64,000 bases of DNA from an uncultured Pseudomonas sp. (lineage in GTDB: Bacteria > Pseudomonadota > Gammaproteobacteria > Pseudomonadales > Pseudomonadaceae): contig NZ_CAMPHI010000007.1 of the NCBI RefSeq assembly GCF_946885955.1, positions 62,001 through 126,000 on the forward strand. Direction: 5' to 3'. Within the stretch, counting starts at the first letter, position 1; the number at the start of each line of letters is the position of its first letter. Below the pieces are notes generated by a model that saw only the letters and a list, made by a program, of their open reading frames with translations, did not search any database and had not been told where the DNA came from. Positions 1-64,000 of this stretch are shown here, piece after piece. The position numbers and the translations under genes are program-made.

Positions 1-917
1 TCGCTGGTATGGTGCGTTCCGGTTACCCGCAGGCATTCGGCGCCGGCATCGTCTGTAACGCCGGCACCCTGGGCATCCTGATTCCACCGTCGATCGTCAT
101 GGTGGTGTACGCCGCGGCGACCGAGCAATCGGTCGGCAAGCTGTTCATGGCCGGGGTGGTCCCCGGTCTGCTGCTGGGCGTGGCGCTGATGCTGGCGATC
201 TACATAGTGGCGCGCAAGATGAACCTGCCGGCCATGCCGCGGGCGAGCTTGCGCGAACTGCTGAGCACCGCACGCAAGGCCATCTGGGGCCTGCTGCTGA
301 TGGTGATCATCCTCGGCGGCATCTATTCGGGCATGTTCACCCCCACCGAAGCGGCTGCAGTGGCAGCGGTATACGCCGGTTTCGTGGCGCTGTTCGTGTA
401 CAAGGACATGTCTGTCCGCGAGTGCCCCAAGGTGCTGCTGGAGTCCGGCAAGCTGACCATCATGCTGATGTTCATCATTGCCAACGCCATGCTCTTCGCC
501 CACGTGCTGACCACCGAGCAGATCCCCCAGACCATCACCGCCCTGGTGATCGAGATGGGCCTGCAGCCATGGCAGTTCCTCCTGGTGGTGAATATCGTAC
601 TGCTGGTTGCCGGCGCCTTTATGGAGCCCTCGGCGATCATCCTGATCCTCGCGCCCATCCTGTTCCCGATTGCGGTAGAACTGGGCATCGATCCGATTCA
701 CCTGGGCATCATCATGGTGGTGAACATGGAGATCGGCCTGATCACCCCGCCGGTGGGGCTGAACCTGTTCGTCACCTCGGCGGTGACCGGCATGCCGCTG
801 ACCGCGGTGATCCGCGCCGCCTGGCCGTGGCTGATGCTGCTGCTCGGTTTCCTGATGGTGATCACCTACATCCCGGCCGTGTCAATGGCCCTGCCGAACT
901 GGCTGGGGATGAGCTGA
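1..917 (+). CDS. dctM: TRAP transporter large permease, C-terminal part
   Basis: Only the last ~305 residues are present; the frame is open through the left window edge, so the gene starts outside (family members are about 425 residues). It is the large membrane subunit of a tripartite periplasmic transporter that imports C4-dicarboxylates or similar organic acids with Na+. The sequence shows the typical 'GTLGILIPPSI' re-entrant motif near the start and its C-half counterpart 'IGLITPPVGLNLFV', separated by many hydrophobic helices. A rho-independent terminator follows at 956-984. In PAO1 (from memory) a DctM gene also sits immediately before arcD, which supports the call; the exact substrate cannot be read from this fragment. 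Confidence 0.9.
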   Translation, partial: AGMVRSGYPQAFGAGIVCNAGTLGILIPPSIVMVVYAAATEQSVGKLFMAGVVPGLLLGVALMLAIYIVARKMNLPAMPRASLRELLSTARKAIWGLLLMVIILGGIYSGMFTPTEAAAVAAVYAGFVALFVYKDMSVRECPKVLLESGKLTIMLMFIIANAMLFAHVLTTEQIPQTITALVIEMGLQPWQFLLVVNIVLLVAGAFMEPSAIILILAPILFPIAVELGIDPIHLGIIMVVNMEIGLITPPVGLNLFVTSAVTGMPLTAVIRAAWPWLMLLLGFLMVITYIPAVSMALPNWLGMS

Positions 918-955
918 GTCTCGACCATTTCCGTGTGCACTTCCCTGCACTATTC

Positions 956-984
956 AGCCCGGCCTTGGCGCCGGGCTTTTTTTT
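956..984 (+). terminator. Rho-independent terminator after dctM
   Basis: An 8-bp perfect stem (AGCCCGGC / GCCGGGCT) with a 6-nt loop is followed by a run of eight T. It lies 38 bp after the dctM stop and separates that operon from arcDABC. Confidence 0.85.
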
Positions 985-997
985 GCATGAGGACTTT

Positions 998-1063
998 GTA
1001 GCCCGGATGCAATCCGGGAGCGGTGTCGGTCGTTAGACTTTCCCCGGCTTGCACCCGGGCTAC
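998..1063. repeat. REP-type paired inverted repeat, copy 1
   Basis: Begins GTAGCCCGGATGCAATCCGG and ends with the near-complementary GCACCCGGGCTAC, giving a long imperfect hairpin. The same element occurs at 18578-18643, and a single half at 4966-4987. Typical of Pseudomonas intergenic REP/BIME elements. Confidence 0.85.
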
Positions 1064-1081
1064 CAGCCAAAACGCTTGGTC

Positions 1082-1095
1082 TTGATTCAAATCAG
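1082..1095 (+). promoter_or_regulatory. Anr/FNR box of the arc operon
   Basis: TTGATTCAAATCAG matches the Anr/FNR consensus TTGAT-N4-ATCAA at 9 of 10 fixed positions. Its centre is about 41.5 bp before position 1130, the spacing of a class II FNR-type promoter, and a plausible -10 (TCAATA, 1120-1125) lies in between. The -10 sits inside a small dyad GTGCT-caata-AGCAC (1116-1130). The arc operon of P. aeruginosa is known to be Anr-activated under low oxygen, so this box very likely drives arcDABC here. Confidence 0.85.
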
Positions 1096-1155
1096 TCTTG
1101 CCCCGGGGATTGTGTGTGCTCAATAAGCACTCGCATTCCCCAGGAGATCTGCGCC

Positions 1156-2583
1156 ATGTCCCAGGCTTCGACAAAACTGCGGCTGGCCGCGCTTATCGCG
1201 CTGGTCGTAGGTTCGATGATCGGCGGCGGGATCTTCTCCCTGCCGCAAAACATGGCGGCCAGCGCCAGCGCCGGCGCCATTCTGATTGGCTGGGCGATCA
1301 CCGCCGTGGGCATGCTGGCCCTGGCCTTCGTCTTCCAGAACCTGGCCAATCGCAAGCCGGAACTGGACGCTGGGGTTTACGCCTATGCCAAGGCCGGCTT
1401 CGGCGATTACATGGGTTTCTCCTCTGCCTGGGGTTACTGGATCAGCGCCTGGATCGGCAACGTCAGCTACTTCGTGCTGCTGTTCAGCACCCTCGGCTAC
1501 TTCCTCCCGGTATTCGGCGAGGGCAACACCCCGGCCGCCATCATTGCTGCCTCGTTGCTGCTCTGGGCCGTACATTTGCTAATTCTGCGCGGCATTCGCG
1601 AAGCGGCCTTTATCAACCTGATCACCACAGTGGCCAAGGTCGTGCCGTTGCTGCTGTTCGTGGTGATCACCGCGATCGCCTTCAAGCTCGATGTCTTCAC
1701 CGCCGACTTCTGGGGCCGCGGCAACCTGGAACTGGGCAGCGTGATGGATCAGGTGCGCAACATGATGCTGGTCACCGTCTGGGTGTTTATCGGCATCGAG
1801 GGCGCCAGTGTCTATTCGGCCCGCGCGGCGAACCGCAGCGATGTCGGCAAGGCCACGGTGATCGGCTTTATCGGCGTGTTGCTGCTGTTGGTAATGGTCA
1901 ACGTGCTGTCGATGGGCATCATGAGCCAGGCCGAACTGGCCGGGCTGAAGAACCCCTCGATGGCTGGGGTACTGCAGCAGGTGGTCGGCCCCTGGGGCGC
2001 GGCGCTGATCGGCATCGGCCTGATCGTCTCGCTACTCGGGGCGCTGCTGTCCTGGACCCTGCTCTGCGCGGAAATCCTCTTCGTCGGCGCGCGCGATAGC
2101 AGCATGCCGAGCTTTCTTGCGCGGGAGAACGCCAAGCATGCGCCGGTCAACGCGCTCTGGCTGTCCAACGGGCTGATCCAGCTGTTCCTGATCATCACCC
2201 TGTTCAACGACGCCACCTACCTCAAGCTGATTTACCTGGCTACCTCGATGATTCTGCTGCCGTATTTCTGGTCAGCCGCCTATGCGGTGCTGCTGGCGGT
2301 GCGCGGCGAAACCTACGCAGGCGAACCCGGCGCGCGGCGCAAGGATCTGCTGGTCGGTTTGATAGCGCTCGTCTATGCGGTGTGGCTGGTGTATGCCGGC
2401 GGCCTGCAATACGTGCTGCTGTCGGCGCTGTTGTATGCGCCGGGGGCGATCTTCTTCGCCATGGCCAAGCGCGAACAGGGCCAGGCGATCTTCACCAGGG
2501 TGGAACAACTGATCTTTATCGCCGTGCTGATCGGCGCGGGCGTCGCCGCCTACGGCCTGTACGCCGGTTCCCTAAGCCTCTGA
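1156..2583 (+). CDS. arcD: Arginine/ornithine antiporter ArcD
   Basis: Inner-membrane exchanger of the APC superfamily that imports arginine and exports ornithine for the arginine deiminase pathway. The 475-residue product begins [10 protein letters not shown] and has the basic amino-acid antiporter signature '[14 protein letters not shown]' in the first helix, followed by about 12-13 hydrophobic helices. I chose the ATG at 1156 because AGGAG at 1142-1146 is 9 nt upstream; the longer frame from 1114 lacks a ribosome site. It is the first gene of arcDABC, 13 bp before arcA, behind the Anr box. Confidence 0.95.
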
Positions 2584-2596
2584 CTGGAGTATGCCC

Positions 2597-3850
2597 ATGA
2601 GCACGGAAAAACTCGGCGTGCATTCCGAAGCCGGCAAACTGCGCAAGGTGCTGGTGTGCTCGCCGGGCCTGGCGCACCTGCGCCTGACACCGAACAACTG
2701 CGACGAGCTGCTGTTCGACGACGTGATCTGGGTCAGCCAGGCCAAGCGCGACCACTTCGACTTCGTCAGCAAGATGCGCGAGCGCGGCGTCGAGGTGCTG
2801 GAGATGCACAACCTGCTCAGCGAAACCGTGCAGAACAGCGCGGCGCTGAAGTGGATTCTCGACCGCAAGGTCACCGCCAACCTGGTCGGTATCGGCCTGC
2901 AGAACGAAGTGCGCGCCTGGCTGGAGAGCCTGAACCCGCGCACCCAGGCCGAGCACCTGATCGGCGGCGTATCGGTGGCAGAGCTGCTCAAGGGCCTGGG
3001 TGAAAGCCCCGCGCTGAAAATGCTCGGCGACTACAGCGGGCCGGCCAGCTTTGTCCTGCCGCCGCTGCCCAACGCGCTGTTCACCCGCGATACCAGCTGC
3101 TGGATCTACGACGGCGTCAGCCTCAACCCCATGCATTGGCCGGCGCGCCGCCAGGAAACCCTGCTGACCAGCGCCATCTACAAATTCCATCCCAGCTTCA
3201 CCAATGCCGAATTCGACACCTGGTACGGCGACCCGGATATCGACCACGGCCAGGCCAGCCTGGAAGGCGGCGATGTGATGCCGATCGGCAACGGCGTACT
3301 GCTGATCGGCATGGGCGAACGCAGCACCCGCCAGGCCATCGGCCAACTGGCGAAAAACCTCTTCGCCAAGGGCGCGGTCGAGCGGGTGATAGTCGCCGGC
3401 CTGCCACCATCGCGAGCGGCCATGCACCTGGACACCGTATTCAGCTTCTGCGACCGCGATCTGGTCACCGTCTTCCCCGACGTGGTCGCGCAGATAGTGC
3501 CGTTCAGCCTGCGTCCGGACCCGAGCAAGCCCGGCGGCATCGATATCCGCCGCGAGACAAAGCCCTTCATCGAGGTGGTGGCCGAGGCACTCAAGCTGAA
3601 GCAGCTGCGCACCGTGCAAACCGGCGGCGATAGCTACGAAGCCGAGCGCGAGCAGTGGGATGACGGCAACAACGTGCTGGCCCTGGAGCCCGGTGTGGTG
3701 ATCGGCTACGACCGCAATACCTACACCAACACCCAACTGCGCAAGGCCGGGGTGGAGGTCATCACCATCGACGCCAGCGAACTGGGTCGTGGCCGCGGTG
3801 GCGGGCATTGCATGAGCTGTCCGATCAGCCGTGAGCCCATCGACTACTAA
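2597..3850 (+). CDS. arcA: Arginine deiminase
   Basis: Cytoplasmic enzyme converting arginine to citrulline and ammonia, first step of anaerobic arginine fermentation. The 417-residue protein ends in the family hallmark '[17 protein letters not shown]', whose first cysteine (about C405) is the catalytic nucleophile. The guanidino-binding stretches '[10 protein letters not shown]' and '[10 protein letters not shown]' are present. The second ATG (2597) is preferred over the one at 2591 because GGAG at 2586-2589 then has a 7-nt spacing. Length matches the 418-residue P. aeruginosa enzyme. Followed by arcB after 43 bp. Confidence 0.97.
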
Positions 3851-3893
3851 AAAACCAGAGCACCGGCAATCCGGACCTGACGAGGAATTACCC

Positions 3894-4940
3894 ATGGCCT
3901 TCAACCTGCACAACCGCAGCCTGCTCAGCCTGATCCATCACAGCCCCCAGGAGCTGCACTACCTGCTGGAGCTGGCCCGCGAGCTCAAGCGCGCCAAATA
4001 CACCGGCACCGAGCAGCAGCACCTCAAGGGCAAGAACATTGCGCTGATCTTCGAGAAAAGCTCGACCCGCACCCGCTGTGCCTTCGAGGTGGCGGCCTAT
4101 GACCAGGGCGCCAACGTCACCTATATCGACCCCAGTTCCTCGCAGATCGGCCACAAGGAAACCATGAAGGACACTGCCCGAGTGCTCGGCCGCATGTACG
4201 ACGCCATCGAGTATCGCGGCTATCACCAGGAAGTCGTCGAGGAACTGGCCAAATTCGCCGGCGTGCCGGTATTCAACGGCCTGACCGACGAATACCACCC
4301 CACTCAGATGCTCGCCGATGTGCTGACCATGCGCGAACACAGCGACAAGCCCTTGCACGAGATCAGCTACGCCTACCTCGGCGATGCGCGTAACAATATG
4401 GGCAATTCACTATTGCTGATCGGTGCCAAACTCGGCATGGACGTGCGCATCGCCGCGCCCCCGGCACTCTGGCCCGATCCCGATCTGGTCGAGCAATGCC
4501 AGGTCTTCGCCGACGCCAGCGGCGCGCGCCTGACCCTGACCCTGACCCTGACCCTGACCCTGACCCTGACCCTGACCGAGGATGCTCGGGCGGCGGTGCA
4601 GGGCGTCGACTTTATTCATACCGATGTCTGGGTTTCCATGGGCGAACCGGTGGAGGCCTGGGCCGAGCGCATCAAATTGCTGCTGCCCTACCAGGTCAAC
4701 CAAGCGATGCTGCAGGCCAGCGGCAACCCACGAACCAAGTTCATGCACTGCCTGCCGGCGCTGCACAATGCCGAAACCAAGCTCGGCAAGCAGATAGCCG
4801 AGCAGTACCCGCACCTGGCCGGCGGCATCGAGGTGACCGACGAGGTCTTCGAATCCCCGGCCTGCATCGCCTTCGAACAGGCGGAAAACCGCATGCACAC
4901 GATCAAGGCTGTGCTGGTCGCCACGCTCGGCGGTATCTGA
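3894..4940 (+). CDS. arcB: Catabolic ornithine carbamoyltransferase with (Leu-Thr)8 insertion
   Basis: Phosphorolyses citrulline to ornithine and carbamoyl phosphate in the arginine deiminase pathway. Visible signatures: carbamoyl-phosphate loop '[11 protein letters not shown]', the '[11 protein letters not shown]' motif, 'DVWVSMGE' and the ornithine-site 'MHCLPALH'. The start at 3894 follows GAGGA with 7-nt spacing. The product is 348 residues against about 336 usual for this family. The 12 extra residues correspond to a run of eight Leu-Thr pairs at residues 213-228, encoded by eight identical CTGACC units where relatives, as I recall them, have one or two. The frame stays open and all catalytic motifs remain, so the gene looks intact; whether the enlarged segment is tolerated is unknown. 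Confidence 0.95.
4530..4577 (+). repeat. Hexanucleotide microsatellite (CTGACC)x8 inside arcB
   Basis: Eight perfect, in-frame copies of CTGACC (48 bp, no substitution) encode (Leu-Thr)8. Because the unit is 6 bp, gain or loss of copies changes protein length but never the frame. Confidence 0.98.
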
Positions 4941-4965
4941 TAGCGGTCATGCGTACCCCGCTCCC

Positions 4966-4987
4966 GTAGCCCGGACGCAATCCGGGG
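4966..4987. repeat. Single REP half between arcB and arcC
   Basis: GTAGCCCGGACGCAATCCGG matches the left half of the paired REP elements at 998-1063 and 18578-18643 with one change; the right half is absent. Confidence 0.75.
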
Positions 4988-5016
4988 AAGATCCAGGCAG
5001 TTAAAGGAGAATGGCT

Positions 5017-5946
5017 ATGCGACTCGTAATAGCCCTGGGCGGCAATGCCCTGCTGCGCCGCGGCGAAGCGCTGAGCGCACAGAACCAGCGCGACAACGTG
5101 CGCAGCGCCTGCGCGCAGATCGCCCGTATCGCCCCCGGCAATCAGCTGGTTATCGCCCATGGCAACGGCCCGCAAGTCGGCCTGCTGGCGCTGCAGAACG
5201 CCGCCTACGGCGCCACCGACGCCTATCCTCTGGACGTGTTGGGCGCCGAAACCGAGGGCATGATCGGCTATATGATCGAGCAGGAACTGGGCAATCTGCT
5301 GCCGTTCGAGGTGCCGTTCGCCACCCTGCTGACCCAGGTTGAAGTCGACCCGACCGACCCGGCCTTTGCCCACCCGAGCAAGCCCATCGGCCCGGTCTAC
5401 AGCAAGGCCGAGGCACAACGCCTGGCCCGTGAGAAAGGCTGGAGCATCGCCGCCGATGGCGACAACTTTCGCCGCGTGGTGGCCAGTCCCAGGCCCATGC
5501 GGATCTTCGAGATCCGCCCGATCCAATGGCTGCTGGAAAAAGGCACAGTGGTGATCTGCGCAGGTGGTGGCGGCATTCCCACGGTCTACGACCAGCATCG
5601 TCAGCTGCAAGGCGTCGAAGCGGTGATCGACAAGGACCTCTGTTCAGCGCTGCTGGCCGAGCAACTGGAAGCGGATCTGCTGCTGATCGCCACGGACGTC
5701 AACGCAGCCTTCGTCGATTGGGGCCTGCCGACACAGCAAGCCATCGCCCGGGCGCATCCGGATGCCGTCGAGCGACTGCCCTTTGCCGCCGGTTCCATGG
5801 GCCCCAAGGTACAAGCCGCCTGCGAATTCGCCCGGCATACCGGCAAGCCCGCGGTGATCGGCGCCCTCGCCGATATTGAGGCAATCGTCCAGGGCAGGGC
5901 CGGTACGCGGATCAGCACCCAGACCGAGGGCATCGAATACCGCTGA
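5017..5946 (+). CDS. arcC: Carbamate kinase
   Basis: Last enzyme of the arginine deiminase pathway: transfers phosphate from carbamoyl phosphate to ADP, giving ATP, CO2 and ammonia. The 309-residue product starts [17 protein letters not shown], the nucleotide-binding glycine motif of the amino-acid kinase fold, with '[14 protein letters not shown]', '[10 protein letters not shown]' and the C-terminal '[12 protein letters not shown]' motif. The start at 5017 has AAGGAG 7 nt upstream; an in-frame ATG at 5011 would leave only 1 nt. It ends the operon and converges on atpG 38 bp away with no obvious strong terminator between them. Confidence 0.96.
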
Positions 5947-5984
5947 CTCACCAGGCAGCGCACGAGCGCCATCAAGACGACCGG

Positions 5985-6869
5985 TTAGCGCGAACTCAGC
6001 GACTCGTAGCCGGCAATTACCTCGAACAGCTCGGCGTCGATGCTGCTCTGACGCAGGCTGTTGAAGCGGCTGTGCAATTGCGCCAGCAACTCCTCGATAT
6101 TCTTGTCCGCCCGCTGCATCGCCGCCAGGCGGCTGGCATTCTCGCTGGCCAGGGACTCGGCGCAGGCGCGAAACAGCGAAATAAACAGGTACTCGCGAAT
6201 CAGCGCGCGCAGGGTCTGCCCGGCATCGTGGAGAATTTCCGGCAACGCGCCGCTGGGCCAGGGAATGCTTGCCAGCGTCTGCTGCCACTGCCGGTCCAGG
6301 GGTAACAGCCGTTGCCTGAAGGGCGCGTAGCTCATGCCGATCTGCGGACGGTTGTGGAACAGATGGAAACGCGCCTGCTCGCTGCCAGCCAGATGCGCTT
6401 CGCTGTCCAGCTGAATCTGCCCCACCAACGGAGCGATGCCCATGACCGAACTGGGCACCCGGAACAATCCCTTGGGCCGCACACCGGCCTGCTCCAGGCA
6501 GCCATGCATGCGTTCGCCCACCGCCCAGACCTGCAAGTCGCCGGGCATATCGCCGAGGGCCCGGATGGTGAATGCAGCCAACTGTTCATTGAACTGGCCC
6601 ACCAGGCCCTGATCGGAACCAAACACGACCACGCCGACAGGCGTCCTGGGGCCGGGCGTAGGCTCGAGTGCACTGACCAGGGCCGGAGATTGACGCAGAC
6701 ACAGGCTCAAGCCCAACTCGACGCTACGGTAGTACTCGGCCAAGGCCAGCACCGATTGCTCATATTGGCTGATGCTGGCGCCGGCCAGGGCTTTCATCGA
6801 ACGCACCACCGCCTGCAGGTCACCGGCGCTGGCAATACTACGTCGCAGACTGGCCGGGGTATCGCTCAT
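5985..6869 (-). CDS. atpG: N-ATPase gamma subunit
   Basis: Central-stalk subunit of the second, N-type F1Fo-ATPase. The 294-residue product has the gamma-family N-terminal coiled-coil start ('[21 protein letters not shown]') and the C-terminal helix '[25 protein letters not shown]', which differs from housekeeping gamma subunits. It is last in the operon and overlaps atpA by ATGA, indicating coupled translation. It converges on arcC. Confidence 0.88.
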
Positions 6870-8443
6870 GGCCAGCTCTCGGCATGGTTATCCGGCTTGG
6901 TGACGGCTGCCACTTCGGCCTGAAACGTGCGCAACGCCTGACGGGCCGCCTCGATAATTACCTCGCGGTCTTCATCGCGCAGTTTGCCCGGTGCCTGCAG
7001 ACGCTCACGCAGGTCCATGGGCAAGCGAGCCGCAGCTTCGGCCACCACTGCGCCAGCGCCGCGCATTTGCGCCAGGGCGATGCCATCGAACAGCTCGCTG
7101 CTCAGGGCCAGCAGCGTGGCGATCTGCGCCGGTACCGACACCGGGGCGGACTCCGCCTGTTTCAGGCAGGCGCGTATCCGCCGACCGTGATCGATCACCC
7201 GCAACGAGTCGTCGCCCAGGCGCGCACCGAAGCGGGCGAAGGTTTCCAGCTCCTCGAACTGCGCATACGCCAGTTTCAGATCGCCAGCCACCGCACGATA
7301 CGCCGCCCGCTGCGCCTTGCCGCCGACCCTCGACACCGACTTGCTGACGTCCACCGCAGGCAATACGCCCAGTTCGAACAGGGCCGGCGACAGGTAGATT
7401 TGCCCGTCGGTAATCGAAATCAGATTGGTCGGAATATAGGCGGAAATGTCCTGGGCTTCGGTCTCGATGATTGGCAGCGCGGTCAGAGAGCCCGCCCCGC
7501 ACGCCTCACTCAGATGAGTGGCGCGCTCCAGCAAACGGGAATGGATATAGAAGATGTCGCCGGGAAACGCCTCGCGCCCGGGCGGCCGGCGCAACAGCAG
7601 GGACAGCTCGCGATAGGCGCGGGCATGCTGGGTCAGGTCGTCGTAGACGATCAGCACATCGCGCCCGGCCTCCATGAAATGCTCGGCGATGCTGGTCGCC
7701 ATATAGGGTGCGATATAGGCCAGGCCCGGCGCCGCATCGCCCTGGGCGACCACCACCACGGTATAGGCCAACGCGCCCTTCTCCCGCAGGATCGCCACGG
7801 CCTTGGCCACCGCCGACGCGCGCTGGCCGATGGCGCAATAGACACAGAGCACATTCTGGTCGTGCTGGTTGAGGATGGTATCCAGAGCGATGGCGGTCTT
7901 GCCGGTCTGCCGGTCGCCGAGAATCAATTCACGCTGGCCACGGCCAATCGGAATCAGCGCATCGATGACCTTGAGGCCGGTCTGCAGCGGCAGGCTGACC
8001 GGTGCCCGGTCCATGATCGGCGCCGCCGGCCGCTCGATCGGCAGGCGCGCGCCTTCGGGCAACGGGCCCAGACCATCCAGGGGCTGCCCCAGGGGATCGA
8101 TGACCCGCCCGAGCAATGCCTCGCCGACCGCGACGTCCATCACCCGGCCGGTGCGCCGGACCTGATCGCCGGCCTGCAGCCCGGCGTGATCGCCGAGCAG
8201 CACCACGCCGATTTCCGCTTCGTCGAGATTGAAGACGATGCCGAAGATATCGCCGGGAAAACTCAGCAACTCCTCATAGCCGGCACCTGGCAGCCCGCTG
8301 ACCGTGGCGATGCCGGTGGACACCTCGGTAATGGTGCCGATCTCGCACAGCTGCAGCGGCGGCTGAAAGTCCTTACGCGCCTGACCGATGCGCTCCAGCG
8401 TACGCTCGAACACCTGCTGCAGCCCTTCCAGCGGCGCGCTCAT
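6866..8443 (-). CDS. atpA: N-ATPase alpha subunit
   Basis: Non-catalytic nucleotide-binding subunit of the F1 head. The 525-residue product has the P-loop '[15 protein letters not shown]' preceded by '[10 protein letters not shown]', and the alpha-specific '[15 protein letters not shown]' segment. I use the ATG at 8443, which overlaps the atpF stop in an ATGA; the longer open frame to 8584 lies inside atpF. It is co-translated with atpF and atpG. The gene belongs to the nine-gene N-ATPase operon rather than the housekeeping atp operon, as shown by the presence of atpQ and atpR and the absence of atpH. Confidence 0.95.
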
Positions 8444-9219
8444 GGCTGGACCGCGATGCTGGTCTGGGTCTGCAACAGCTCGCCAACGCTCTGTTCCAGA
8501 GCCTGCAGATAGTCGTCGATGCTCCAGGCCAGGCGCTGGCCATGGCAGCTCAGCTCGATCCCGGCCAGCCGTTCGGCCTGGCACTCGAAGCGCAGGGCAA
8601 CCTCACCGGTAAAACACTGATTCAACGCTTCTTGCAGCAGCTGCCGTTGCCCGGCCGGTAATTCGAAGGCGCTGCGCAGCAGCACTGGCTCGCTACCGCG
8701 ACCAATGGCCTTGGCAAGACGCTGTTGCGCCGCGGCATCCAGGTGCTGCAACTGTTCGATAAATACCGCGACCAGGCGTTCCTCGAGGCGGCTGTCCGCC
8801 AGGTCGGCCAGGACCTTGCGGGCGATGGCGAACACCTCATGCTGGACGCGCTGGGCAAGCGCACGATTGAGGTTGTGGGCGTCATTACGCAATGCCTCCT
8901 GACGCCTGATGCTGATCGCCTCGGCCGCCTGCCGCGCAGTTTCCAGCAGGCGCTGGCGCTCGATCTGCACCTGCGCCACGGCCTCGCTCAGCAGGGAGGC
9001 GCGTTGCGCCTCGAATGCCTGGTTTTTCTCTTCGAATTCGGCGCGCTCGCGTTGCGCCTCGGCCTTTTGTCCGACGGCATCGGCCAACTGCGTGGCGATC
9101 AGCTGCTCGCGGGCGGCGATGGCACGCAGAATGGGCTGGTAGAGAAAGCGCTTCATCAGCCAGACCAGCACGATGAAGTTGAGCGCCTGGGCGGCGACGG
9201 TGAACCAGTCGATCAGCAT
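8440..9219 (-). CDS. atpF: N-ATPase peripheral stalk subunit (b, with delta-like extension)
   Basis: The 259-residue product begins [20 protein letters not shown], the single membrane helix of a b subunit, followed by about 100 charged, Ala/Arg/Glu-rich residues that should form the stalk coiled coil. It is about 100 residues longer than a typical 156-residue b subunit, and the operon has no separate delta gene. The extra C-terminal segment ('[26 protein letters not shown]') resembles the C-terminal region of delta, so a b-delta fusion is likely (inference). The start at 9219 follows the atpE stop by 4 bp; its ribosome site is weak. Overlaps atpA by 4 bp. Confidence 0.85.
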
Positions 9220-9223
9220 GGCG

Positions 9224-9505
9224 CTACTGACCTGTCGCCCGGGCGATGGCGGTATTCCAGAACGGGTTGGCAAACAGCAGGATCATCGACACCACGAAGC
9301 AGTAGATGGCGGTGGACTCGATCATCGCCAGGCCGACAAACAAAGTGCGCGTGATGGTCGCCGAGGCATCCGGCTGCTGGGCCAGGGAGGTCATCGCCGT
9401 GGCCACCGCGCGACCTTCGGCCAGGGCCGGGCCCATGGTGCCGAAGCCGGTGGTGAGTCCCGCCATGACAATTGAAACCAGGGCAATGAGGGTCGCGCTG
9501 TCCAT
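9224..9505 (-). CDS. atpE: N-ATPase rotor ring c subunit
   Basis: A 93-residue, two-helix proteolipid forming the ion-carrying ring. The outer helix contains 'GLAMIESTAIYCFV' with the essential carboxylate E63 flanked by S64, T65 and Y68, the polar set seen in Na+-binding c subunits. The inner helix has a second carboxylate, E30, in 'GPALAEGRAV'. Two carboxylates per hairpin are characteristic of N-ATPase rings. The ion (Na+ or H+) cannot be decided from sequence alone. It lies between atpB and atpF. Confidence 0.93.
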   Translation of the reverse strand: MDSATLIALVSIVMAGLTTGFGTMGPALAEGRAVATAMTSLAQQPDASATITRTLFVGLAMIESTAIYCFVVSMILLFANPFWNTAIARATGQ

Positions 9506-9533
9506 GATGAGTCCTTGCTGAAGTGGTGAAAGT

Positions 9534-10223
9534 TCACGCCGGCGACAGCGGTCGCGGCTTGCGGGTTCGGGTGGCGGCGGCGATATAGACCGCGGCGAGG
9601 ATGCTGAAGATATAGGCCTGAACCATGCCGGTGAGCAGGCCGAGCAGGGTCATGACAATGGGAAACAGAAACGGCGTAATCGCCAGCAGAATGCCGAGAA
9701 TCATCGCCCCGCTCATCATGTTGCCAAACAGCCGCACGGCCAGGGCCAGGGTGCGCGACACTTCGCTGATCAGGTTGAACGGCAGCATGATCCAGGTCGG
9801 TTCCAGGTAGGTTTCCAGATACCCGCGCAGGCCCTGGTCGCGGATTCCATACATGGGCACCGCCACCAGCACGCAGGCCGCCAGGGCAACGGTGGTGGAG
9901 AGCGAGCCAGTGGGCGGTTCGAAACCCGGAATCATGGTGCACAGAGCGGCCGCGGCGATGAACAGAAACAGCGTGCCGAGAAAGCCCAGGTAGCGCCGCG
10001 GCTGTGCCAGGCCGATCTCGGCAATCTGTGTTTCCATGCCGGTGACGATGATCTCCAACAGGTTCTGCCATGCCGAGCGCCGGTGATCGTTGGAGAGCCT
10101 GGCGGTGATCAGCCGCGAGCCCAGCACCAGGGCCAGCATCAGCGCCCAGGTGTAGACGATGGTGGCATTGAGCTTGAACAGGCCGAACTGCCAGAAGATG
10201 AGCTCATCCGGGCTAAGGTGCAT
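9534..10223 (-). CDS. atpB: N-ATPase a subunit (ion channel)
   Basis: Stator membrane subunit that carries ions to and from the c ring. The 229-residue product has five or so hydrophobic helices and the conserved 'SEVSRTLALAVRLFGNMMSG' segment, in which R164 is the essential stator arginine. The ATG at 10223 overlaps the end of atpR by 11 bp. It is followed by atpE after 28 bp. Confidence 0.93.
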   Translation of the reverse strand: MHLSPDELIFWQFGLFKLNATIVYTWALMLALVLGSRLITARLSNDHRRSAWQNLLEIIVTGMETQIAEIGLAQPRRYLGFLGTLFLFIAAAALCTMIPGFEPPTGSLSTTVALAACVLVAVPMYGIRDQGLRGYLETYLEPTWIMLPFNLISEVSRTLALAVRLFGNMMSGAMILGILLAITPFLFPIVMTLLGLLTGMVQAYIFSILAAVYIAAATRTRKPRPLSPA

Positions 10224-10533
10224 GGCTGACTCCCTGCGCGGCTAGGGCCGCCGGCATTGGCGCCTGGCGGGTCAGCCGGGTCACCAGCAGGCGGGCCAGA
10301 AGGAAACCCAGCAGACACGCCAGCAAACGCCGCCAGTCTTCGCCGGCCACCCAGTAGAAGCCGGCCAGGGTCAGGCTCAGGCGCAGCACCAGGCTGACCA
10401 GGAACCACAGCGCCGGGCGGCGGGAGACCAGCCCCCGGCGTAGCGTCCACCACAGGCCGGCGAAAAACAGCACACCGAGCACGGCACCGGCCCCACCGGC
10501 CAGGGCTATGAAGAGGGCTTCATTCAGGTTCAT
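10213..10533 (-). CDS. atpR: N-ATPase-specific small membrane subunit AtpR
   Basis: A 106-residue protein with about three hydrophobic helices, starting MNLNEALFIALAGGAGAVLG. It has no counterpart in housekeeping ATP synthase operons; a gene of this kind between atpQ and atpB defines the N-ATPase class. The start at 10533 is supported by AGGAGG 9 nt upstream. It overlaps atpQ by 14 bp and atpB by 11 bp, so the three are translationally coupled. It is thought to help ring assembly, but its function is not proven. Confidence 0.85.
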   Translation of the reverse strand: MNLNEALFIALAGGAGAVLGVLFFAGLWWTLRRGLVSRRPALWFLVSLVLRLSLTLAGFYWVAGEDWRRLLACLLGFLLARLLVTRLTRQAPMPAALAAQGVSHAP

Positions 10534-10873
10534 CGTGCTTGTCCTCCTGTTCTTCGCGCATGGCGCGGTCTTCCTTGGCGACCCAATGCCAGGCATTGAA
10601 GCAGCCGAGCAGCAGGCCGGCGACCAGCAGCGCCAGGGTCCAGGAGCGCGTTCCCGGATAGCTGCGATCCAGCCACAGCCCCAGCGCCGCGCCCAGTAAC
10701 GTCGGTACCGCCACAGACCAGCCGATCAGGCCCATCATGCCCAAACCGAACCAGATACCCGGTGTGGCATCGCGCCGCGCCTTGAGTTTGCGCGCGGCCT
10801 TGATCCCGACCTGCTCGGCGAGCTCAGCCGGCGGCTTGCGGGGCGGTGTTGTCGGTTTACGAGCTTCGGCCAT
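10520..10873 (-). CDS. atpQ: N-ATPase AtpQ (AtpI-like assembly protein)
   Basis: A 117-residue protein with a charged, proline-rich N-terminus, two membrane helices ('IWFGLGMMGLIGWSVAVPTL' and 'WTLALLVAGLLLGCFNAW') and a charged C-tail, as in the AtpI/AtpQ family. The ATG at 10873 is chosen because the N-terminal 'MAEARKP' matches the family layout. A perfect 16-bp tandem duplication covers this start (10871-10902), so a second copy of the site and an ATG at 10889 lie upstream but out of frame. It begins 40 bp after the atpC stop. Confidence 0.82.
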   Translation of the reverse strand: MAEARKPTTPPRKPPAELAEQVGIKAARKLKARRDATPGIWFGLGMMGLIGWSVAVPTLLGAALGLWLDRSYPGTRSWTLALLVAGLLLGCFNAWHWVAKEDRAMREEQEDKHDEPE

Positions 10874-10902
10874 GTTTTGCCGCCTGCATGTTTTGCCGCC
10901 TG
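10871..10902 (-). repeat. 16-bp tandem duplication over the atpQ start codon
   Basis: Two perfect copies of CAGGCGGCAAAACATG (minus-strand sense) lie end to end. The downstream ATG starts atpQ. The upstream ATG is 16 nt away and therefore out of frame; it opens a short frame of about ten codons that stops within atpQ. Confidence 0.95.
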
Positions 10903-10913
10903 GTTGTTCTGGG

Positions 10914-12810
<1,897 letters not shown>

Positions 12811-12889
12811 CTAGCCGACGATAGCACAAGCAATCACGGCCTCCCGCGCCTGCGCATCGCCTTGATACGCAGGCACAGGCGGCGCTCGG

Positions 12890-14527
12890 CTAACGCGCCG
12901 CCAAAGCCCTGGCCTGCTCGCGCAGGACGAACTTCTGTACCTTGCCGGTGGAGGTTTTCGGCAGGCTGGTGAAGACCACGCAGCCCGGCACCTTGAAGCG
13001 CGCCATGCGCTGTTGGCAGAAGGCGATCACCTCGGCGGCACTCAGCTCGACGCCAGGTTTTGGAGTGACGAAGGCGCACGGGGTTTCGCCCCATTTGTCG
13101 TGGGCCATGGCCACCACCGCCGCTTCCAGAATAAGCGGATGGCGATACAGCACATCCTCCACCTCTATAGAGGAAATGTTTTCGCCGCCGGAGATGATGA
13201 TGTCCTTGGACCTGTCCTTGATCTCGACATAGCCATCGGCGTGCCACACCGCCAGGTCGCCGGAGTGGAACCAGCCACCGGCGAAGGCTTCGGCGGTGGC
13301 CGTCGGGTTCTTCAGGTAGCCCTTCATCACCACGTTGCCGCGCATCATGATCTCGCCGATGGTCTCGCCATCCTTGGGCACTGGCTGCAGGGTATCCGGG
13401 TCGGCCACCATCAGGCCGTCGAGCAGCGGTGCACGCACGCCCTGGCGGGATTTCAGGCGGGCGCGCTGCTCCGCGGTTTCGCTGTCCCACTCGGCCTTCC
13501 ATTCGCAGGCGACGCTGGGGCCGTAGGTTTCGGTCAGGCCATAGACATGAGTGACGCGGAATTCCAGTGCCTCCATCGCCTCGATCACCGCGGCGGGCGG
13601 CGCGGCACCGGCGGTCAGCACTTTGACCGGGCGGGTCTTCAACGCTTTCAGGGCGTCGTCGGCGTTAGCCAGCATGTTCAGCACGATAGGCGCGCCGCAG
13701 AAGTGGTCGACGCCGTGCTCGGCGATTGCCGGGTATATCGCTTCGGCGCGCACATGGCGCAGGCACACGTTGACCCCGACGTAAGCCGCCAGCGCCCAGG
13801 GGAAACACCAGCCGTTGCAATGGAACATCGGCAGCGTCCACAGGTACACCGGGAAGCGGCCCATGTCCCAGCACATGGCATTGGACAGCGCATTGAGGTG
13901 CGCGCCGCGGTGGTGATAGACCACGCCCTTGGGGTTGCCGGTGGTGCCCGAGGTGTAATTCAGGGCGATCGCCTGCCACTCGTCGGCGGGCATCTGCCAG
14001 GCATAGTCGGCGTCGCCATCGGCCAGCAGGGTTTCGTAGTCGTATTGGCCGATCAACTGACCGTCGGCATATTCCGGGTCGTCGATGCCGATCACCAGCG
14101 GCGGGCTGGGCAGATGGCCAACCGCGCGTTGAACCATTTCGCCGAACTCCTTGTCGACCAGCAGCACTTTGGCCTCGCCGTGCTGCAGGATAAAGGCGAT
14201 CGTCTCGGCATCCAGGCGGGTGTTGATGGCGTTGAGCACCGCGCCGCACATGGGCACGCCGAAATGCGCCTCGAACATCGCCGGGCCGTTCGGGGCGATC
14301 ACCGCCACCGTATCGCCCAGACCGACGCCACGCTTGGACAATGCCGAAGCCAGGCGAATACAGCGGTTATAGGTTTCGCCCCAGCTTTGCCGATGGCTGC
14401 CGTTGACCAGCGCCAGACGCTGTGGGTAGACGCTGGCGGCGCGCTCGAGAAAGCTCAGCGGGCTCAACGCCTGAAAATTCGCCGCATCGCGCGGCATGCC
14501 GTACTCATAAGGATTAATGCTGTGCAT
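12890..14527 (-). CDS. AMP-dependent acyl-CoA synthetase (AlkK/DmdB-like)
   Basis: Activates a carboxylic acid to its CoA thioester through an acyl-adenylate. The 545-residue product carries the AMP-binding core 'LNYTSGTTGNPKGVVYHHRG', the 'VYGLTETYGP' motif, the hinge region 'GWFHSGDLAVWHADGYVEIKDR' split across its motif, and the C-terminal lysine segment 'TSTGKVQKFVLRE'. 'TLPMFHCNGWCFPW' is typical of the AlkK/DmdB branch that acts on medium-chain or branched substrates. The start at 14527 follows GGAGAG. The substrate cannot be determined from sequence. It sits between fabY and the N-ATPase operon, at a place where PAO1 has neither (from memory). Confidence 0.9.
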   Translation of the reverse strand: MHSINPYEYGMPRDAANFQALSPLSFLERAASVYPQRLALVNGSHRQSWGETYNRCIRLASALSKRGVGLGDTVAVIAPNGPAMFEAHFGVPMCGAVLNAINTRLDAETIAFILQHGEAKVLLVDKEFGEMVQRAVGHLPSPPLVIGIDDPEYADGQLIGQYDYETLLADGDADYAWQMPADEWQAIALNYTSGTTGNPKGVVYHHRGAHLNALSNAMCWDMGRFPVYLWTLPMFHCNGWCFPWALAAYVGVNVCLRHVRAEAIYPAIAEHGVDHFCGAPIVLNMLANADDALKALKTRPVKVLTAGAAPPAAVIEAMEALEFRVTHVYGLTETYGPSVACEWKAEWDSETAEQRARLKSRQGVRAPLLDGLMVADPDTLQPVPKDGETIGEIMMRGNVVMKGYLKNPTATAEAFAGGWFHSGDLAVWHADGYVEIKDRSKDIIISGGENISSIEVEDVLYRHPLILEAAVVAMAHDKWGETPCAFVTPKPGVELSAAEVIAFCQQRMARFKVPGCVVFTSLPKTSTGKVQKFVLREQARALAAR

Positions 14528-14763
14528 CGGTGTGCTCTCCAGCTGCATCTTGGGCTGCATAAACCCTAGCAGCTGTATGGTCTTGGCGAAGCGCGACCTT
14601 GGTCGAAGCAGTGACTCACAAGTCATTAATCACGTCAGCATAAGCATCCAAACATTCAAGCCGATGCCTGCGTAGCCGTTCTTATCCACGCCCGCAGTGT
14701 CGGTGACAGGTATGTGCCGCGTCGTAAGAGCCTGCCTTGCCCCCTTTTTGAAGGAGTTTCCGC

Positions 14764-16689
14764 GTGAAATCTCGCTTACCCGTGATCGTTGGTTTTGGTG
14801 GTTATAACGCAGCAGGCCGCAGTTCCTTTCACCATGGTTTCCGCCGTACCGTGATCGAGTCGATGGATACCCGCGCCCGCCAGGAGACCCTGGCCGGTCT
14901 GGCGGTGATGATGAAACTGCTGCATGTGGTCGATGGCGTTTACCAAAGTACCGACGGCACGGCTCTGAGCCTGGCGCAGATCGACCAGCAGTTCGCCGAG
15001 CAGATACTGGCGTCGACCCTGGTACGGCGTATCGAAGCACAGCACCTGGATGTCGACGCCGCCCACTGGCAGAAAAACCTCGGCATCAGCGGCGCGGACG
15101 GTGCGCCGCTGCGCTTTATCAGCCTGCGCAAACAACTGCCCGAACCGCTGCCGGCCAACTGGTCGGTCGAAGAGCTCAACGCCAGCGAAGTGCGGGTCAC
15201 CCTGCACGACAACTGCGACTTCAAGGTAGACAGCTACCGTGCCCTGCCGGTGAAGTCCGCTGGGCAGTTGCCGAGCGGCTTCGAGCCGAGCGAACACTAC
15301 AACTCGCGCTTCCACCCGCGCGGCCTGAGCATGGCGATTGTCGGGGTGACCGACGCCCTGCGCTCGATCGGCCTGCCGTGGCAGCGCATCGTCGATCAGG
15401 TCGCCCCGGACGAAATCGCGGTATTCGCCAGTTGCATCATGAGCCAGCTCGACGAAAACGGCTTCGGCGGCATGATGCAGTCGCGCCTCAAGGGCGGCCG
15501 GGTCACCGCCAAGCAGCTGGCCCTGGGCCTCAACAGCATGCCGGCGGACTTCATCAACGCCTATGTACTTGGCAGTGTCGGCACCACCGGCAGCATCACC
15601 GGCGCCTGCGCAACCTTCCTCTACAACCTGCAGAAAGGCATCGAACAGATCGCCGCCGGCAAAGCCCGGGTGGTGATCGTCGGCAGCAGCGAAGCACCGA
15701 TCAACCAGGAATGCATTGAGGGCTACGGCGCCATGGGCGCCCTGGCCACCGAAGACGGCCTGCGCCAGATCGAAGGCAAGACCGAGATGGCCCAGGACCA
15801 GGTGGACTTCCGCCGCGCCAGCCGGCCATTCGGCGACAACTGCGGTTTCACCCTGGCCGAGGCCTGTCAGTTCGTGGTGTTGATGGACGACGAGCTGGCC
15901 TTGCAACTCGGCGCCGACATCCACGGCGCGGTGCCGGATGTGTTTATCAGCGCCGACGGCTTCAAGAAATCCATTTCCGCGCCCGGCCCGGGCAACTACC
16001 TGACCGTGGCCAAGGCCGTGGCCAGCGCCGTGCAGTTGCTCGGTGCCGAGGCCGTGCGCCAGCGTAGCTTCGTCCACGCCCACGGCTCCAGCACCCCGGC
16101 CAACCGGGTCACCGAGTCCGAACTGCTCGACCGCATCGCCGCCAGCTTCGCCATCGAACAATGGCCGGTGACCGCGGCCAAGGCCTTCGTAGGCCACTCC
16201 CTGGCGACCGCCAGCGGCGACCAGGTAATCTCCGCCCTGGGCAGCTTCAAGTACGGAGTGATCCCGGGAATCAAAACCATCGACGCGGTAGCCGAGGACG
16301 TGCACCAGCAGCACCTGAGCATCGCCACCAAGGACCGTCAGGTCGGCGAGCAGGCGCTGGACGTGTGCTTTATCAACTCCAAGGGCTTCGGCGGCAACAA
16401 TGCCAGCGCCGTGGTACTGGCGCCCCACGTGGTCGAGCGGATGCTGCGCAAACGCCATGGCGAAGAGGCGTTCGCCGCCTATTGCGCACGCCGCGAACAG
16501 ACCCGCGCCGCCGCCCGCCAGTACGACGAACAGGCGACCCAAGGCCAGTTGCAGATCATCTACAACTTCGGCAACGACCTGATCGACGATCAGCAGATCG
16601 AAATCAGCCAGGAGCGCATCAAGGTGCCGGGCTTCGCCCAACCGCTGGTGTACAAGACCGACGATCGCTACGCGGACATGCGCGACTAG
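14764..16689 (+). CDS. fabY: Beta-ketoacyl-ACP synthase FabY
   Basis: Condensing enzyme that starts fatty acid synthesis from acetyl-CoA and malonyl-ACP in Pseudomonas, replacing FabH. The 641-residue protein has the active-site cysteine in 'TGSITGACATFLYNLQKG' and the two histidines in 'SFVHAHGSSTPANRVTESE' and 'KAFVGHSLATASGDQ'. The N-terminal 'PVIVGFGGYNAAGRSSFHHG' is specific to this branch. The start codon is GTG at 14764 with AAGGAG 7 nt upstream. From memory, fabY (PA5174) directly follows arcC in PAO1; here the N-ATPase and acyl-CoA synthetase genes separate them. Confidence 0.93.
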   Translation: MKSRLPVIVGFGGYNAAGRSSFHHGFRRTVIESMDTRARQETLAGLAVMMKLLHVVDGVYQSTDGTALSLAQIDQQFAEQILASTLVRRIEAQHLDVDAAHWQKNLGISGADGAPLRFISLRKQLPEPLPANWSVEELNASEVRVTLHDNCDFKVDSYRALPVKSAGQLPSGFEPSEHYNSRFHPRGLSMAIVGVTDALRSIGLPWQRIVDQVAPDEIAVFASCIMSQLDENGFGGMMQSRLKGGRVTAKQLALGLNSMPADFINAYVLGSVGTTGSITGACATFLYNLQKGIEQIAAGKARVVIVGSSEAPINQECIEGYGAMGALATEDGLRQIEGKTEMAQDQVDFRRASRPFGDNCGFTLAEACQFVVLMDDELALQLGADIHGAVPDVFISADGFKKSISAPGPGNYLTVAKAVASAVQLLGAEAVRQRSFVHAHGSSTPANRVTESELLDRIAASFAIEQWPVTAAKAFVGHSLATASGDQVISALGSFKYGVIPGIKTIDAVAEDVHQQHLSIATKDRQVGEQALDVCFINSKGFGGNNASAVVLAPHVVERMLRKRHGEEAFAAYCARREQTRAAARQYDEQATQGQLQIIYNFGNDLIDDQQIEISQERIKVPGFAQPLVYKTDDRYADMRD

Positions 16690-16692
16690 CGA

Positions 16693-17088
16693 TCAATCCT
16701 GAGCGCCGCGAAACTGATGGATCTGCCGCCGCTGCTTCTTGCTCGGCCGGCCGTCGGTCTGCACCCCAAGCGCGCCGGCCTTGCGCTGCGCCGCGGCCTT
16801 CTCCCGGCGCTCGATACTCTCGGCGGTTTCCGCATACAGCGCCTGCGCCTCGGGCGCGCCGCGGCGCACCGCCGATAGCGCCTGAATCACCACCGTGCGC
16901 TCATCGAATCCATTGCGGATCAGCAATTCATCGCCCACCCGCGGCTCCTTGCCCGGCTTGCAGCGCTCGCCACGGCAGTGCACCTTGCCGCCTTCGATCG
17001 CCGCTTTGGCCAGGGCGCGGGTCTTGTAAAAACGCGCGGCCCAGAGCCATTTGTCCAGGCGCACCTTGTCGTCGTCTTTGTCCTTCAT
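16693..17088 (-). CDS. hslR: S4-domain RNA-binding heat shock protein Hsp15
   Basis: Small basic protein that binds free 50S subunits still carrying nascent-chain tRNA and helps recycle them after heat stress. The 131-residue product has an N-terminal S4 fold ('VRLDKWLWAARFYKTRALAK', 'GGKVHCRGERCKPGKEPRVG') and a Lys/Arg-rich tail ending 'SKKQRRQIHQFRG'. The ATG at 17088 follows GGGGGGA; the longer frame to 17154 has no such support. It converges on fabY with a 3-bp gap. Confidence 0.9.
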   Translation of the reverse strand: MKDKDDDKVRLDKWLWAARFYKTRALAKAAIEGGKVHCRGERCKPGKEPRVGDELLIRNGFDERTVVIQALSAVRRGAPEAQALYAETAESIERREKAAAQRKAGALGVQTDGRPSKKQRRQIHQFRGAQD

Positions 17089-17188
17089 CCATCCCCCCAA
17101 AAGCGCCACCAGGCTAGCGCACATTTTGCCTGATGCAGTTGTCATAAGGGCCAACTAGAATGCCCGCAAATACTGCGGACAGGTGTCT

Positions 17189-17656
17189 GTGAAAACTTTC
17201 GATCAACTCAACGTCACTGGCCTACGCGAATGGATCAATTTGCCGGAGCTAGGCATCGTCGGCCTGCGCGCGAAGATCGATACCGGCGCCCGAACCTCCT
17301 GCCTGCACGCCAGCGATATTCAGCCGTTCGAGCGCGATGGCGAGCAGTGGGTACGCTTCGATGCGCACCTGGGCACCCTGGTGCAACGGCGGCATCGCTG
17401 CGAAGCGCCGGTGGTATCGGTCAAGGTGATCAAGAGTTCCAACGGCCATGTGCAAACCCGCTATGTGATCCGCACACGCCTGACCCTGGGCGATCGCGAG
17501 TGGCCGGTGGAGTTCACCCTGACCTGCCGCAAGACCATGCGTTACCGCATTCTGCTCGGTTCCAAAGCGTTGATCGACGGGCAATTGCTGGTCAATCCGG
17601 CGCTCAATTACGTACAGAAGAAACCCATCCTCGCTGACCTTTCTGGTGCTCAATGA
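17189..17656 (+). CDS. rimB: Retropepsin-like protease RimB
   Basis: A ~155-residue retropepsin-like protein of the former DUF785 family with the aspartic-protease motif '[14 protein letters not shown]' (catalytic Asp in DTGA) and the C-terminal '[19 protein letters not shown]'. In Pseudomonas the rim operon pairs such a protease with RimK, which it is reported to modulate. The start is GTG; 17189 gives the family-like N-terminus (M)KTFDQL with ACAGGTG upstream, while a GTG at 17183 is also possible. It overlaps rimK by 4 bp (ATGA). Confidence 0.85.
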
Positions 17657-18558
17657 AAATCGCCGTGCTGTCGCGCAACCCGCGCCTGTATTCCACTCGC
17701 CGTCTGGTCGAAGCCGGACAGCAGCGCGGCCATGAGGTGGTGGTGATCGACACCCTGCGCGCCTATATGAATATCGCCAGCCACAAACCGCAGATCCACT
17801 ACCGCGGCCGGCCGCTGGAGGGCTTCGACGCGGTGATCCCGCGGATTGGCGCCTCGGTGACCTTCTACGGCTGCGCGGTGCTGCGTCAGTTCGAGATGAT
17901 GGGGGTGTTCCCGCTTAACGAGTCAGTGGCCATCGCCCGCTCGCGCGACAAGCTGCGCTCGCTGCAATTGTTATCGCGGCGCGGTGTCGGCCTGCCGGTG
18001 ACCGGCTTCGCCCACTCGCCGGACGATATCCCCGACCTGATCCAGATGGTCAACGGCGCGCCACTGGTGATCAAGGTGCTGGAAGGCACCCAGGGCATCG
18101 GCGTGGTGCTCTGCGAAACGCAGCAGGCAGCCGAGTCGGTGATCGAGGCCTTTATGGGCCTCAAGCAGGACATCATGGTGCAGGAATACATCAAGGAAGC
18201 AGGCGGCGCGGACATCCGTTGTTTCGTCGTCGGCGACAAGGTGATCGCCTCGATGAAACGCCAGGCAAAACCCGGCGAGTTCCGCTCCAACCTGCATCGC
18301 GGGGGCTCAGCCAGCCTGATCAAGATCACCCCGGAAGAACGCATGACCGCGATCCGCGCCGCCAAGGTCATGGGCCTGTCGGTGGCGGGGGTGGATATCC
18401 TGCGCTCCAACCACGGCCCGCTGGTGATGGAGGTCAACTCCTCGCCGGGCCTGGAAGGCATCGAAACCACCACTGGCAAGGATGTCGCCAGCCTGGTCAT
18501 CCAGTACCTGGAGAAAAACGGCGGCCCGCACCTGACTCGCACCAAGGGCAAGGGCTAG
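17653..18558 (+). CDS. rimK: Ribosomal protein S6 glutamate ligase RimK
   Basis: ATP-grasp ligase that adds glutamate residues to the C-terminus of ribosomal protein S6, altering the ribosomal proteome. The 301-residue product shows the ATP-grasp features '[19 protein letters not shown]', '[20 protein letters not shown]' and the metal-binding end motif '[18 protein letters not shown]'. Translation is coupled to rimB by the ATGA overlap. A paired REP element follows the stop and separates it from envZ. Confidence 0.95.
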
Positions 18559-18577
18559 TCGGTAAGCCAAGCGCCCC

Positions 18578-18643
18578 GTAGCCCGAATGCAATCCGGGAG
18601 CGGTGTGTCAGACGCCAAAGCCCCCGGATTGCATCCGGGCTAC
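18578..18643. repeat. REP-type paired inverted repeat, copy 2
   Basis: GTAGCCCGAATGCAATCCGG pairs with CCGGATTGCATCCGGGCTAC across a short spacer. It is the same family as 998-1063 and even shares the adjacent 'GAGCGGTGT' spacer start. It lies between the convergent rimK and envZ. Confidence 0.88.
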
Positions 18644-18650
18644 GAGGTCG

Positions 18651-19964
18651 CTAAACCGCGTCGCGCGGCAGCAGCAACCCCAATGGCAGACATACCCGCG
18701 CCTCCAGGCCGCCACCTGAGCGGTTGCGCAACTCGATACTGCCACCATGCAGCGCGGCGATGCGTTTGACGATCGCCAGGCCCAGCCCCGCACCCTGGCC
18801 GCCGCGGGCGCGATCGCCGCGGATAAACGGATTGACGATGCTGCCCAGTTCGTTCGGGTCGATACCGGCACCGCGGTCGAGCACGCTGAGCACCACATAG
18901 GGTGCACTGCAATTGCCGGACACCGAAACCGCCACTTCCACCCCGTTGCCACCGTAGCGCAGGGCATTTTCGATCAGGTTGACCAGCAGACGCTTGATCG
19001 ACACCCGGCGTAGCGGAAACGCCGGCACCGGTTCCAGGCACAGACGCACCAGAGTCTGCTGCTGGTTATAGGGCGCCACCACCTCGCGGATCACATCGAG
19101 CAGGTCGAGGGTTTCCAGCGGCTCGTCGCGACCGTCGCGGATAAAGGCGAGGAACTGGTCGAGAATCGCATCCATGTCCTCGATGTCGCGAACCATGTCC
19201 TCGGTCAGTTCCGAGTCGCTGTCGAGCAATTCCAGCGACAAACGCAGGCGGGTCAGCGGCGTGCGCAGGTCATGGGACACCCCGGCGAGCATCAATTCGC
19301 GCTCGCGTCCGGCCTGCTCGACGTCGTCGGCCATCTGGTTGAAGGCGCGGTAGACCTCGGTCATTTCGCTCGGCGTATCACTGACCGGCAGATGCACGCT
19401 GCGCCCCTGGCCGATCTGCCGCGCGGCGAACACCAGGCGCTTGAGCGGCGCGCTGAGTTGCCGGACGAAAATCCAGGCGGCCGCGGTGGACAGCAGTCCG
19501 ATCCCCAGGAACCAGCCCAGCACGCTCCAGATCCGTTGACCACGCAACGGGTGCGGGTATAGCGGCACCCGTATCCACTCCTCGCCCAGTGCCGGTGCAT
19601 ACACCCAAAGCGCTGGCGGCGCCTGGGCGCGCACCCGCACTTCGGTATCGGGACCGAGTTCGGAGCGCATCTGTCGCTGGAATATTTCGCTATACGGCCA
19701 GTGCTGCTCGCTGGACGGCACCGCGTCACCCGGGGTGCGCTCCAGGCCCGCAGCGGTGGCAATGGTGGCGCGGTCTTCGGGATCGCTGGCCCAATAGGCA
19801 CGCAGGGTCAAGGCCGCACCGTGGCTGTATTGGCGGTCAACCAGCACATCCTCGTTCATCATCAGATAAACCAGGGTCAGAGCCTTGGAGAACAGCACCA
19901 CAACCAGCACCAGCCACAGCGTGCGGGCGAAGAAGCTTTGCGGGAACCAGATCGGTGTTTTCAT
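18651..19964 (-). CDS. envZ: EnvZ-type sensor histidine kinase
   Basis: Membrane kinase of the OmpR/EnvZ (AmgRS) system, which in P. aeruginosa responds to envelope stress and affects aminoglycoside tolerance. The 437-residue protein has an N-terminal helix (about 12-36), a periplasmic domain, a second helix ('IWSVLGWFLGIGLLSTAAAW'), a HAMP segment, the H-box 'AGVSHDLRTPLTRLRLS', an N-box 'NLIENALRYGG' and G-boxes 'DRGAGIDPNE' and 'GAGLGLAIVKRI'. It starts 3 nt after a small membrane-protein gene and has no clear ribosome site of its own, suggesting translational coupling. Confidence 0.93.
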   Translation of the reverse strand: MKTPIWFPQSFFARTLWLVLVVVLFSKALTLVYLMMNEDVLVDRQYSHGAALTLRAYWASDPEDRATIATAAGLERTPGDAVPSSEQHWPYSEIFQRQMRSELGPDTEVRVRAQAPPALWVYAPALGEEWIRVPLYPHPLRGQRIWSVLGWFLGIGLLSTAAAWIFVRQLSAPLKRLVFAARQIGQGRSVHLPVSDTPSEMTEVYRAFNQMADDVEQAGRERELMLAGVSHDLRTPLTRLRLSLELLDSDSELTEDMVRDIEDMDAILDQFLAFIRDGRDEPLETLDLLDVIREVVAPYNQQQTLVRLCLEPVPAFPLRRVSIKRLLVNLIENALRYGGNGVEVAVSVSGNCSAPYVVLSVLDRGAGIDPNELGSIVNPFIRGDRARGGQGAGLGLAIVKRIAALHGGSIELRNRSGGGLEARVCLPLGLLLPRDAV

Positions 19965-19967
19965 GAT

Positions 19968-20417
19968 TCAGGCCATAGCGGCATGGGAGAGGTGGCGATG
20001 CCGCCAGCGCAAGAACAGATGCTGGCCGGCCAGCGAGAGACAAACCCCGGCAGCGGTGCAGCACAGCAGGTAGAGATAACGGTAGGGGTGGCTCCAGTCA
20101 CCGAGCGGGTCGCAGAGCAGCGTGAAGGGCACCGCAAACAGCGACCAGGCGGCGACGGCTATGTACCAACGCTTGTCCGGCCAGCGCAACGCCGCACAAT
20201 TCTGCACCAAGGTCAGCAGAGCAAATACAGCTAGCGCCAAGCGCATCAAACCACCCCAGCCCACCCCACCACGCGGTGTGTGGCCAAGTTCGGCAGCCAG
20301 CGCATAGCCAAGATCGTGCAGCAACACAACCAACAGCCAGGCGACCGCACTCAACATCAGTACCTGCAACGACACTACCAGGCGTGAAATCACCCTCGCA
20401 TCATCACTTATTGCCAT
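19968..20417 (-). CDS. Unknown four-helix membrane protein between ompR and envZ
   Basis: A 149-residue hydrophobic protein I do not recognise. Four likely membrane helices: residues about 14-33, 58-78, 84-103 and 115-138, with a short cytoplasmic-looking basic C-tail (RWRHRHLSH). The ATG at 20417 lies inside the 3' end of ompR (14-bp overlap), and its stop is 3 nt before the envZ start. The three genes are thus one tightly coupled translation unit. From memory, amgR and amgS are directly adjacent in PAO1, so this gene looks like an insertion or a lineage-specific component. A role as a kinase accessory or sensor is only an inference. Confidence 0.75.
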   Translation of the reverse strand: MAISDDARVISRLVVSLQVLMLSAVAWLLVVLLHDLGYALAAELGHTPRGGVGWGGLMRLALAVFALLTLVQNCAALRWPDKRWYIAVAAWSLFAVPFTLLCDPLGDWSHPYRYLYLLCCTAAGVCLSLAGQHLFLRWRHRHLSHAAMA

Positions 20418-21138
20418 CGGGCACAAATACATAACCCACGCCCCAGACCGTCTGGATATAGCGCGGCTTGGACGGGTCCGGCTCGATCAGCCGGCGCAGG
20501 CGCGATATCTGCACGTCGATGGAGCGCTCCAGGGCGTCCCATTCGCGGCCGCGGGCCAGGTTCATCAGCTTGTCGCGGGTCAGCGGTTCCCGGGCATGCT
20601 GCACCAGGGCCTTGAGCACGGCGAATTCGCCGGTGGTGAGCATATGCACTTCGTCACCCTTCTTCAGCTCGCGGGTGGCCAGCGACAGTTCGTACTCGCC
20701 GAAGCTCACGCTTTCGTCCTCGCTGCCCGGCGCGCCGGGCACCTGCGGGGTCTGGCGGCGCAGCACGGCCTTGATCCGCGCCAACAGTTCGCGCGGGTTG
20801 AAGGGCTTGGCCAGGTAGTCGTCGGCACCCAACTCCAGCCCCTGAATCCGGCTGGCCTCGTCGCCCTTGGCGGTGAGCATGATGATCGGCACCTGATTGT
20901 TCGCCGCGCGCAGCCGTCGACAGGCGGAAAGGCCGTCTTCGCCGGGCAGCATCAGGTCCAGCACCACCAGATGGAACAGCTCGCGGGACAGCAGGCGGTC
21001 CATTTGCTCGACATTCTCGACCGCGCGTACGCGGTAGCCTTGCTCGTCGAAGAAACGCTCGAGCAGGCGCCGCAAACGGGCATCGTCGTCGACCACCAGG
21101 ATTTTTTCGCCTTCAGGCGCGGGTGCAGTGCTGTTCAT
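20404..21138 (-). CDS. ompR: OmpR-type response regulator
   Basis: DNA-binding partner of the kinase downstream (AmgR in P. aeruginosa). The 244-residue protein has a receiver domain ('ILVVDDDARLRRLLERFF', phospho-acceptor Asp in 'LVVLDLMLPGEDG', Lys in 'YLAKPFNPREL') and a C-terminal winged helix with 'LTTGEFAVLKALVQH' and 'RSIDVQISRLRRLIEPDP'. It is first in a three-gene unit with the unknown membrane protein and envZ, and is divergent from tex. Confidence 0.94.
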   Translation of the reverse strand: MNSTAPAPEGEKILVVDDDARLRRLLERFFDEQGYRVRAVENVEQMDRLLSRELFHLVVLDLMLPGEDGLSACRRLRAANNQVPIIMLTAKGDEASRIQGLELGADDYLAKPFNPRELLARIKAVLRRQTPQVPGAPGSEDESVSFGEYELSLATRELKKGDEVHMLTTGEFAVLKALVQHAREPLTRDKLMNLARGREWDALERSIDVQISRLRRLIEPDPSKPRYIQTVWGVGYVFVPDGNK

Positions 21139-21321
21139 AGGGGCTCCTTGACCGAGAATCCGCGGCGTTCAGCGCGCACCTACGGATTCCAACGCCGGCA
21201 TTATGGCTCAGCCATCAGCGCTGGCGTGCGGTCCATTGTTAGCAGATTTGTCGTCGCGCGCCTCAAGCGGACGACGCCCAACTCAGGCAATGCAAGTGTT
21301 CTCGCGCGAACCAGCTACCGC

Positions 21322-21348
21322 TTGCCGCTTGCAACTCATGGTTATAAT
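21322..21348 (+). promoter_or_regulatory. Sigma-70-like promoter of tex
   Basis: A perfect -10 hexamer TATAAT (21343-21348) lies 66 bp before the tex start, with a partial -35 (TTGCCG, 21322-21327) at 15-bp spacing. Spacing is short, so the -35 assignment is weaker than the -10. Confidence 0.6.
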
Positions 21349-21414
21349 GCGCGCCTCTATCGTCTGGCCGCGGTCTGCGTGGCCGGTTTTTCGTTCCAGT
21401 GTGGATAGCGTCTT

Positions 21415-23745
21415 ATGCTCAGCATCAACAACCGCATCGCCGAAGAACTGGGCGTGCGCCCGCAACAGGTCGCCGCTGCCGTAGCGCTGCTCGATGAAGG
21501 CTCCACCGTGCCGTTCATCGCCCGTTACCGTAAAGAAGTCACCGGCAGTCTGGATGACACCCAGTTGCGTAACCTGGAAGAGCGCCTGCGCTACCTGCGC
21601 GAACTGGACGATCGCCGCGCCAGCATCCTCGCCAGCATCGAGGAGCAGGGCAAGCTGACGCCCGAACTGACCCGCGAAATCAATCTGGCCGAGACCAAGA
21701 CGCGCCTCGAAGACCTCTATCTGCCCTATAAGCAGAAGCGCCGTACCAAGGGCCAGATCGCCCTGGAAGCCGGCCTCGGTGAATTGGCCGACGCCCTGTT
21801 CGGTGACCCGAACCTGAACCCGGAAGCCGAGGCCGAGCGTTTTATCGATGCGGAAAAAGGCTTCGCCGATATCAAGGCCGTGCTCGAAGGCGCCAAATAC
21901 ATCCTGATGGAGCGCTTCGCCGAAGACGCCAGCCTGCTCAGCAACCTGCGCAGCTTTCTCAAGGACAACGCCACCCTCAGCGCCCGCCTGGTACCGGGCA
22001 AGGAGCAGGAAGGGGCGAAGTTCCGCGACTACTTCGAACACGACGAAATCTTCAAGAATGCCCCCTCGCACCGCGCCCTGGCGATTTTCCGCGGGCGCAA
22101 CGAAGGCTTTCTCAGCGCCAGCCTGAAGGTCGGGGAAGAACTGCCGGGTACCATGCACCCCTGCGAGGGCATGATCGCCGAGCGCTTCGGCATCGCCAAC
22201 CAGAACCGCGCCGCCGATAAATGGCTCGGCGAAGTGGTGCGCTGGACCTGGAAGGTCAAGCTCTACACCCACCTGGAAACCGACCTGCTCGGCGAGCTGC
22301 GCGAAGGCGCCGAAGACGAGGCCATCTCGGTATTCGCACGCAATATGCACGACCTGCTGCTCGCCGCCCCGGCCGGCCCGCGCGCCACCCTCGGCCTCGA
22401 CCCCGGCCTGCGCACCGGTTGCAAGGTCGCGGTGGTGGATGCCACCGGCAAGCTGCTCGACACCGCAACCGTCTACCCGCACGTGCCGAAGAATCAGTGG
22501 GATCAGACCATCGCCGTGCTCGCCGCGCTGTGCGCCAAGCACTCGGTCGACCTGATCGCCATCGGCAACGGCACCGCCAGCCGCGAAACCGACAAGCTGG
22601 CCGCCGAGCTGATCAAGAAATACCCGGCGCTGAAGCTGACCAAGGTGATGGTCAGCGAAGCCGGTGCCTCGGTGTATTCGGCCTCGGAACTGGCGGCCAA
22701 GGAATTCCCCGATCTCGACGTATCCATCCGTGGTGCGGTGTCCATCGCCCGCCGCCTGCAGGATCCACTGGCCGAACTGGTAAAGATCGACCCGAAATCC
22801 ATCGGCGTCGGTCAGTACCAGCATGACGTGTCCCAGCTCAAACTGGCGCGCTCGCTGGATGCCGTGGTCGAGGATTGCGTGAACGCCGTCGGTGTCGACG
22901 TCAACACCGCATCCGCCGCGCTGCTCGCGCGCATTTCCGGGCTCAACGCGACCCTGGCGCAAAATATCGTCGCCCACCGCGATGCCCATGGCGCGTTCAA
23001 GACCCGCGATGCCCTGAAGAAAGTACCGCGCCTGGGCGACAAGACCTTCGAACAGGCCGCCGGCTTCTTGCGCGTAATGAACGGCGACAATCCGCTGGAC
23101 GCCTCCGCCGTGCACCCGGAAACCTACCCGCTGGTGCAGCGCATCGCCTTGGACACCGGCCGCGACATCCGCTCGCTGATCGGCGATGCGAGCTTCCTCA
23201 AGCGTCTCGATCCGAAGAAGTTCACTGACGAAACCTTCGGCCTGGTGACCATCGGCGACATCCTCGCCGAGTTGGAAAAACCCGGCCGCGACCCGCGTCC
23301 GGAGTTCAAGACCGCCGAATTCCAAGATGGCGTCGAAACGCTCAACGACCTCAAGCCGGGAATGATGCTCGAAGGCGTGGTCACCAACGTCACCAACTTC
23401 GGCGCCTTCGTCGATATCGGCGTACATCAGGATGGCCTGGTGCATATCTCGGCGTTGTCGGAGAAGTTCATCAAAGACCCACACGAGGCGGTCAAGGCCG
23501 GCGATGTGGTCAAGGTCAAGGTGATGGAAGTGGATATCCCGCGCAGCCGTATCGCACTGTCGATGCGCATGAGCGACACGCCCGGCGAGAAGATCGAAGG
23601 GGCGCGTGGCGGGCAATCCCGTGGTGGCCAAGCTCGCGGCGGCGCCAGGCCGCAGCAAAGCGCACCGCGCAACGAGCCGAAACCGGCCGCCGCCAATGGC
23701 GCCATGGCCGCGCTGTTCGCCAACGCCAAGCAATTGAAGAAATAA
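21415..23745 (+). CDS. tex: Transcription accessory protein Tex
   Basis: A conserved 776-residue nucleic-acid-binding protein needed for normal transcription of some genes and for toxin expression in pathogens. Domains in order: N-terminal HTH-like region ('[20 protein letters not shown]'), central YqgF/RNase H-like fold ('[20 protein letters not shown]'), tandem HhH motifs ('[20 protein letters not shown]'), and a C-terminal S1 domain ('[20 protein letters not shown]'). The tail is Arg/Gly/Gln-rich. The ATG at 21415 gives the family N-terminus. A hairpin follows the stop at 23768. Confidence 0.96.
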
Positions 23746-23767
23746 TCGGTAATAGAAATCCCCCGCT

Positions 23768-23789
23768 CCCCGTCGCCTCAGCGGCGGGG
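23768..23789 (+). terminator. Hairpin after tex
   Basis: CCCCGTCGC and GCGGCGGGG form a 9-bp stem (one G-T pair) with a 4-nt loop, 22 bp after the tex stop. There is no T-run, so it may be a weak terminator or only an mRNA 3' stabiliser. Confidence 0.5.
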
Positions 23790-23991
23790 GGCCGGGCCGC
23801 CCTGCGCGCTATTTGTCATGTCGCTCTGGCGCAAGCCCACTGCGCCCAGCTATAACAAACTTCCTCTGCCTCGGGTTATAAGGTTCGACCGACCGAGTGA
23901 CCGTGCGTCCACGCCCGCCATCTCGCCCCCCCTTGTAGAGCAGGCTATCCACCCCCATATTGGGGCGACCGATGCGTGAAGGAATGCAACC

Positions 23992-25575
23992 TTGAGCGAC
24001 CAGTTCTCCGCCCGCTTGGCCCTGATGGGCGAGCGCGCCAACCTTTCCCTGCTTGCTCAATGCCTGCACGGTATCGAGCGTGAATGCCTGCGGGTCGATG
24101 CCGACGGCCAGCTTGCGCTAACGCCGCACCCGGCAGCCCTGGGCGCCGCGCTGACCCATCCGCAGATCACCACGGATTATTCCGAGTCACTGCTGGAGTT
24201 CATCACGCCCGCCGAAGCCGACCCCGCGACCACCCTGGCCGACCTCGATGCGATCCATCGTTTCGCCTATAGCAAGCTAGACGGCGAATACCTGTGGAGC
24301 CCGTCGATGCCCGGCCGGCTGCCCGAGGAAGAGCGGATCCCCATCGCCCGCTACGGCAGCTCGCATATCGGCCAGCTCAAGTACGTCTACCGCAAGGGCC
24401 TGGCGCTGCGTTACGGCAAGACCATGCAATGCATCGCCGGCATCCATTACAACTTTTCCCTGCCCGAGCGGCTCTGGCAGCTGCAGCAACAGGCCGAGGG
24501 CGACGTCAGCAGCGCGCGCGATTATCAGTCGGCGCGCTATATTGCGACGATCCGTAATTTCCGCCGCTACAGCTGGCTGTTGATGTACCTGTTCGGCGCC
24601 TCGCCGGCGATCGATGCGGGTTTTCTGCGCGGTCGTGCGCACCAGTTGCAGCAATTGGACGCCGACACCCTGTACCTGCCCTACGCCACCAGCCTGCGCA
24701 TGAGCGATCTGGGCTACCAGAGCGAAGCCCAGGCCGGCCTGACGCCTTGCTACAACGACCTCACCAGCTACACCGATAGCCTGCGCCAGGCCGTCGGCAC
24801 GCCCTACCCGCCCTACGTCGATATCGGCAGCAAGCAGGACGGCGAGTGGCTGCAACTCAATACCCATATCCTGCAGATCGAGAACGAGTACTACTCGAAT
24901 ATCCGTCCCAAGCGCGTGACCTATAGCGGCGAACGGCCGATCCAGGCGCTGATGGCCCGCGGCGTGCAATACATCGAAGTGCGCTGTCTTGATATCAACC
25001 CGTTCCTGCCGCTGGGAATCGACCTGACGGAGGCGCGCTTCCTCGATGCCTTCCTGCTGTTCTGCGCGATGCAGGACAGCCCGCTGCTGGAAAGCGGCGA
25101 ATGCCATGCCTGTACCGACAACTTCCTCAGTGTGGTCAAACAGGGCCGCCAGCCCGGCCTGCAGTTGCAGCGCAACGGCCAAGCCATCGCACTGCAAGCT
25201 TGGGCCGAGGAATTGCTCGAGCGCATCGAACCGCTGGCCGAGTTGCTCGACCAGAGCCAGGACAGCGAAGCCCATCGCCAAGCGTTGCGCGCACAACGCG
25301 ACAAAGTCGCGGATGCCAGCCTGACCCCTTCAGCGCAGGTGCTGGCACAGCTACAGCAAGGCGAGAGCTTCAGCCAGTTCGCCTTGCGCCAGAGCAAAGC
25401 CCACGCCGAATATTTCCGCAGCCAGCCGCTAAGCGCGGAACAGCAGGCGGCTTTCGAGGAGGCAGCGGCTAAATCCCTGGCCGACCAGCTCGACCTTGAA
25501 TCGCTCGACGAAGGAGACTTCGATAGTTTCGCCGCTGCCTATCAGGCCAGTATCCTGGCCATCGGCAATTCGTGA
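23992..25575 (+). CDS. gshA: Glutamate-cysteine ligase
   Basis: First and rate-limiting step of glutathione synthesis: joins glutamate and cysteine with ATP. The 527-residue protein matches the E. coli-type GshA family, with '[20 protein letters not shown]' at the nucleotide/glutamate site, '[14 protein letters not shown]', '[18 protein letters not shown]' and '[17 protein letters not shown]'. The start codon is TTG at 23992 with AAGGA about 9 nt upstream. The 246-bp gap from tex holds the tex hairpin and otherwise nothing I can name. Confidence 0.95.
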
Positions 25576-25672
25576 GGCACCTCACAAAAGCACTAGAAGG
25601 CCATATCGAAGCATCGGACATCGGGGCGAAGCGCAACTAGCATAGAAGCAAGGATCATCACGAGCGCGCGCC

Positions 25673-25879
25673 ATGGACTCAGACGGCAGACCCGAAACCG
25701 ATCAGCAATGGAGCCTGGAAAGCCTTAACAAGGCCTACCAGCAAGGCTACATGGCCGGCCTCACCGGGCAATCTAATAGCTCCCACAGTTACAGCGCGGA
25801 TGTGCTGTCAGCCGCCTGGGAGGCGGGCTGGGACGATGGTCGCGAACAGCACCTGCTGCACAAACGAAAGACCGCTTAG
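25673..25879 (+). CDS. Small ribosome modulation factor-like protein
   Basis: A 68-residue polar protein. Its core 'LNKAYQQGYMAGLTGQS' followed by 'SAAWEAGWDDGREQ' resembles the RMF pattern 'AHQRGYQAGIAGRS ... WLGGWREA', the factor that dimerises 70S ribosomes in stationary phase. It is more acidic and longer than classical RMF (about 55 residues), so it may be a divergent paralogue with another role. No strong ribosome site precedes the ATG. The housekeeping rmf of Pseudomonas is expected elsewhere. It sits between gshA and the type VI module. Confidence 0.55.
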   Translation: MDSDGRPETDQQWSLESLNKAYQQGYMAGLTGQSNSSHSYSADVLSAAWEAGWDDGREQHLLHKRKTA

Positions 25880-26455
25880 CCCCCGACGAATAACGACTGG
25901 CCGTCATCCTCACGACGCCACCGCCGGCAGAGCACCTGGCAAGGAGCCAGCGGTTTCCGTGCCGGGCGGTAACGTCGCAAGCTTTCCGGCTCCGCCCTTG
26001 CTCCGGACCTGATGCCCGCGCAGGGCACCAATGCCGCCTCCGACCGAGCCCACTTCAGCATGCCAGTTGTGGCCCCGATGGCACAGCAACTGGAGCTTGG
26101 TGCGAGAGTTGCGGTAACTCTGCGACAGGTATCACAGATGCACTACAGGTTTCGATAAGCCGGGAAATTTGCCATCCAATAGTTGCCCTTGTGCGAGAGC
26201 GGAACTAACTGAACTTATTAGATGCCTATATTTAAGTATGTGCCATTCGGCTCTGCCGCTGATGATTCTGCGCACTTTAAACGCACGGCAAGCGCATCAG
26301 GCAATGCCACTGCTGCTGCTCGAACAGCGCGAAACAACCAGTGCCCAGATAGTCGCGATCAAACAGCGAAAAGTCGGTGATGGGCTCTTCCAGAACTTGG
26401 CGTTTTTGCCTTGGAGTGCAATCAATGACTTTGATCCTGCTGATTCATGCGAATA
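25880..26455. other. 576-bp gene-poor stretch
   Basis: No convincing intact gene. The left half is GC-rich; from about 26160 base composition shifts to AT-rich, as in the next two genes. A short plus-strand frame at 26169-26459 has no family resemblance or ribosome site. The minus strand at 26277-26400 holds a transposase-like fragment (separate entry). Confidence 0.6.
26277..26400 (-). pseudogene. Possible DDE transposase remnant
   Basis: The minus strand encodes 'EEPITDFSLFDRDYLGTG' continuing to 'WHCLMRLPCV' and a stop. This resembles the second catalytic-Asp region of IS4-family transposases (LFDRxF/Y ... HWLxRx). Only about 40 codons remain, with no inverted repeats in sight. It marks the edge of the accessory island if correct. 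Confidence 0.3.
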
Positions 26456-27250
26456 CTAGCCGTCAATATCAATGGCTTTTGAGCGGATCCAGCCTGTGAC
26501 AGTTTTCTTCCCGAGAAAGGTCACGTTGTAATAAAGACCGTCTCTAGTTTGCACATAATCACTTAGGTAAGCCTTGTCACCTTTTATCAAATATCCTTTT
26601 CGTTGCGAGAATTCTTCCTCGCCTACTCGGTCGTAGAAGAAAGTCTTTTTTTCGGTTATTATTCCAATAGCGTGATCTTGCGATCCGGCTTTGACTATAT
26701 ATGGGGTTGAACATAAGCGATCATCACATATTTCTAATTTTTCTAGACTGTTGTGAAATTGCTCTCTTCTTTCACAAACAAAGTAATCACCCAGACGTTC
26801 TGAGAAGCACAAGGTATCGTTGTGCACTAGTGAGGCATCTCGATAGTTGCTAAGTATCCGCCCTCCTGAAAAGTCAGGATTTGTAATAGTACTAATTTGA
26901 GAAGGTATAAATCTTCTACTCTCCTGCGAATACACAAAGAGGGAGTAACTTTCGTTAACGTCATTTTTTGCGTATGCTACAGCTAAAGTACAGCTCGACG
27001 ATATAGAGCTATGACCCATAATCAATTCAGTATTTTCGGGGAGCCAATCGAGTAGCAACCTATAAGCTGATCCGACGTCTGAAGCAATAGTAATCCCTCC
27101 CTCGCTCAGCTTAAGTATTCCTGTATTGCCGGGACATTGCTTACTGATTGGAACACTAACTTTTTCATTGATTTCTATGTATGCGAATTCTGCATGAGAA
27201 ATGGGGGAAAATAGAATAAAAAAAATAGCGTACAAATTAATAGCCCTCAC
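26456..27250 (-). CDS. Secreted protein, probable immunity factor for the GH19 effector
   Basis: A 264-residue protein with a signal peptide ('INLYAIFFILFSPISHA') directing it to the periplasm. The mature part contains several cysteines, and the C-terminal ~50 residues ('YVQTRDGLYYNVTFLGKKTV', 'TGWIRSKAIDI') look like a bacterial SH3-type fold. I do not recognise the family. It starts with GTG at 27250, overlapping the effector stop as GTGA. This gene order and the periplasmic location fit an immunity protein against a cell-wall hydrolase delivered to the periplasm. The DNA is AT-rich with rare codons for this genome, as in the effector's 3' end, which suggests joint horizontal acquisition. 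Confidence 0.6.
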   Translation of the reverse strand: MRAINLYAIFFILFSPISHAEFAYIEINEKVSVPISKQCPGNTGILKLSEGGITIASDVGSAYRLLLDWLPENTELIMGHSSISSSCTLAVAYAKNDVNESYSLFVYSQESRRFIPSQISTITNPDFSGGRILSNYRDASLVHNDTLCFSERLGDYFVCERREQFHNSLEKLEICDDRLCSTPYIVKAGSQDHAIGIITEKKTFFYDRVGEEEFSQRKGYLIKGDKAYLSDYVQTRDGLYYNVTFLGKKTVTGWIRSKAIDIDG

Positions 27251-30200
27251 CTCAATGCCTCCTTTATTTTCTTGAATAGTGCCTGCCTTTCGTGCAAGTG
27301 ATTATCCCCACCATTTACAACTTTTGTAATTCTTCGGACTACTTCTTTATCTTTGTCTTCCGACGACATACTTCCCTCATCTAGCTCAGCATAATATCGG
27401 TCGATTTTTGAATTTAGATTTTCGCCTTTAAATTTAGTCCAGAACCAGAAAGAAACATCAACAGCATGACTTATGCTCTCACAAAGCATTTGTGGATTGG
27501 TAACGCAGTCTATGCCGCTATATACTTTATATTTCTCATACGCACTTTTCCAGGTTATTTGTATCAACCCTTTGCCTTTATATTTTGGCCCATCACCAAT
27601 AGTAGTATTCCCTTCTGCCATTATCTGCCTATGCCTTTTGCATGTACGGCTAGTTTCAGTTAGTGGTGTACAGACAGTTGCAGGATGAGCTGATAGATCG
27701 TAATCATTCCCACTAGCGTACTCCATGGTTGTTTTGAAGTGGTCACTTTCATGGTAGCACTGAGCCAAGAAGTGAATTTTATAGATGCACTTTTTGAATT
27801 CGTACTTTTCGAATGATTTATTTAATAGTTCAATGAACTTTTTGCGATCAACATCATATGAGTCACATGTCACGGGCATGTTGTCAGCTGTAAACAGCCT
27901 ACCTAATCCAAAAATGCTATCGAATTTTTCAATATCTAATTCGCAGCACGCCTTTTTATGGGAAAAAGCACTTAATATACCCACCGGCTGAAAATGCCAA
28001 GCCACCCCATCCGCCGCTATCCCTGGCTGGCCGGCCAATTCCTTCCACCAGGATAGAGTCTCAATTCTTTTCTTCTCCGCAACCCAAGCCGGATTGGGAT
28101 CGGCTGGTGTGTGTTCCATCAGTTTGTCCAGCTGATTCCATTTGCCTTCGTTCCAGAACCACTCGCTTTCGTGCTGGCTAATCAGCAGGGAAAGTTGCTG
28201 CGCCAGCCAGGGTTTGCCGAGGGCGGTTTTCAGTTCGGCGGGGGTGAGTTTGTTGTCACGGATTCCCTGTTCGTTCGGCAGGTCGATGACCTTGTAGAGT
28301 GCGCCAAGAATCTCTCCGCGTTCCGCCTCTTCGATAAGCGCCGCGTAGCTTTGGGTTTCCTCTACCGTGGCGCGGCCGGTGGCATCCAGGGTTCTGGCCA
28401 GGGGGGCATCCAGGGGAAGTTTGTCTTGGATGGTACTGAAACCTGGCCACTCCCAGGGCGAGTGGCGAGTGACGATCAGGGGTTGTTCGGGGGCCCAGCC
28501 GGAGATGTCGTTACCGTTTTCGTCGCCGACGGTTACATACCACCATTGAATCTTGTCAGGGTCGATGGCTTTGCGTTCGTCGGGCAGGCCATTCCATGAA
28601 CCTGCTGGCAGAATGCGCTCATAACTACAGGCTTGGCCATCGATGCCGGAATGCAAGGGGAACTCGCTCCAGGCGGCGAGTGCACCGGCGGTGCTGGTGC
28701 GCCGACCTTGGGCATCGAGTTTGCCGCGCTCGACCCAGAGCGGCTCGCCAACGACAGCGCCGACCTTACGCCATAGATGGGTAGATGGAACGCCGCTGCC
28801 CTGTACATAGGGCAATGGATCGCCGCCTTCTACGGAGCTGAAGGAAACTTTAAGAAAGTCCACTTTGTCTGGCATATCGGCAGCTTCGATGCCCATGCGG
28901 GTAGCCAAGGTGGTTTTCTGCGCAGCGTTTAGCGGGTAGGTGAAGTCAGTTGCGAAGCTGCCTAGCTCGGTGGTCTTTTGTGCGTTGCAGGTGACGTACT
29001 TCTGCACCTTGGCCCAGCGACCCGATTTAGGTGAATCACTGCAGATGCGCACGTCCGCGCCCGCTACGATCTGTGCATTGGCAGCGGCGGGCTGGATGAT
29101 CTTTGAGCCTTTGTCCACCTTGATCAGGGTTTTCTGTTCGGCCGGTAGTTTCTCTGCGACTGCGCGGCTTTGCGCGAGAAACGCGGGGACGTCCTCGCTG
29201 GTGAATATTTCCAGATGCAACATCGTGCGGGGGCGGGCGTCATCGAAGTTCTGATACTTGCCGATATGCCCAACCAGCTCCCCGGCCTTGATGGGGTAGG
29301 GCTTGGGGAGAATATGCACGGAGTCCAGGGTGGGAACGGCTTTGCTTGCTTCGAGTGATGCGAAATGAACGAAGCCTCGAATGTTGTGCACGCTATTGGC
29401 CGATAGCGGGGCGATGTCTTGCCCTTCGACGATTTGCTGTAATTCGCGGTATGCAGCTGTACCCGCTTTGAGCGAGCACTTCGCCCCTACAGGCAATAGG
29501 CCGGTTATCGTGCTGCCGCTGTTGGCGGCTTTTCTGACATTCAGGCCCAGCTGTGGGACTAATGTCGGTTCCGCGTCCCTGGCATCGTCCGCAACCAAAA
29601 AGGTATCCGCTTCACCAGTCACTGCCTGCATTTCGCTGGTGTAGACCCAGCCCAACTCTGCGCCCGTCAACGCGGGGATAGCGCTGCCTTCGAGAATGCT
29701 AAGCAATCTGTGCCATGCGGGTGATTCGGTGTCCGCATCACCAACTTTGACCTTGGTGCCTTTCGGCAGCAATGCTGTAACCGCGCCATCCTTGGGCGCA
29801 GCACGCACCCGTAAACCAAGCACGCCGTCGCTAGCCTTATCGGCCTTTACGCCGTACAGCGTTTCGCCGAAGAAAGACGGCGGAGCCGGAGCATCCGCGT
29901 TGCTGTAGCTCGCCCAGTCCGACAGATGCATATAAAGGCTGTAAAACGTCAATGCCGTAGTCGTGGGGGCTGTGCTGGGCATAGTTGCAGCCGGTGCGGT
30001 GTCTGCGGTTTCGCCAGCATCCGCAGCAGCGCTAGGCGCAGGCACTGACGGCAGCTCCAACCTGTGTTTGACCAATACGAAACCCGTTGAGAACGGCAGG
30101 TGCATGACCGTTGGGCCTTCACCGTATTGAGTGGTGGGGTAGCGTTGATCGATGCGGTAGGCAATAACCTCGCCGTCCGCGATGCAGTGGATCGCGGACT

Positions 30201-30405
30201 GATCGAGGCTGCCGGCTGTGCCTTCGTCAAAATGCACACCGCCATGCCAGAGGCCATTGGCGCCCATGGGATAGAAGCCGTCTTTTGCGTTGGCCAGGGC
30301 CTCGTAGTACAGCTCGGGGGTTGCATTTCCGGGGGCGCTCTCGCCTTCAGCCGCGGCCTTGGCTTTGAATGGATAAGCCCAGTTGATCGGTTTGCTGTCT
30401 GCCAT
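27247..30405 (-). CDS. Type VI secretion cell-wall effector: M23-like, SH3-like and GH19 domains
   Basis: A 1052-residue protein directly downstream of vgrG, with no signal peptide. Residues ~5-180 resemble an M23 (lysostaphin-type) fold: 'GLWHGGVHFDEG' (H54...D60), 'IADGEVIAYRI', 'YSLYMHLS' (H160). Two SH3-like segments follow (~185-260 and ~278-355), then 'GELVGHIGKY' and 'TMLHLEIF' (H397), which look like the rest of the M23 fold. The middle 400-800 is unassigned. Residues ~856-1052 form a GH19 chitinase/lysozyme-type domain with 'CYHESDHFKTTMEYASG' (catalytic E886) and 'YKGKGLIQITWKSAYEKY'. The 3' ~740 bp are AT-rich unlike the rest. Its role is probably killing rivals by cutting peptidoglycan. 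Confidence 0.78.
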   Translation of the reverse strand: MADSKPINWAYPFKAKAAAEGESAPGNATPELYYEALANAKDGFYPMGANGLWHGGVHFDEGTAGSLDQSAIHCIADGEVIAYRIDQRYPTTQYGEGPTVMHLPFSTGFVLVKHRLELPSVPAPSAAADAGETADTAPAATMPSTAPTTTALTFYSLYMHLSDWASYSNADAPAPPSFFGETLYGVKADKASDGVLGLRVRAAPKDGAVTALLPKGTKVKVGDADTESPAWHRLLSILEGSAIPALTGAELGWVYTSEMQAVTGEADTFLVADDARDAEPTLVPQLGLNVRKAANSGSTITGLLPVGAKCSLKAGTAAYRELQQIVEGQDIAPLSANSVHNIRGFVHFASLEASKAVPTLDSVHILPKPYPIKAGELVGHIGKYQNFDDARPRTMLHLEIFTSEDVPAFLAQSRAVAEKLPAEQKTLIKVDKGSKIIQPAAANAQIVAGADVRICSDSPKSGRWAKVQKYVTCNAQKTTELGSFATDFTYPLNAAQKTTLATRMGIEAADMPDKVDFLKVSFSSVEGGDPLPYVQGSGVPSTHLWRKVGAVVGEPLWVERGKLDAQGRRTSTAGALAAWSEFPLHSGIDGQACSYERILPAGSWNGLPDERKAIDPDKIQWWYVTVGDENGNDISGWAPEQPLIVTRHSPWEWPGFSTIQDKLPLDAPLARTLDATGRATVEETQSYAALIEEAERGEILGALYKVIDLPNEQGIRDNKLTPAELKTALGKPWLAQQLSLLISQHESEWFWNEGKWNQLDKLMEHTPADPNPAWVAEKKRIETLSWWKELAGQPGIAADGVAWHFQPVGILSAFSHKKACCELDIEKFDSIFGLGRLFTADNMPVTCDSYDVDRKKFIELLNKSFEKYEFKKCIYKIHFLAQCYHESDHFKTTMEYASGNDYDLSAHPATVCTPLTETSRTCKRHRQIMAEGNTTIGDGPKYKGKGLIQITWKSAYEKYKVYSGIDCVTNPQMLCESISHAVDVSFWFWTKFKGENLNSKIDRYYAELDEGSMSSEDKDKEVVRRITKVVNGGDNHLHERQALFKKIKEALR

Positions 30406-30462
30406 GGTGTAAATCCCTAATCCCTGTTTGCGGGTGTGATGACTGCCCGCACGTAATCCCTA

Positions 30463-32511
30463 TTAACCGGAGAAATTGAGCATGCGTTTGCGTTTGGTTG
30501 GCGCGCTGGTCAGTTCGTTCCCTTGCGCCTGCTCCAACACATCCCCGGCCTTGTCGCTATCCGCCGCACCTGGCAATACCGGCGGTTTGATCTTGATTCC
30601 CGAGCCTTTGCCCGCGGCCCCGCCGGCATTGATCTTGGCCATTGGGCCGCTGAGGGTGATGCCGCCGGGGTCGAGTTTGATAAAGCTGCCGCCGGCTTTG
30701 AGGGTCAGTTCGACGCCGGCTTCGATGACCATCTTTTGCCCGGCTTTGAGGTGGATCTCGCGGCCGGCCTTGGTCAGTTGCGCGGTACCGAGCTTGATGT
30801 GCTGGTTCTGCCCGACGGTGAGGTGGTCGTCGGGTTTGACTTCGACCTTGCGCTCGGCTTTGACGGTCAGGTGCTCTTCGGCGTGCAGTTCGGTGTAGCT
30901 GTTCTTTTCGACGGTGTCGTGGCGCTCGTGGCCGATGCGGATTTTCTGGTCGTGCTCGATGTTTTCGTCCCAGTCGCGCTCGGCGTGCAGGTAGATCTGT
31001 TCTTCGCCCTTTTTGTCTTCGATGCGCAGTTCGTTGTAGCCGCCACCGCCCGGGCTGCTGAGGGTTTTGAACAGGCTGCGGGTTTTGTTCGCCGGCAGGT
31101 CGTAGGGGACGACGTGTTCCTTGTGGTACAGGCAGCCGGTGACCAGGGGCTGGTCGGGATCGCCTTCGAGGAAGGTGACCAGTACTTCCATGCCGATGCG
31201 CGGGATGGCGATACCGCCGTAGTGGTCGCCGGCCCAGCTGTTGGCCACGCGCAGCCAGCAGCTGGTGGTGTCGTCGGCCTGGCCCTCGCGGTCCCAGAAG
31301 AACTGCACCTTGATCCGGCCATATTGGTCGCAGTGGATTTCTTCGCCGGCCGGTCCCGTGACTACCGCGCTTTGGCTACCGAGGACGCGCGGTTTGGGGT
31401 AGTCCAGCGGTGGGCGGTAGGGGATGTCCCAGGGCGTGGCGGTGAAGCGGTTGCGGTAGCCCTGCTGGAAGCCATCATTGGCTTCGGTATGGCTAGTCAC
31501 CGACTCTTCCAGCACTTGCGGTTGTTTGCCCTGGTGGATGACTTCGCGCAGCAGCCAGAGGTCGTTGCAGTCCGGGTGCGGGTGGTCGGAGAGTTCGAGG
31601 AAGTGGCCGCTGAGCAGTTTCGGTTGGTCGCCGCGGCCTTCGGCCAGGCGGTAGTCGGCGCGGTGGCGTTCGAGATTGCGCTGGCTCAGGTGTTTGCCGC
31701 GGCTACGCTCGGTGTAGCGGCCGGGGTAGTCGTAGTCTTCCAGGTCCGGTAGCGGTTTGGCTTCGGAGTCGCGCTCCGCTTTGAATGCGGTCTCCAGCAG
31801 CAGGCGCGGTTTTTCGAAATCGTAATCGCGGCGGGTGGTGCGGCTGGTGCGGGTTTCCAGGCGCACGGCGAAACGCTTGATCACCGGCTCATCGGCAGTC
31901 ATGCCGTTGTCTTGCAGGTAGGCGGTGGGCTGGCCGAGTTTGCCGAAGGCACTCTGGTCATCACCGAAGATCAGCACATGGCCTTGCCGGCTATGACTGA
32001 AGTGGTAATGGATGCCCTCCTCGCTGCAGAGGCGCTGGATAAAGTGCAGATCCGATTCGTCGTATTGCACGCAGTAATCGCGCTCGGGATAGACCGTGGG
32101 GCCGAGCAGAAATTGGTAGGCGTTGGCCTGAATGCCGTGTTCCTCCAGCACCTGGGCGACTATCTGCGGAACCGTAAGATGCTGGAAAATGCGCTGGTTG
32201 GTACGACAGCCGAGGTAACTGAGCTGCGGCACGATGGACAGGCTGTAGCGGGTCAGGCGCTTGCCGGACTCGCCCTGGGCGACGCGATAGATGATGCCGT
32301 GAATCCCCAGGCCGTCCGGGGTAAAGGCGAGAAAGGCCGGCCGGTGCAGCAGGCCTAGATAGTCCAGATCCGGGCGCTCGCTGATCAGCTCGACTTCGAA
32401 GCGATATGGCTGGCTGATGGTTTCGCGCCCGCTGAATTCGAGCACTTGCAGGTCGTGGTCGAGGCCTTCGATGGAAAGGCTGAAATGGGTTTGGTTGGCG
32501 GGGTTGAACAT
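30463..32511 (-). CDS. vgrG: Type VI secretion tip protein VgrG
   Basis: Spike protein of the T6SS, a trimer of gp27/gp5-like modules that carries effectors out of the cell. The 682-residue protein has the N-terminal 'HFSLSIEGLDHDLQVLEFSG', the OB-fold 'HCDQYGRIKVQFFWDREG' and 'ANSWAGDHYGGIAIPRIGMEV', the 'EGDPDQPLVTGCLYH' segment, and a C-terminal beta-helix of repeated hydrophobic strands. There is no enzymatic C-terminal extension. The ATG at 32511 follows GGAGA. No other T6SS core gene is present, so this is an orphan vgrG module that depends on an apparatus encoded elsewhere. Confidence 0.95.
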   Translation of the reverse strand: MFNPANQTHFSLSIEGLDHDLQVLEFSGRETISQPYRFEVELISERPDLDYLGLLHRPAFLAFTPDGLGIHGIIYRVAQGESGKRLTRYSLSIVPQLSYLGCRTNQRIFQHLTVPQIVAQVLEEHGIQANAYQFLLGPTVYPERDYCVQYDESDLHFIQRLCSEEGIHYHFSHSRQGHVLIFGDDQSAFGKLGQPTAYLQDNGMTADEPVIKRFAVRLETRTSRTTRRDYDFEKPRLLLETAFKAERDSEAKPLPDLEDYDYPGRYTERSRGKHLSQRNLERHRADYRLAEGRGDQPKLLSGHFLELSDHPHPDCNDLWLLREVIHQGKQPQVLEESVTSHTEANDGFQQGYRNRFTATPWDIPYRPPLDYPKPRVLGSQSAVVTGPAGEEIHCDQYGRIKVQFFWDREGQADDTTSCWLRVANSWAGDHYGGIAIPRIGMEVLVTFLEGDPDQPLVTGCLYHKEHVVPYDLPANKTRSLFKTLSSPGGGGYNELRIEDKKGEEQIYLHAERDWDENIEHDQKIRIGHERHDTVEKNSYTELHAEEHLTVKAERKVEVKPDDHLTVGQNQHIKLGTAQLTKAGREIHLKAGQKMVIEAGVELTLKAGGSFIKLDPGGITLSGPMAKINAGGAAGKGSGIKIKPPVLPGAADSDKAGDVLEQAQGNELTSAPTKRKRMLNFSG

Positions 32512-32880
32512 CCGATGTTCTCCGGTTGCGCTATAGGCGGCGGACAAACGCGAACCTTGCAATAAAGCCCTCTGCCGGTGCAACTGAAACGCACGGTTTT
32601 AGCGTTTGGGTTCGCAATAAAAACAGGACTGCGCAACAACTTGCGCAATTATTCGGTTCTTAGTTGGGAGTTTCGGCGTACCGCGGCCTGTTCTGCACAC
32701 AAGGGCGCATGACCGGGTCTTCGTGAGAGTCAGAGCTGTGCCGTTCATGCCCCATGAAATCCTGCAATTAAACTCACATCCCGGCGACGACCAAGCCGCA
32801 GGCAAAAATGATATGAGCCAACTCGCGACGCGCCGGCAAGGGATTGTTCACCCCCGCCGGAATCGCCTGCCACTTAATCT
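32512..32880. other. 369-bp intergenic region upstream of vgrG
   Basis: Lies between the argA stop and the vgrG start, both on the minus strand, so it must hold the vgrG promoter. I found no sigma-54 site. It contains a perfect dyad TGCGCAA-CAAC-TTGCGCA at 32630-32647, about 120 bp upstream of vgrG, which could be an operator. No gene is apparent. Confidence 0.55.
32630..32647. promoter_or_regulatory. 7+7-bp dyad upstream of vgrG, possible operator
   Basis: TGCGCAA and TTGCGCA are perfect inverted copies separated by CAAC. Placement in the only promoter-bearing gap before the vgrG module makes it a candidate regulator site; no specific regulator is assigned. Confidence 0.35.
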
Positions 32881-34179
32881 TTACAGCGCCTTCTCGAACA
32901 CCTTGGAGTTGCGCTGGAAGTTGTACAACGAGGCGCGCGCCGCCGGCAGGCGGTCGACGCTGCTCGGCACGAAACCGCGCTCGCGAAACCAGTGGGCGGT
33001 ACGGGTGGTGAGCACGAACAGGGTCTTCAGGCCCTGGGCGCGTGCGCGATCTTCGATGCGCTCGAGCAATTCGTCGCCGCGCCCACCGTGGCGGTAGGCC
33101 GGGTTGACCGCCAGACAGGCCAGTTCGCCGAAGTCCGAATCGGCGATCTGATAGAGCGCCGCGCAGGCGATGATCATGCCGTCGCGCTCGACGATACTGA
33201 ATTGACCAATCTCGCGCTCCAGCACTTCGCGCGAGCGGCGTACCAGAATGCCCTGCTCCTCCAGCGGACTGATCAGTTCGATCAGACCGCCGACATCGCC
33301 GATATTCGCCTCGCGCAGGGATTCGAACTGCTCCTGGTCGACCAGGGTGCCGCCGCCGTCGCGGGTGAACAGCTCGGTCAACAGAGACCCGTCATCGGTA
33401 TAACTGACGATATGCGCGCGCTTGACCCCGCCGCGGCAGGCCTGTGCGGCGGCATCGAGCAGTTCCGCCTGGTAGCTGCTGCCGAGCCGCGCCAGATATG
33501 CCGGCACCTGCTGCGGACGCAGCTCGCGCACCAGTTTGCCATCCTCGTCGAGCAGACCGCGCTCCGCGCTGAACAGCAACAGCTTGTCGGCGCCCAGGTC
33601 GATCGCGGCGCGGGTGGCAACATCTTCGCAGGCCAGGTTGAAGATCTCCCCGGTTGGCGAGTAACCCAACGACGACAACAGGACGATGCTGCGCTCGTCG
33701 AGCAGACGGCCGATGCCCTTGCGGTCGACCCGCCGCACCTCGCCGGTATGGTGATAGTCGACGCCGTCGACCACGCCAATCGGCCGTGCGGTGACCAGAT
33801 TGCCGCTGGCCACGCGCAAGCGCGAGCCCTGCATCGGCGAGGCGGCCATGTCCATCGACAGGCGCGCTTCGATGGCGATACGCAACTGGCCGACAGCGTC
33901 GATCACGCACTCCAGGGTCGGCCCGTCGGTCACTCGCAGGTCGCGATAGAAATGCGGCGTCAGCCCGCGCGCAGCCAGGCGTGCTTCGATCTGTGGGCGC
34001 GAGCCGTGCACCAGCACCAGACGCACGCCGAGGCTATGCAGCAGCACCAGATCGTGAACGATATTGCCGAAATTCGGATGGGCGACGCCCTCGCCCGGCA
34101 ACATCACCACGAAGGTGCAGTCACGGTGGGCATTGATATAGGGGGACGCGTGGCGAAGCCAATTGACGTAGTCGTGCAT
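32881..34179 (-). CDS. argA: N-acetylglutamate synthase
   Basis: First step of arginine biosynthesis: acetylates glutamate with acetyl-CoA, feedback-inhibited by arginine. The 432-residue protein, the family's usual length, has an N-terminal amino-acid-kinase-like domain ('LGVRLVLVHGSRPQIEARLA', 'LSSLGYSPTGEIFNL') and a C-terminal GNAT domain ('ELACLAVNPAYRHGGRGDEL'). The ATG at 34179 gives MHDYVNWLRHASPYIN; the upstream extension to 34227 has no support. It is followed by the vgrG island and preceded by argE on the same strand. Confidence 0.95.
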   Translation of the reverse strand: MHDYVNWLRHASPYINAHRDCTFVVMLPGEGVAHPNFGNIVHDLVLLHSLGVRLVLVHGSRPQIEARLAARGLTPHFYRDLRVTDGPTLECVIDAVGQLRIAIEARLSMDMAASPMQGSRLRVASGNLVTARPIGVVDGVDYHHTGEVRRVDRKGIGRLLDERSIVLLSSLGYSPTGEIFNLACEDVATRAAIDLGADKLLLFSAERGLLDEDGKLVRELRPQQVPAYLARLGSSYQAELLDAAAQACRGGVKRAHIVSYTDDGSLLTELFTRDGGGTLVDQEQFESLREANIGDVGGLIELISPLEEQGILVRRSREVLEREIGQFSIVERDGMIIACAALYQIADSDFGELACLAVNPAYRHGGRGDELLERIEDRARAQGLKTLFVLTTRTAHWFRERGFVPSSVDRLPAARASLYNFQRNSKVFEKAL

Positions 34180-34305
34180 GTAAAAACAACCTGTGAGTCG
34201 TGTGCAGCGCATGAATTGGGCGCCCAAGAGCGCCAGACGAACAGCCGATAGCAGCGGTGTTATCGTCGCAGTTGAAACAGCTTCACGCGCGCGTTCCTCC
34301 GAGGT

Positions 34306-35481
34306 TCACAGGCCGACAGTCACCGAAGGGGTGTCGACCGGGTTCAGGCAATAGTGCCCAATCAATTCACGTAGCAGACGCAGGGTCGGCTCGATACGTG
34401 ACATTTCCAGATATTCGCCGGGCTGGTGGGCGCAATCTATATCGCCGGGGCCGAGCACCAGGGTATCGCAGCCAAGCTGCTGAAGATAAGGCGCTTCGGT
34501 GGCAAATGCCACTGAAGCCGCGGCATGCCCGGTCAAACGTTCGGCGATGCGCACCAGTTCGCTGTCCGCACCCTGCTCGAATGGCGGCACGCTGGGAAAC
34601 AACGGGGCGAAGTCGATCTGCACCTGATGGCGCTCGGCCAACGGCTGCAGCTTTTGCCGGATCGCCGCCCTGAGCGCCTCCGGCTGCATACCCGGCAGCG
34701 GCCGCAAATCGAACTCCAGGGAACATTGCCCGCAGATGCGGTTGGGGTTGTCACCGCCATGAATACAGCCGAAGTTCAGCGTGGGTAACGGCATGGTGAA
34801 TTGCGGATTATTGAACTCGGCTTGCCATTGGCTGCGCAAACCCCGCAATTCGAGCATCACATCCTGCATCGCTTCCAGCGCGCTGTGACCCAATGCCGGG
34901 TCGGAGGAATGCCCGCTCTGGCCGAGGATATCGATGCGTTCCATCATGATCCCCTTGTGCAGGCGGATCGGTTTCAGGCCGGTCGGTTCGCCGATCACCG
35001 CGGCGCGCCCCAGGGGCTTGCCGGCAGCAGCCAGGGCGCGGGCGCCGGACATCGAGCTCTCCTCGTCGCAGGTCGCGAGGATCAGCAGTGGTTGCTGAAA
35101 GCGCCGACTCAGCAAGGGCTGCACGGCCTCGATCACCAGGGCGAAGAAGCCCTTCATGTCGCAACTGCCCAAGCCGACCCAACGGCCATCGACCTCGGTG
35201 AGCTTGAGCGGATCGCTCTGCCATAACGCCTCATCGAAAGGCACGGTGTCGCTGTGCCCGGCCAGCACCAGGCCGCCGGGGCCGGAGCCATAGCTGGCGA
35301 GCAGATTGAATTTGCCGGGGCTGACCTGCTGTATCTCGCAGGTGAAACCGAGGTCGCCGAGCCAGCTCGACAACAGATCGATCACGGCACGGTTGGACTG
35401 ATCCAAAGACGCCTGGGTACAGCTCACCGAAGGCGCGGCGATCAGCGCGGCAAACTGTTCTTGGAAGGAGGGCAAAGGCAT
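34306..35481 (-). CDS. argE: Acetylornithine deacetylase
   Basis: M20-family zinc hydrolase that removes the acetyl group from N-acetylornithine in arginine synthesis. The 391-residue protein shows metal-site motifs 'LVLAGHSDTVPFDE' (His, Asp), 'GSCDMKGFFALVIEA', the catalytic Glu pair in 'TCDEESSMSGARAL' and 'VIGEPTGLKPIRLHKG'. Start MPLPSFQEQFAALI is family-like. Many pseudomonads use ArgJ for recycling, so ArgE and relatives may have a different or redundant role; the assignment rests on motifs and the argA neighbourhood. Confidence 0.9.
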   Translation of the reverse strand: MPLPSFQEQFAALIAAPSVSCTQASLDQSNRAVIDLLSSWLGDLGFTCEIQQVSPGKFNLLASYGSGPGGLVLAGHSDTVPFDEALWQSDPLKLTEVDGRWVGLGSCDMKGFFALVIEAVQPLLSRRFQQPLLILATCDEESSMSGARALAAAGKPLGRAAVIGEPTGLKPIRLHKGIMMERIDILGQSGHSSDPALGHSALEAMQDVMLELRGLRSQWQAEFNNPQFTMPLPTLNFGCIHGGDNPNRICGQCSLEFDLRPLPGMQPEALRAAIRQKLQPLAERHQVQIDFAPLFPSVPPFEQGADSELVRIAERLTGHAAASVAFATEAPYLQQLGCDTLVLGPGDIDCAHQPGEYLEMSRIEPTLRLLRELIGHYCLNPVDTPSVTVGL

Positions 35482-35553
35482 CTGTGGTCTCCGCTGGCGA
35501 GGCCCATGATAGGGCCAACGCCGTGGCGGAGGGAACCGCAGTGCGGGGCTAAC

Positions 35554-36816
35554 TCAGAGGAAAATGCCGCGCAGGATAAAGAAGAACACGATCGCCAGCA
35601 GCGCGCCCACCGGCAGGGTGATCAGCCAGGACATGAAGATCTTGCCGATCACGCCCAGGTTCAACGCACCTATACCGCGAGCCAGGCCGATGCCCAATAC
35701 CGCGCCCACCAGGGTGTGGGTAGTAGATACCGGCAGGCCGATGGCCGAGGCACCGACCACCGTGGTGGCGGTGGCCAGCTCGGCGGCGAAACCACGGCTT
35801 GGGGTCAGCTCGGTGATCTGCTTGCCGATGGTCGCGATCACCTTGTACCCGTAGGTGGCCAGACCGATGACGATGCCCACCGCGCCGAGCAGCAGCACCC
35901 AGCTCGGCAGTGCGGCCTTGGCGCCGACGGCCTCGCCACCGGACTGGATCACCCCGACGATGGCCGCCAACGGGCCGACGGCATTGGCTACGTCGTTGGA
36001 GCCATGGGCGAAGGCCATCGAGCAGGCGGTGAAAATCATCAGCACAGCGAAGACTTTCTCCACGCTGGCGTAGTGGAAAGCCTTATCCGCTTCGATATCG
36101 ACCTTGATCCGGCTGAGCAGAGCGATGCCCAACAGCATAATCAGCGCGCCGACGCCCAACGCGAGAAAGAAACCTTCGGTGCCGGAGAGATTCAGGCCGA
36201 TATGCTTGAGGCCCTTGGTTACGGTCAGGACGCTGACCATGAAACCGGTGGCGAACATATACAGCGGCACGAAGCGCTTGGCGTTGAGGAACGGCTGATC
36301 GGTATCGATGATCAACTTCTGCACACTGATAAACAGGCCGAAAGCAACGAACCCGGAGAGCAGCGGCGAGATCACCCAGCTGGCGACGATAGGGCCGACG
36401 CCGGCCCAATGCACCGAATCAACGGACACACCGACCGCGGCGAAACCGATGATCGCACCGACGATCGAGTGGGTGGTGGAGACAGGCCAGCCCTTGATCG
36501 AGGCGATCGCCAGCCAGGTGCCTGCCGCCAGCAGCGCCGACATCATGCCCAACACCATCAGATCGGGGCTGATCGCTGAGGCGTCGACGATGCCGCTTTT
36601 GATCGTCTCGGTTACCTGGCCACCAGCCAGGTAGGCACCGGCGAACTCGAACACCATGGCGACCATGATCGCCTGTTTGATGGTCAATGCATGGGAACCC
36701 ACCGAGGTGCCCATGGCATTCGCCACATCATTGGCACCCACGCCCCAGGCCATGAAAAAACCGAAGAGGCAGGCGAGCAGCAGAAGTACGAAGCCGTAGT
36801 CCGCAATCAAAGACAT
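35554..36816 (-). CDS. Pit-family inorganic phosphate transporter
   Basis: Low-affinity phosphate (metal-phosphate) symporter in the inner membrane. The 420-residue protein has two inverted PiT signatures, 'GANDVANAMGTSVGSHAL' near residue 27 and 'GSNDVANAVGPLAAIVG' in the second half, plus about ten hydrophobic helices and the repeated 'PVSTTHSIVGAIIG'/'PVSTTHTLVGAVLG' motifs. It lies 39 bp after its DUF47 partner on the same strand, the usual pairing. Confidence 0.93.
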   Translation of the reverse strand: MSLIADYGFVLLLLACLFGFFMAWGVGANDVANAMGTSVGSHALTIKQAIMVAMVFEFAGAYLAGGQVTETIKSGIVDASAISPDLMVLGMMSALLAAGTWLAIASIKGWPVSTTHSIVGAIIGFAAVGVSVDSVHWAGVGPIVASWVISPLLSGFVAFGLFISVQKLIIDTDQPFLNAKRFVPLYMFATGFMVSVLTVTKGLKHIGLNLSGTEGFFLALGVGALIMLLGIALLSRIKVDIEADKAFHYASVEKVFAVLMIFTACSMAFAHGSNDVANAVGPLAAIVGVIQSGGEAVGAKAALPSWVLLLGAVGIVIGLATYGYKVIATIGKQITELTPSRGFAAELATATTVVGASAIGLPVSTTHTLVGAVLGIGLARGIGALNLGVIGKIFMSWLITLPVGALLAIVFFFILRGIFL

Positions 36817-36855
36817 AAGTTATTAATCCGTAGATTCCAGAAAGAACACTGGCGC

Positions 36856-37533
36856 TTAGCGCGCCAGCAGTTGCTCCAGTCGGTTACCGACGCGCTCGGC
36901 GCGATCGGCTACATCACCAATCCACTCGATGATCTTGTAGAGGAACATCACGTCGACCGCCGGAAGGTCCTTTTCCAGTTTGAACAGCGCCCGACGCACG
37001 TCGATCTGCATGACGTCGGTATCGCGTTCGATTTGCTCCAATTCTTCGACCATGGACTCGACCAGCGCCGCTTCGCGCCCGCCGAAGCCGGTTTCCAGCA
37101 ATTCGTCCAGTTCGTTCATCGCCTTCAGCGCCTGCGCGCTGGCCTCCACGGTGCGCTGCACGAAGGCGCGCATCAACGGTTGCAACGCCAGCGGAATGGC
37201 CATCTCGCGGCCGAGCATCAAGCCGGAGATGTCCTTGGCGCGGTTGGCCACTTTGTCCTGTACACTCAGCAGCTCAAGCAGGTCCGAACGCGGTACCGGC
37301 AGAAACAGGCTCTTGGGCAGGTGCAAGCGCACGCTCTTCTTGAGCTTGTCGGCCTCATCCTCCAGCCGCGCCATGTCCTGTTGCACCTGTTCCGCTTTAG
37401 CCCAATCCTCGGCCATCACGGCTTCGAAGAATGGCAGCAGATTTGCTGCACATTCGTGGGCTTTGGCGAAGTGCTTCTGCATCGGCCCGATGGGTGAGCG
37501 ACCGAACAGGCTGGCGAATGGATTGATTGGCAT
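36856..37533 (-). CDS. DUF47/PhoU-like partner of the phosphate transporter
   Basis: A 225-residue, all-helical soluble protein of the TIGR00153/DUF47 family, distantly related to PhoU. Typical are the N-terminal 'PFASLFGRSPIGPMQKH' and a series of heptad-like charged helices with 'EDEADKLKKSVRLHL'. The family almost always precedes a Pit transporter gene, as here, and is thought to regulate it. First gene of the two-gene operon; divergent from the CYTH/CHAD gene 112 bp away. Confidence 0.9.
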   Translation of the reverse strand: MPINPFASLFGRSPIGPMQKHFAKAHECAANLLPFFEAVMAEDWAKAEQVQQDMARLEDEADKLKKSVRLHLPKSLFLPVPRSDLLELLSVQDKVANRAKDISGLMLGREMAIPLALQPLMRAFVQRTVEASAQALKAMNELDELLETGFGGREAALVESMVEELEQIERDTDVMQIDVRRALFKLEKDLPAVDVMFLYKIIEWIGDVADRAERVGNRLEQLLAR

Positions 37534-37645
37534 TAGGGTGAACCCCAGTTTTGAGAAGGCGCCAAGTATACGGTTCGCTCCCGCGACTCGCCACCTCAGG
37601 TAATCGGACTGTCACAACTTCATAGTAGGCGCTCGACTCATCATC

Positions 37646-39010
37646 ATGAACAAAGAAACCGAAATCAAATTGCGCGCCAGCCGCGAAACCCTGGCTGCCC
37701 TGCGCGATCATCCGCTACTGAAAAAACGCAACAAGAGCGGCTGGGAACAGCGCGACCTGTTCAACCAATATTTCGATACCCCCGCACGCGACCTGGCCAA
37801 TGCCAAGGTCGCCCTGCGCTTGCGCCGCGACGGCGATGCCATTATCCAGACCCTGAAAACCCGCGGACAAAGCGTCGCCGGCCTGTCCGAACGCAACGAG
37901 TGGGACTGGTACCTGGAAAGCGCCGAACTGGACCTGAGCAAGCTCGACGACAGCTGCTGGCCGGCGGCTTTGGCTGACCTCGACAAAAGCCTGTTGCAAC
38001 CGATCTTCACTACCGACTTCGTGCGCCAGCGCGCCGATATTGCCTGGGGCCGCGGCAAGGCCAAGGTGCAGATCGAAGCGGCCTTGGACCTGGGAAAAGT
38101 CACTGCCGGCGAGGGCGAAGAAGAAATCTGCGAGCTGGAGCTGGAACTGCGCCAGGGCGAACCCGACGCCTTGCTGGAACTGGCCGCCGAGCTCGCCGCC
38201 GACCTGCCGCTTATGCCCTGCGACATCAGCAAGGCCGAGCGCGGTTATCGCCTGTTTGATTCAGGCAGCTACAGCCTCAGCCTGCCCGCGCCGCAGCTCA
38301 GCGCCGAATTGAGCCTGGACGACAGCGTCGCCGCCCTGGCCTGGCACCTGCTCGGCAGCAGTCAGCGCCTGGCCGAACAGTACCGTTTCAACGGCCATTG
38401 GCGCTTGCTCGGCGATTGGCTGGAACAGCTTATCGGCCTGCGCGCATTGCTCGCCAGCCTCGGCCAGGCAGCACCGCGCAGCAGCAGTAGCGAACTGCGT
38501 CAGAACCTCGATGCGCTGCTGAGCGACTGGCGCCCGCGACTGCAAGCCGGCCAGCTCGACGACGCCGTACGCAAGGCCGCACCGGCGCGATTCGCCGCCG
38601 AACTGCAGGGCACTCGCTGGGGTCGGTTCTCCCTGAACAGTTCGCGCTGGCTGCTCGCTCGTGGCTGGACCGCCGCGCGCAACAACCGCGGCAATCGCCA
38701 GGGCGCAGCGCCTTTGGGCAACTGGTTGCCGACCCTGATTGCCGAAGAAGGCAAGGAGCTGCAACTCAAGCGCTACCATCAACAACCGGAAGACCTCGCC
38801 GAGCAGTTGCCGCGTATCGAACGCCTGCTGGTCTGGCTGCGTCTGGCGCGCAGCACCCTGGAGGTGCCGGAGGTCGACCGCCTGTATGGCGAGCTGAGCA
38901 AGTTGAGCGAGTTGGCGCAGCAGGCCATCGATCCCGAGATATTGGCCGCGCGGCAAGCCCAGGCCCATACTGTGGCATCGCTAAAAGCCTGGCGCGCACT
39001 GGTGAAGTAA
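37646..39010 (+). CDS. CYTH-CHAD domain protein
   Basis: A 454-residue protein. The N-terminal CYTH triphosphate-tunnel domain begins 'NKETEIKLRASRETLAAL', with the ExExK signature as ETEIKLR, and continues through alternating charged strands ('LRRDGDAIIQTLKTRG', 'EICELELELRQGE'). The C-terminal ~230 residues are helical and Arg/Leu-rich like a CHAD domain, which binds polyphosphate. Likely an inorganic triphosphatase (YgiF-like). The neighbouring Pit/DUF47 genes make a phosphate/polyphosphate theme plausible. A MITE follows 8 bp after the stop. Confidence 0.85.
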   Translation: MNKETEIKLRASRETLAALRDHPLLKKRNKSGWEQRDLFNQYFDTPARDLANAKVALRLRRDGDAIIQTLKTRGQSVAGLSERNEWDWYLESAELDLSKLDDSCWPAALADLDKSLLQPIFTTDFVRQRADIAWGRGKAKVQIEAALDLGKVTAGEGEEEICELELELRQGEPDALLELAAELAADLPLMPCDISKAERGYRLFDSGSYSLSLPAPQLSAELSLDDSVAALAWHLLGSSQRLAEQYRFNGHWRLLGDWLEQLIGLRALLASLGQAAPRSSSSELRQNLDALLSDWRPRLQAGQLDDAVRKAAPARFAAELQGTRWGRFSLNSSRWLLARGWTAARNNRGNRQGAAPLGNWLPTLIAEEGKELQLKRYHQQPEDLAEQLPRIERLLVWLRLARSTLEVPEVDRLYGELSKLSELAQQAIDPEILAARQAQAHTVASLKAWRALVK

Positions 39011-39018
39011 GCTGCAAG

Positions 39019-39186
39019 CTAGGAGCCTGTCGGACTTAACACTGCTCTACTGCGGAAAAGCCGGACTTGGCCATTTTTGCTGCTCTTTCTCGTTAAATAG
39101 CCAGCTATTCGCCTCGAAAGACCAACAAAACTGACTCAAGCCGAACTTTCCCTCGCTACGAACGGTCAAGTCCGACAGGCTCCTAG
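39019..39186. mobile_element. 168-bp MITE-like element with 19-bp perfect terminal inverted repeats
   Basis: CTAGGAGCCTGTCGGACTT at 39019-39037 is exactly inverted at 39168-39186. The 130-bp interior codes for nothing. Both ends carry CTAG. It sits between the CYTH/CHAD gene and the ATPase gene and has no transposase, so it would need one in trans. Confidence 0.8.
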
Positions 39187-39271
39187 TGTGGCGTTTATGC
39201 GTTGGCGCGCAATAGTCTTTGCGCCAGCGCTTTAAACTTGGCGTCTACTGCCCTGCCTGCTGAGGAGCCCC

Positions 39272-41056
39272 ATGTCTGCATTAGCTGCGAACGCCCCCGA
39301 TCGCCTGCTGGATCTCAACGACCTGCTGCGCGAGCTGATCGCCCAGGGCAAGGTCGCGCAGGACAGCGCCGAGCAATGCCTGACCATCCGCCGCAGCGCG
39401 GTAAACAATCAGCAGCACCCCCTGGAATTTCTCGCCGCGCAGCACCTGGACGACCTCAGCCGCCCTGGTAAAACCCTGGATCTGGAGTACCTGACCACCT
39501 GGCTGGCCGAGTTCGCCGGCCAGCCTTACCTGCGTATCGACCCGCTGAAGATCGATGTCGCGGCGGTGACCCCGCTGATGTCCTATGCCTTCGCCCAACG
39601 CCACAAGATTCTCGCCGTGGCGGTGGACAGCGAGAGCGTCACCATCGCCAGCGCGCAGCCGCTGATGCGCAGCTGGGAAGCCAACCTGACCCATGTGCTC
39701 AAGCGCCCGATCAAGCGCGTTGTGGCCAACCCGCTGGATATCCAGCGCTTTACCGTGGAGTTCTATCGCCTGGCCAAATCGGTCAGCGGCGCCAGCGCCG
39801 GTGGCGACAAGATCAGCGGGGTCGGCAACTTCGAGCAGCTGCTCAACCTTGGCGCCCAGGACCAGGAGCCCGACGCCAACGACGCCCACATCGTCAACAT
39901 CGTCGACTGGCTGTTCCAGTACGCCTTCCAGCAGCGCGCCAGCGATATCCATATCGAGCCGCGCCGCGAACAGGGTAGCGTGCGCTTTCGCATCGACGGC
40001 GTGCTGCACACCGTCTACCAATTCCCGCCGCAGGTGACCATGGCCGTGGTCAGCCGCCTGAAGAGCCTGGGCCGGATGAACGTCGCGGAAAAACGCAAAC
40101 CCCAGGACGGCCGGGTCAAGACCAAGACCCCGGATGGCGGCGAAGTCGAACTGCGTCTGTCGACCCTGCCGACGGCCTTCGGCGAAAAGATGGTGATGCG
40201 GATTTTCGACCCGGAAGTGCTGTTGAAAAGCTTCGACCAGCTGGGCTTCTCGCCGGACGACCTGAAACGCTGGCAGAGCATGACCAGCCAGCCCAACGGC
40301 ATCATTCTGGTCACCGGACCGACCGGTTCGGGCAAGACCACCACGCTCTATACCACGCTCAAGCAGCTGGCCACCGACGAGGTCAACGTCTGCACCATCG
40401 AAGACCCGATCGAGATGATCGAAGGCGCCTTCAACCAGATGCAGGTGCAGAGCAATATCGAGCTGACCTTCGCCAGCGGCGTACGGGCGCTGATGCGCCA
40501 AGACCCGGATATCATCATGGTCGGCGAAATCCGCGACCTGGAGACCGCCGAGATGGCGATCCAGGCCGCACTCACCGGTCACCTGGTGCTCTCCACCCTG
40601 CACACCAACGACTCGCCGAGCGCCATCACCCGCCTGCTGGAACTCGGCGTGCCGCATTACCTGCTCAAGGCCACATTGCTCGGCGTCATGGCCCAGCGCC
40701 TGGTGCGCACCCTGTGCCCACACTGCAAGGTGCCGCACGAACTCAACGAGGATGACTGGCAGAGCCTGACCAAGCCCTGGAATGCGCCGCTGCCGTCCGG
40801 CGCGCAGAAGGCCGTGGGCTGCCTGGAGTGCCGCGACACCGGCTACCGCGGCCGCGCCGGGGTCTACGAAATCATGCTGATCAACGACGCGATGAAGCCG
40901 CTGATCAGCGCCGATACCGACCTCTCCAGCCTGCGCCGCCATGCGTTCAAGGAGGGCATGCGCAGCCTGCGCCTGTCAGGCGCGCAAAAGGTTGCCGCCG
41001 GCCTGACCACCATCGAGGAAGTGCTGCGCGTCACCCCGCAGAGCGAACAGAAATAA
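39272..41056 (+). CDS. Stand-alone GspE/PilB-type secretion ATPase
   Basis: A 594-residue hexameric motor ATPase of the type II secretion/type IV pilus family. Visible: N-terminal MshEN-like region (~10-160), N2 domain with 'QQRASDIHIEPRREQGSVRF', Walker A 'GPTGSGKTTTLYTTLKQL', Asp box/Walker B 'RALMRQDPDIIMVGEIRD', His box 'GHLVLSTLHTND' and a zinc motif with two CxxC pairs ('CPHCKV' and 'CLECRDTG'). No pseudopilin, secretin or PilC gene is nearby. PAO1 has an equivalent lone ATPase (PA5210, from memory). The ribosome site GAGGAG lies 4-9 nt before the ATG. Confidence 0.9.
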   Translation: MSALAANAPDRLLDLNDLLRELIAQGKVAQDSAEQCLTIRRSAVNNQQHPLEFLAAQHLDDLSRPGKTLDLEYLTTWLAEFAGQPYLRIDPLKIDVAAVTPLMSYAFAQRHKILAVAVDSESVTIASAQPLMRSWEANLTHVLKRPIKRVVANPLDIQRFTVEFYRLAKSVSGASAGGDKISGVGNFEQLLNLGAQDQEPDANDAHIVNIVDWLFQYAFQQRASDIHIEPRREQGSVRFRIDGVLHTVYQFPPQVTMAVVSRLKSLGRMNVAEKRKPQDGRVKTKTPDGGEVELRLSTLPTAFGEKMVMRIFDPEVLLKSFDQLGFSPDDLKRWQSMTSQPNGIILVTGPTGSGKTTTLYTTLKQLATDEVNVCTIEDPIEMIEGAFNQMQVQSNIELTFASGVRALMRQDPDIIMVGEIRDLETAEMAIQAALTGHLVLSTLHTNDSPSAITRLLELGVPHYLLKATLLGVMAQRLVRTLCPHCKVPHELNEDDWQSLTKPWNAPLPSGAQKAVGCLECRDTGYRGRAGVYEIMLINDAMKPLISADTDLSSLRRHAFKEGMRSLRLSGAQKVAAGLTTIEEVLRVTPQSEQK

Positions 41057-41199
41057 CCAGCGGGCACTTGCGCGACCTTGGCTCGTCCTGATCGCAGAGA
41101 CTTGCAGCAGCTAGCTTGCAGGCGATCCCCAGACCGCTGCCGTGGATACCCTGATCGCCCGTCGGCAGACGCCTATAAACTGCAGATGCGCTTCGCGCA

Positions 41200-41901
41200 C
41201 TAGCCCCGGGAAGCCAGCGTCGCGATATGCTGCGGCTTGCAATTCAGATAAGCCGAACCCTGCAGCCAACGCGGGTCGGAATGCCAGGCGAAGAGAAACT
41301 GCCCGCCCTTGAGCTCGTCGACCACCATCCGCGCAACCTCGGGGCGCACCGCCGGGCACCCCAGGCTCCGCCCGATCCGCCCCTGACTGCGCGCCAATAG
41401 CGGGTTCACGTAGTCAGCGCCATGGATGACGATGGCGCGTTCACGTGCCAGATCGTTCAGGCCGGGCTCGAGGCCGTCCATACGCAGCGAATAGCCATGC
41501 TTGCCACTGTAACTCTCGGCGGTGCGAAACAAGCCGAGGCTGCTCTGATGGCTGCCGAGGAGGTTGGAGAAGCTGTCAGCGAAGTTCTCCCCCGACGCAC
41601 GGCCATGGGCGACGAAATCGCGCAGCAACAAACGCTTCTGACGCAGGTCGAAAATCCACAGGCGGCGCTCGACGGACGGCCGGGAAAAGTCGATTACCGC
41701 CAGACGGCGGGCCGGTTCGGCGCCATGATTGACCGCGCACTGCATCGCCGCCAGGGCATGCTGCAGTGCCTGGCGGTCGAGCCCGGGGGCAATTCGCGCC
41801 AGGTCATCGAACAGTGCATCCTGCTGCGGCGTGGCCGCCAGCAGCGATGCACAAAAAAACCACAACCCCGCCAGGCAGAGCCGGCCAGAACGTCGAAACA
41901 T
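41200..41901 (-). CDS. Murein L,D-transpeptidase catalytic-domain protein
   Basis: A 233-residue exported protein with an N-terminal signal sequence ('LCLAGLWFFCASLLAATP'). The catalytic domain is of the YkuD-2 type: 'RLWIFDLRQKRLLLRDFVAHG', 'SYSGKHGYSLRMDGLE', His in 'AIVIHGADYVNP' and the nucleophilic Cys in 'GRSLGCPAVRPEVA'. It should remodel peptidoglycan cross-links in the periplasm. ATG at 41901 places the signal peptide at the N-terminus; the 41 extra residues of the longer frame are not signal-like. It is divergent from the second L,D-transpeptidase at 42024. Confidence 0.87.
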   Translation of the reverse strand: MFRRSGRLCLAGLWFFCASLLAATPQQDALFDDLARIAPGLDRQALQHALAAMQCAVNHGAEPARRLAVIDFSRPSVERRLWIFDLRQKRLLLRDFVAHGRASGENFADSFSNLLGSHQSSLGLFRTAESYSGKHGYSLRMDGLEPGLNDLARERAIVIHGADYVNPLLARSQGRIGRSLGCPAVRPEVARMVVDELKGGQFLFAWHSDPRWLQGSAYLNCKPQHIATLASRG

Positions 41902-42023
41902 GCGCGCAAAATCCCCTAGGAAAGCTGCTCCAGGACATCCTGTCACAAGATCCAACCGCGACTCGCTTATACTCTTTACGGCACATTGCCATGCCATTGT
42001 GAGCCAAGGAACGGAGCAGTACA

Positions 42024-43616
42024 TTGATCAATAAATGCGCATCCTACCTGAGCGCCGCCCTGCTCAGCCTGCCACTGGTCGCCCAGGCTACGGAGCAGCT
42101 GGTCGGCAGCAACGCCGATCTACGCCCGCAACTGCAGGCGCAGGCGGCGTATTGCGCAGCGCAGTCGGCCAACCTGGATGGCGATGCGCAGCGATTGCTG
42201 GTGGATTTCTACCTGCAACGCGAAGGCCGCCGCGCCTGGCAGACCGAGGCGCAACAGCAGCAGTTGCGCGAACAGATCGAACAGCTGGCGGACGACGGCC
42301 TGCAGCCCGATGAATACCCGCTGCCCACGCCGAGCATGGCCGAGCCCAGCGAGCAACGCGATTGCGCGGACCTGCTCACCAGCCACAGCTACCTGCAAGC
42401 ACTGCTGCATCTGCGCCGCGGCCGGCTGCTGCAACAGCGTCTGGAACCCCTCTGGCGAGATGCGCAACTGGGCCATGCGGACCCGAGACTGGCGACGCTG
42501 TCACTTGCCCTGTACCACCTCGACGATCCCGCCCGCGCATTCGCCCAGGCCCGTCCCGCCAACGAACGCTATCGCCGCCTGCGCGCCGCCTATGCGGCGC
42601 AACGGCGCCAACCCCTGGCCGAGTGGTCGGCATTGCCGAACGGTCCGCTGTTAAGGCCGGCGCAAGAAGACGCAAGGCTCGCGGCCTTGCGCACACGGCT
42701 CGCGGCCGAAGGCTACCTGCACGTAGCCAGCAATGAACTACCCGAGGCTTACGACTCGGCCACCGCCGCCGCGCTGCAACGCTTCCAGGCTGAGCACGGG
42801 CTCAAGGACGACGGCATCCTCGGCCCCGCCAGCCTGGTCGAGCTGAACCTGAGCGCCCAACATCGCCGCGATCAGCTACGCGCCAACCTGGAGCGCCTGC
42901 GCTGGCTTGCCGACGATCTGGACGCCGCCCAGGTTGCGATCAACGTCGCTGCCGCCGAGCTGTTGGTCGTGCGCGAGGGACGCACGCTCTGGCGCACCCG
43001 CACCCAGGTCGGTCGCCCAGCACGGAGAACCCCGCTGCTCGCATCGCGGATCACCCGGCTGACGTTGAACCCGACCTGGACGGTGCCGCCGACCATTCTG
43101 CGTGAAGACAAACTGCCGGCGATCCGCGAGGACATCGCCTACCTTGAGCAAAACCAGCTGAGCGTTTTCGACCGCGACGGCAACCGTCTCGACCCGCAAA
43201 CCCTGGACTGGAGCAACCCCGGGAGCATCCTGTTGCGTCAGGCGGCCGGCATCCGCAACCCTCTGGGGCGCGCGGCCGTGCGTTTCACCAACCCGTTTTC
43301 CGTGTACCTGCACGATACGCCCAGCCAGCAGCTGTTCGACAAAGCGCCGCGTCCGTTCAGTTCCGGTTGCGTCCGGGTGGAAACCATCGACACCCTGCTC
43401 GCCTGGCTGCTGGCCCCCGATGAGGTGGAGGGCGTACAAAGCCGCATCGCCAGCGGCAAAACCCAGGAATACCGCCTGCAACACCCGGCGCCGCTGCTGA
43501 TCGCTTACTGGACCGCCGAAGCCAGCGCCGACGGCAGCCTGCACTATGCCCCCGACATCTACGATCTGGATGCCCGGCTGATAGCCGCGCTGGCCGCCGC
43601 CAGCACGCGCGATTAA
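42024..43616 (+). CDS. YcbB/LdtD-type L,D-transpeptidase
   Basis: A 530-residue periplasmic enzyme that forms 3-3 cross-links in peptidoglycan. It has a signal peptide (CASYLSAALLSLPLVAQATE), an LdtD-type N-terminal scaffold, a PG-binding domain ('YDSATAAALQRFQAEHGLKD', 'GILGPASLVELN') and a C-terminal YkuD catalytic domain with 'VYLHDTPSQQLFDKA' and the active-site 'FSSGCVRVETIDTLL' (Cys). The start codon is TTG at 42024 with GGAG about 9 nt upstream. It forms a divergent pair with the other L,D-transpeptidase; the 122-bp space must hold both promoters. Confidence 0.9.
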   Translation: MINKCASYLSAALLSLPLVAQATEQLVGSNADLRPQLQAQAAYCAAQSANLDGDAQRLLVDFYLQREGRRAWQTEAQQQQLREQIEQLADDGLQPDEYPLPTPSMAEPSEQRDCADLLTSHSYLQALLHLRRGRLLQQRLEPLWRDAQLGHADPRLATLSLALYHLDDPARAFAQARPANERYRRLRAAYAAQRRQPLAEWSALPNGPLLRPAQEDARLAALRTRLAAEGYLHVASNELPEAYDSATAAALQRFQAEHGLKDDGILGPASLVELNLSAQHRRDQLRANLERLRWLADDLDAAQVAINVAAAELLVVREGRTLWRTRTQVGRPARRTPLLASRITRLTLNPTWTVPPTILREDKLPAIREDIAYLEQNQLSVFDRDGNRLDPQTLDWSNPGSILLRQAAGIRNPLGRAAVRFTNPFSVYLHDTPSQQLFDKAPRPFSSGCVRVETIDTLLAWLLAPDEVEGVQSRIASGKTQEYRLQHPAPLLIAYWTAEASADGSLHYAPDIYDLDARLIAALAAASTRD

Positions 43617-43729
43617 ATGATTACCACCGTACAGCGCAGCGCCGGATAACCGCAGTCACACTGATCGGCACCGGATTCGCCCGGGTTGTGCTTAGATGTC
43701 ATAACGCCCACTAATCAGAGAAGCAGTTT

Positions 43730-44653
43730 ATGGAAATCGGCAGTGTGATAGTGCTCTTCGTCGGCCTCGCCGTCGCCGTGGTCTTCATGGGATTCAAGGT
43801 CGTCCCGCAAGGTTCGCAATGGACGGTGGAGCGCTTCGGCCGCTATACCAATACACTGACCCCGGGCTTGAACATCATCGTGCCGGTGATGGACCGCATC
43901 GGTCACAAGCTCAGCGTCATGGAAACGGTGCTGGATATCCCCCCACAGGAGGTGATCACCTCCGACAACGCCACGGTGCAGATCGATGCGGTGTGCTTCT
44001 TCCAGGTGATCAACGCCGCCCAGGCCGCCTATGAGGTGAACAACCTCACCCATGCGATCCGCAATCTGCTGCAAACCAATATCCGCACCGTGCTCGGTTC
44101 GATGGAGCTCGATGCCATGCTCAGCCAGCGCGACGCGATCAACGAAAAACTGCTGCGCACTGTGGACGAAGCGACCGCGCCCTGGGGTATCAAGATCACC
44201 CGGATCGAGATCAAGGACATCAGCCCGCCCGCCGACCTGATGGCGGCCATGTCCGGGCAGATGAAAGCCGAGCGGATCAAGCGTGCGCAGATTCTCGAAG
44301 CCGAAGGCCTGCGCGCCGCCGCGATCCTCACCGCCGAAGGCAAGAAACAGGCGCAAATCCTCGAAGCCGAAGGCGAACGCCAGGCCGCCTTCCTTGAAGC
44401 CGAGGCCCGCGAACGTGCCGCCGGCGCCGAGGCCGAGGCAACCCGCATGGTCTCGGCCGCCATCGCCGCCGGTAATGTGCAGGCAATCAACTACTTCGTC
44501 GCGCAGAAATATATCGACGCCCTCGGCCAACTGGCCAGCGCCAACAACAGCAAGGTGGTGCTGATGCCGCTGGAAGCCAGCCAGATGATCGGTGCGGTGG
44601 GCGGCATCGGCGAAATCGTCAAAGCCACGTTCGGCAGCGAAAAGAAGGCGTGA
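43730..44653 (+). CDS. SPFH/band-7 membrane protein (stomatin/QmcA-like)
   Basis: A 307-residue protein anchored by an N-terminal helix ('[19 protein letters not shown]') followed by the SPFH domain ('[20 protein letters not shown]', 'VMETVLDI', '[17 protein letters not shown]') and a long Ala/Glu-rich coiled coil with repeats of the type '[20 protein letters not shown]'. Such proteins form ring-like microdomains and act with NfeD partners or FtsH. The NfeD gene follows after 3 bp, the canonical pairing. Confidence 0.92.
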
Positions 44654-44656
44654 CGC

Positions 44657-45106
44657 ATGTGGGATAGTCTGCAACATCTGTCCTACTGGAACTGGCTGGC
44701 GCTCGGCACCGTGTTGCTGATCCTGGAAATATTCGGCGCCGGCGGCTATCTGCTGTGGATCGGCATGGCGGCAGCCAGCGTCGGGGCCATCCTGTTCGTA
44801 TTCCCGGCCCTGCCCTGGGCCCTGCAATTCGTCCTGTTCGGCGTGCTGTCGGTGCTCACCGCGGTGTTCTGGTGGCAACGCCAGCGCACTTCGGCCAAGC
44901 CCTCGGATCAACCTGGGCTGAACCGTCGCGGGAGCGAATTGCAGGGCCGCCTGTTCGTTCTGCACGAAGCCATTCGCGACGGCCGCGGCAAGATCAAGGC
45001 CGGTGATTCGCTGTGGCTGGTCAGCGGCCCGGAACTGCCTGCCGGCCAGACCGTCAGAGTGGTCGGCCAGGACGGTGTGGTGCTCAAGGTCGAAGCCCTG
45101 CAATGA
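44657..45106 (+). CDS. NfeD-like membrane protein
   Basis: A 149-residue short-form NfeD protein: two or three N-terminal membrane helices ('WNWLALGTVLLILEIFGAGG', 'LQFVLFGVLSVLTAVFWW') and a C-terminal OB fold ('NRRGSELQGRLFVLHEAI', 'VRVVGQDGVVLKVEAL'). It is the usual partner of the SPFH protein encoded 3 bp upstream, with which it forms membrane microdomains. Its stop overlaps the next start as ATGA. Confidence 0.9.
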   Translation: MWDSLQHLSYWNWLALGTVLLILEIFGAGGYLLWIGMAAASVGAILFVFPALPWALQFVLFGVLSVLTAVFWWQRQRTSAKPSDQPGLNRRGSELQGRLFVLHEAIRDGRGKIKAGDSLWLVSGPELPAGQTVRVVGQDGVVLKVEALQ

Positions 45107-45851
45107 GCCTGTCGCGACTTGCGCCCCTGACGGCGGCGCAAGATGGCGATGCGCTCGAGCTACTCGATCGGGCGTTTGCCGATGACCCGAGCCTGGCCTG
45201 GTACCTGCACGCAGACCGTCCCGACTATGCCGCGCGGCGCCGCGTCTATCTCGCCAGCTACCAGCGATTTCACCGCGCCAATCGGCTGATGACGCAGGCC
45301 GTTGAAAAATGTAGGCGAGGCAGGCAAGACAAGGCAAAAACGGCCGAAAAAGCGGAGTTTACGTGTTGTAAATGAGCATTTTGAGGCCGTTTTTAACGCA
45401 GTATTGCCAACGCAGGTAGCTTTTCAACGGCCTGCTAGCCGCCTGGCAGGCCCGGCGACTGGTCGGAGCCTGCTATTTCAGCGGGCCCGGGCAAACGCCG
45501 AGCGACGCCAGCCTGCTGCAGATCGGCCAGGCAATTCGTGAGCAATGCGGCGAGGCCTGCCTGGCGCGTCTCGATCACCTGATCGAGGCCTTCGAGCGCC
45601 ATCTCGGCGCAGCGGGCGATCACGCCCGTATCGAATTCATTGGTGTAGTGCCGGAGCTGCACGGACAAGGCATCGGTAGCGCCCTGCTCCGGCAGTGCCT
45701 GGTGCAGCTGAAGGCAGACGGTTGCAACAGGGTCGCCCTGGAAACCGCGGAGCCTCGCAATCTTGCGCTATATCGTCGTCATGGCTTCGAACAGACCGGT
45801 AGCTTGTCCCTGGATGGCCTGCATCAGCGCTACCTGCAACGAACATGCTGA
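45103..45851 (+). pseudogene. GNAT N-acetyltransferase split by a small inverted-repeat element
   Basis: The frame opens at ATG 45103 (ATGA overlap with nfeD) with 'LAPLTAAQDGDALELLDRAF' and, after the inserted element, reaches a stop at 45375. The second half is open in another frame from about 45429 to 45851, with the acetyl-CoA site 'VVPELHGQGIGSALLRQCL' and 'YRRHGFEQTGSLSLDGLHQR'. Removing the 128 bp at 45301-45428 joins both halves in one uninterrupted frame. The gene is thus probably inactive. It was part of an operon with the SPFH/NfeD pair; its substrate is unknown. Confidence 0.8.
45301..45428. mobile_element. Small inverted-repeat (MITE-like) element inside the GNAT gene
   Basis: GTTGAAAA at the left and TTTTCAAC at the right end form terminal inverted repeats, extended by the flanks to a perfect 15 bp (GCAGGCCGTTGAAAA, 45294-45308, against 45421-45435). 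Inner segments AAAAACGGCC and GGCCGTTTTT form a second inverted pair. It is about 128-142 bp depending on where the true ends lie, and carries no gene. I recall similar repeats as common in Pseudomonas genomes. Confidence 0.75.
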
Positions 45852-45918
45852 CAATGGGTTGAACCCAAACGTGTGCATCAAGCTCTCAGCTAAAGGGACC
45901 TCGCACAGGAGTCTGCTC

Positions 45919-46218
45919 ATGCGCTTCTTTAAACCGATTGTGGCTATGGCATGTATCCTCGCCGCCGCGCCGGCATTCGCCGATAGTTTCGTCCGCGATA
46001 TTCTTTCGTCCGGGGCGACCACTGCCTCTACCTACCTGACATCCAAGGACAAGAAGCTGATCGTCCCCGCCCGCGAGGATGCCAGCAGCTTTATCGCCAG
46101 CGACGGCGCGATTCGCGGCCCCTATCTGGAGGCGGCGTTACGCCAGGTACGCGCGGATCACCCGGACCTGCAAGCCAGCGACTTCGAATTGGCCAGTGCG
46201 ATACTGGCAGCCGAATAG
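45919..46218 (+). CDS. DUF2388 family exported protein
   Basis: A 99-residue protein with a signal peptide ('RFFKPIVAMACILAAAPAFA') and a mature part 'DSFVRDILSSGATTASTYLT' to 'DLQASDFELASAILAAE', matching the DUF2388 family found, often as tandem paralogues, in Pseudomonas. Function unknown; probably periplasmic. AGGAG lies 7 nt before the ATG at 45919. The stretch after it contains a terminator at 46361. Confidence 0.8.
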   Translation: MRFFKPIVAMACILAAAPAFADSFVRDILSSGATTASTYLTSKDKKLIVPAREDASSFIASDGAIRGPYLEAALRQVRADHPDLQASDFELASAILAAE

Positions 46219-46310
46219 CGGCGCATTTTCAGGCCAAGTCAGCCTGCGCCATTGCCTTCTGGCAGTGGCGTTTTAGTGGGTTGGAGCAAGGGGCGCCGGT
46301 GAAAAGCGGC

Positions 46311-46331
46311 TCGCCTAGGGAACCTAGGCGA
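46311..46331. repeat. Perfect 9-bp palindrome with 3-nt loop
   Basis: TCGCCTAGG-GAA-CCTAGGCGA lies in the space between the convergent DUF2388 and gcvH genes, 30 bp before the terminator. Contains two CCTAGG hexamers. Confidence 0.7.
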
Positions 46332-46360
46332 TTTGCGGCGAAGATCCGGATCGGCCAATC

Positions 46361-46381
46361 GGCCAGCCAAGCTGGCCTTTT
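46361..46381 (+). terminator. Rho-independent terminator between DUF2388 and gcvH
   Basis: GGCCAGC-CAA-GCTGGCC followed by TTTT. It can act for the DUF2388 gene; on the other strand there is no A-run, so it is less likely for gcvH. Confidence 0.7.
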
Positions 46382-46413
46382 CAGCAGCCTGCTAGCCGAT
46401 GCTGCCGCATCCC

Positions 46414-46803
46414 TCAGGCGTCGGAGTCGGCGGCCGCCTTGTAGCCTTCGGCATCGAGCAGCTTGTCCAGCTCGCCGGCATCGCTGGGCTTGAGTTTGAA
46501 GAACCAGCTGCCATAGGGGTCGCTGTTCACGCTTTCCGGACTATCGGCCAGGCTCTCGTTGATGGCGATGACTTCGCCAGCAATCGGCGCGTAGATGTCC
46601 GAAGCGGCCTTCACCGATTCCACCACACCGGCTTCCTGGCCGGCGTTCAAGGTCTTGCCGACTTCCGGTAACTCGATGAAAACCACATCGCCCAGGGCTT
46701 CCTGAGCATGATCGGAAATGCCGACGGTCACGCTGCCATCGGCTTCCAGACGCGCCCACTCGTGGCTGACGGCGTAACGCAGATCGGCGGGAATAGTGCT
46801 CAT
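46414..46803 (-). CDS. gcvH: Glycine cleavage system H protein
   Basis: Lipoyl carrier that shuttles the aminomethyl group between P, T and L proteins. The 129-residue protein has the family pattern '[20 protein letters not shown]', '[20 protein letters not shown]' and the lipoylated lysine in '[14 protein letters not shown]'. The ATG at 46803 follows GAGGAA. It lies 114 bp downstream of gcvT. The gcvP gene that usually follows is absent; a DUF2388 gene converges instead. Confidence 0.95.
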
Positions 46804-46917
46804 ATTTCGTTCCTCATCTGGCATGGCGGCAACGATGCCGTCATGGAAATTTAGCAGGCGTTAGCCGTACCGAAAGAAAGTCTTTGTCCGTTTGCAAACC
46901 CGGCAATACCGGGGCTA

Positions 46918-48003
46918 TCAAATCAGGGCCTTGCCATTGCGTACGAAGGTCGGCTTGACCACCCGCACCGGGTACCACTTACCGCGAATCTCCACTTCGG
47001 CGCGCTCGCTGGTCGCCGCCGGAACCCGCGCCAGTGCAATGGATTTGCCCAGGGTCGGGGAGAAGCTGCCACTGGTGATCTCGCCCTCGCCCACGCCCTC
47101 GACCCGCACCACCTGATGAGCGCGCAGCACGCCACGCTCCTCCAGCACCAGCCCGACCAGCTTGGCAGGCACGCCTTCGGCCTTTTGCCGTTGCAGCGCG
47201 TTGCGCCCAACGAAACCGCGAGCTGCCGGTTCCCAGGCGATGGTCCAGGCCATGTTGGCGGCCAACGGCGTTACGTTTTCGTCCATGTCCTGGCCGTAGA
47301 GGTTCATCCCGGCTTCCAGGCGCAAGGTATCCCGCGCGCCCAAACCGATAGGCGGAATGCCGGCACCGACCAACTCATTGAGAAAGGCCACCGCTTCGGT
47401 GGTCGGCAGCATGATTTCCAGACCGTCCTCACCGGTGTAGCCGGTACGTGCGATAAACCAATCGCCATCGGGCCGCCCTTCGAAGGGCTTGAGGCTCTGA
47501 ATCAGGCTGGCACGTGACTGGCTCACCAGTTCGGCGGTTTTGCTGCGTGCGTGCGGCCCCTGAATCGCCAGCATGGCCAGCTCGCTACGCTCCTGCAGCT
47601 CGACCGCGAAGCCGGCGCTTTGCAGGCGCATCCAGGCCAGGTCTTTGTCGCGGGTCGAAGCGTTGACCACTACGCGATAGCCGTCCTGCTCGAGCAGATA
47701 GACGATCAGGTCGTCGATCACCCCACCCTGTTCATTGAGCATCGCGCTGTACAACGCCTTGCCGGGTACCTGCAGGCGCTCGATATCGTTTGCCAGCAGG
47801 TGTTGCAGATAAGCCTTGGCCTGGCTGCCGCCGACATCCACCACAGTCATGTGCGACACATCGAAGACGCCGCAGTCGCGACGTACCTGATGATGCTCCT
47901 CGACTTGCGAGCCATAGTGCAACGGCATATCCCAACCGCCGAAGTCGACCATCTTGGCACCCAAAGCGAGGTGCAAGTCATACAGAGGTGTGCGCTGTCC
48001 CAT
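46918..48003 (-). CDS. gcvT: Aminomethyltransferase (glycine cleavage T protein)
   Basis: Transfers the methylene from H-protein-bound aminomethyl to tetrahydrofolate, releasing ammonia. The 361-residue protein shows '[20 protein letters not shown]', '[20 protein letters not shown]', '[15 protein letters not shown]' and the folate-site '[20 protein letters not shown]'. The ATG at 48003 follows AAGGAGAC. First gene of a gcvT-gcvH operon. I looked for a glycine riboswitch upstream and did not see one. Confidence 0.95.
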
Positions 48004-48375
48004 GGGTGTCTCCTTGCGGGCTGGGCAGTGCAGCGGCAACCCGGCTGAGCCCTGAAGAAGGGCACTGACACGGGCTATCGAGATGACGGGCCACTGCGAA
48101 TGGCGCGCATTGTAGCCGCAACATCGGGACGGGTCATCTTGGCGATGGCGTTGGCAGACCTCCCGCAATTACCCAAGCCACAAGCCGACCCGGAAGCCGA
48201 GCGCGCCTGCCCTTTTGCATTTGCACATTCAGCGGCCCAGCGCCCGCCGCGAAGAAAGCGGATCAGCGAGCGCCCGGATCCGCACCATTCAGGCCCTGCA
48301 GCACCGGTCGGCCTGCGGGTTCACGCCATCTTCCATCGGGGGTCGCCCAGGGCGAGCCTGGCAAGCGTCAGCCGT
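48004..48375. other. 372-bp region upstream of gcvT
   Basis: Lies between the stop of the small exported protein gene and the gcvT start, both on the minus strand. It should contain the gcvT promoter. I see no riboswitch, no convincing gene and no repeat; short frames here are GC-driven shadows. Confidence 0.5.
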
Positions 48376-48843
48376 TTACTGCGCAGACGCCTCAAGCGCC
48401 TGTGACAGCGCGGCTGCGTCACTGAAGTGGCGCTGCCGCTGCAGCTTGCCGTCGCGCAAGTCGAGCCAAAGCACGCTGGCGGCGTCTACCGGGTAACGGG
48501 GGGTGATACGGGCGTTGCGGTCGAGGAGGATGCGGTAGTTGTAGTCGCGCATTTTGGGCAGGGCGATCAGGCTCGCAATCACCTTGGGCATGCGGCTGAT
48601 ATCGGCGAGAAAGACCGCATGATGCTGTTCCAGGTAACCTTTGGGCTTACCTTGCAGCGCGGCGTCGACCAGCTTGGCGGCCTCCATGCTGCGGGCCACC
48701 AGTAGCACCTGCAGTTGGTTGTCCAGGGTGTAAGCCTGGTCATACTGGTCCAGCAGGGTCCAGGGCGCCAGACGCTCGCCGGTTTCCAAGGCCATGGCGC
48801 TAGCGGAGATCAGGCACAGCAGCAGGACAAGCGTAACTTTCAT
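48376..48843 (-). CDS. Exported hypothetical protein, possible thioredoxin fold
   Basis: A 155-residue protein with a signal peptide ('VTLVLLLCLISASAMALETG'). The mature part, 'LAPWTLLDQYDQAYTLDNQL' to 'VLWLDLRDGKLQRQRHF', follows the strand-helix order of a thioredoxin-like domain but has no CxxC motif, so no redox function can be claimed. It resembles periplasmic YtfJ-like or peroxiredoxin-like proteins. It is transcribed alone; the 237-bp downstream gap before fbpB's end holds nothing I can name. Confidence 0.6.
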   Translation of the reverse strand: MKVTLVLLLCLISASAMALETGERLAPWTLLDQYDQAYTLDNQLQVLLVARSMEAAKLVDAALQGKPKGYLEQHHAVFLADISRMPKVIASLIALPKMRDYNYRILLDRNARITPRYPVDAASVLWLDLRDGKLQRQRHFSDAAALSQALEASAQ

Positions 48844-49081
48844 GGATAAAACTCCAGCCTTACAGGTCGTTATCACGATTAACGGGGTCAGCGGCTCAAT
48901 GGGATCAGTTTCGTTGCTTCCTGAAAAGTCCCCTGCCTATTTTCAATCCGCACCTGACTGTTCCGGGGCGTCGCTGTCTTTGATGCCTTATACCGAACTC
49001 AGCGTTGAGCGCGCCATCACTCAAATCGATCATGTCCAAAGCCTCCGCATGCGCAGGGGCTCGGCTGATCGATAGCCTTCC

Positions 49082-50698
49082 CTATCCAAGCCGCCGCGCT
49101 GAACGGCGGATCAGCAAGATCACTGGCAACAATCCGACCAGCACCAATGTCAAGGCCGGCAACGCGGCGCGCGCCCATTCGCCCTCGCTGGTCAGCTCGA
49201 ATACCCGTACCGACAGGGTGCCCCAGCCAAAAGGACGCATCAGCAGGGTCGCCGGCATTTCCTTGAGCACATCGACGAATACCAGCAATGCCGCCGACAG
49301 TGCGCCCGGCACCAGCAGTGGCAGGTAGACCCTGAAGAACAGGCCGATACCGCCCACACCGAGACTCCGCGAGGCCTCCGGCAAAGAGGGTCGGATTCGC
49401 GCCAGGCTGTTCTCCAGCGGCCCGTAGGCGACCGCCATAAAGCGGATCAGGTAGGCCAGCAGCAAAGCCGACAGGCTGCCGAGCAGCAGCGGTTTGCCGG
49501 CGCCACCGAGCCAGGCGGACAACGGAATGACCAGCTCGCGATCCAGATAGCTGAAGGCCAACATGATCGCCACCGCCAGCATTGAGCCCGGCAGCGCATA
49601 GCCGAGATTCGCCACGCCGACCGTCCCGCGCATCAGCCGGGTCGGCGCCAGCCGCCGCGCGAAGGCCAGCAACAAGGCCACGCTGACGGTGATCAACGCG
49701 GCCAGGCCACCGAGGTAGAGGGTATGCAGAATCAACGCGGTGTAGCGCTCGTCCAGGTCGAAACGCCCGCGCTGCCAGAACCACGCCAACAGTTGCAACA
49801 ACGGGATCACGAAACCGCAGGCGAACACCAAACCGCACCAGGCACTGGCGGCCAACGCCCGGCCGCCACGCAGGTGGTACAGCGCATTGCCGCGCGGCCG
49901 CTCGTTGGCCGGGCGCACCGCACCGCGGGCACGACGCTCGCCGTAGAGCACCAGCATCACCGCGAGCAACAGCAGGCTGGCCAGCTGGGTTGCACTGGTC
50001 AGGCTGTAGAAGCTGTACCAGGTCTTGTAGATCGCCGTGGTGAAGGTGTCGAAGTTGAACACCGAGACGGCGCCGAAATCGGCCAGGGTCTCCATGATCG
50101 CCAGCGCCAGGCCAGCACCGATGGCCGGCCTGGCCATCGGCAGCGCCACGCGCCAGAAAGCTTGCCAGGGGGTCTGACCAAGCACGCGCGCCGCCTCCAT
50201 CAGGCCCTTGCCCTGGGCCAGAAAGGCGTTGCGCGCGAGCAGGTAGACGTAGGGATAGAACACCAGCACCAGGACGGTGATCACCCCGCCGGTGGAGCGT
50301 ACCCGCGGCAGGCGAAAGCCACTGCCGAACCAGTCGCGCAGCAGGGTTTGCAGCGGCCCGGCGAAGTCCAGCAAACCGACGAATACGAAGGCCAGGACAT
50401 AGGCGGGGATGGCGAACGGCAGCATCAGCGCCCAATCCAGCCAGCGCCTTCCAGGGAATTCGCAGAGGCTGGTCAGCCACGCCAGGCTTACTCCGAGCAC
50501 GGTGACGCCGACGCCCACCCCGAGTACCAACACCAGGGTATTGCCGATCAGGCGAAGCAGTTGGGTATCCCACAGATGCGCCCAGATCTGCCGGTCCACC
50601 GTGTGCCAGCTGAACAGCAATACGCTGAGCGGCAGCAACACCAACAACGCGACCGCAAAGGCAATGGGATACCAGCGACGCTGGGCGGGAAGGGCCAC
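49082..50698 (-). CDS. fbpB: Ferric iron ABC transporter permease (FbpB/SfuB-like)
   Basis: Fused double-length inner-membrane permease: 538 residues with about 12 helices and two EAA loops, 'EAARVLGQTPWQAFWRVALP' in the first half and 'EASRSLGVGGIGLFFRVYLP' in the second. This two-in-one layout is typical of the FbpB/SfuB/HitB iron permeases. It lies 153 bp after the binding-protein gene on the same strand. No ATP-binding (FbpC) gene is nearby, so that subunit must be encoded elsewhere. Confidence 0.9.
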   Translation of the reverse strand: MALPAQRRWYPIAFAVALLVLLPLSVLLFSWHTVDRQIWAHLWDTQLLRLIGNTLVLVLGVGVGVTVLGVSLAWLTSLCEFPGRRWLDWALMLPFAIPAYVLAFVFVGLLDFAGPLQTLLRDWFGSGFRLPRVRSTGGVITVLVLVFYPYVYLLARNAFLAQGKGLMEAARVLGQTPWQAFWRVALPMARPAIGAGLALAIMETLADFGAVSVFNFDTFTTAIYKTWYSFYSLTSATQLASLLLLAVMLVLYGERRARGAVRPANERPRGNALYHLRGGRALAASAWCGLVFACGFVIPLLQLLAWFWQRGRFDLDERYTALILHTLYLGGLAALITVSVALLLAFARRLAPTRLMRGTVGVANLGYALPGSMLAVAIMLAFSYLDRELVIPLSAWLGGAGKPLLLGSLSALLLAYLIRFMAVAYGPLENSLARIRPSLPEASRSLGVGGIGLFFRVYLPLLVPGALSAALLVFVDVLKEMPATLLMRPFGWGTLSVRVFELTSEGEWARAALPALTLVLVGLLPVILLIRRSARRLG

Positions 50699-50851
50699 GC
50701 AAACTCCTCAGGCTTGAAACACGACGCCCCGGGCCAGGCCGGGGCATCGAGTATAACGGCAGCAAGCAGAATGGGTTTAGGCGCGTAGCGGCGATCAACA
50801 TCGGCAAGGGATATCGCTCGCCTCGCCGGTCATGCCGGTCCGACGGCCGTC

Positions 50852-51853
50852 TTAGTTCCAGCCGGCGCGGTCCATCAGCATGGTCGCTTCGGCCTGACGC
50901 TTGCCGGCCACTTCCAACGGAATGCTATCGGCCTTGAAATCACCCCAGGCAGCCACTTCCTCGGACGGCGCAACAGCCGGGTTGGCCGGAAATTCCTGAT
51001 TGAGGCCGGCGAACAGGCCTTGCGCTTCGTCGGAGGTCATCCATTCCAGGAGCTTCTGCGCCGCCTCGGCATGCGGGGCGTATCGGGTGACGCCCGCTCC
51101 GGAAAGGTTGACGTGGACACCGCGGTCGGCCTGGTTCGGCCAGAACAGCCTGGCTTTCAGGTCCGGCTGCTGTTTATGCAAACGGCCGAAGTAGTACGTG
51201 TTGACGATACCCACGTCACACAAGCCGGCATCCACGGCCTGGATCAGAGCGGTATCGTCGGCGAACACGTCGGTCGCCAGGTTGTTCACCCAGCCCTGGA
51301 TGATGGCTTCGGTCTTTTCCGCACCATGGGTCTCGATCAGGGTCGCGGTCAGCGACTGGTTGTAGACCTTCTTGCTGGTGCGCAGGCACAGGCGACCTTC
51401 CCAGGCGTCGTCGGCAAGCGCTTCATAGGTGCTCAACTCTTCCGGTTTGACCCGCTCGGTGGAATAGACAATGGTCCGCGCACGCAGCGACAGGCCGGTC
51501 CAGCTGCCAGTGCTGGAGCGGTATTGCGGCGGGATATTGTTGGCAATGACGGGCGAATCCAGCGCCTTCAATACACCCTGCTGCTCAGCCTGCCAGAGAT
51601 TCCCGGCATCTACCGTGATCAGCATGTCGGCCGGGGTATTCGCCCCTTCGGCCTTCAGGCGCGCCAACAGCGGCGCTTCCTTGTCGCTGATAAATTTCAC
51701 CGGCACGCCGGTCTTCGCGGTGTAGGCATCGAATACCGGCTTGATCAGCTCATCGATGCGCGAGGAGTAAACCACTACCTCATCGGCGGCCTGCACGGCG
51801 CCAGCCATCGTGGAGAGGGTGAGAGCTGCGAGTAGCCGCTTGCCGACCTGCAT
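50852..51853 (-). CDS. fbpA: Ferric iron ABC transporter periplasmic binding protein
   Basis: A 333-residue periplasmic protein with a signal peptide ('[20 protein letters not shown]') and the iron-binding FbpA/FutA pattern: '[20 protein letters not shown]', '[20 protein letters not shown]', '[20 protein letters not shown]', and the twin tyrosines in '[10 protein letters not shown]' that chelate Fe3+. A candidate Fur box lies 38 bp upstream (51891-51911), consistent with iron-repressed expression. It is followed by the permease gene. Confidence 0.92.
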
Positions 51854-51890
51854 AGGTACTGCCTCTGGAGTGACGTTAGGTGAGAGGTCA

Positions 51891-51911
51891 AAATGATAGT
51901 GAATGTCATTT
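51891..51911. promoter_or_regulatory. Candidate Fur box upstream of fbpA
   Basis: AAATGATAGTGAATGTCATT plus one T is an imperfect palindrome (AAATGA / TCATTT) resembling the 19-bp Fur consensus GATAATGATAATCATTATC in the ATGATA half. Its place just upstream of an iron uptake gene adds support. Confidence 0.5.
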
Positions 51912-51998
51912 AGTTTCTCAACCGAGCCCAGCTCCGAGCCTGTAACCGGCTATTACGCAGGCCTCCGCCAAGGACGGAGAAAGGCGGATAGGCCGTGC

Positions 51999-53216
51999 TC
52001 AGGGCTGCGCCAAGGTCGGCAGATCGCCGGACAGCCCGAGCGCCTGGCGCACGAACAGCGCCTTGGCTTCAGGTAATTCATCGACCCAATTGAGCCCGGC
52101 ATTGCGCAACCAGCGCACCGGCAAGGGATCGGCCTGGAACAGCCGCTCGAAGCCTTCCATCGCCGCCATCATTGCCAGGTTGTGCGGCATGCGCTTGCGC
52201 TCGTAGCGGCTCAGCACCCGCTCATCGGCCAGACGCTCGCCACGCGCCAGGGCGTGGCTCAGCACATCGGCCAATACCGCGGCATCGAGAAAGCCCATGT
52301 TTACCCCCTGCCCGGCCAGCGGATGGATGCTGTGCGCGGCATCGCCGATCAACGCCAGGCCGTCTTCGACATAACGCTTTGCATGCCGTTGACGTAACGG
52401 GATACACAGGCGACGGTCGGCGTGCAGCACCTCGCCCAGACGCCATTCGAACGCCTTGCTCAGCTCAGCACAAAATGCCGCATCGTCCAGCGCCATTACC
52501 CGCTCGGCTTCGCTCGGGGTAATCGACCAGACGATCGAACACCAGTGTTCGCCGGCCGGCCCGTCCAGGGGCAGGAAGGCCAGCGGGCCGTCATCGGTGA
52601 AGCGCTGCCAGGCGGTCGACTGGTGCGGTTTGGCGCAACGCACGCTGGTGACGATGGCGTGGTGCAGGTAATCCCACTCGCGGGTCGCGCAGCCAGCCAA
52701 GCGGCGCACCGCGGAGTTGGCGCCGTCCGCCGCGACCAACAGCGGCGCACGCAACTCGCGGCCATCGAGCAACGTCAGCAACCAGCCATCACCGGAGCGA
52801 CGCATCTGCTCCAGACGACCGTTGGCCAACAAGCCGATATCGCTGTCGTGCAGACGTTCGAGCAAGGCATCCTGCACCACCCGGTTCTCGACGATATGGC
52901 CAAGCACCTCGGCATGCACACTGGCCGCGCTGAAATGGATCTGCCCGGTGCCGGAGCCATCCCACACCTGCATTTCGCGGTAGGGGCTGCTGCGCCGCGC
53001 GATTACGCCGCCCCACACGCCCAAACGTTCGAGCACACGCTGACTGGCAACCGACAGGGCGCTGACCCGCGGTTCGAAGGCGGCGTTCTTGTCGAAGGGC
53101 GTGACACTCAGCGGCCCGCCGTCGATCAGCAGGATGTCCAAACCCTGTTCCCGCAGAGCCAGGGCCAGGGCGCTGCCGACCATACCGGCACCGACAATGA
53201 TCAGATCCGCTTGCAT
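51999..53216 (-). CDS. ubiI: FAD-dependent ubiquinone hydroxylase UbiI (VisC)
   Basis: A 405-residue class A flavin monooxygenase that hydroxylates the ubiquinone precursor ring. Visible: N-terminal FAD motif 'LIIVGAGMVGSALALALREQ', the 'VAADGANSAVRRLAG' DG motif, and 'ALIGDAAHSIHPLAGQGVNM' GD motif. The ATG at 53216 follows GAAGGAA; the far longer open frame extends into ubiH and is spurious. Last of ygfB-pepP-ubiH-ubiI, the same order as in E. coli, which decides UbiI over UbiF. Confidence 0.88.
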   Translation of the reverse strand: MQADLIIVGAGMVGSALALALREQGLDILLIDGGPLSVTPFDKNAAFEPRVSALSVASQRVLERLGVWGGVIARRSSPYREMQVWDGSGTGQIHFSAASVHAEVLGHIVENRVVQDALLERLHDSDIGLLANGRLEQMRRSGDGWLLTLLDGRELRAPLLVAADGANSAVRRLAGCATREWDYLHHAIVTSVRCAKPHQSTAWQRFTDDGPLAFLPLDGPAGEHWCSIVWSITPSEAERVMALDDAAFCAELSKAFEWRLGEVLHADRRLCIPLRQRHAKRYVEDGLALIGDAAHSIHPLAGQGVNMGFLDAAVLADVLSHALARGERLADERVLSRYERKRMPHNLAMMAAMEGFERLFQADPLPVRWLRNAGLNWVDELPEAKALFVRQALGLSGDLPTLAQP

Positions 53217-53247
53217 CGTGCTTCCTTCAATAAGTGGACGAGGCGCG

Positions 53248-54432
53248 TCATAGTGGCCGAGTGCCGAGCCCCATGGCCTGGCGGGCGAACCAACGCTTGG
53301 CCGGCGGCAATAAATCGAGGCCGAGCAAACCGAGGTTGCGCCCCGCGGCGAGCAACGGCTCGCCGCTGCCGAACAGACGCGTGACCCGATCGGAGAAACC
53401 CACGGTGAGCTGCTGGTCGCTTTGCTGGTTCTGCACGTAACGCTGCAACGTGGCGAAGTCGCCCAGCGGCGCGCTGCCGCCCAGCAGCGTTTGCGCCAGC
53501 GCCAGAGTATCGCGCAGCGACAGGTTATAGCCCTGCCCGGCGATCGGATGCAGGCTGTGCGCGGCATTGCCCAGCACCACCAGATGCGGCCGGACCTGTT
53601 CCTGCGCCTCGATCAGCGCCAGCGGATAAAGGTGGCGCTTGCCGACCTGGCGCAAGGCGCCGAGCCGATAACCAAAGGCCTGCTGCAGCTCATCAAGAAA
53701 CGCCCGGTCGCTCAGCGCCAGCAAGCGCTCGGCATCGCTCGAGGCGCGGGTCCAGACCAGTGCACAACGGTTGTCCGCCAATGGCAACAGGGCCATCGGC
53801 CCCTGCTCGGTAAAACGCTCGAAAGCTTGGCCGTTGTGGCCGTATTCGGGGCTGACGTTGGCGATCAGCGCGCTCTGCCCGTAAGGCGTATGGCTGACGC
53901 CGATACCCAGTTGCTCGCGCAGCGCGGAACGCCCGCCGTCGGCAAGAATCGCCAGCTCGCAGTGCAGTCTGGATTGATCGTTGAGGGTCAAGCGATAGCC
54001 GGCGTCGCCCGCTTGCATATGAATCACTTCAGCCGGGCTGTGCCAGGTGACCACCTGCGGGTCCAGGGCATGCCACAAGCACTCGCCGAGCCAGGCGTTC
54101 TCGACCACGTAGCCGAGCGCCGGCACACCTTCGTCCTGGGCGCTCAGACGCGCAGCGGCGAAGCGCCCGCGATCGGACACATGGATCTGCATGATCGGCT
54201 CGGCATGCTGAGCGATCCGCTGCCACAGGCCGAGCTGCTGATAGATCTGTCGGGTGCCGAACGACAGCGCCGTCGAACGCGCGTCGTAGCTCGGTTGATA
54301 GCCGGCGCCGGGGGTGAAGGGCTCGATCAGCGCAATCCGCCAGCCGCGCGCGCGCGCGCCTTCCTGCAAGGCCAGAGCCAGGCTGGCACCGACCAGGCCG
54401 CCACCAACGATCGCCAGCTCGACCTGCTGCAT
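53248..54432 (-). CDS. ubiH: 2-octaprenyl-6-methoxyphenol hydroxylase UbiH
   Basis: Paralogous 394-residue flavin monooxygenase of ubiquinone synthesis. The FAD motif 'LAIVGGGLVGASLALALQEG', the DG motif 'AILADGGRSALREQLG' and 'LVVLGNAAHSLHPIAGQGYN' (GN in place of GD, usual for UbiH) are present. It starts 3 nt after the pepP stop and is followed by ubiI after 31 bp, so the four genes form one operon. Confidence 0.92.
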   Translation of the reverse strand: MQQVELAIVGGGLVGASLALALQEGARARGWRIALIEPFTPGAGYQPSYDARSTALSFGTRQIYQQLGLWQRIAQHAEPIMQIHVSDRGRFAAARLSAQDEGVPALGYVVENAWLGECLWHALDPQVVTWHSPAEVIHMQAGDAGYRLTLNDQSRLHCELAILADGGRSALREQLGIGVSHTPYGQSALIANVSPEYGHNGQAFERFTEQGPMALLPLADNRCALVWTRASSDAERLLALSDRAFLDELQQAFGYRLGALRQVGKRHLYPLALIEAQEQVRPHLVVLGNAAHSLHPIAGQGYNLSLRDTLALAQTLLGGSAPLGDFATLQRYVQNQQSDQQLTVGFSDRVTRLFGSGEPLLAAGRNLGLLGLDLLPPAKRWFARQAMGLGTRPL

Positions 54433-54435
54433 GAG

Positions 54436-55770
54436 TTAGGCCGCCTCGGTGCGGGCTGCGGCCATCAGCGCTTCGATCTCGGCGACGGTTTTCGGCACAC
54501 CCTCGGTGAGAATTTCGCAGCCGGTCTTGGTCACCACCACGTCGTCCTCGATGCGCACGCCGATGCCGCGCCATTTCTTCGCCACATTGAGGTTGTCGAC
54601 GGCGACATAGATACCCGGCTCGACGGTCATTGCCATGCCGACCTCGAGTACCCGCCATTCGCCGCCGACCTTGTAATCGCCGACATCGTGCACATCCATG
54701 CCCAGCCAATGGCCGACCCGGTGCATATAGAACGGTTTGTAGGCCTCGCTGGCAATCAGCTCGTCGACCTCGCCCTGGAGCAGCCCCAACTCGACCAGGC
54801 CGGCGGTGATTACTCGCACCGCGGCCTCGTGGGCTTCGTTCCAGTGCTTGCCCGGTGCGATCTGCTTGAACGCCTCTTCCTGGGACGCCAGCACCAGCTC
54901 GTAGATGGCCTTCTGTTCGGCGGAAAACTTGCCGCTGACCGGAAAGGTGCGGGTGATGTCGCTGGCGTAGCAGTCGATCTCACAGGCCGCGTCGATCAAT
55001 ACCAGATCGCCGTCCTTGAGCGCTGCGTCGTTCTCGCGGTAATGCAGGATGCAGGCGTTCTTGCCGGCAGCGACGATCGAGCCGTAGGCCGGCATCTTCG
55101 CCCCGCCCTTGCGGAACTCGTAATCCAGCTCGGCCTCCAGGTGATACTCGTACAACCCGGCGCGGCTGGTCTGCATCGCCCGCACATGGGCACGCGCGGA
55201 AATCTCCGCGGCCTCGCGCATGACCTTGACCTCCGCCGCGCTCTTGTACAGACGCATATCGTGCAGCAGATGATCGAGGGCCACGAACTCGTTGGGCGGC
55301 GAGGCACCCTGGCGCGCCTTGGAGCGGATCACGTTGATCCACTCCATCAGGTGGCGATCGAATTCCTGGTTGGTGCCCATGGCGTAATAGACCCGCTCAC
55401 GGCCTTCGATCAGCCCGGGGAGGATGTCGTCGATATCGCCGATGGGGAAGGCATCGTCGGCGCCGTACTGGCTGATCGCGCCGTCCTGACCGGCACGCAG
55501 GCCATCCCACAATTCGCGCTCGGGGTCACGCTCGCGACAGAACAGCACGTACTCGCCATGCTCGCGCCCCGGAATCAGCGCGATCACCGCCTCCGGCTCG
55601 GGGAAACCGGACAGGTACTGGAAGTCGCTGTCCTGCCGATAGACGTGCTCGACGTCGCGGTTGCGGATATACACCGGCGCCGCCGGCAGAATCGCGATGC
55701 TGTTGGGTTCCATCTGCGCCATCAGCGCCTTGCGCCGACGGGCGTATTCCGACTTGGGGATGCTGATCAT
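54436..55770 (-). CDS. pepP: Xaa-Pro aminopeptidase PepP
   Basis: A 444-residue metallopeptidase removing N-terminal residues before proline. The two-metal site is visible: 'LVLIDAACEIDCYASDITRT' (two Asp), 'MHRVGHWLGMDVHDVGDY' (His), 'MAMTVEPGIYVAV' (Glu) and 'VRIEDDVVVT' (Glu). The N-terminal 'SEYARRRKALMAQMEPNSIA' is typical. It is second in the ygfB-pepP-ubiH-ubiI operon. Confidence 0.95.
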   Translation of the reverse strand: MISIPKSEYARRRKALMAQMEPNSIAILPAAPVYIRNRDVEHVYRQDSDFQYLSGFPEPEAVIALIPGREHGEYVLFCRERDPERELWDGLRAGQDGAISQYGADDAFPIGDIDDILPGLIEGRERVYYAMGTNQEFDRHLMEWINVIRSKARQGASPPNEFVALDHLLHDMRLYKSAAEVKVMREAAEISARAHVRAMQTSRAGLYEYHLEAELDYEFRKGGAKMPAYGSIVAAGKNACILHYRENDAALKDGDLVLIDAACEIDCYASDITRTFPVSGKFSAEQKAIYELVLASQEEAFKQIAPGKHWNEAHEAAVRVITAGLVELGLLQGEVDELIASEAYKPFYMHRVGHWLGMDVHDVGDYKVGGEWRVLEVGMAMTVEPGIYVAVDNLNVAKKWRGIGVRIEDDVVVTKTGCEILTEGVPKTVAEIEALMAAARTEAA

Positions 55771-55801
55771 GAGCGACTCGGTCAGGTCAAACGAATAAGG
55801 G

Positions 55802-56356
55802 TCAATGCAGCGACGGCTTGGCGGCCGGTGCGACGGGCTTGGCGCATTCGCTGAACAGCAACAGCGGCGCGACGCGCAGGTATTCCATCACCTCCATATA
55901 ATCGTTCTCGCCGTCCTCGGATTCATCCAGGGCATTCTGCACCTGGGCGATGGCCGAAAGGTCCTGCAACACTTCCATCGCTTCGCTGCTCAGCGCGGTG
56001 TCGCGGGCGGTCAGTCCGAAACCGCCTAGGAAGCCCTGGCACCACTGGCCCAAGGCACTGGCGCGCTCCTGAAGCGGCGCGTCGTCACCGGGCAGCAGCA
56101 ACACGATGGTGACGTCGCTGCCGGACAGCTCGGTCTTGACCATTTCCTGCAGCCCGATCAGCGCCTGGCGCACATTGTCCTGCGGCGCGGCGCCAAGCAA
56201 TTCGGCGGCGTCGACCAGCCAGGGGTCGATCTCGAAGCCGGCACCGGCGCAGCTGCGGCCCAATAACAGGCCATGTAATTCCGCGGGAGAGACGGGATGA
56301 CCGCTACTGGCGAGCAGCGCGGCAAAAGCGGCATAGGGTGAACTTGAAGTCGGCAT
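55802..56356 (-). CDS. ygfB: UPF0149 family protein YgfB
   Basis: A 184-residue acidic helical protein with the UPF0149 pattern '[20 protein letters not shown]' near the N-terminus and '[15 protein letters not shown]' in the middle, ending in '[20 protein letters not shown]'. In P. aeruginosa the orthologue is reported to affect beta-lactamase expression through the AlpA pathway. First gene of the pepP-ubi operon, divergent from the zapB-like/zapA genes across a 157-bp promoter gap. Confidence 0.9.
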
Positions 56357-56513
56357 AAGATAACTAGGCGCTTCGCTGCGCAATCACTAGAATGGAGGCC
56401 ACGTATCCTAGCACCGGCAGGCGCGCCAAGACCATCCGAGCCCGCCGACAGGTTTGACCTATTCCGGGGACAAGCCTATATAGTCCGGTCATTCCTTGCC
56501 TTAGCGAGCCCCC

Positions 56514-56720
56514 ATGGAAGACGCCGACCTGCAAGCCCTCACGACCAAACTGGAGCAACTGATCCAGCGTGTCGAGCAGCTTAAAGCGCACAACCGACTG
56601 CTTCTGGCGAATGAAAAGACCTGGCGCGAAGAGCGCGCTCATCTGATCGAAAAGAACGAAATGGCCCGGCATAAGGTCGAATCCATGATTTCGCGCCTGA
56701 AAGCTCTGGAGCAGGACTAA
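56514..56720 (+). CDS. TIGR02449 coiled-coil protein (ZapB-like)
   Basis: A 68-residue, almost wholly coiled-coil protein: leucines and charged residues in heptads ('LQALTTKLEQLIQRVEQLKA') with 'HNRLLLANEKTWREERAHL'. The family TIGR02449 regularly precedes zapA in gammaproteobacteria and is likely a division-site partner, analogous to ZapB. Its stop overlaps the zapA start (TAATG), indicating coupled translation. Confidence 0.85.
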   Translation: MEDADLQALTTKLEQLIQRVEQLKAHNRLLLANEKTWREERAHLIEKNEMARHKVESMISRLKALEQD

Positions 56721-57028
56721 TGACCCAGCCGAACACAGTCACCGTACAGATCCTCGATAAAGAATATTGCATCACTTGCCCGGCCACCGAGCGCGCCAAC
56801 CTGGAGAGCGCCGCACGCTATCTGGACGGCAAGATGCGCGAGATCCGCTCGAGCGGCAAAGTCATCGGCGCCGACCGCGTCGCCGTGATGGCCGCGCTGA
56901 ACATCACTCACGACCTGCTGCACAAGCAGCAGCACCTCGACCAGCAAGCCACCTCGACCCGCGACCATGTGCGCGACCTGCTGGTGCGCGTCGACCACGC
57001 CCTGGCCAGCGACACGGACAGTGTCTGA
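56720..57028 (+). CDS. zapA: Cell division protein ZapA
   Basis: A 102-residue protein that cross-links FtsZ filaments. The N-terminal 'VTVQILDKEYCITCPATERA' forms the globular head and the rest is a helical coiled coil ('VAVMAALNITHDLLHKQQHL'). It is coupled to the coiled-coil gene upstream and followed by the 6S RNA gene, then fau, the usual gammaproteobacterial order zapA-ssrS-fau. Confidence 0.93.
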   Translation: MTQPNTVTVQILDKEYCITCPATERANLESAARYLDGKMREIRSSGKVIGADRVAVMAALNITHDLLHKQQHLDQQATSTRDHVRDLLVRVDHALASDTDSV

Positions 57029-57050
57029 TCGCAACGGCGAAGGATTCGGG

Positions 57051-57056
57051 TATACT
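57051..57056 (+). promoter_or_regulatory. -10 element of the 6S RNA promoter
   Basis: TATACT lies 7-9 bp before the predicted 5' end of 6S RNA, in the zapA-ssrS gap. Confidence 0.65.
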
Positions 57057-57062
57057 CGCTCC

Positions 57063-57243
57063 AGCTCCCTGAAGTGTGCGCCAGTTGGTGATGTCCCTGA
57101 GCCGATACGCACAAACCCGGGGGTTGCAAGTTGAGGCCGGTGTGCATGTCCGCCTGACGGAAAGCCTGAACGTCTCCTGCAACCTCCACCTTGAACTCTC
57201 GGGTTCAAGGGCTAAGCCGACAGCGGCACGTCGGGGAGTCACT
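57063..57243 (+). ncRNA. ssrS: 6S RNA
   Basis: About 180-nt RNA between zapA and fau, its conserved position. The 5' CTCCCTGAAGTGTGCGCC and 3' GTCGGGGAG segments pair to close the long hairpin, and the internal half CCGGTGTGCATGTCC matches the Pseudomonas 6S pattern. 6S RNA mimics an open promoter and sequesters sigma-70 RNA polymerase in stationary phase. Ends are estimated to within a few bases. Confidence 0.9.
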
Positions 57244-57284
57244 CTTTCCTGCCTATGGCCCCTTCTTGGCGATAGGACGCCTAC

Positions 57285-57887
57285 ATGACCATACTCGAAA
57301 CCCACAACCTGTCCCGCGCACAGCTGCGTCGCATGCTCCGCCAACGGCGCAAGGCGCTCGGCACAGCCGCTCAGCACCTGGCGGCGCGCGCGTTGTATCG
57401 GCAATTGGCGCAACACCCGCTGTTTCGCCGGGCGCGACATGTCGCCCTGTACCTGCCCAATGACGGCGAGATCGATCCGCGCCCACTGCTGCGGGCGGCC
57501 CAGCGTCGCGGCAAAGCCACGTACCTTCCAGTGCTCAATGCCTGGCCGCGCAGCAAGATGGTGTTTCAGCGTGTGCGCCCAGACGAACGCCTGAGCGCCA
57601 ACCGTTTCGGCATCCCCGAGCCCCGCTACAACCCCAAGCGACAACGTAAAGTCTGGGCCCTGGACCTGGTCTTGATGCCCCTCGTGGGCTTCGATCGCTT
57701 CGGCGGACGCCTGGGGATGGGCGGTGGTTTCTATGACCGCAGCCTGGCCTACCGTAAAATGCGCAAAAAATGGCACAAACCGACGCTATTGGGCCTGGCG
57801 CACGAATGCCAGCAGGTCGATCGATTGGTCATGGCTAGCTGGGATATGCCGCTGGCGGCAACAGTGACGGGCAAAGGCTGGTATTGA
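57285..57887 (+). CDS. fau: 5-formyltetrahydrofolate cyclo-ligase
   Basis: A 200-residue folate enzyme that converts 5-formyl-THF to 5,10-methenyl-THF using ATP. Signatures: 'RMLRQRRKALGTAAQHLAAR' at the N-terminus, 'ALYLPNDGEIDPRPLL', and the C-terminal 'LVLMPLVGFDRFGGRLGMGG' continuing to 'GFYDRSLA'. It directly follows 6S RNA and is probably co-transcribed. A GGCGCCGC/GCGGCGCC hairpin follows at 57896-57918. Confidence 0.95.
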   Translation: MTILETHNLSRAQLRRMLRQRRKALGTAAQHLAARALYRQLAQHPLFRRARHVALYLPNDGEIDPRPLLRAAQRRGKATYLPVLNAWPRSKMVFQRVRPDERLSANRFGIPEPRYNPKRQRKVWALDLVLMPLVGFDRFGGRLGMGGGFYDRSLAYRKMRKKWHKPTLLGLAHECQQVDRLVMASWDMPLAATVTGKGWY

Positions 57888-57895
57888 GAATGGAT

Positions 57896-57918
57896 GGCGC
57901 CGCGCTCCCTGCGGCGCC
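57896..57918. terminator. Hairpin between fau and the convergent small gene
   Basis: GGCGCCGC and GCGGCGCC form an 8-bp stem with a 7-nt loop just after the fau stop and just before the end of the convergent 44-codon gene; no T-run, so termination is possible but unproven. Confidence 0.45.
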
Positions 57919-57926
57919 CGACAGAC

Positions 57927-58061
57927 TCACTCAGCAGTACGTGGCTGGCTGGTCGGTAGCTCGTTTTGACGGTCCCACTGGCTCTGGGTGTAACCCGTGG
58001 TTACCACGCCCAGGCTGAACAGAATCACCAAAATCCAAAGCAGATCAGGTTTACGTTTCAT
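57927..58061 (-). CDS. 44-residue single-helix membrane protein
   Basis: A minus-strand frame of 44 codons begins ATG at 58061 with a strong ribosome site (GGGGGAGG) about 7 nt upstream. The product starts MKRKPDLLWILVILFSLGVV and continues 'TTGYTQSQWD', i.e. a basic N-terminus, one membrane helix and a polar tail, as expected for a type I or N-in small membrane protein. Function unknown. It lies between the convergent fau and the divergent EVE gene. The clear ribosome site makes it a real gene candidate despite its size. Confidence 0.7.
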   Translation of the reverse strand: MKRKPDLLWILVILFSLGVVTTGYTQSQWDRQNELPTSQPRTAE

Positions 58062-58175
58062 TTAATGCCTCCCCCTAAAGGCATGAGCGCACGGTTGATC
58101 CGCACGGCAATTATTGTTTTCGAGCCTACTGCACACTCGGTCCGCTTCAAGGACCGGCTATCTGGAGCAAAGTTC

Positions 58176-58625
58176 ATGCCCTATTGGCTGATGAAGTCGG
58201 AACCCGATGAGTTGTCGATCCACGAGCTGCAGAGGCTGGGTCGAACCCGCTGGGATGGGGTGCGCAATTACCAGGCGCGCAACTTCATGCGCAGCATGCA
58301 GCAGGGCGACCTGTTCTTCTTCTATCATTCCAGCTGCCCCGAACCGGGTATCGCCGGTATCGCCAGGATAGACAGCCCGGCGTATGCCGACCCGACCGCG
58401 CTCGATCCCGATAGCCATTACTTCGACGCCAAGGCGAGCGCCGAGAAAAACCCCTGGAGCGCAGTCGACGTCGCGTTCGTGGAAGCGTTTACGCGAGTCC
58501 TGACCCTGACCGAATTGAAGGCACAGAGCGCCTTGCAGGAATTGCCACTGGTGCAAAAGGGTAGCCGTCTGTCGGTTATGCCCGTCGACGGTGCACAATG
58601 GACGGCGATCCTCGCTATCCGCTGA
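58176..58625 (+). CDS. EVE domain protein
   Basis: A 149-residue protein of the EVE (PUA-like) fold, thought to bind modified bases in DNA or RNA. The motifs 'YWLMKSEPDELSIHELQRLG', 'WDGVRNYQARNFMRSMQQGD' and 'FFYHSSCPEPGIAGIARI' are diagnostic. The ATG at 58176 follows CTGGAG; the longer frame from 57966 overlaps the small gene and is unsupported. In Pseudomonas it is a stable neighbour of fau. Confidence 0.93.
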   Translation: MPYWLMKSEPDELSIHELQRLGRTRWDGVRNYQARNFMRSMQQGDLFFFYHSSCPEPGIAGIARIDSPAYADPTALDPDSHYFDAKASAEKNPWSAVDVAFVEAFTRVLTLTELKAQSALQELPLVQKGSRLSVMPVDGAQWTAILAIR

Positions 58626-58680
58626 GATAGCGCCGCATTCGTTGTGCTATTAAAACAGGTGAGCCTCTGCGAGATCATTT

Positions 58681-60534
58681 ATGTTGCGGCGTTCCCTGTC
58701 CCCATGGCCAGCCCGCTTAGCGCTGGTCGCCATGCTACTCGCCCTGAGCCTCGCCAGCCTGTTGCTGCGCCAGCAGCTGTTGCGCAATCAGGAACAGCGC
58801 ATCGCCGAACGCGTCGATTTCCAGGCCCACAGTCTGGCCCGGCAACTGGAGAGCAGCCTGATCGAGCAGGTCGATGGCCTCGGTCGACTGGCGTTGCTAT
58901 GGAACTACCGCGGGCGTATCCCGTTCGACGAGTGGACACTCGACAGTCGCTTCTCCCTGCACAACTTCAAAGGCTACCAGTCGATTCAGTGGCTGGGGCC
59001 GGACCTGAGCATGCGCTGGGTCGAACCCTTGAAGGGCAATGAGGCGGCGCAGCAGTTTCGGCTCACCCCCGAACACCCCAATTACCCACTGGCGATGCGC
59101 GCCAAAGATACCGGTGAACCGCGCTTCTCCAATAGTTTCTCGCTGGTCCAGGGCGGCCGCGGATTCATTCTCTATACGCCGCTGTATATCGCCGATGACC
59201 GCAATGAGCAGGCCTTCGATGGCTTTATCCAGGGGGTCTTTCGCGTCGAAGACCTGATGGACGAACTGCTCCGCAACCTCGATAGCGGCGATTTCCATGC
59301 GGCACTGCTCGAGGCCGGACGACCGATCTACCGGCATGAACCAGGCCAGGCAGACAAAACCCTGCAGCAGGATATCCCCCTGCATTTGCTGAACAACACG
59401 AGCTTCACCCTACGCCTGACACCGACCGACAGCCTGGTGCAACGACTGACCACTCCGTTACCGGAAATGGTGTTCGCCGCGAGCCTGGTGATCAGCCTGC
59501 TGTTGGTTGCTGCCCTGGCACTGGCCCTGCAGAACACCCGTCGGGCCAACGCCCTGCAGAGCAGCAACCGCCGCCTGAACGCCGAAGTCGCGCAGCGCGA
59601 GCAGATCGAGCAGATTCTGCGCGACAGCCGCGAGCGCCTGCAGCTGGTGCTCGACCTCAGCGATTCCAGTCGCGATGGCTTGTTCATCATCGACCCGCAC
59701 ACCCGCGATATCCTGCACATGAACAAGGCCATGCACGACAGCCTCGGCTACAGCGCGCAAGCCTTCGGCCAACTGCTCAAGGACGACCCGGAACAACTGC
59801 TCACAGGCTTCCATGAGTGGCTGGAAAGCGTACGGCAGGCTCAGCGGAATCAACAATCACCGATTTTTCAACGAGAAATGCGCAGGCTCGACGGCAGCTA
59901 CCAAGCAGCGGAAATCAGCGCCCACTTGATGATGGTGAACCAGCGCGAATACCTGATCGGGGTTTCCCGCGACAACCGCGAGCGCCTGCAAGTCGAGGCG
60001 CAACTGCAGCGCCTGTCGCAGCAGGACGGCTTGACCAGCCTGTACAACCGACGCTTCTTCGACAGCCAGCTGGCCAGCGAATGGCGGCGCTTGCGCCGAC
60101 ACAACGCCACGCTGACGCTGCTGATGCTCGATATCGATTACTTCAAGGCGTACAACGACCAGTTTGGCCACCTGGCCGGCGACGATGCCCTGCAGCAGGT
60201 CGCCGAGCTGCTGCAGAAATGCCTGCAACGCGAAGGCGATGTGGCCTGCCGCTACGGCGGCGAGGAATTTGCGATCATCCTGGCCAATACCGACGTACAA
60301 GGCGGGGCTTATGTCGCCAGTCAGATTCATCGGCGGCTGGCCGCCTTGAATATTCCCCACTCCGCCAGCCCGATCGGTCGTATTACCCTGAGTATTGGTC
60401 AGGCCACCATCGAACCGACCCAGGACAACCAGCCCTATGTGCTGATCGCGCGCAGCGACCAGGCGCTCTATCAGGCCAAGCACCAAGGCCGCAACCGCAC
60501 CTGCGAATGGAGCCTGGACATGGCCGAGAGCTGA
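58681..60534 (+). CDS. CHASE-PAS-GGDEF diguanylate cyclase
   Basis: A 617-residue inner-membrane enzyme that makes cyclic di-GMP. Order: first helix (~8-30), a periplasmic CHASE-like sensor (~45-255, 'LHNFKGYQSIQWLGPDLSMR'), a second helix (~262-283), a PAS domain ('DLSDSSRDGLFIIDPHTRDI'), and a GGDEF domain with active-site 'CRYGGEEFAIIL'. The product-inhibition RxxD site is intact (REGD, five residues before GGEEF). It should therefore be catalytically active and feedback-controlled. Its ligand is unknown. It lies 55 bp after the EVE gene. Confidence 0.9.
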   Translation: MLRRSLSPWPARLALVAMLLALSLASLLLRQQLLRNQEQRIAERVDFQAHSLARQLESSLIEQVDGLGRLALLWNYRGRIPFDEWTLDSRFSLHNFKGYQSIQWLGPDLSMRWVEPLKGNEAAQQFRLTPEHPNYPLAMRAKDTGEPRFSNSFSLVQGGRGFILYTPLYIADDRNEQAFDGFIQGVFRVEDLMDELLRNLDSGDFHAALLEAGRPIYRHEPGQADKTLQQDIPLHLLNNTSFTLRLTPTDSLVQRLTTPLPEMVFAASLVISLLLVAALALALQNTRRANALQSSNRRLNAEVAQREQIEQILRDSRERLQLVLDLSDSSRDGLFIIDPHTRDILHMNKAMHDSLGYSAQAFGQLLKDDPEQLLTGFHEWLESVRQAQRNQQSPIFQREMRRLDGSYQAAEISAHLMMVNQREYLIGVSRDNRERLQVEAQLQRLSQQDGLTSLYNRRFFDSQLASEWRRLRRHNATLTLLMLDIDYFKAYNDQFGHLAGDDALQQVAELLQKCLQREGDVACRYGGEEFAIILANTDVQGGAYVASQIHRRLAALNIPHSASPIGRITLSIGQATIEPTQDNQPYVLIARSDQALYQAKHQGRNRTCEWSLDMAES

Positions 60535-60542
60535 GCGGCTCC

Positions 60543-60962
60543 CTACTGAATGATCAGGTTGTTGAACAGTAGATCTTCCACCAGCGGCTTGCCCTCCTCC
60601 TGGGTCAGCACGTCCTGCACCTGCTTGAGTGCTTCGGCGCGCAGGGTTTCCTTGGCCTCGGGCGCATTCATCGACGCCTCGGTCTGCGCGGAAAACAACA
60701 TGACCAACTGATTGCGGATCAGCGGTTCATGGTGTTTCACCGCGGCCTCGGCCTCCGCGCCGGTGACCCGTAGGGAAATATCCGCCTTGAAGAATTTCAG
60801 CTTCGGCCCCGTACCGAAATTGCCGACCAACGCCGGAAACAGGCTGATATAGGCCACTACAGGGGCGGCAGCCGCTTCGCCTTCTTCGGCTTTTTCATGT
60901 TCCTCGGCCTGCGCCAACGACGACAGGCAAAGGGCGAACAGCAATACGATCCAGACTTTCAC
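60543..60962 (-). CDS. FliL-like periplasmic protein
   Basis: A 139-residue protein with a signal peptide ('VWIVLLFALCLSSLAQAEEH'), an acidic linker and a FliL-type domain: 'VAYISLFPALVGNFGTGPKL', 'KADISLRVTGAEAEAAVKHH' and 'LVMLFSAQTEASMNAPEAK'. FliL proteins support the flagellar stator; this stand-alone copy is far from flagellar genes and may act elsewhere. The start is GTG at 60962 with GGAGG about 10 nt upstream. Confidence 0.8.
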   Translation of the reverse strand: MKVWIVLLFALCLSSLAQAEEHEKAEEGEAAAAPVVAYISLFPALVGNFGTGPKLKFFKADISLRVTGAEAEAAVKHHEPLIRNQLVMLFSAQTEASMNAPEAKETLRAEALKQVQDVLTQEEGKPLVEDLLFNNLIIQ

Positions 60963-61119
60963 AGGGGCGTTTCCTCCAGGGCTCGAGCCATAGCATAGCC
61001 ACAGCGGGGCGCTGGCCCAAGCCCTGTGCTTATGCACATGCATCATGGCCAACCATGCTCGTTGACCACAGGCCCCTCCTACCTAAACTGCTAGGCCACA
61101 CCCGCAGAGGAATAGCTCG

Positions 61120-62097
61120 ATGAAAGCCATGCTGTGCAAAGCCTTCGGCCCAGCCGAAACCCTGGTACTGGAAGAAGTTGCCAGCCCCGAAGCGAAGAAG
61201 ACCGAAGTCCTCCTTGAAGTGCATGCGGCCGGGGTCAACTTTCCCGACACCCTGATTATCGAGGGCAAATATCAGTTCAAACCGCCCTTCCCGTTTTCAC
61301 CTGGCGGCGAGGCCGCAGGCGTGGTCACCGTGGTGGGTGAAAAGGTCAGCCACCTGAAAGTCGGCGACCGGGTGATGGCGCTGACCGGCTGGGGCAGCTT
61401 CGCCGAGGAAGTCGCGGTACCCGGCTATAACGTCATGCCGATTCCCGCGAGCATGGATTTTTCCACCGCCGCCGCGTTCGGCATGACTTACGGCACCTCG
61501 ATGCACGCCCTCAAGCAGCGCGCCAACCTGCAACCGGGGGAAACCCTGCTGGTGCTCGGTGCCTCCGGCGGCGTCGGCCTGGCCGCGGTGGAAATCGGCA
61601 AAGCCATGGGCGCCAGAGTGATCGCCGCGGCGAGCAGCGCCGAGAAGCTGGAAGTGGCCAAAGCCGCTGGCGCCGACGAGTTGATCAACTACAGCGAGAG
61701 CAGCCTGAAGGACGAGGTCAAGCGCCTGACCAATGGTCAGGGTGCCGACGTGATCTACGACCCGGTGGGCGGCGACCTGTTCGATCAAGCCATCCGTAGC
61801 ATCGCCTGGAACGGCCGCCTGCTGGTGGTGGGGTTCGCCAGCGGACGCATCCCCGAGTTACCGGTCAATCTGACTCTGCTCAAAGGTGCCGCAGTGGTTG
61901 GCGTATTCTGGGGCGCATTCGCCCAGCGTCAGCCGCAGGACAATGCCGCCAACTTCCAGCAGCTGTTCACCTGGCACAGCGAGGGCAAACTCAAACCCCT
62001 GGTTTCGCAAACGTTCCCGCTGCAGCAGACTGCCGCCGCGATCGACACCCTGGGTCAACGCAAGGCGGTGGGCAAGGTCGTGGTTCAGGTCCGCTAA
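61120..62097 (+). CDS. NADPH:quinone oxidoreductase, zinc-free MDR family
   Basis: A 325-residue medium-chain dehydrogenase/reductase with 'HAAGVNFPDTLIIEGKYQFK', 'PFSPGGEAAGVVTVVGEKVS' and the NADPH-binding 'LVLGASGGVGLAAVEIGKAM'. It lacks the structural-zinc cysteines. It probably reduces quinones or enals. It resembles the PA5234 product, matching the backbone order (from memory). A terminator-like hairpin, 29 bp past the downstream EthD gene start region, is not part of it. Confidence 0.88.
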   Translation: MKAMLCKAFGPAETLVLEEVASPEAKKTEVLLEVHAAGVNFPDTLIIEGKYQFKPPFPFSPGGEAAGVVTVVGEKVSHLKVGDRVMALTGWGSFAEEVAVPGYNVMPIPASMDFSTAAAFGMTYGTSMHALKQRANLQPGETLLVLGASGGVGLAAVEIGKAMGARVIAAASSAEKLEVAKAAGADELINYSESSLKDEVKRLTNGQGADVIYDPVGGDLFDQAIRSIAWNGRLLVVGFASGRIPELPVNLTLLKGAAVVGVFWGAFAQRQPQDNAANFQQLFTWHSEGKLKPLVSQTFPLQQTAAAIDTLGQRKAVGKVVVQVR

Positions 62098-62205
62098 GGC
62101 CCAGCGGCGGCCGCGGAAGCGACTCGCCAGCTGTCCGTTCGGACACTGGCGAGCCATTGCATGACTTGTTCACACTGGCCCTTTCATTCTCACCAGGAGT
62201 CCGCA

Positions 62206-62511
62206 ATGTACTGCGTCACCGTGCTCTATCCGAATGACCGCGACGGTCATTTCGACTTCGCCTACTACCGCGACAAGCACATCCCGATGATGCTCGAACT
62301 GCTCGGCGATAACGTCCTGAGCACCGAATTGCGCCGCGGCATTCAGGCCGTGGACGGCGCACCTGCGCCCTATCTGTGCCTGCTCAACACGCACATCCGC
62401 TCCCCTGAGCAGTTCGCTCAAGTGATGGCCGAGCACAGCGCCAAAGTCCTCGGCGACATCCCCAACTACACCAATCTGCAGCCCATCATTCAGATCGACG
62501 AAATACTTTGA
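62206..62511 (+). CDS. EthD-family ferredoxin-like protein
   Basis: A 101-residue protein with the EthD alpha-beta barrel pattern 'FDFAYYRDKHIPMMLELLGD' and 'HIRSPEQFAQVMAEHSAKVL', ending 'YTNLQPIIQIDEIL'. The ATG at 62206 follows CAGGAGTC. EthD proteins serve in ether, aromatic or polyketide degradation; the role here is unknown. It follows the quinone oxidoreductase by 108 bp and may be co-transcribed. An ACCGGCGC/GCGCCGGT hairpin at 62526-62554 could end the transcript. Confidence 0.85.
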   Translation: MYCVTVLYPNDRDGHFDFAYYRDKHIPMMLELLGDNVLSTELRRGIQAVDGAPAPYLCLLNTHIRSPEQFAQVMAEHSAKVLGDIPNYTNLQPIIQIDEIL

Positions 62512-62740
62512 AACCAGAATGATGCACCGGCGCAGGCCGCCTCTTGGCGCCGGTTGACAGGCAATCTTCAACCACACCCGATACCGCAGGTGGTTTCCCA
62601 CGGCATGCTAGACAGCCGCCTTACGCAGGGCCATAGGCATGGCCCCTGCAACCTGCTTCGCGCGTCAAAAGACTCGGTGCATTCCGGCAAGTACCCGAGC
62701 ACGTCTGCGTGCTTGACGAGCCATATCCGTGATTTAAATA

Positions 62741-63364
62741 ATGACCGCTATGAAAAAAGCCAATGAAAAGAACAGACGTGGTCGCCCCCTTAGCTTCAAC
62801 CGCGAAAGCGCCTTGCAAACAGCACTGCAGTTGTTCTGGAAGCAGGGCTACGAGGGCACCTCGATCGCCGACCTGGTCAGCGCCATGGGCATCGCGCCAC
62901 CCAGCCTGTACACCGCGTTCGGCTCCAAGGAGCAGCTCTATCTCGAGGTCGTCGAGCTCTATCTGCAGGGCCCGGGCAATTTCATCCAGCATGCGCTGGT
63001 GCAAACCAGCGACGCCCGCAGCTTCACCCAGCAGGTACTCAGCAATGCGGCCGACGAATTCACCGCACACAACCATCCACCGGGCTGCATCGTCTCCAGC
63101 GGCCTGCTGACCAGCGCGACCTTGCACCACAAGATGGCGCAGAACATGAGCGACTTGCGCACGGCCACCCTCGGGCTGATCAACCAGCGCTTCGAACAGG
63201 CCAAGGATTGTGGCGAGCTGCCCGCCAGCACCGACTGCAACAGCCTGGCGCGCTTCTTCGGCGCGGTGATTCAGGGCATGTCGATCCAGGCCCGCGACGG
63301 CGCCAATGCCAGCGACCTGCATGCCATGGCCAACCAGGCGATGGCCAGTTGGCCACAGGCCTGA
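62741..63364 (+). CDS. TetR-family transcriptional regulator
   Basis: A 207-residue repressor-type protein. The N-terminal HTH is typical: 'RGRPLSFNRESALQTALQLF', then 'GYEGTSIADLVSAMGIAPPS' and 'LYTAFGSKEQLYLEVVELYL'. The C-terminal ligand domain ends 'ARFFGAVIQGMSIQARDGA'. ATG at 62741 or 62750 is possible; neither has a strong ribosome site. Its neighbours are the quinone oxidoreductase/EthD pair upstream and the AfsA-like gene downstream, either of which it could control. Confidence 0.92.
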   Translation: MTAMKKANEKNRRGRPLSFNRESALQTALQLFWKQGYEGTSIADLVSAMGIAPPSLYTAFGSKEQLYLEVVELYLQGPGNFIQHALVQTSDARSFTQQVLSNAADEFTAHNHPPGCIVSSGLLTSATLHHKMAQNMSDLRTATLGLINQRFEQAKDCGELPASTDCNSLARFFGAVIQGMSIQARDGANASDLHAMANQAMASWPQA

Positions 63365-63411
63365 AAGGCTGCGCCAACAGCCCGCCCGAACCGACCGCCT
63401 GCTCGCCATCC

Positions 63412-63430
63412 GCCCGAGTTTCTCGGGCTT
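63412..63430 (+). terminator. Short hairpin after the TetR gene
   Basis: GCCCGAG-TTT-CTCGGGC with only two following T, 48 bp after the stop. Likely a weak terminator. Confidence 0.5.
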
Positions 63431-63492
63431 CCCGCCTGCTGTTATGCGTTGAAATGCCCTGAAATATACAGCGACCGACCCGCGCCCTACTT

Positions 63493-63504
63493 TAGCGATC
63501 GCTA
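63493..63504. promoter_or_regulatory. 12-bp palindrome upstream of the AfsA-like gene
   Basis: TAGCGATCGCTA is a perfect palindrome, 148 bp before the next start, in the 287-bp gap after the TetR gene. TetR proteins bind such sites, often next to their own gene, so it is a candidate operator; no direct evidence. Confidence 0.35.
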
Positions 63505-63651
63505 GCTAATACCGCTTCGGTTGTAGCTGGCACCGTACGTCATCGGAATAACCCGCTCGCAGAAGTGGGTTGATGCGAACGGCTCATTTGACTGCCGCTT
63601 CAACTCATCCGGCATCAATGCTTTTCAAGGCCACTAGCTAAGGGAACCGCC

Positions 63652-64000
63652 ATGTCTGTGGAAAGAATCTTTATCGTTGGCGACAAGTTCGAACTGTTCG
63701 CCCAAAACGCGAATGTCCTGGCTGTCAGCGAACTCGAGGCCATTCTCGACAGCGATCTGATACGGCCGAATCTGCGTTTTCAATTAGGCCAGGGGGTTTC
63801 CGAAGAACGGATCGCCCGGCTGCTGGAAAAAACCGCGAGCCTGAAGAAGCCCTGGCTTGCCGACTTCGTCAAGCCGCTCAAGGCCGGCCGCGAGCTGGCG
63901 CACAAGCACCAGCAAGCGAACTCGATGATCAGCGTGCCGCGCCGTTTAAGCCACGACAGCTTCGAGGTCGACGTGCTGCTCGACGAGCAGTGCGCGGAGA
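63652..64000 (+). CDS. Probable AfsA-like hotdog protein, N-terminal part
   Basis: The frame opens with ATG at 63652 (AAGGGAA upstream) and runs off the right edge after 116 codons. It begins 'MSVERIFIVGDKFELFAQNA'. The stretch 'HKHQQANSMISVPRRLSHDS' continuing 'FEVDVLLDEQCAE' is what I recall from the A-factor biosynthesis hotdog family (HKHxxENxLIS.PRR...FEADLLLD). In Streptomyces AfsA makes gamma-butyrolactone signals sensed by TetR-type receptors; in Gram-negatives the family's role is unclear. The diagnostic second half is outside the window. Confidence 0.5.
   Translation, partial: MSVERIFIVGDKFELFAQNANVLAVSELEAILDSDLIRPNLRFQLGQGVSEERIARLLEKTASLKKPWLADFVKPLKAGRELAHKHQQANSMISVPRRLSHDSFEVDVLLDEQCAE

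Follow-up and report, generated by a model that had tools for sequence, protein, structure and literature searches.

The arcB gene in the window (the whole 64,000 nucleotide stretch analysed here) contains a perfect array of eight CTGACC units at 4530..4577 on the forward strand, which is translated in frame as (Leu-Thr)8 and forms residues 213-228 of ArcB. The array is best explained as a young, length-polymorphic coding microsatellite that was grown by slippage and is probably tolerated by ArcB, a reading to which we assign a probability of roughly three in four. Judged from sequence, its copy number seems to change fast, the most likely cause being slips in replication to which the enzyme is tolerant. 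Bacterial genes with in-frame hexanucleotide repeats are already known, the LALALA repeat of mutL being an example. The new observation is of a perfect eight-unit repeat in a conserved metabolic enzyme, together with three-, five- and eight-unit alleles of what is otherwise the same protein and a sister protein with two units.

The (CTGACC)8 array has zero mismatches and lies between the codons CGC (Arg) and GAG (Glu), such that perfect six-base tandem units are situated inside arcB and in its frame. TRF reports the array at 4529-4577 (period 6, 8.2 copies, 100% matches) with a score of 98, the highest of all nine TRF rows for the window and followed by a runner-up with a score of 64. The sequence, the TRF row and the translation agree on the eight perfect in-frame units encoding (Leu-Thr)8 that had been claimed in a sequence-only reading of this DNA. 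No other perfect hexamer array of three or more copies is present in the window. A three-unit CTGACC pattern with up to two mismatches finds seven matches, six of which are registers of the array and one a separate site at 10363 with two mismatches; 100 dinucleotide-preserving shuffles gave a mean of 0.00 matches. A (Pro-Asp)n frame and an opposite-strand (Gly-Gln)n frame also run over the array, and both were considered as genes and dropped, being taken as shadows of arcB. Array length changes without a frameshift because the unit is of six bases within the coding frame, and neither the frameshift nor the promoter switching of a contingency locus is seen with a unit of this size in this position.

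The uniformity of the codons across the units is modest extra evidence only, because CTG and ACC are already the dominant codons for these residues, accounting for 73% of Leu and 76% of Thr codons in the four arc genes. With this codon usage the chance that eight Leu-Thr pairs would all be CTG/ACC is ~0.009, and for the six extra pairs it is ~0.03. The earlier claim that the lack of any silent change points to recent slippage is thus divided: recent slippage is upheld by the proteins with three, five and eight units described below, but codon uniformity is weakly telling, and recency argued from identical codons alone was dropped as too weak (p ~0.009).

The arcB gene (3894..4940, forward strand) encodes a catabolic ornithine carbamoyltransferase of 348 aa that scores 628 bits against NCBIfam NF002470 (cut-off 545) and 626 bits against P. 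aeruginosa ArcB (1dxh), and both transcarbamylase domains (Pfam PF02729 and PF00185) are present. The motifs STRTR, HPTQ, SMG and HCLP, which are invariant or nearly so in an alignment of 48 sequences, are all intact in the window translation. An alternative start at an upstream GTG (3831) would give a protein of 369 residues, but the ATG at 3894 is taken as the start because 15 of 17 aligned homologues begin there (P0047 has 10 more residues and P0101 starts four later). The neighbours on the same strand are arcD (arginine-ornithine antiporter, 1156..2583; TIGR03810, 718 bits, cut-off 591), arcA (arginine deiminase, 2591..3850; TIGR01078, 534 bits, cut-off 489) and arcC (carbamate kinase, 5011..5946; TIGR00746, 417 bits, cut-off 358), in the order arcD, arcA, arcB, arcC. 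For arcD the start used is the ATG at 1156, and the listed open reading frame opens at GTG 1114. Given the curated ornithine carbamoyltransferase score and the arcD, arcA and arcC neighbours, ArcB is predicted with confidence to be the catabolic enzyme of a normal arcDABC arginine deiminase operon. The 309 aa product of arcC is identical over its full length to database protein P0209 (one member sequence, 10 contigs), whose entry names the longest contig alone, of 557,926 bases; the same figure is given for P0003, one of the ArcB variants discussed next.

A series of lengths is seen when ArcB is compared with its homologues. P. aeruginosa ArcB (1dxh and 1ort) shares its family and fold with window ArcB, with 82% identity for 1dxh, but has two Leu-Thr units whereas window ArcB has eight. 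The 1dxh sequence (335 residues, initiator Met absent) reads LTLTED at the array site and aligns with window ArcB almost end to end, the only gap being one of exactly 12 residues, which falls at the array. The P. aeruginosa LTLT and the 12-residue shortfall had been given in the sequence-only reading, which equated the excess with six extra units, and the alignment reproduces all three. Two further lengths were found in a protein search, among the matches listed: P0002 (342 residues, five units, 5 contigs) and P0003 (338 residues, three units, 2 contigs). With the array removed, window ArcB, P0002 and P0003 are identical at 332/332 positions, and the sister protein P0004, which has two units, has 6/332 differences outside the array. 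The window's own 348 aa ArcB is absent among the 120 matches listed in that search. In a search scored on residues 195-250 alone, which was meant to rank longer tracts first, P0002 and P0003 rank at the top (best 120 of 347 matches), and window ArcB, P0002 and P0003 are the only proteins among 208 with at least three consecutive Leu/Ile/Val-Thr/Ser dipeptides.

There are therefore close relatives that differ in unit number at the protein level (8, 5 and 3, with 2 in the sister), with at least two unit-number changes without any amino-acid change across 332 ArcB residues, and at this level the slippage reading appears well supported. The three- and five-unit alleles are known as proteins, in which the repeats are presumably also perfect CTGACC units. 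Alignment of ArcB homologues, proposed earlier as a check, gives 2, 3, 5 and 8 units in 1dxh and the close relatives, and the finding of proteins with three and five units runs counter to a situation in which all close relatives share the same eight, which had been named as evidence against recent change. It had also been suggested that copy number varies among cells without harm to the frame. Lengths of 3, 5 and 8 with equal flanks (332/332) agree with frame-safe variation, but the three variants come from separate contigs, and variation among cells stays a suggestion.

Comparison with more distant relatives provides a context for the ancestral length. Our sample of 110 related arcB loci consists of the best 80 of at least 582 confirmed loci, among which the best protein identity is 89%, and the best 30 from genus genomes. 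The tract is four residues long in 110/110 of these loci (ITLT in 95), and a perfect CTGACC pair is found in 0/110. Taken with the two-unit sister, this agrees with two units as the ancestral state and with the claimed six as later additions. The nearest genome among 398 genus genomes examined, apparently the same set as that from which the 30 loci came, has 90% DNA identity to the window across the initial 636 bases of arcB, and its array site reads CTGACCCTCAGC. A perfect hexamer pair is insufficient alone for expansion, since L002 and L015 each have a perfect CTCACC pair at the tract, yet are unexpanded. No expanded ArcB tract was seen outside the window lineage in the 110 loci and 208 proteins, no confirmed arcB relative was found in viral contigs, and of six plasmid records with 60-80% identity none covers 80% of arcB. 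These comparisons appear to be best accounted for by an ancestor with two units that became a perfect pair and then grew by slippage in steps.

We envisage that the ancestral four-residue tract became encoded in this lineage by two perfect CTGACC copies, and that these two units with identical codons acted as a seed for slippage. Replication slippage would then have added whole six-base units to give the alleles with three, five and eight, each slip adding or removing one Leu-Thr dipeptide with the frame kept. A two-residue unit would match the in-out alternation of a beta-strand, such that the strand could be built from any two of the units, with the surplus units looping out ahead of it. The loop would be placed where a helix leads into an ornithine-domain strand. 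In an alternating fold of this type the active site is formed at the opposite ends of the strands, and the insertion would therefore be remote from it. ArcB with a longer loop is thus probably still active, and the differences in length would be near-neutral or mildly costly, with near-neutral change as the likeliest outcome.

ArcB otherwise looks functional, with intact motifs, purifying selection and a fold that is kept in the predicted structure. With the array excluded, comparison with the nearest relative gives a dN/dS of 0.094, and the values for seven other loci are 0.076-0.172 (L001 and L084 being from one genome). The predicted structure of eight-unit ArcB, in which only the region around residues 212-223 lacks confidence, superimposes on 1dxh with an rmsd of 1.4 over 334 residues, at 82% identity. 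In this model the extra residues are placed in an ornithine-domain loop of low confidence, between the helix and the strand start, and strand 225-228 occupies the place of strand 212-216 of a two-unit model, in which block 211-220 has a pLDDT of 98. The strand register in the model is not independent evidence because it is partly dictated by where the alignment gap is placed, which is to the left of the tract in the homologue alignment and probably likewise in the predictor's 48-sequence alignment.

The structural comparison can also be read in a different way, in which the long tract impairs ArcB, the five- and eight-unit alleles are weak or dead and short-lived, and the array constitutes a reversible off or low setting similar to the repeat loss of mutL. 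The twelve added residues enter what is a well-ordered element in the two-unit model and become low-confidence, the constant four-residue tract of the 110 relatives could reflect selection against longer tracts, and mutL with two GCTGGC units rather than three is described as defective (PMC2955026). We nonetheless consider impairment unlikely, as arcB has no further lesion, the remainder of the protein is identical across the three alleles and under purifying selection relative to its relatives, and the predicted fold is retained.

It is quite improbable that copy number is a selected, adaptive dial on the cooperativity or stability of ArcB that tunes arginine fermentation. Expanded tracts are confined to the one lineage among the loci and proteins compared, and alignments show that the equivalents of R28, R32 and E105 (window R29, R33 and E106), the last of which we take to be linked to cooperativity, are all unchanged. 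The existence of three alleles without other protein change is in favour of a dial, as are the graded effects of in-frame repeat number described for tolA (PMC3477136). However, the array is located outside the trimer and dodecamer contacts named in the available text of PMC9506655, and in the model it lengthens a loop. The trimer contacts given there for the Psychrobacter enzyme are residues 45-101 of the carbamoyl-phosphate domain, and the dodecamer residues named for P. aeruginosa, R28 and R32, are in the same domain. These published contacts and the array thus belong to different domains, the array to the ornithine domain, so that a direct allosteric effect is not suggested. The earlier proposal that the array possibly tunes an allosteric dodecamer finds no support here, nor in the model, in which the extra residues are in a loop of low confidence. 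Still less probable is a more specific form, a reversible and frame-safe length dial in which slippage would slide the strand register and set the loop length with the fold unbroken, and different lengths would be kept for differing supplies of oxygen or arginine. Should ArcB be found to respond in a graded manner, slippage would be a means of heritably tuning a central step of catabolism.

There is a similarly slim chance that the copy numbers are assembly errors, with a short repeat collapsed or expanded in the contigs. Short k-mers are generally known to miscount repeats, but ordinary reads span 48 bases, and the five-unit form is present in 5 contigs and the three-unit form in 2, although re-assemblies of one sample may be included in these numbers. 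Collapse is likelier than expansion, so an expanded allele would withstand this objection.

There is next to no likelihood that the array has its role at the DNA or RNA level (as a binding, recombination or regulatory element), with the Leu-Thr run as a by-product. In favour, CTGACC does occur in tandem elsewhere: among 398 genomes of the family of G224, seven have at least four copies. However, these arrays are at other places, with none within arcB in all seven inspected, and the window array sits mid-operon and inside a gene. The frames at those seven arrays, read without annotation, are Gly-Gln-rich, signal-peptide-like or unnameable, and (CTGACC)3 is present in 3 of 95 relatives of G187. 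We also note tandem copies of CTGACC or its complement at other places in L115, L116, L119 and L120, with up to nine copies in L115, and that in L116 and L120 one frame over the repeat is a Gly-Gln-rich stretch. Perfect hexamer arrays of at least three copies number five in 113 loci (952,595 bases), three of which (L111-L113) were chosen for holding such an array. The longest, a perfect GCACCA x5 in L072 at 8127, is the only one among the 113 loci to exceed three copies.

The probably slippage-grown and tolerated microsatellite in arcB has counterparts in several known systems, including tolA of E. coli, whose product TolA is an envelope protein. In mutL of Salmonella and E. coli, (GCTGGC)3 encodes LALALA and, like the arcB array, is a six-base, in-frame, dipeptide-coding repeat in a conserved protein, in which units change by slipped-strand mispairing; however, the functional mutL allele has three units and loss of one makes it defective, whereas arcB, a gene for a metabolic enzyme, has apparently gained units from two up to eight (PMC2955026). 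The tolA repeat resembles the arcB array in its in-frame copy-number polymorphism within a species, but differs in that graded stress phenotypes are described from synthetic variants with 2 to 39 copies; contractions in tolA are RecA-dependent (PMC3477136). Haemophilus influenzae likewise has frame-keeping hexanucleotide repeats within open reading frames, but in the four genomes compared these are described as conserved or changed in sequence with length constant (PMC2651432), whereas the arcB array differs in length between proteins that are the same in all other residues. Our literature search found no report that combines ornithine carbamoyltransferase, tandem repeats and slippage in bacteria. 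The natural series of 2, 3, 5 and 8 units provides a means of asking how much length change the helix-strand junction of a transcarbamylase accepts, and it also bears on the speed at which such a tract mutates.

Among other features of the window, an alternate (N-type) F1F0 ATPase cluster (5985-12807, reverse strand) adjoins the arc operon on the opposite strand, with the alpha, beta and gamma subunits recognized by NCBIfam and subunit a and AtpR by Pfam. The cluster contains a perfect 16 base tandem duplication at 10871-10902, CATGTTTTGCCGCCTG x2. A VgrG-like protein is encoded further along at 30463-32583 (reverse strand) and its gene is followed by one for a 1052 aa protein, with lower third-position G+C and weak, below-cut-off matches to chitinase-class and SH3 domains, and then by one for a 264 aa protein without a Pfam match. 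From this gene content, the region 26456-32583 (reverse strand) may be a candidate type VI effector-immunity island. Approximately 27 kb from the arc operon, 32881-34227 (reverse strand) encodes amino-acid kinase and GNAT acetyltransferase domains, an architecture that we take to be that of N-acetylglutamate synthase, and this is likely an arginine biosynthesis gene.
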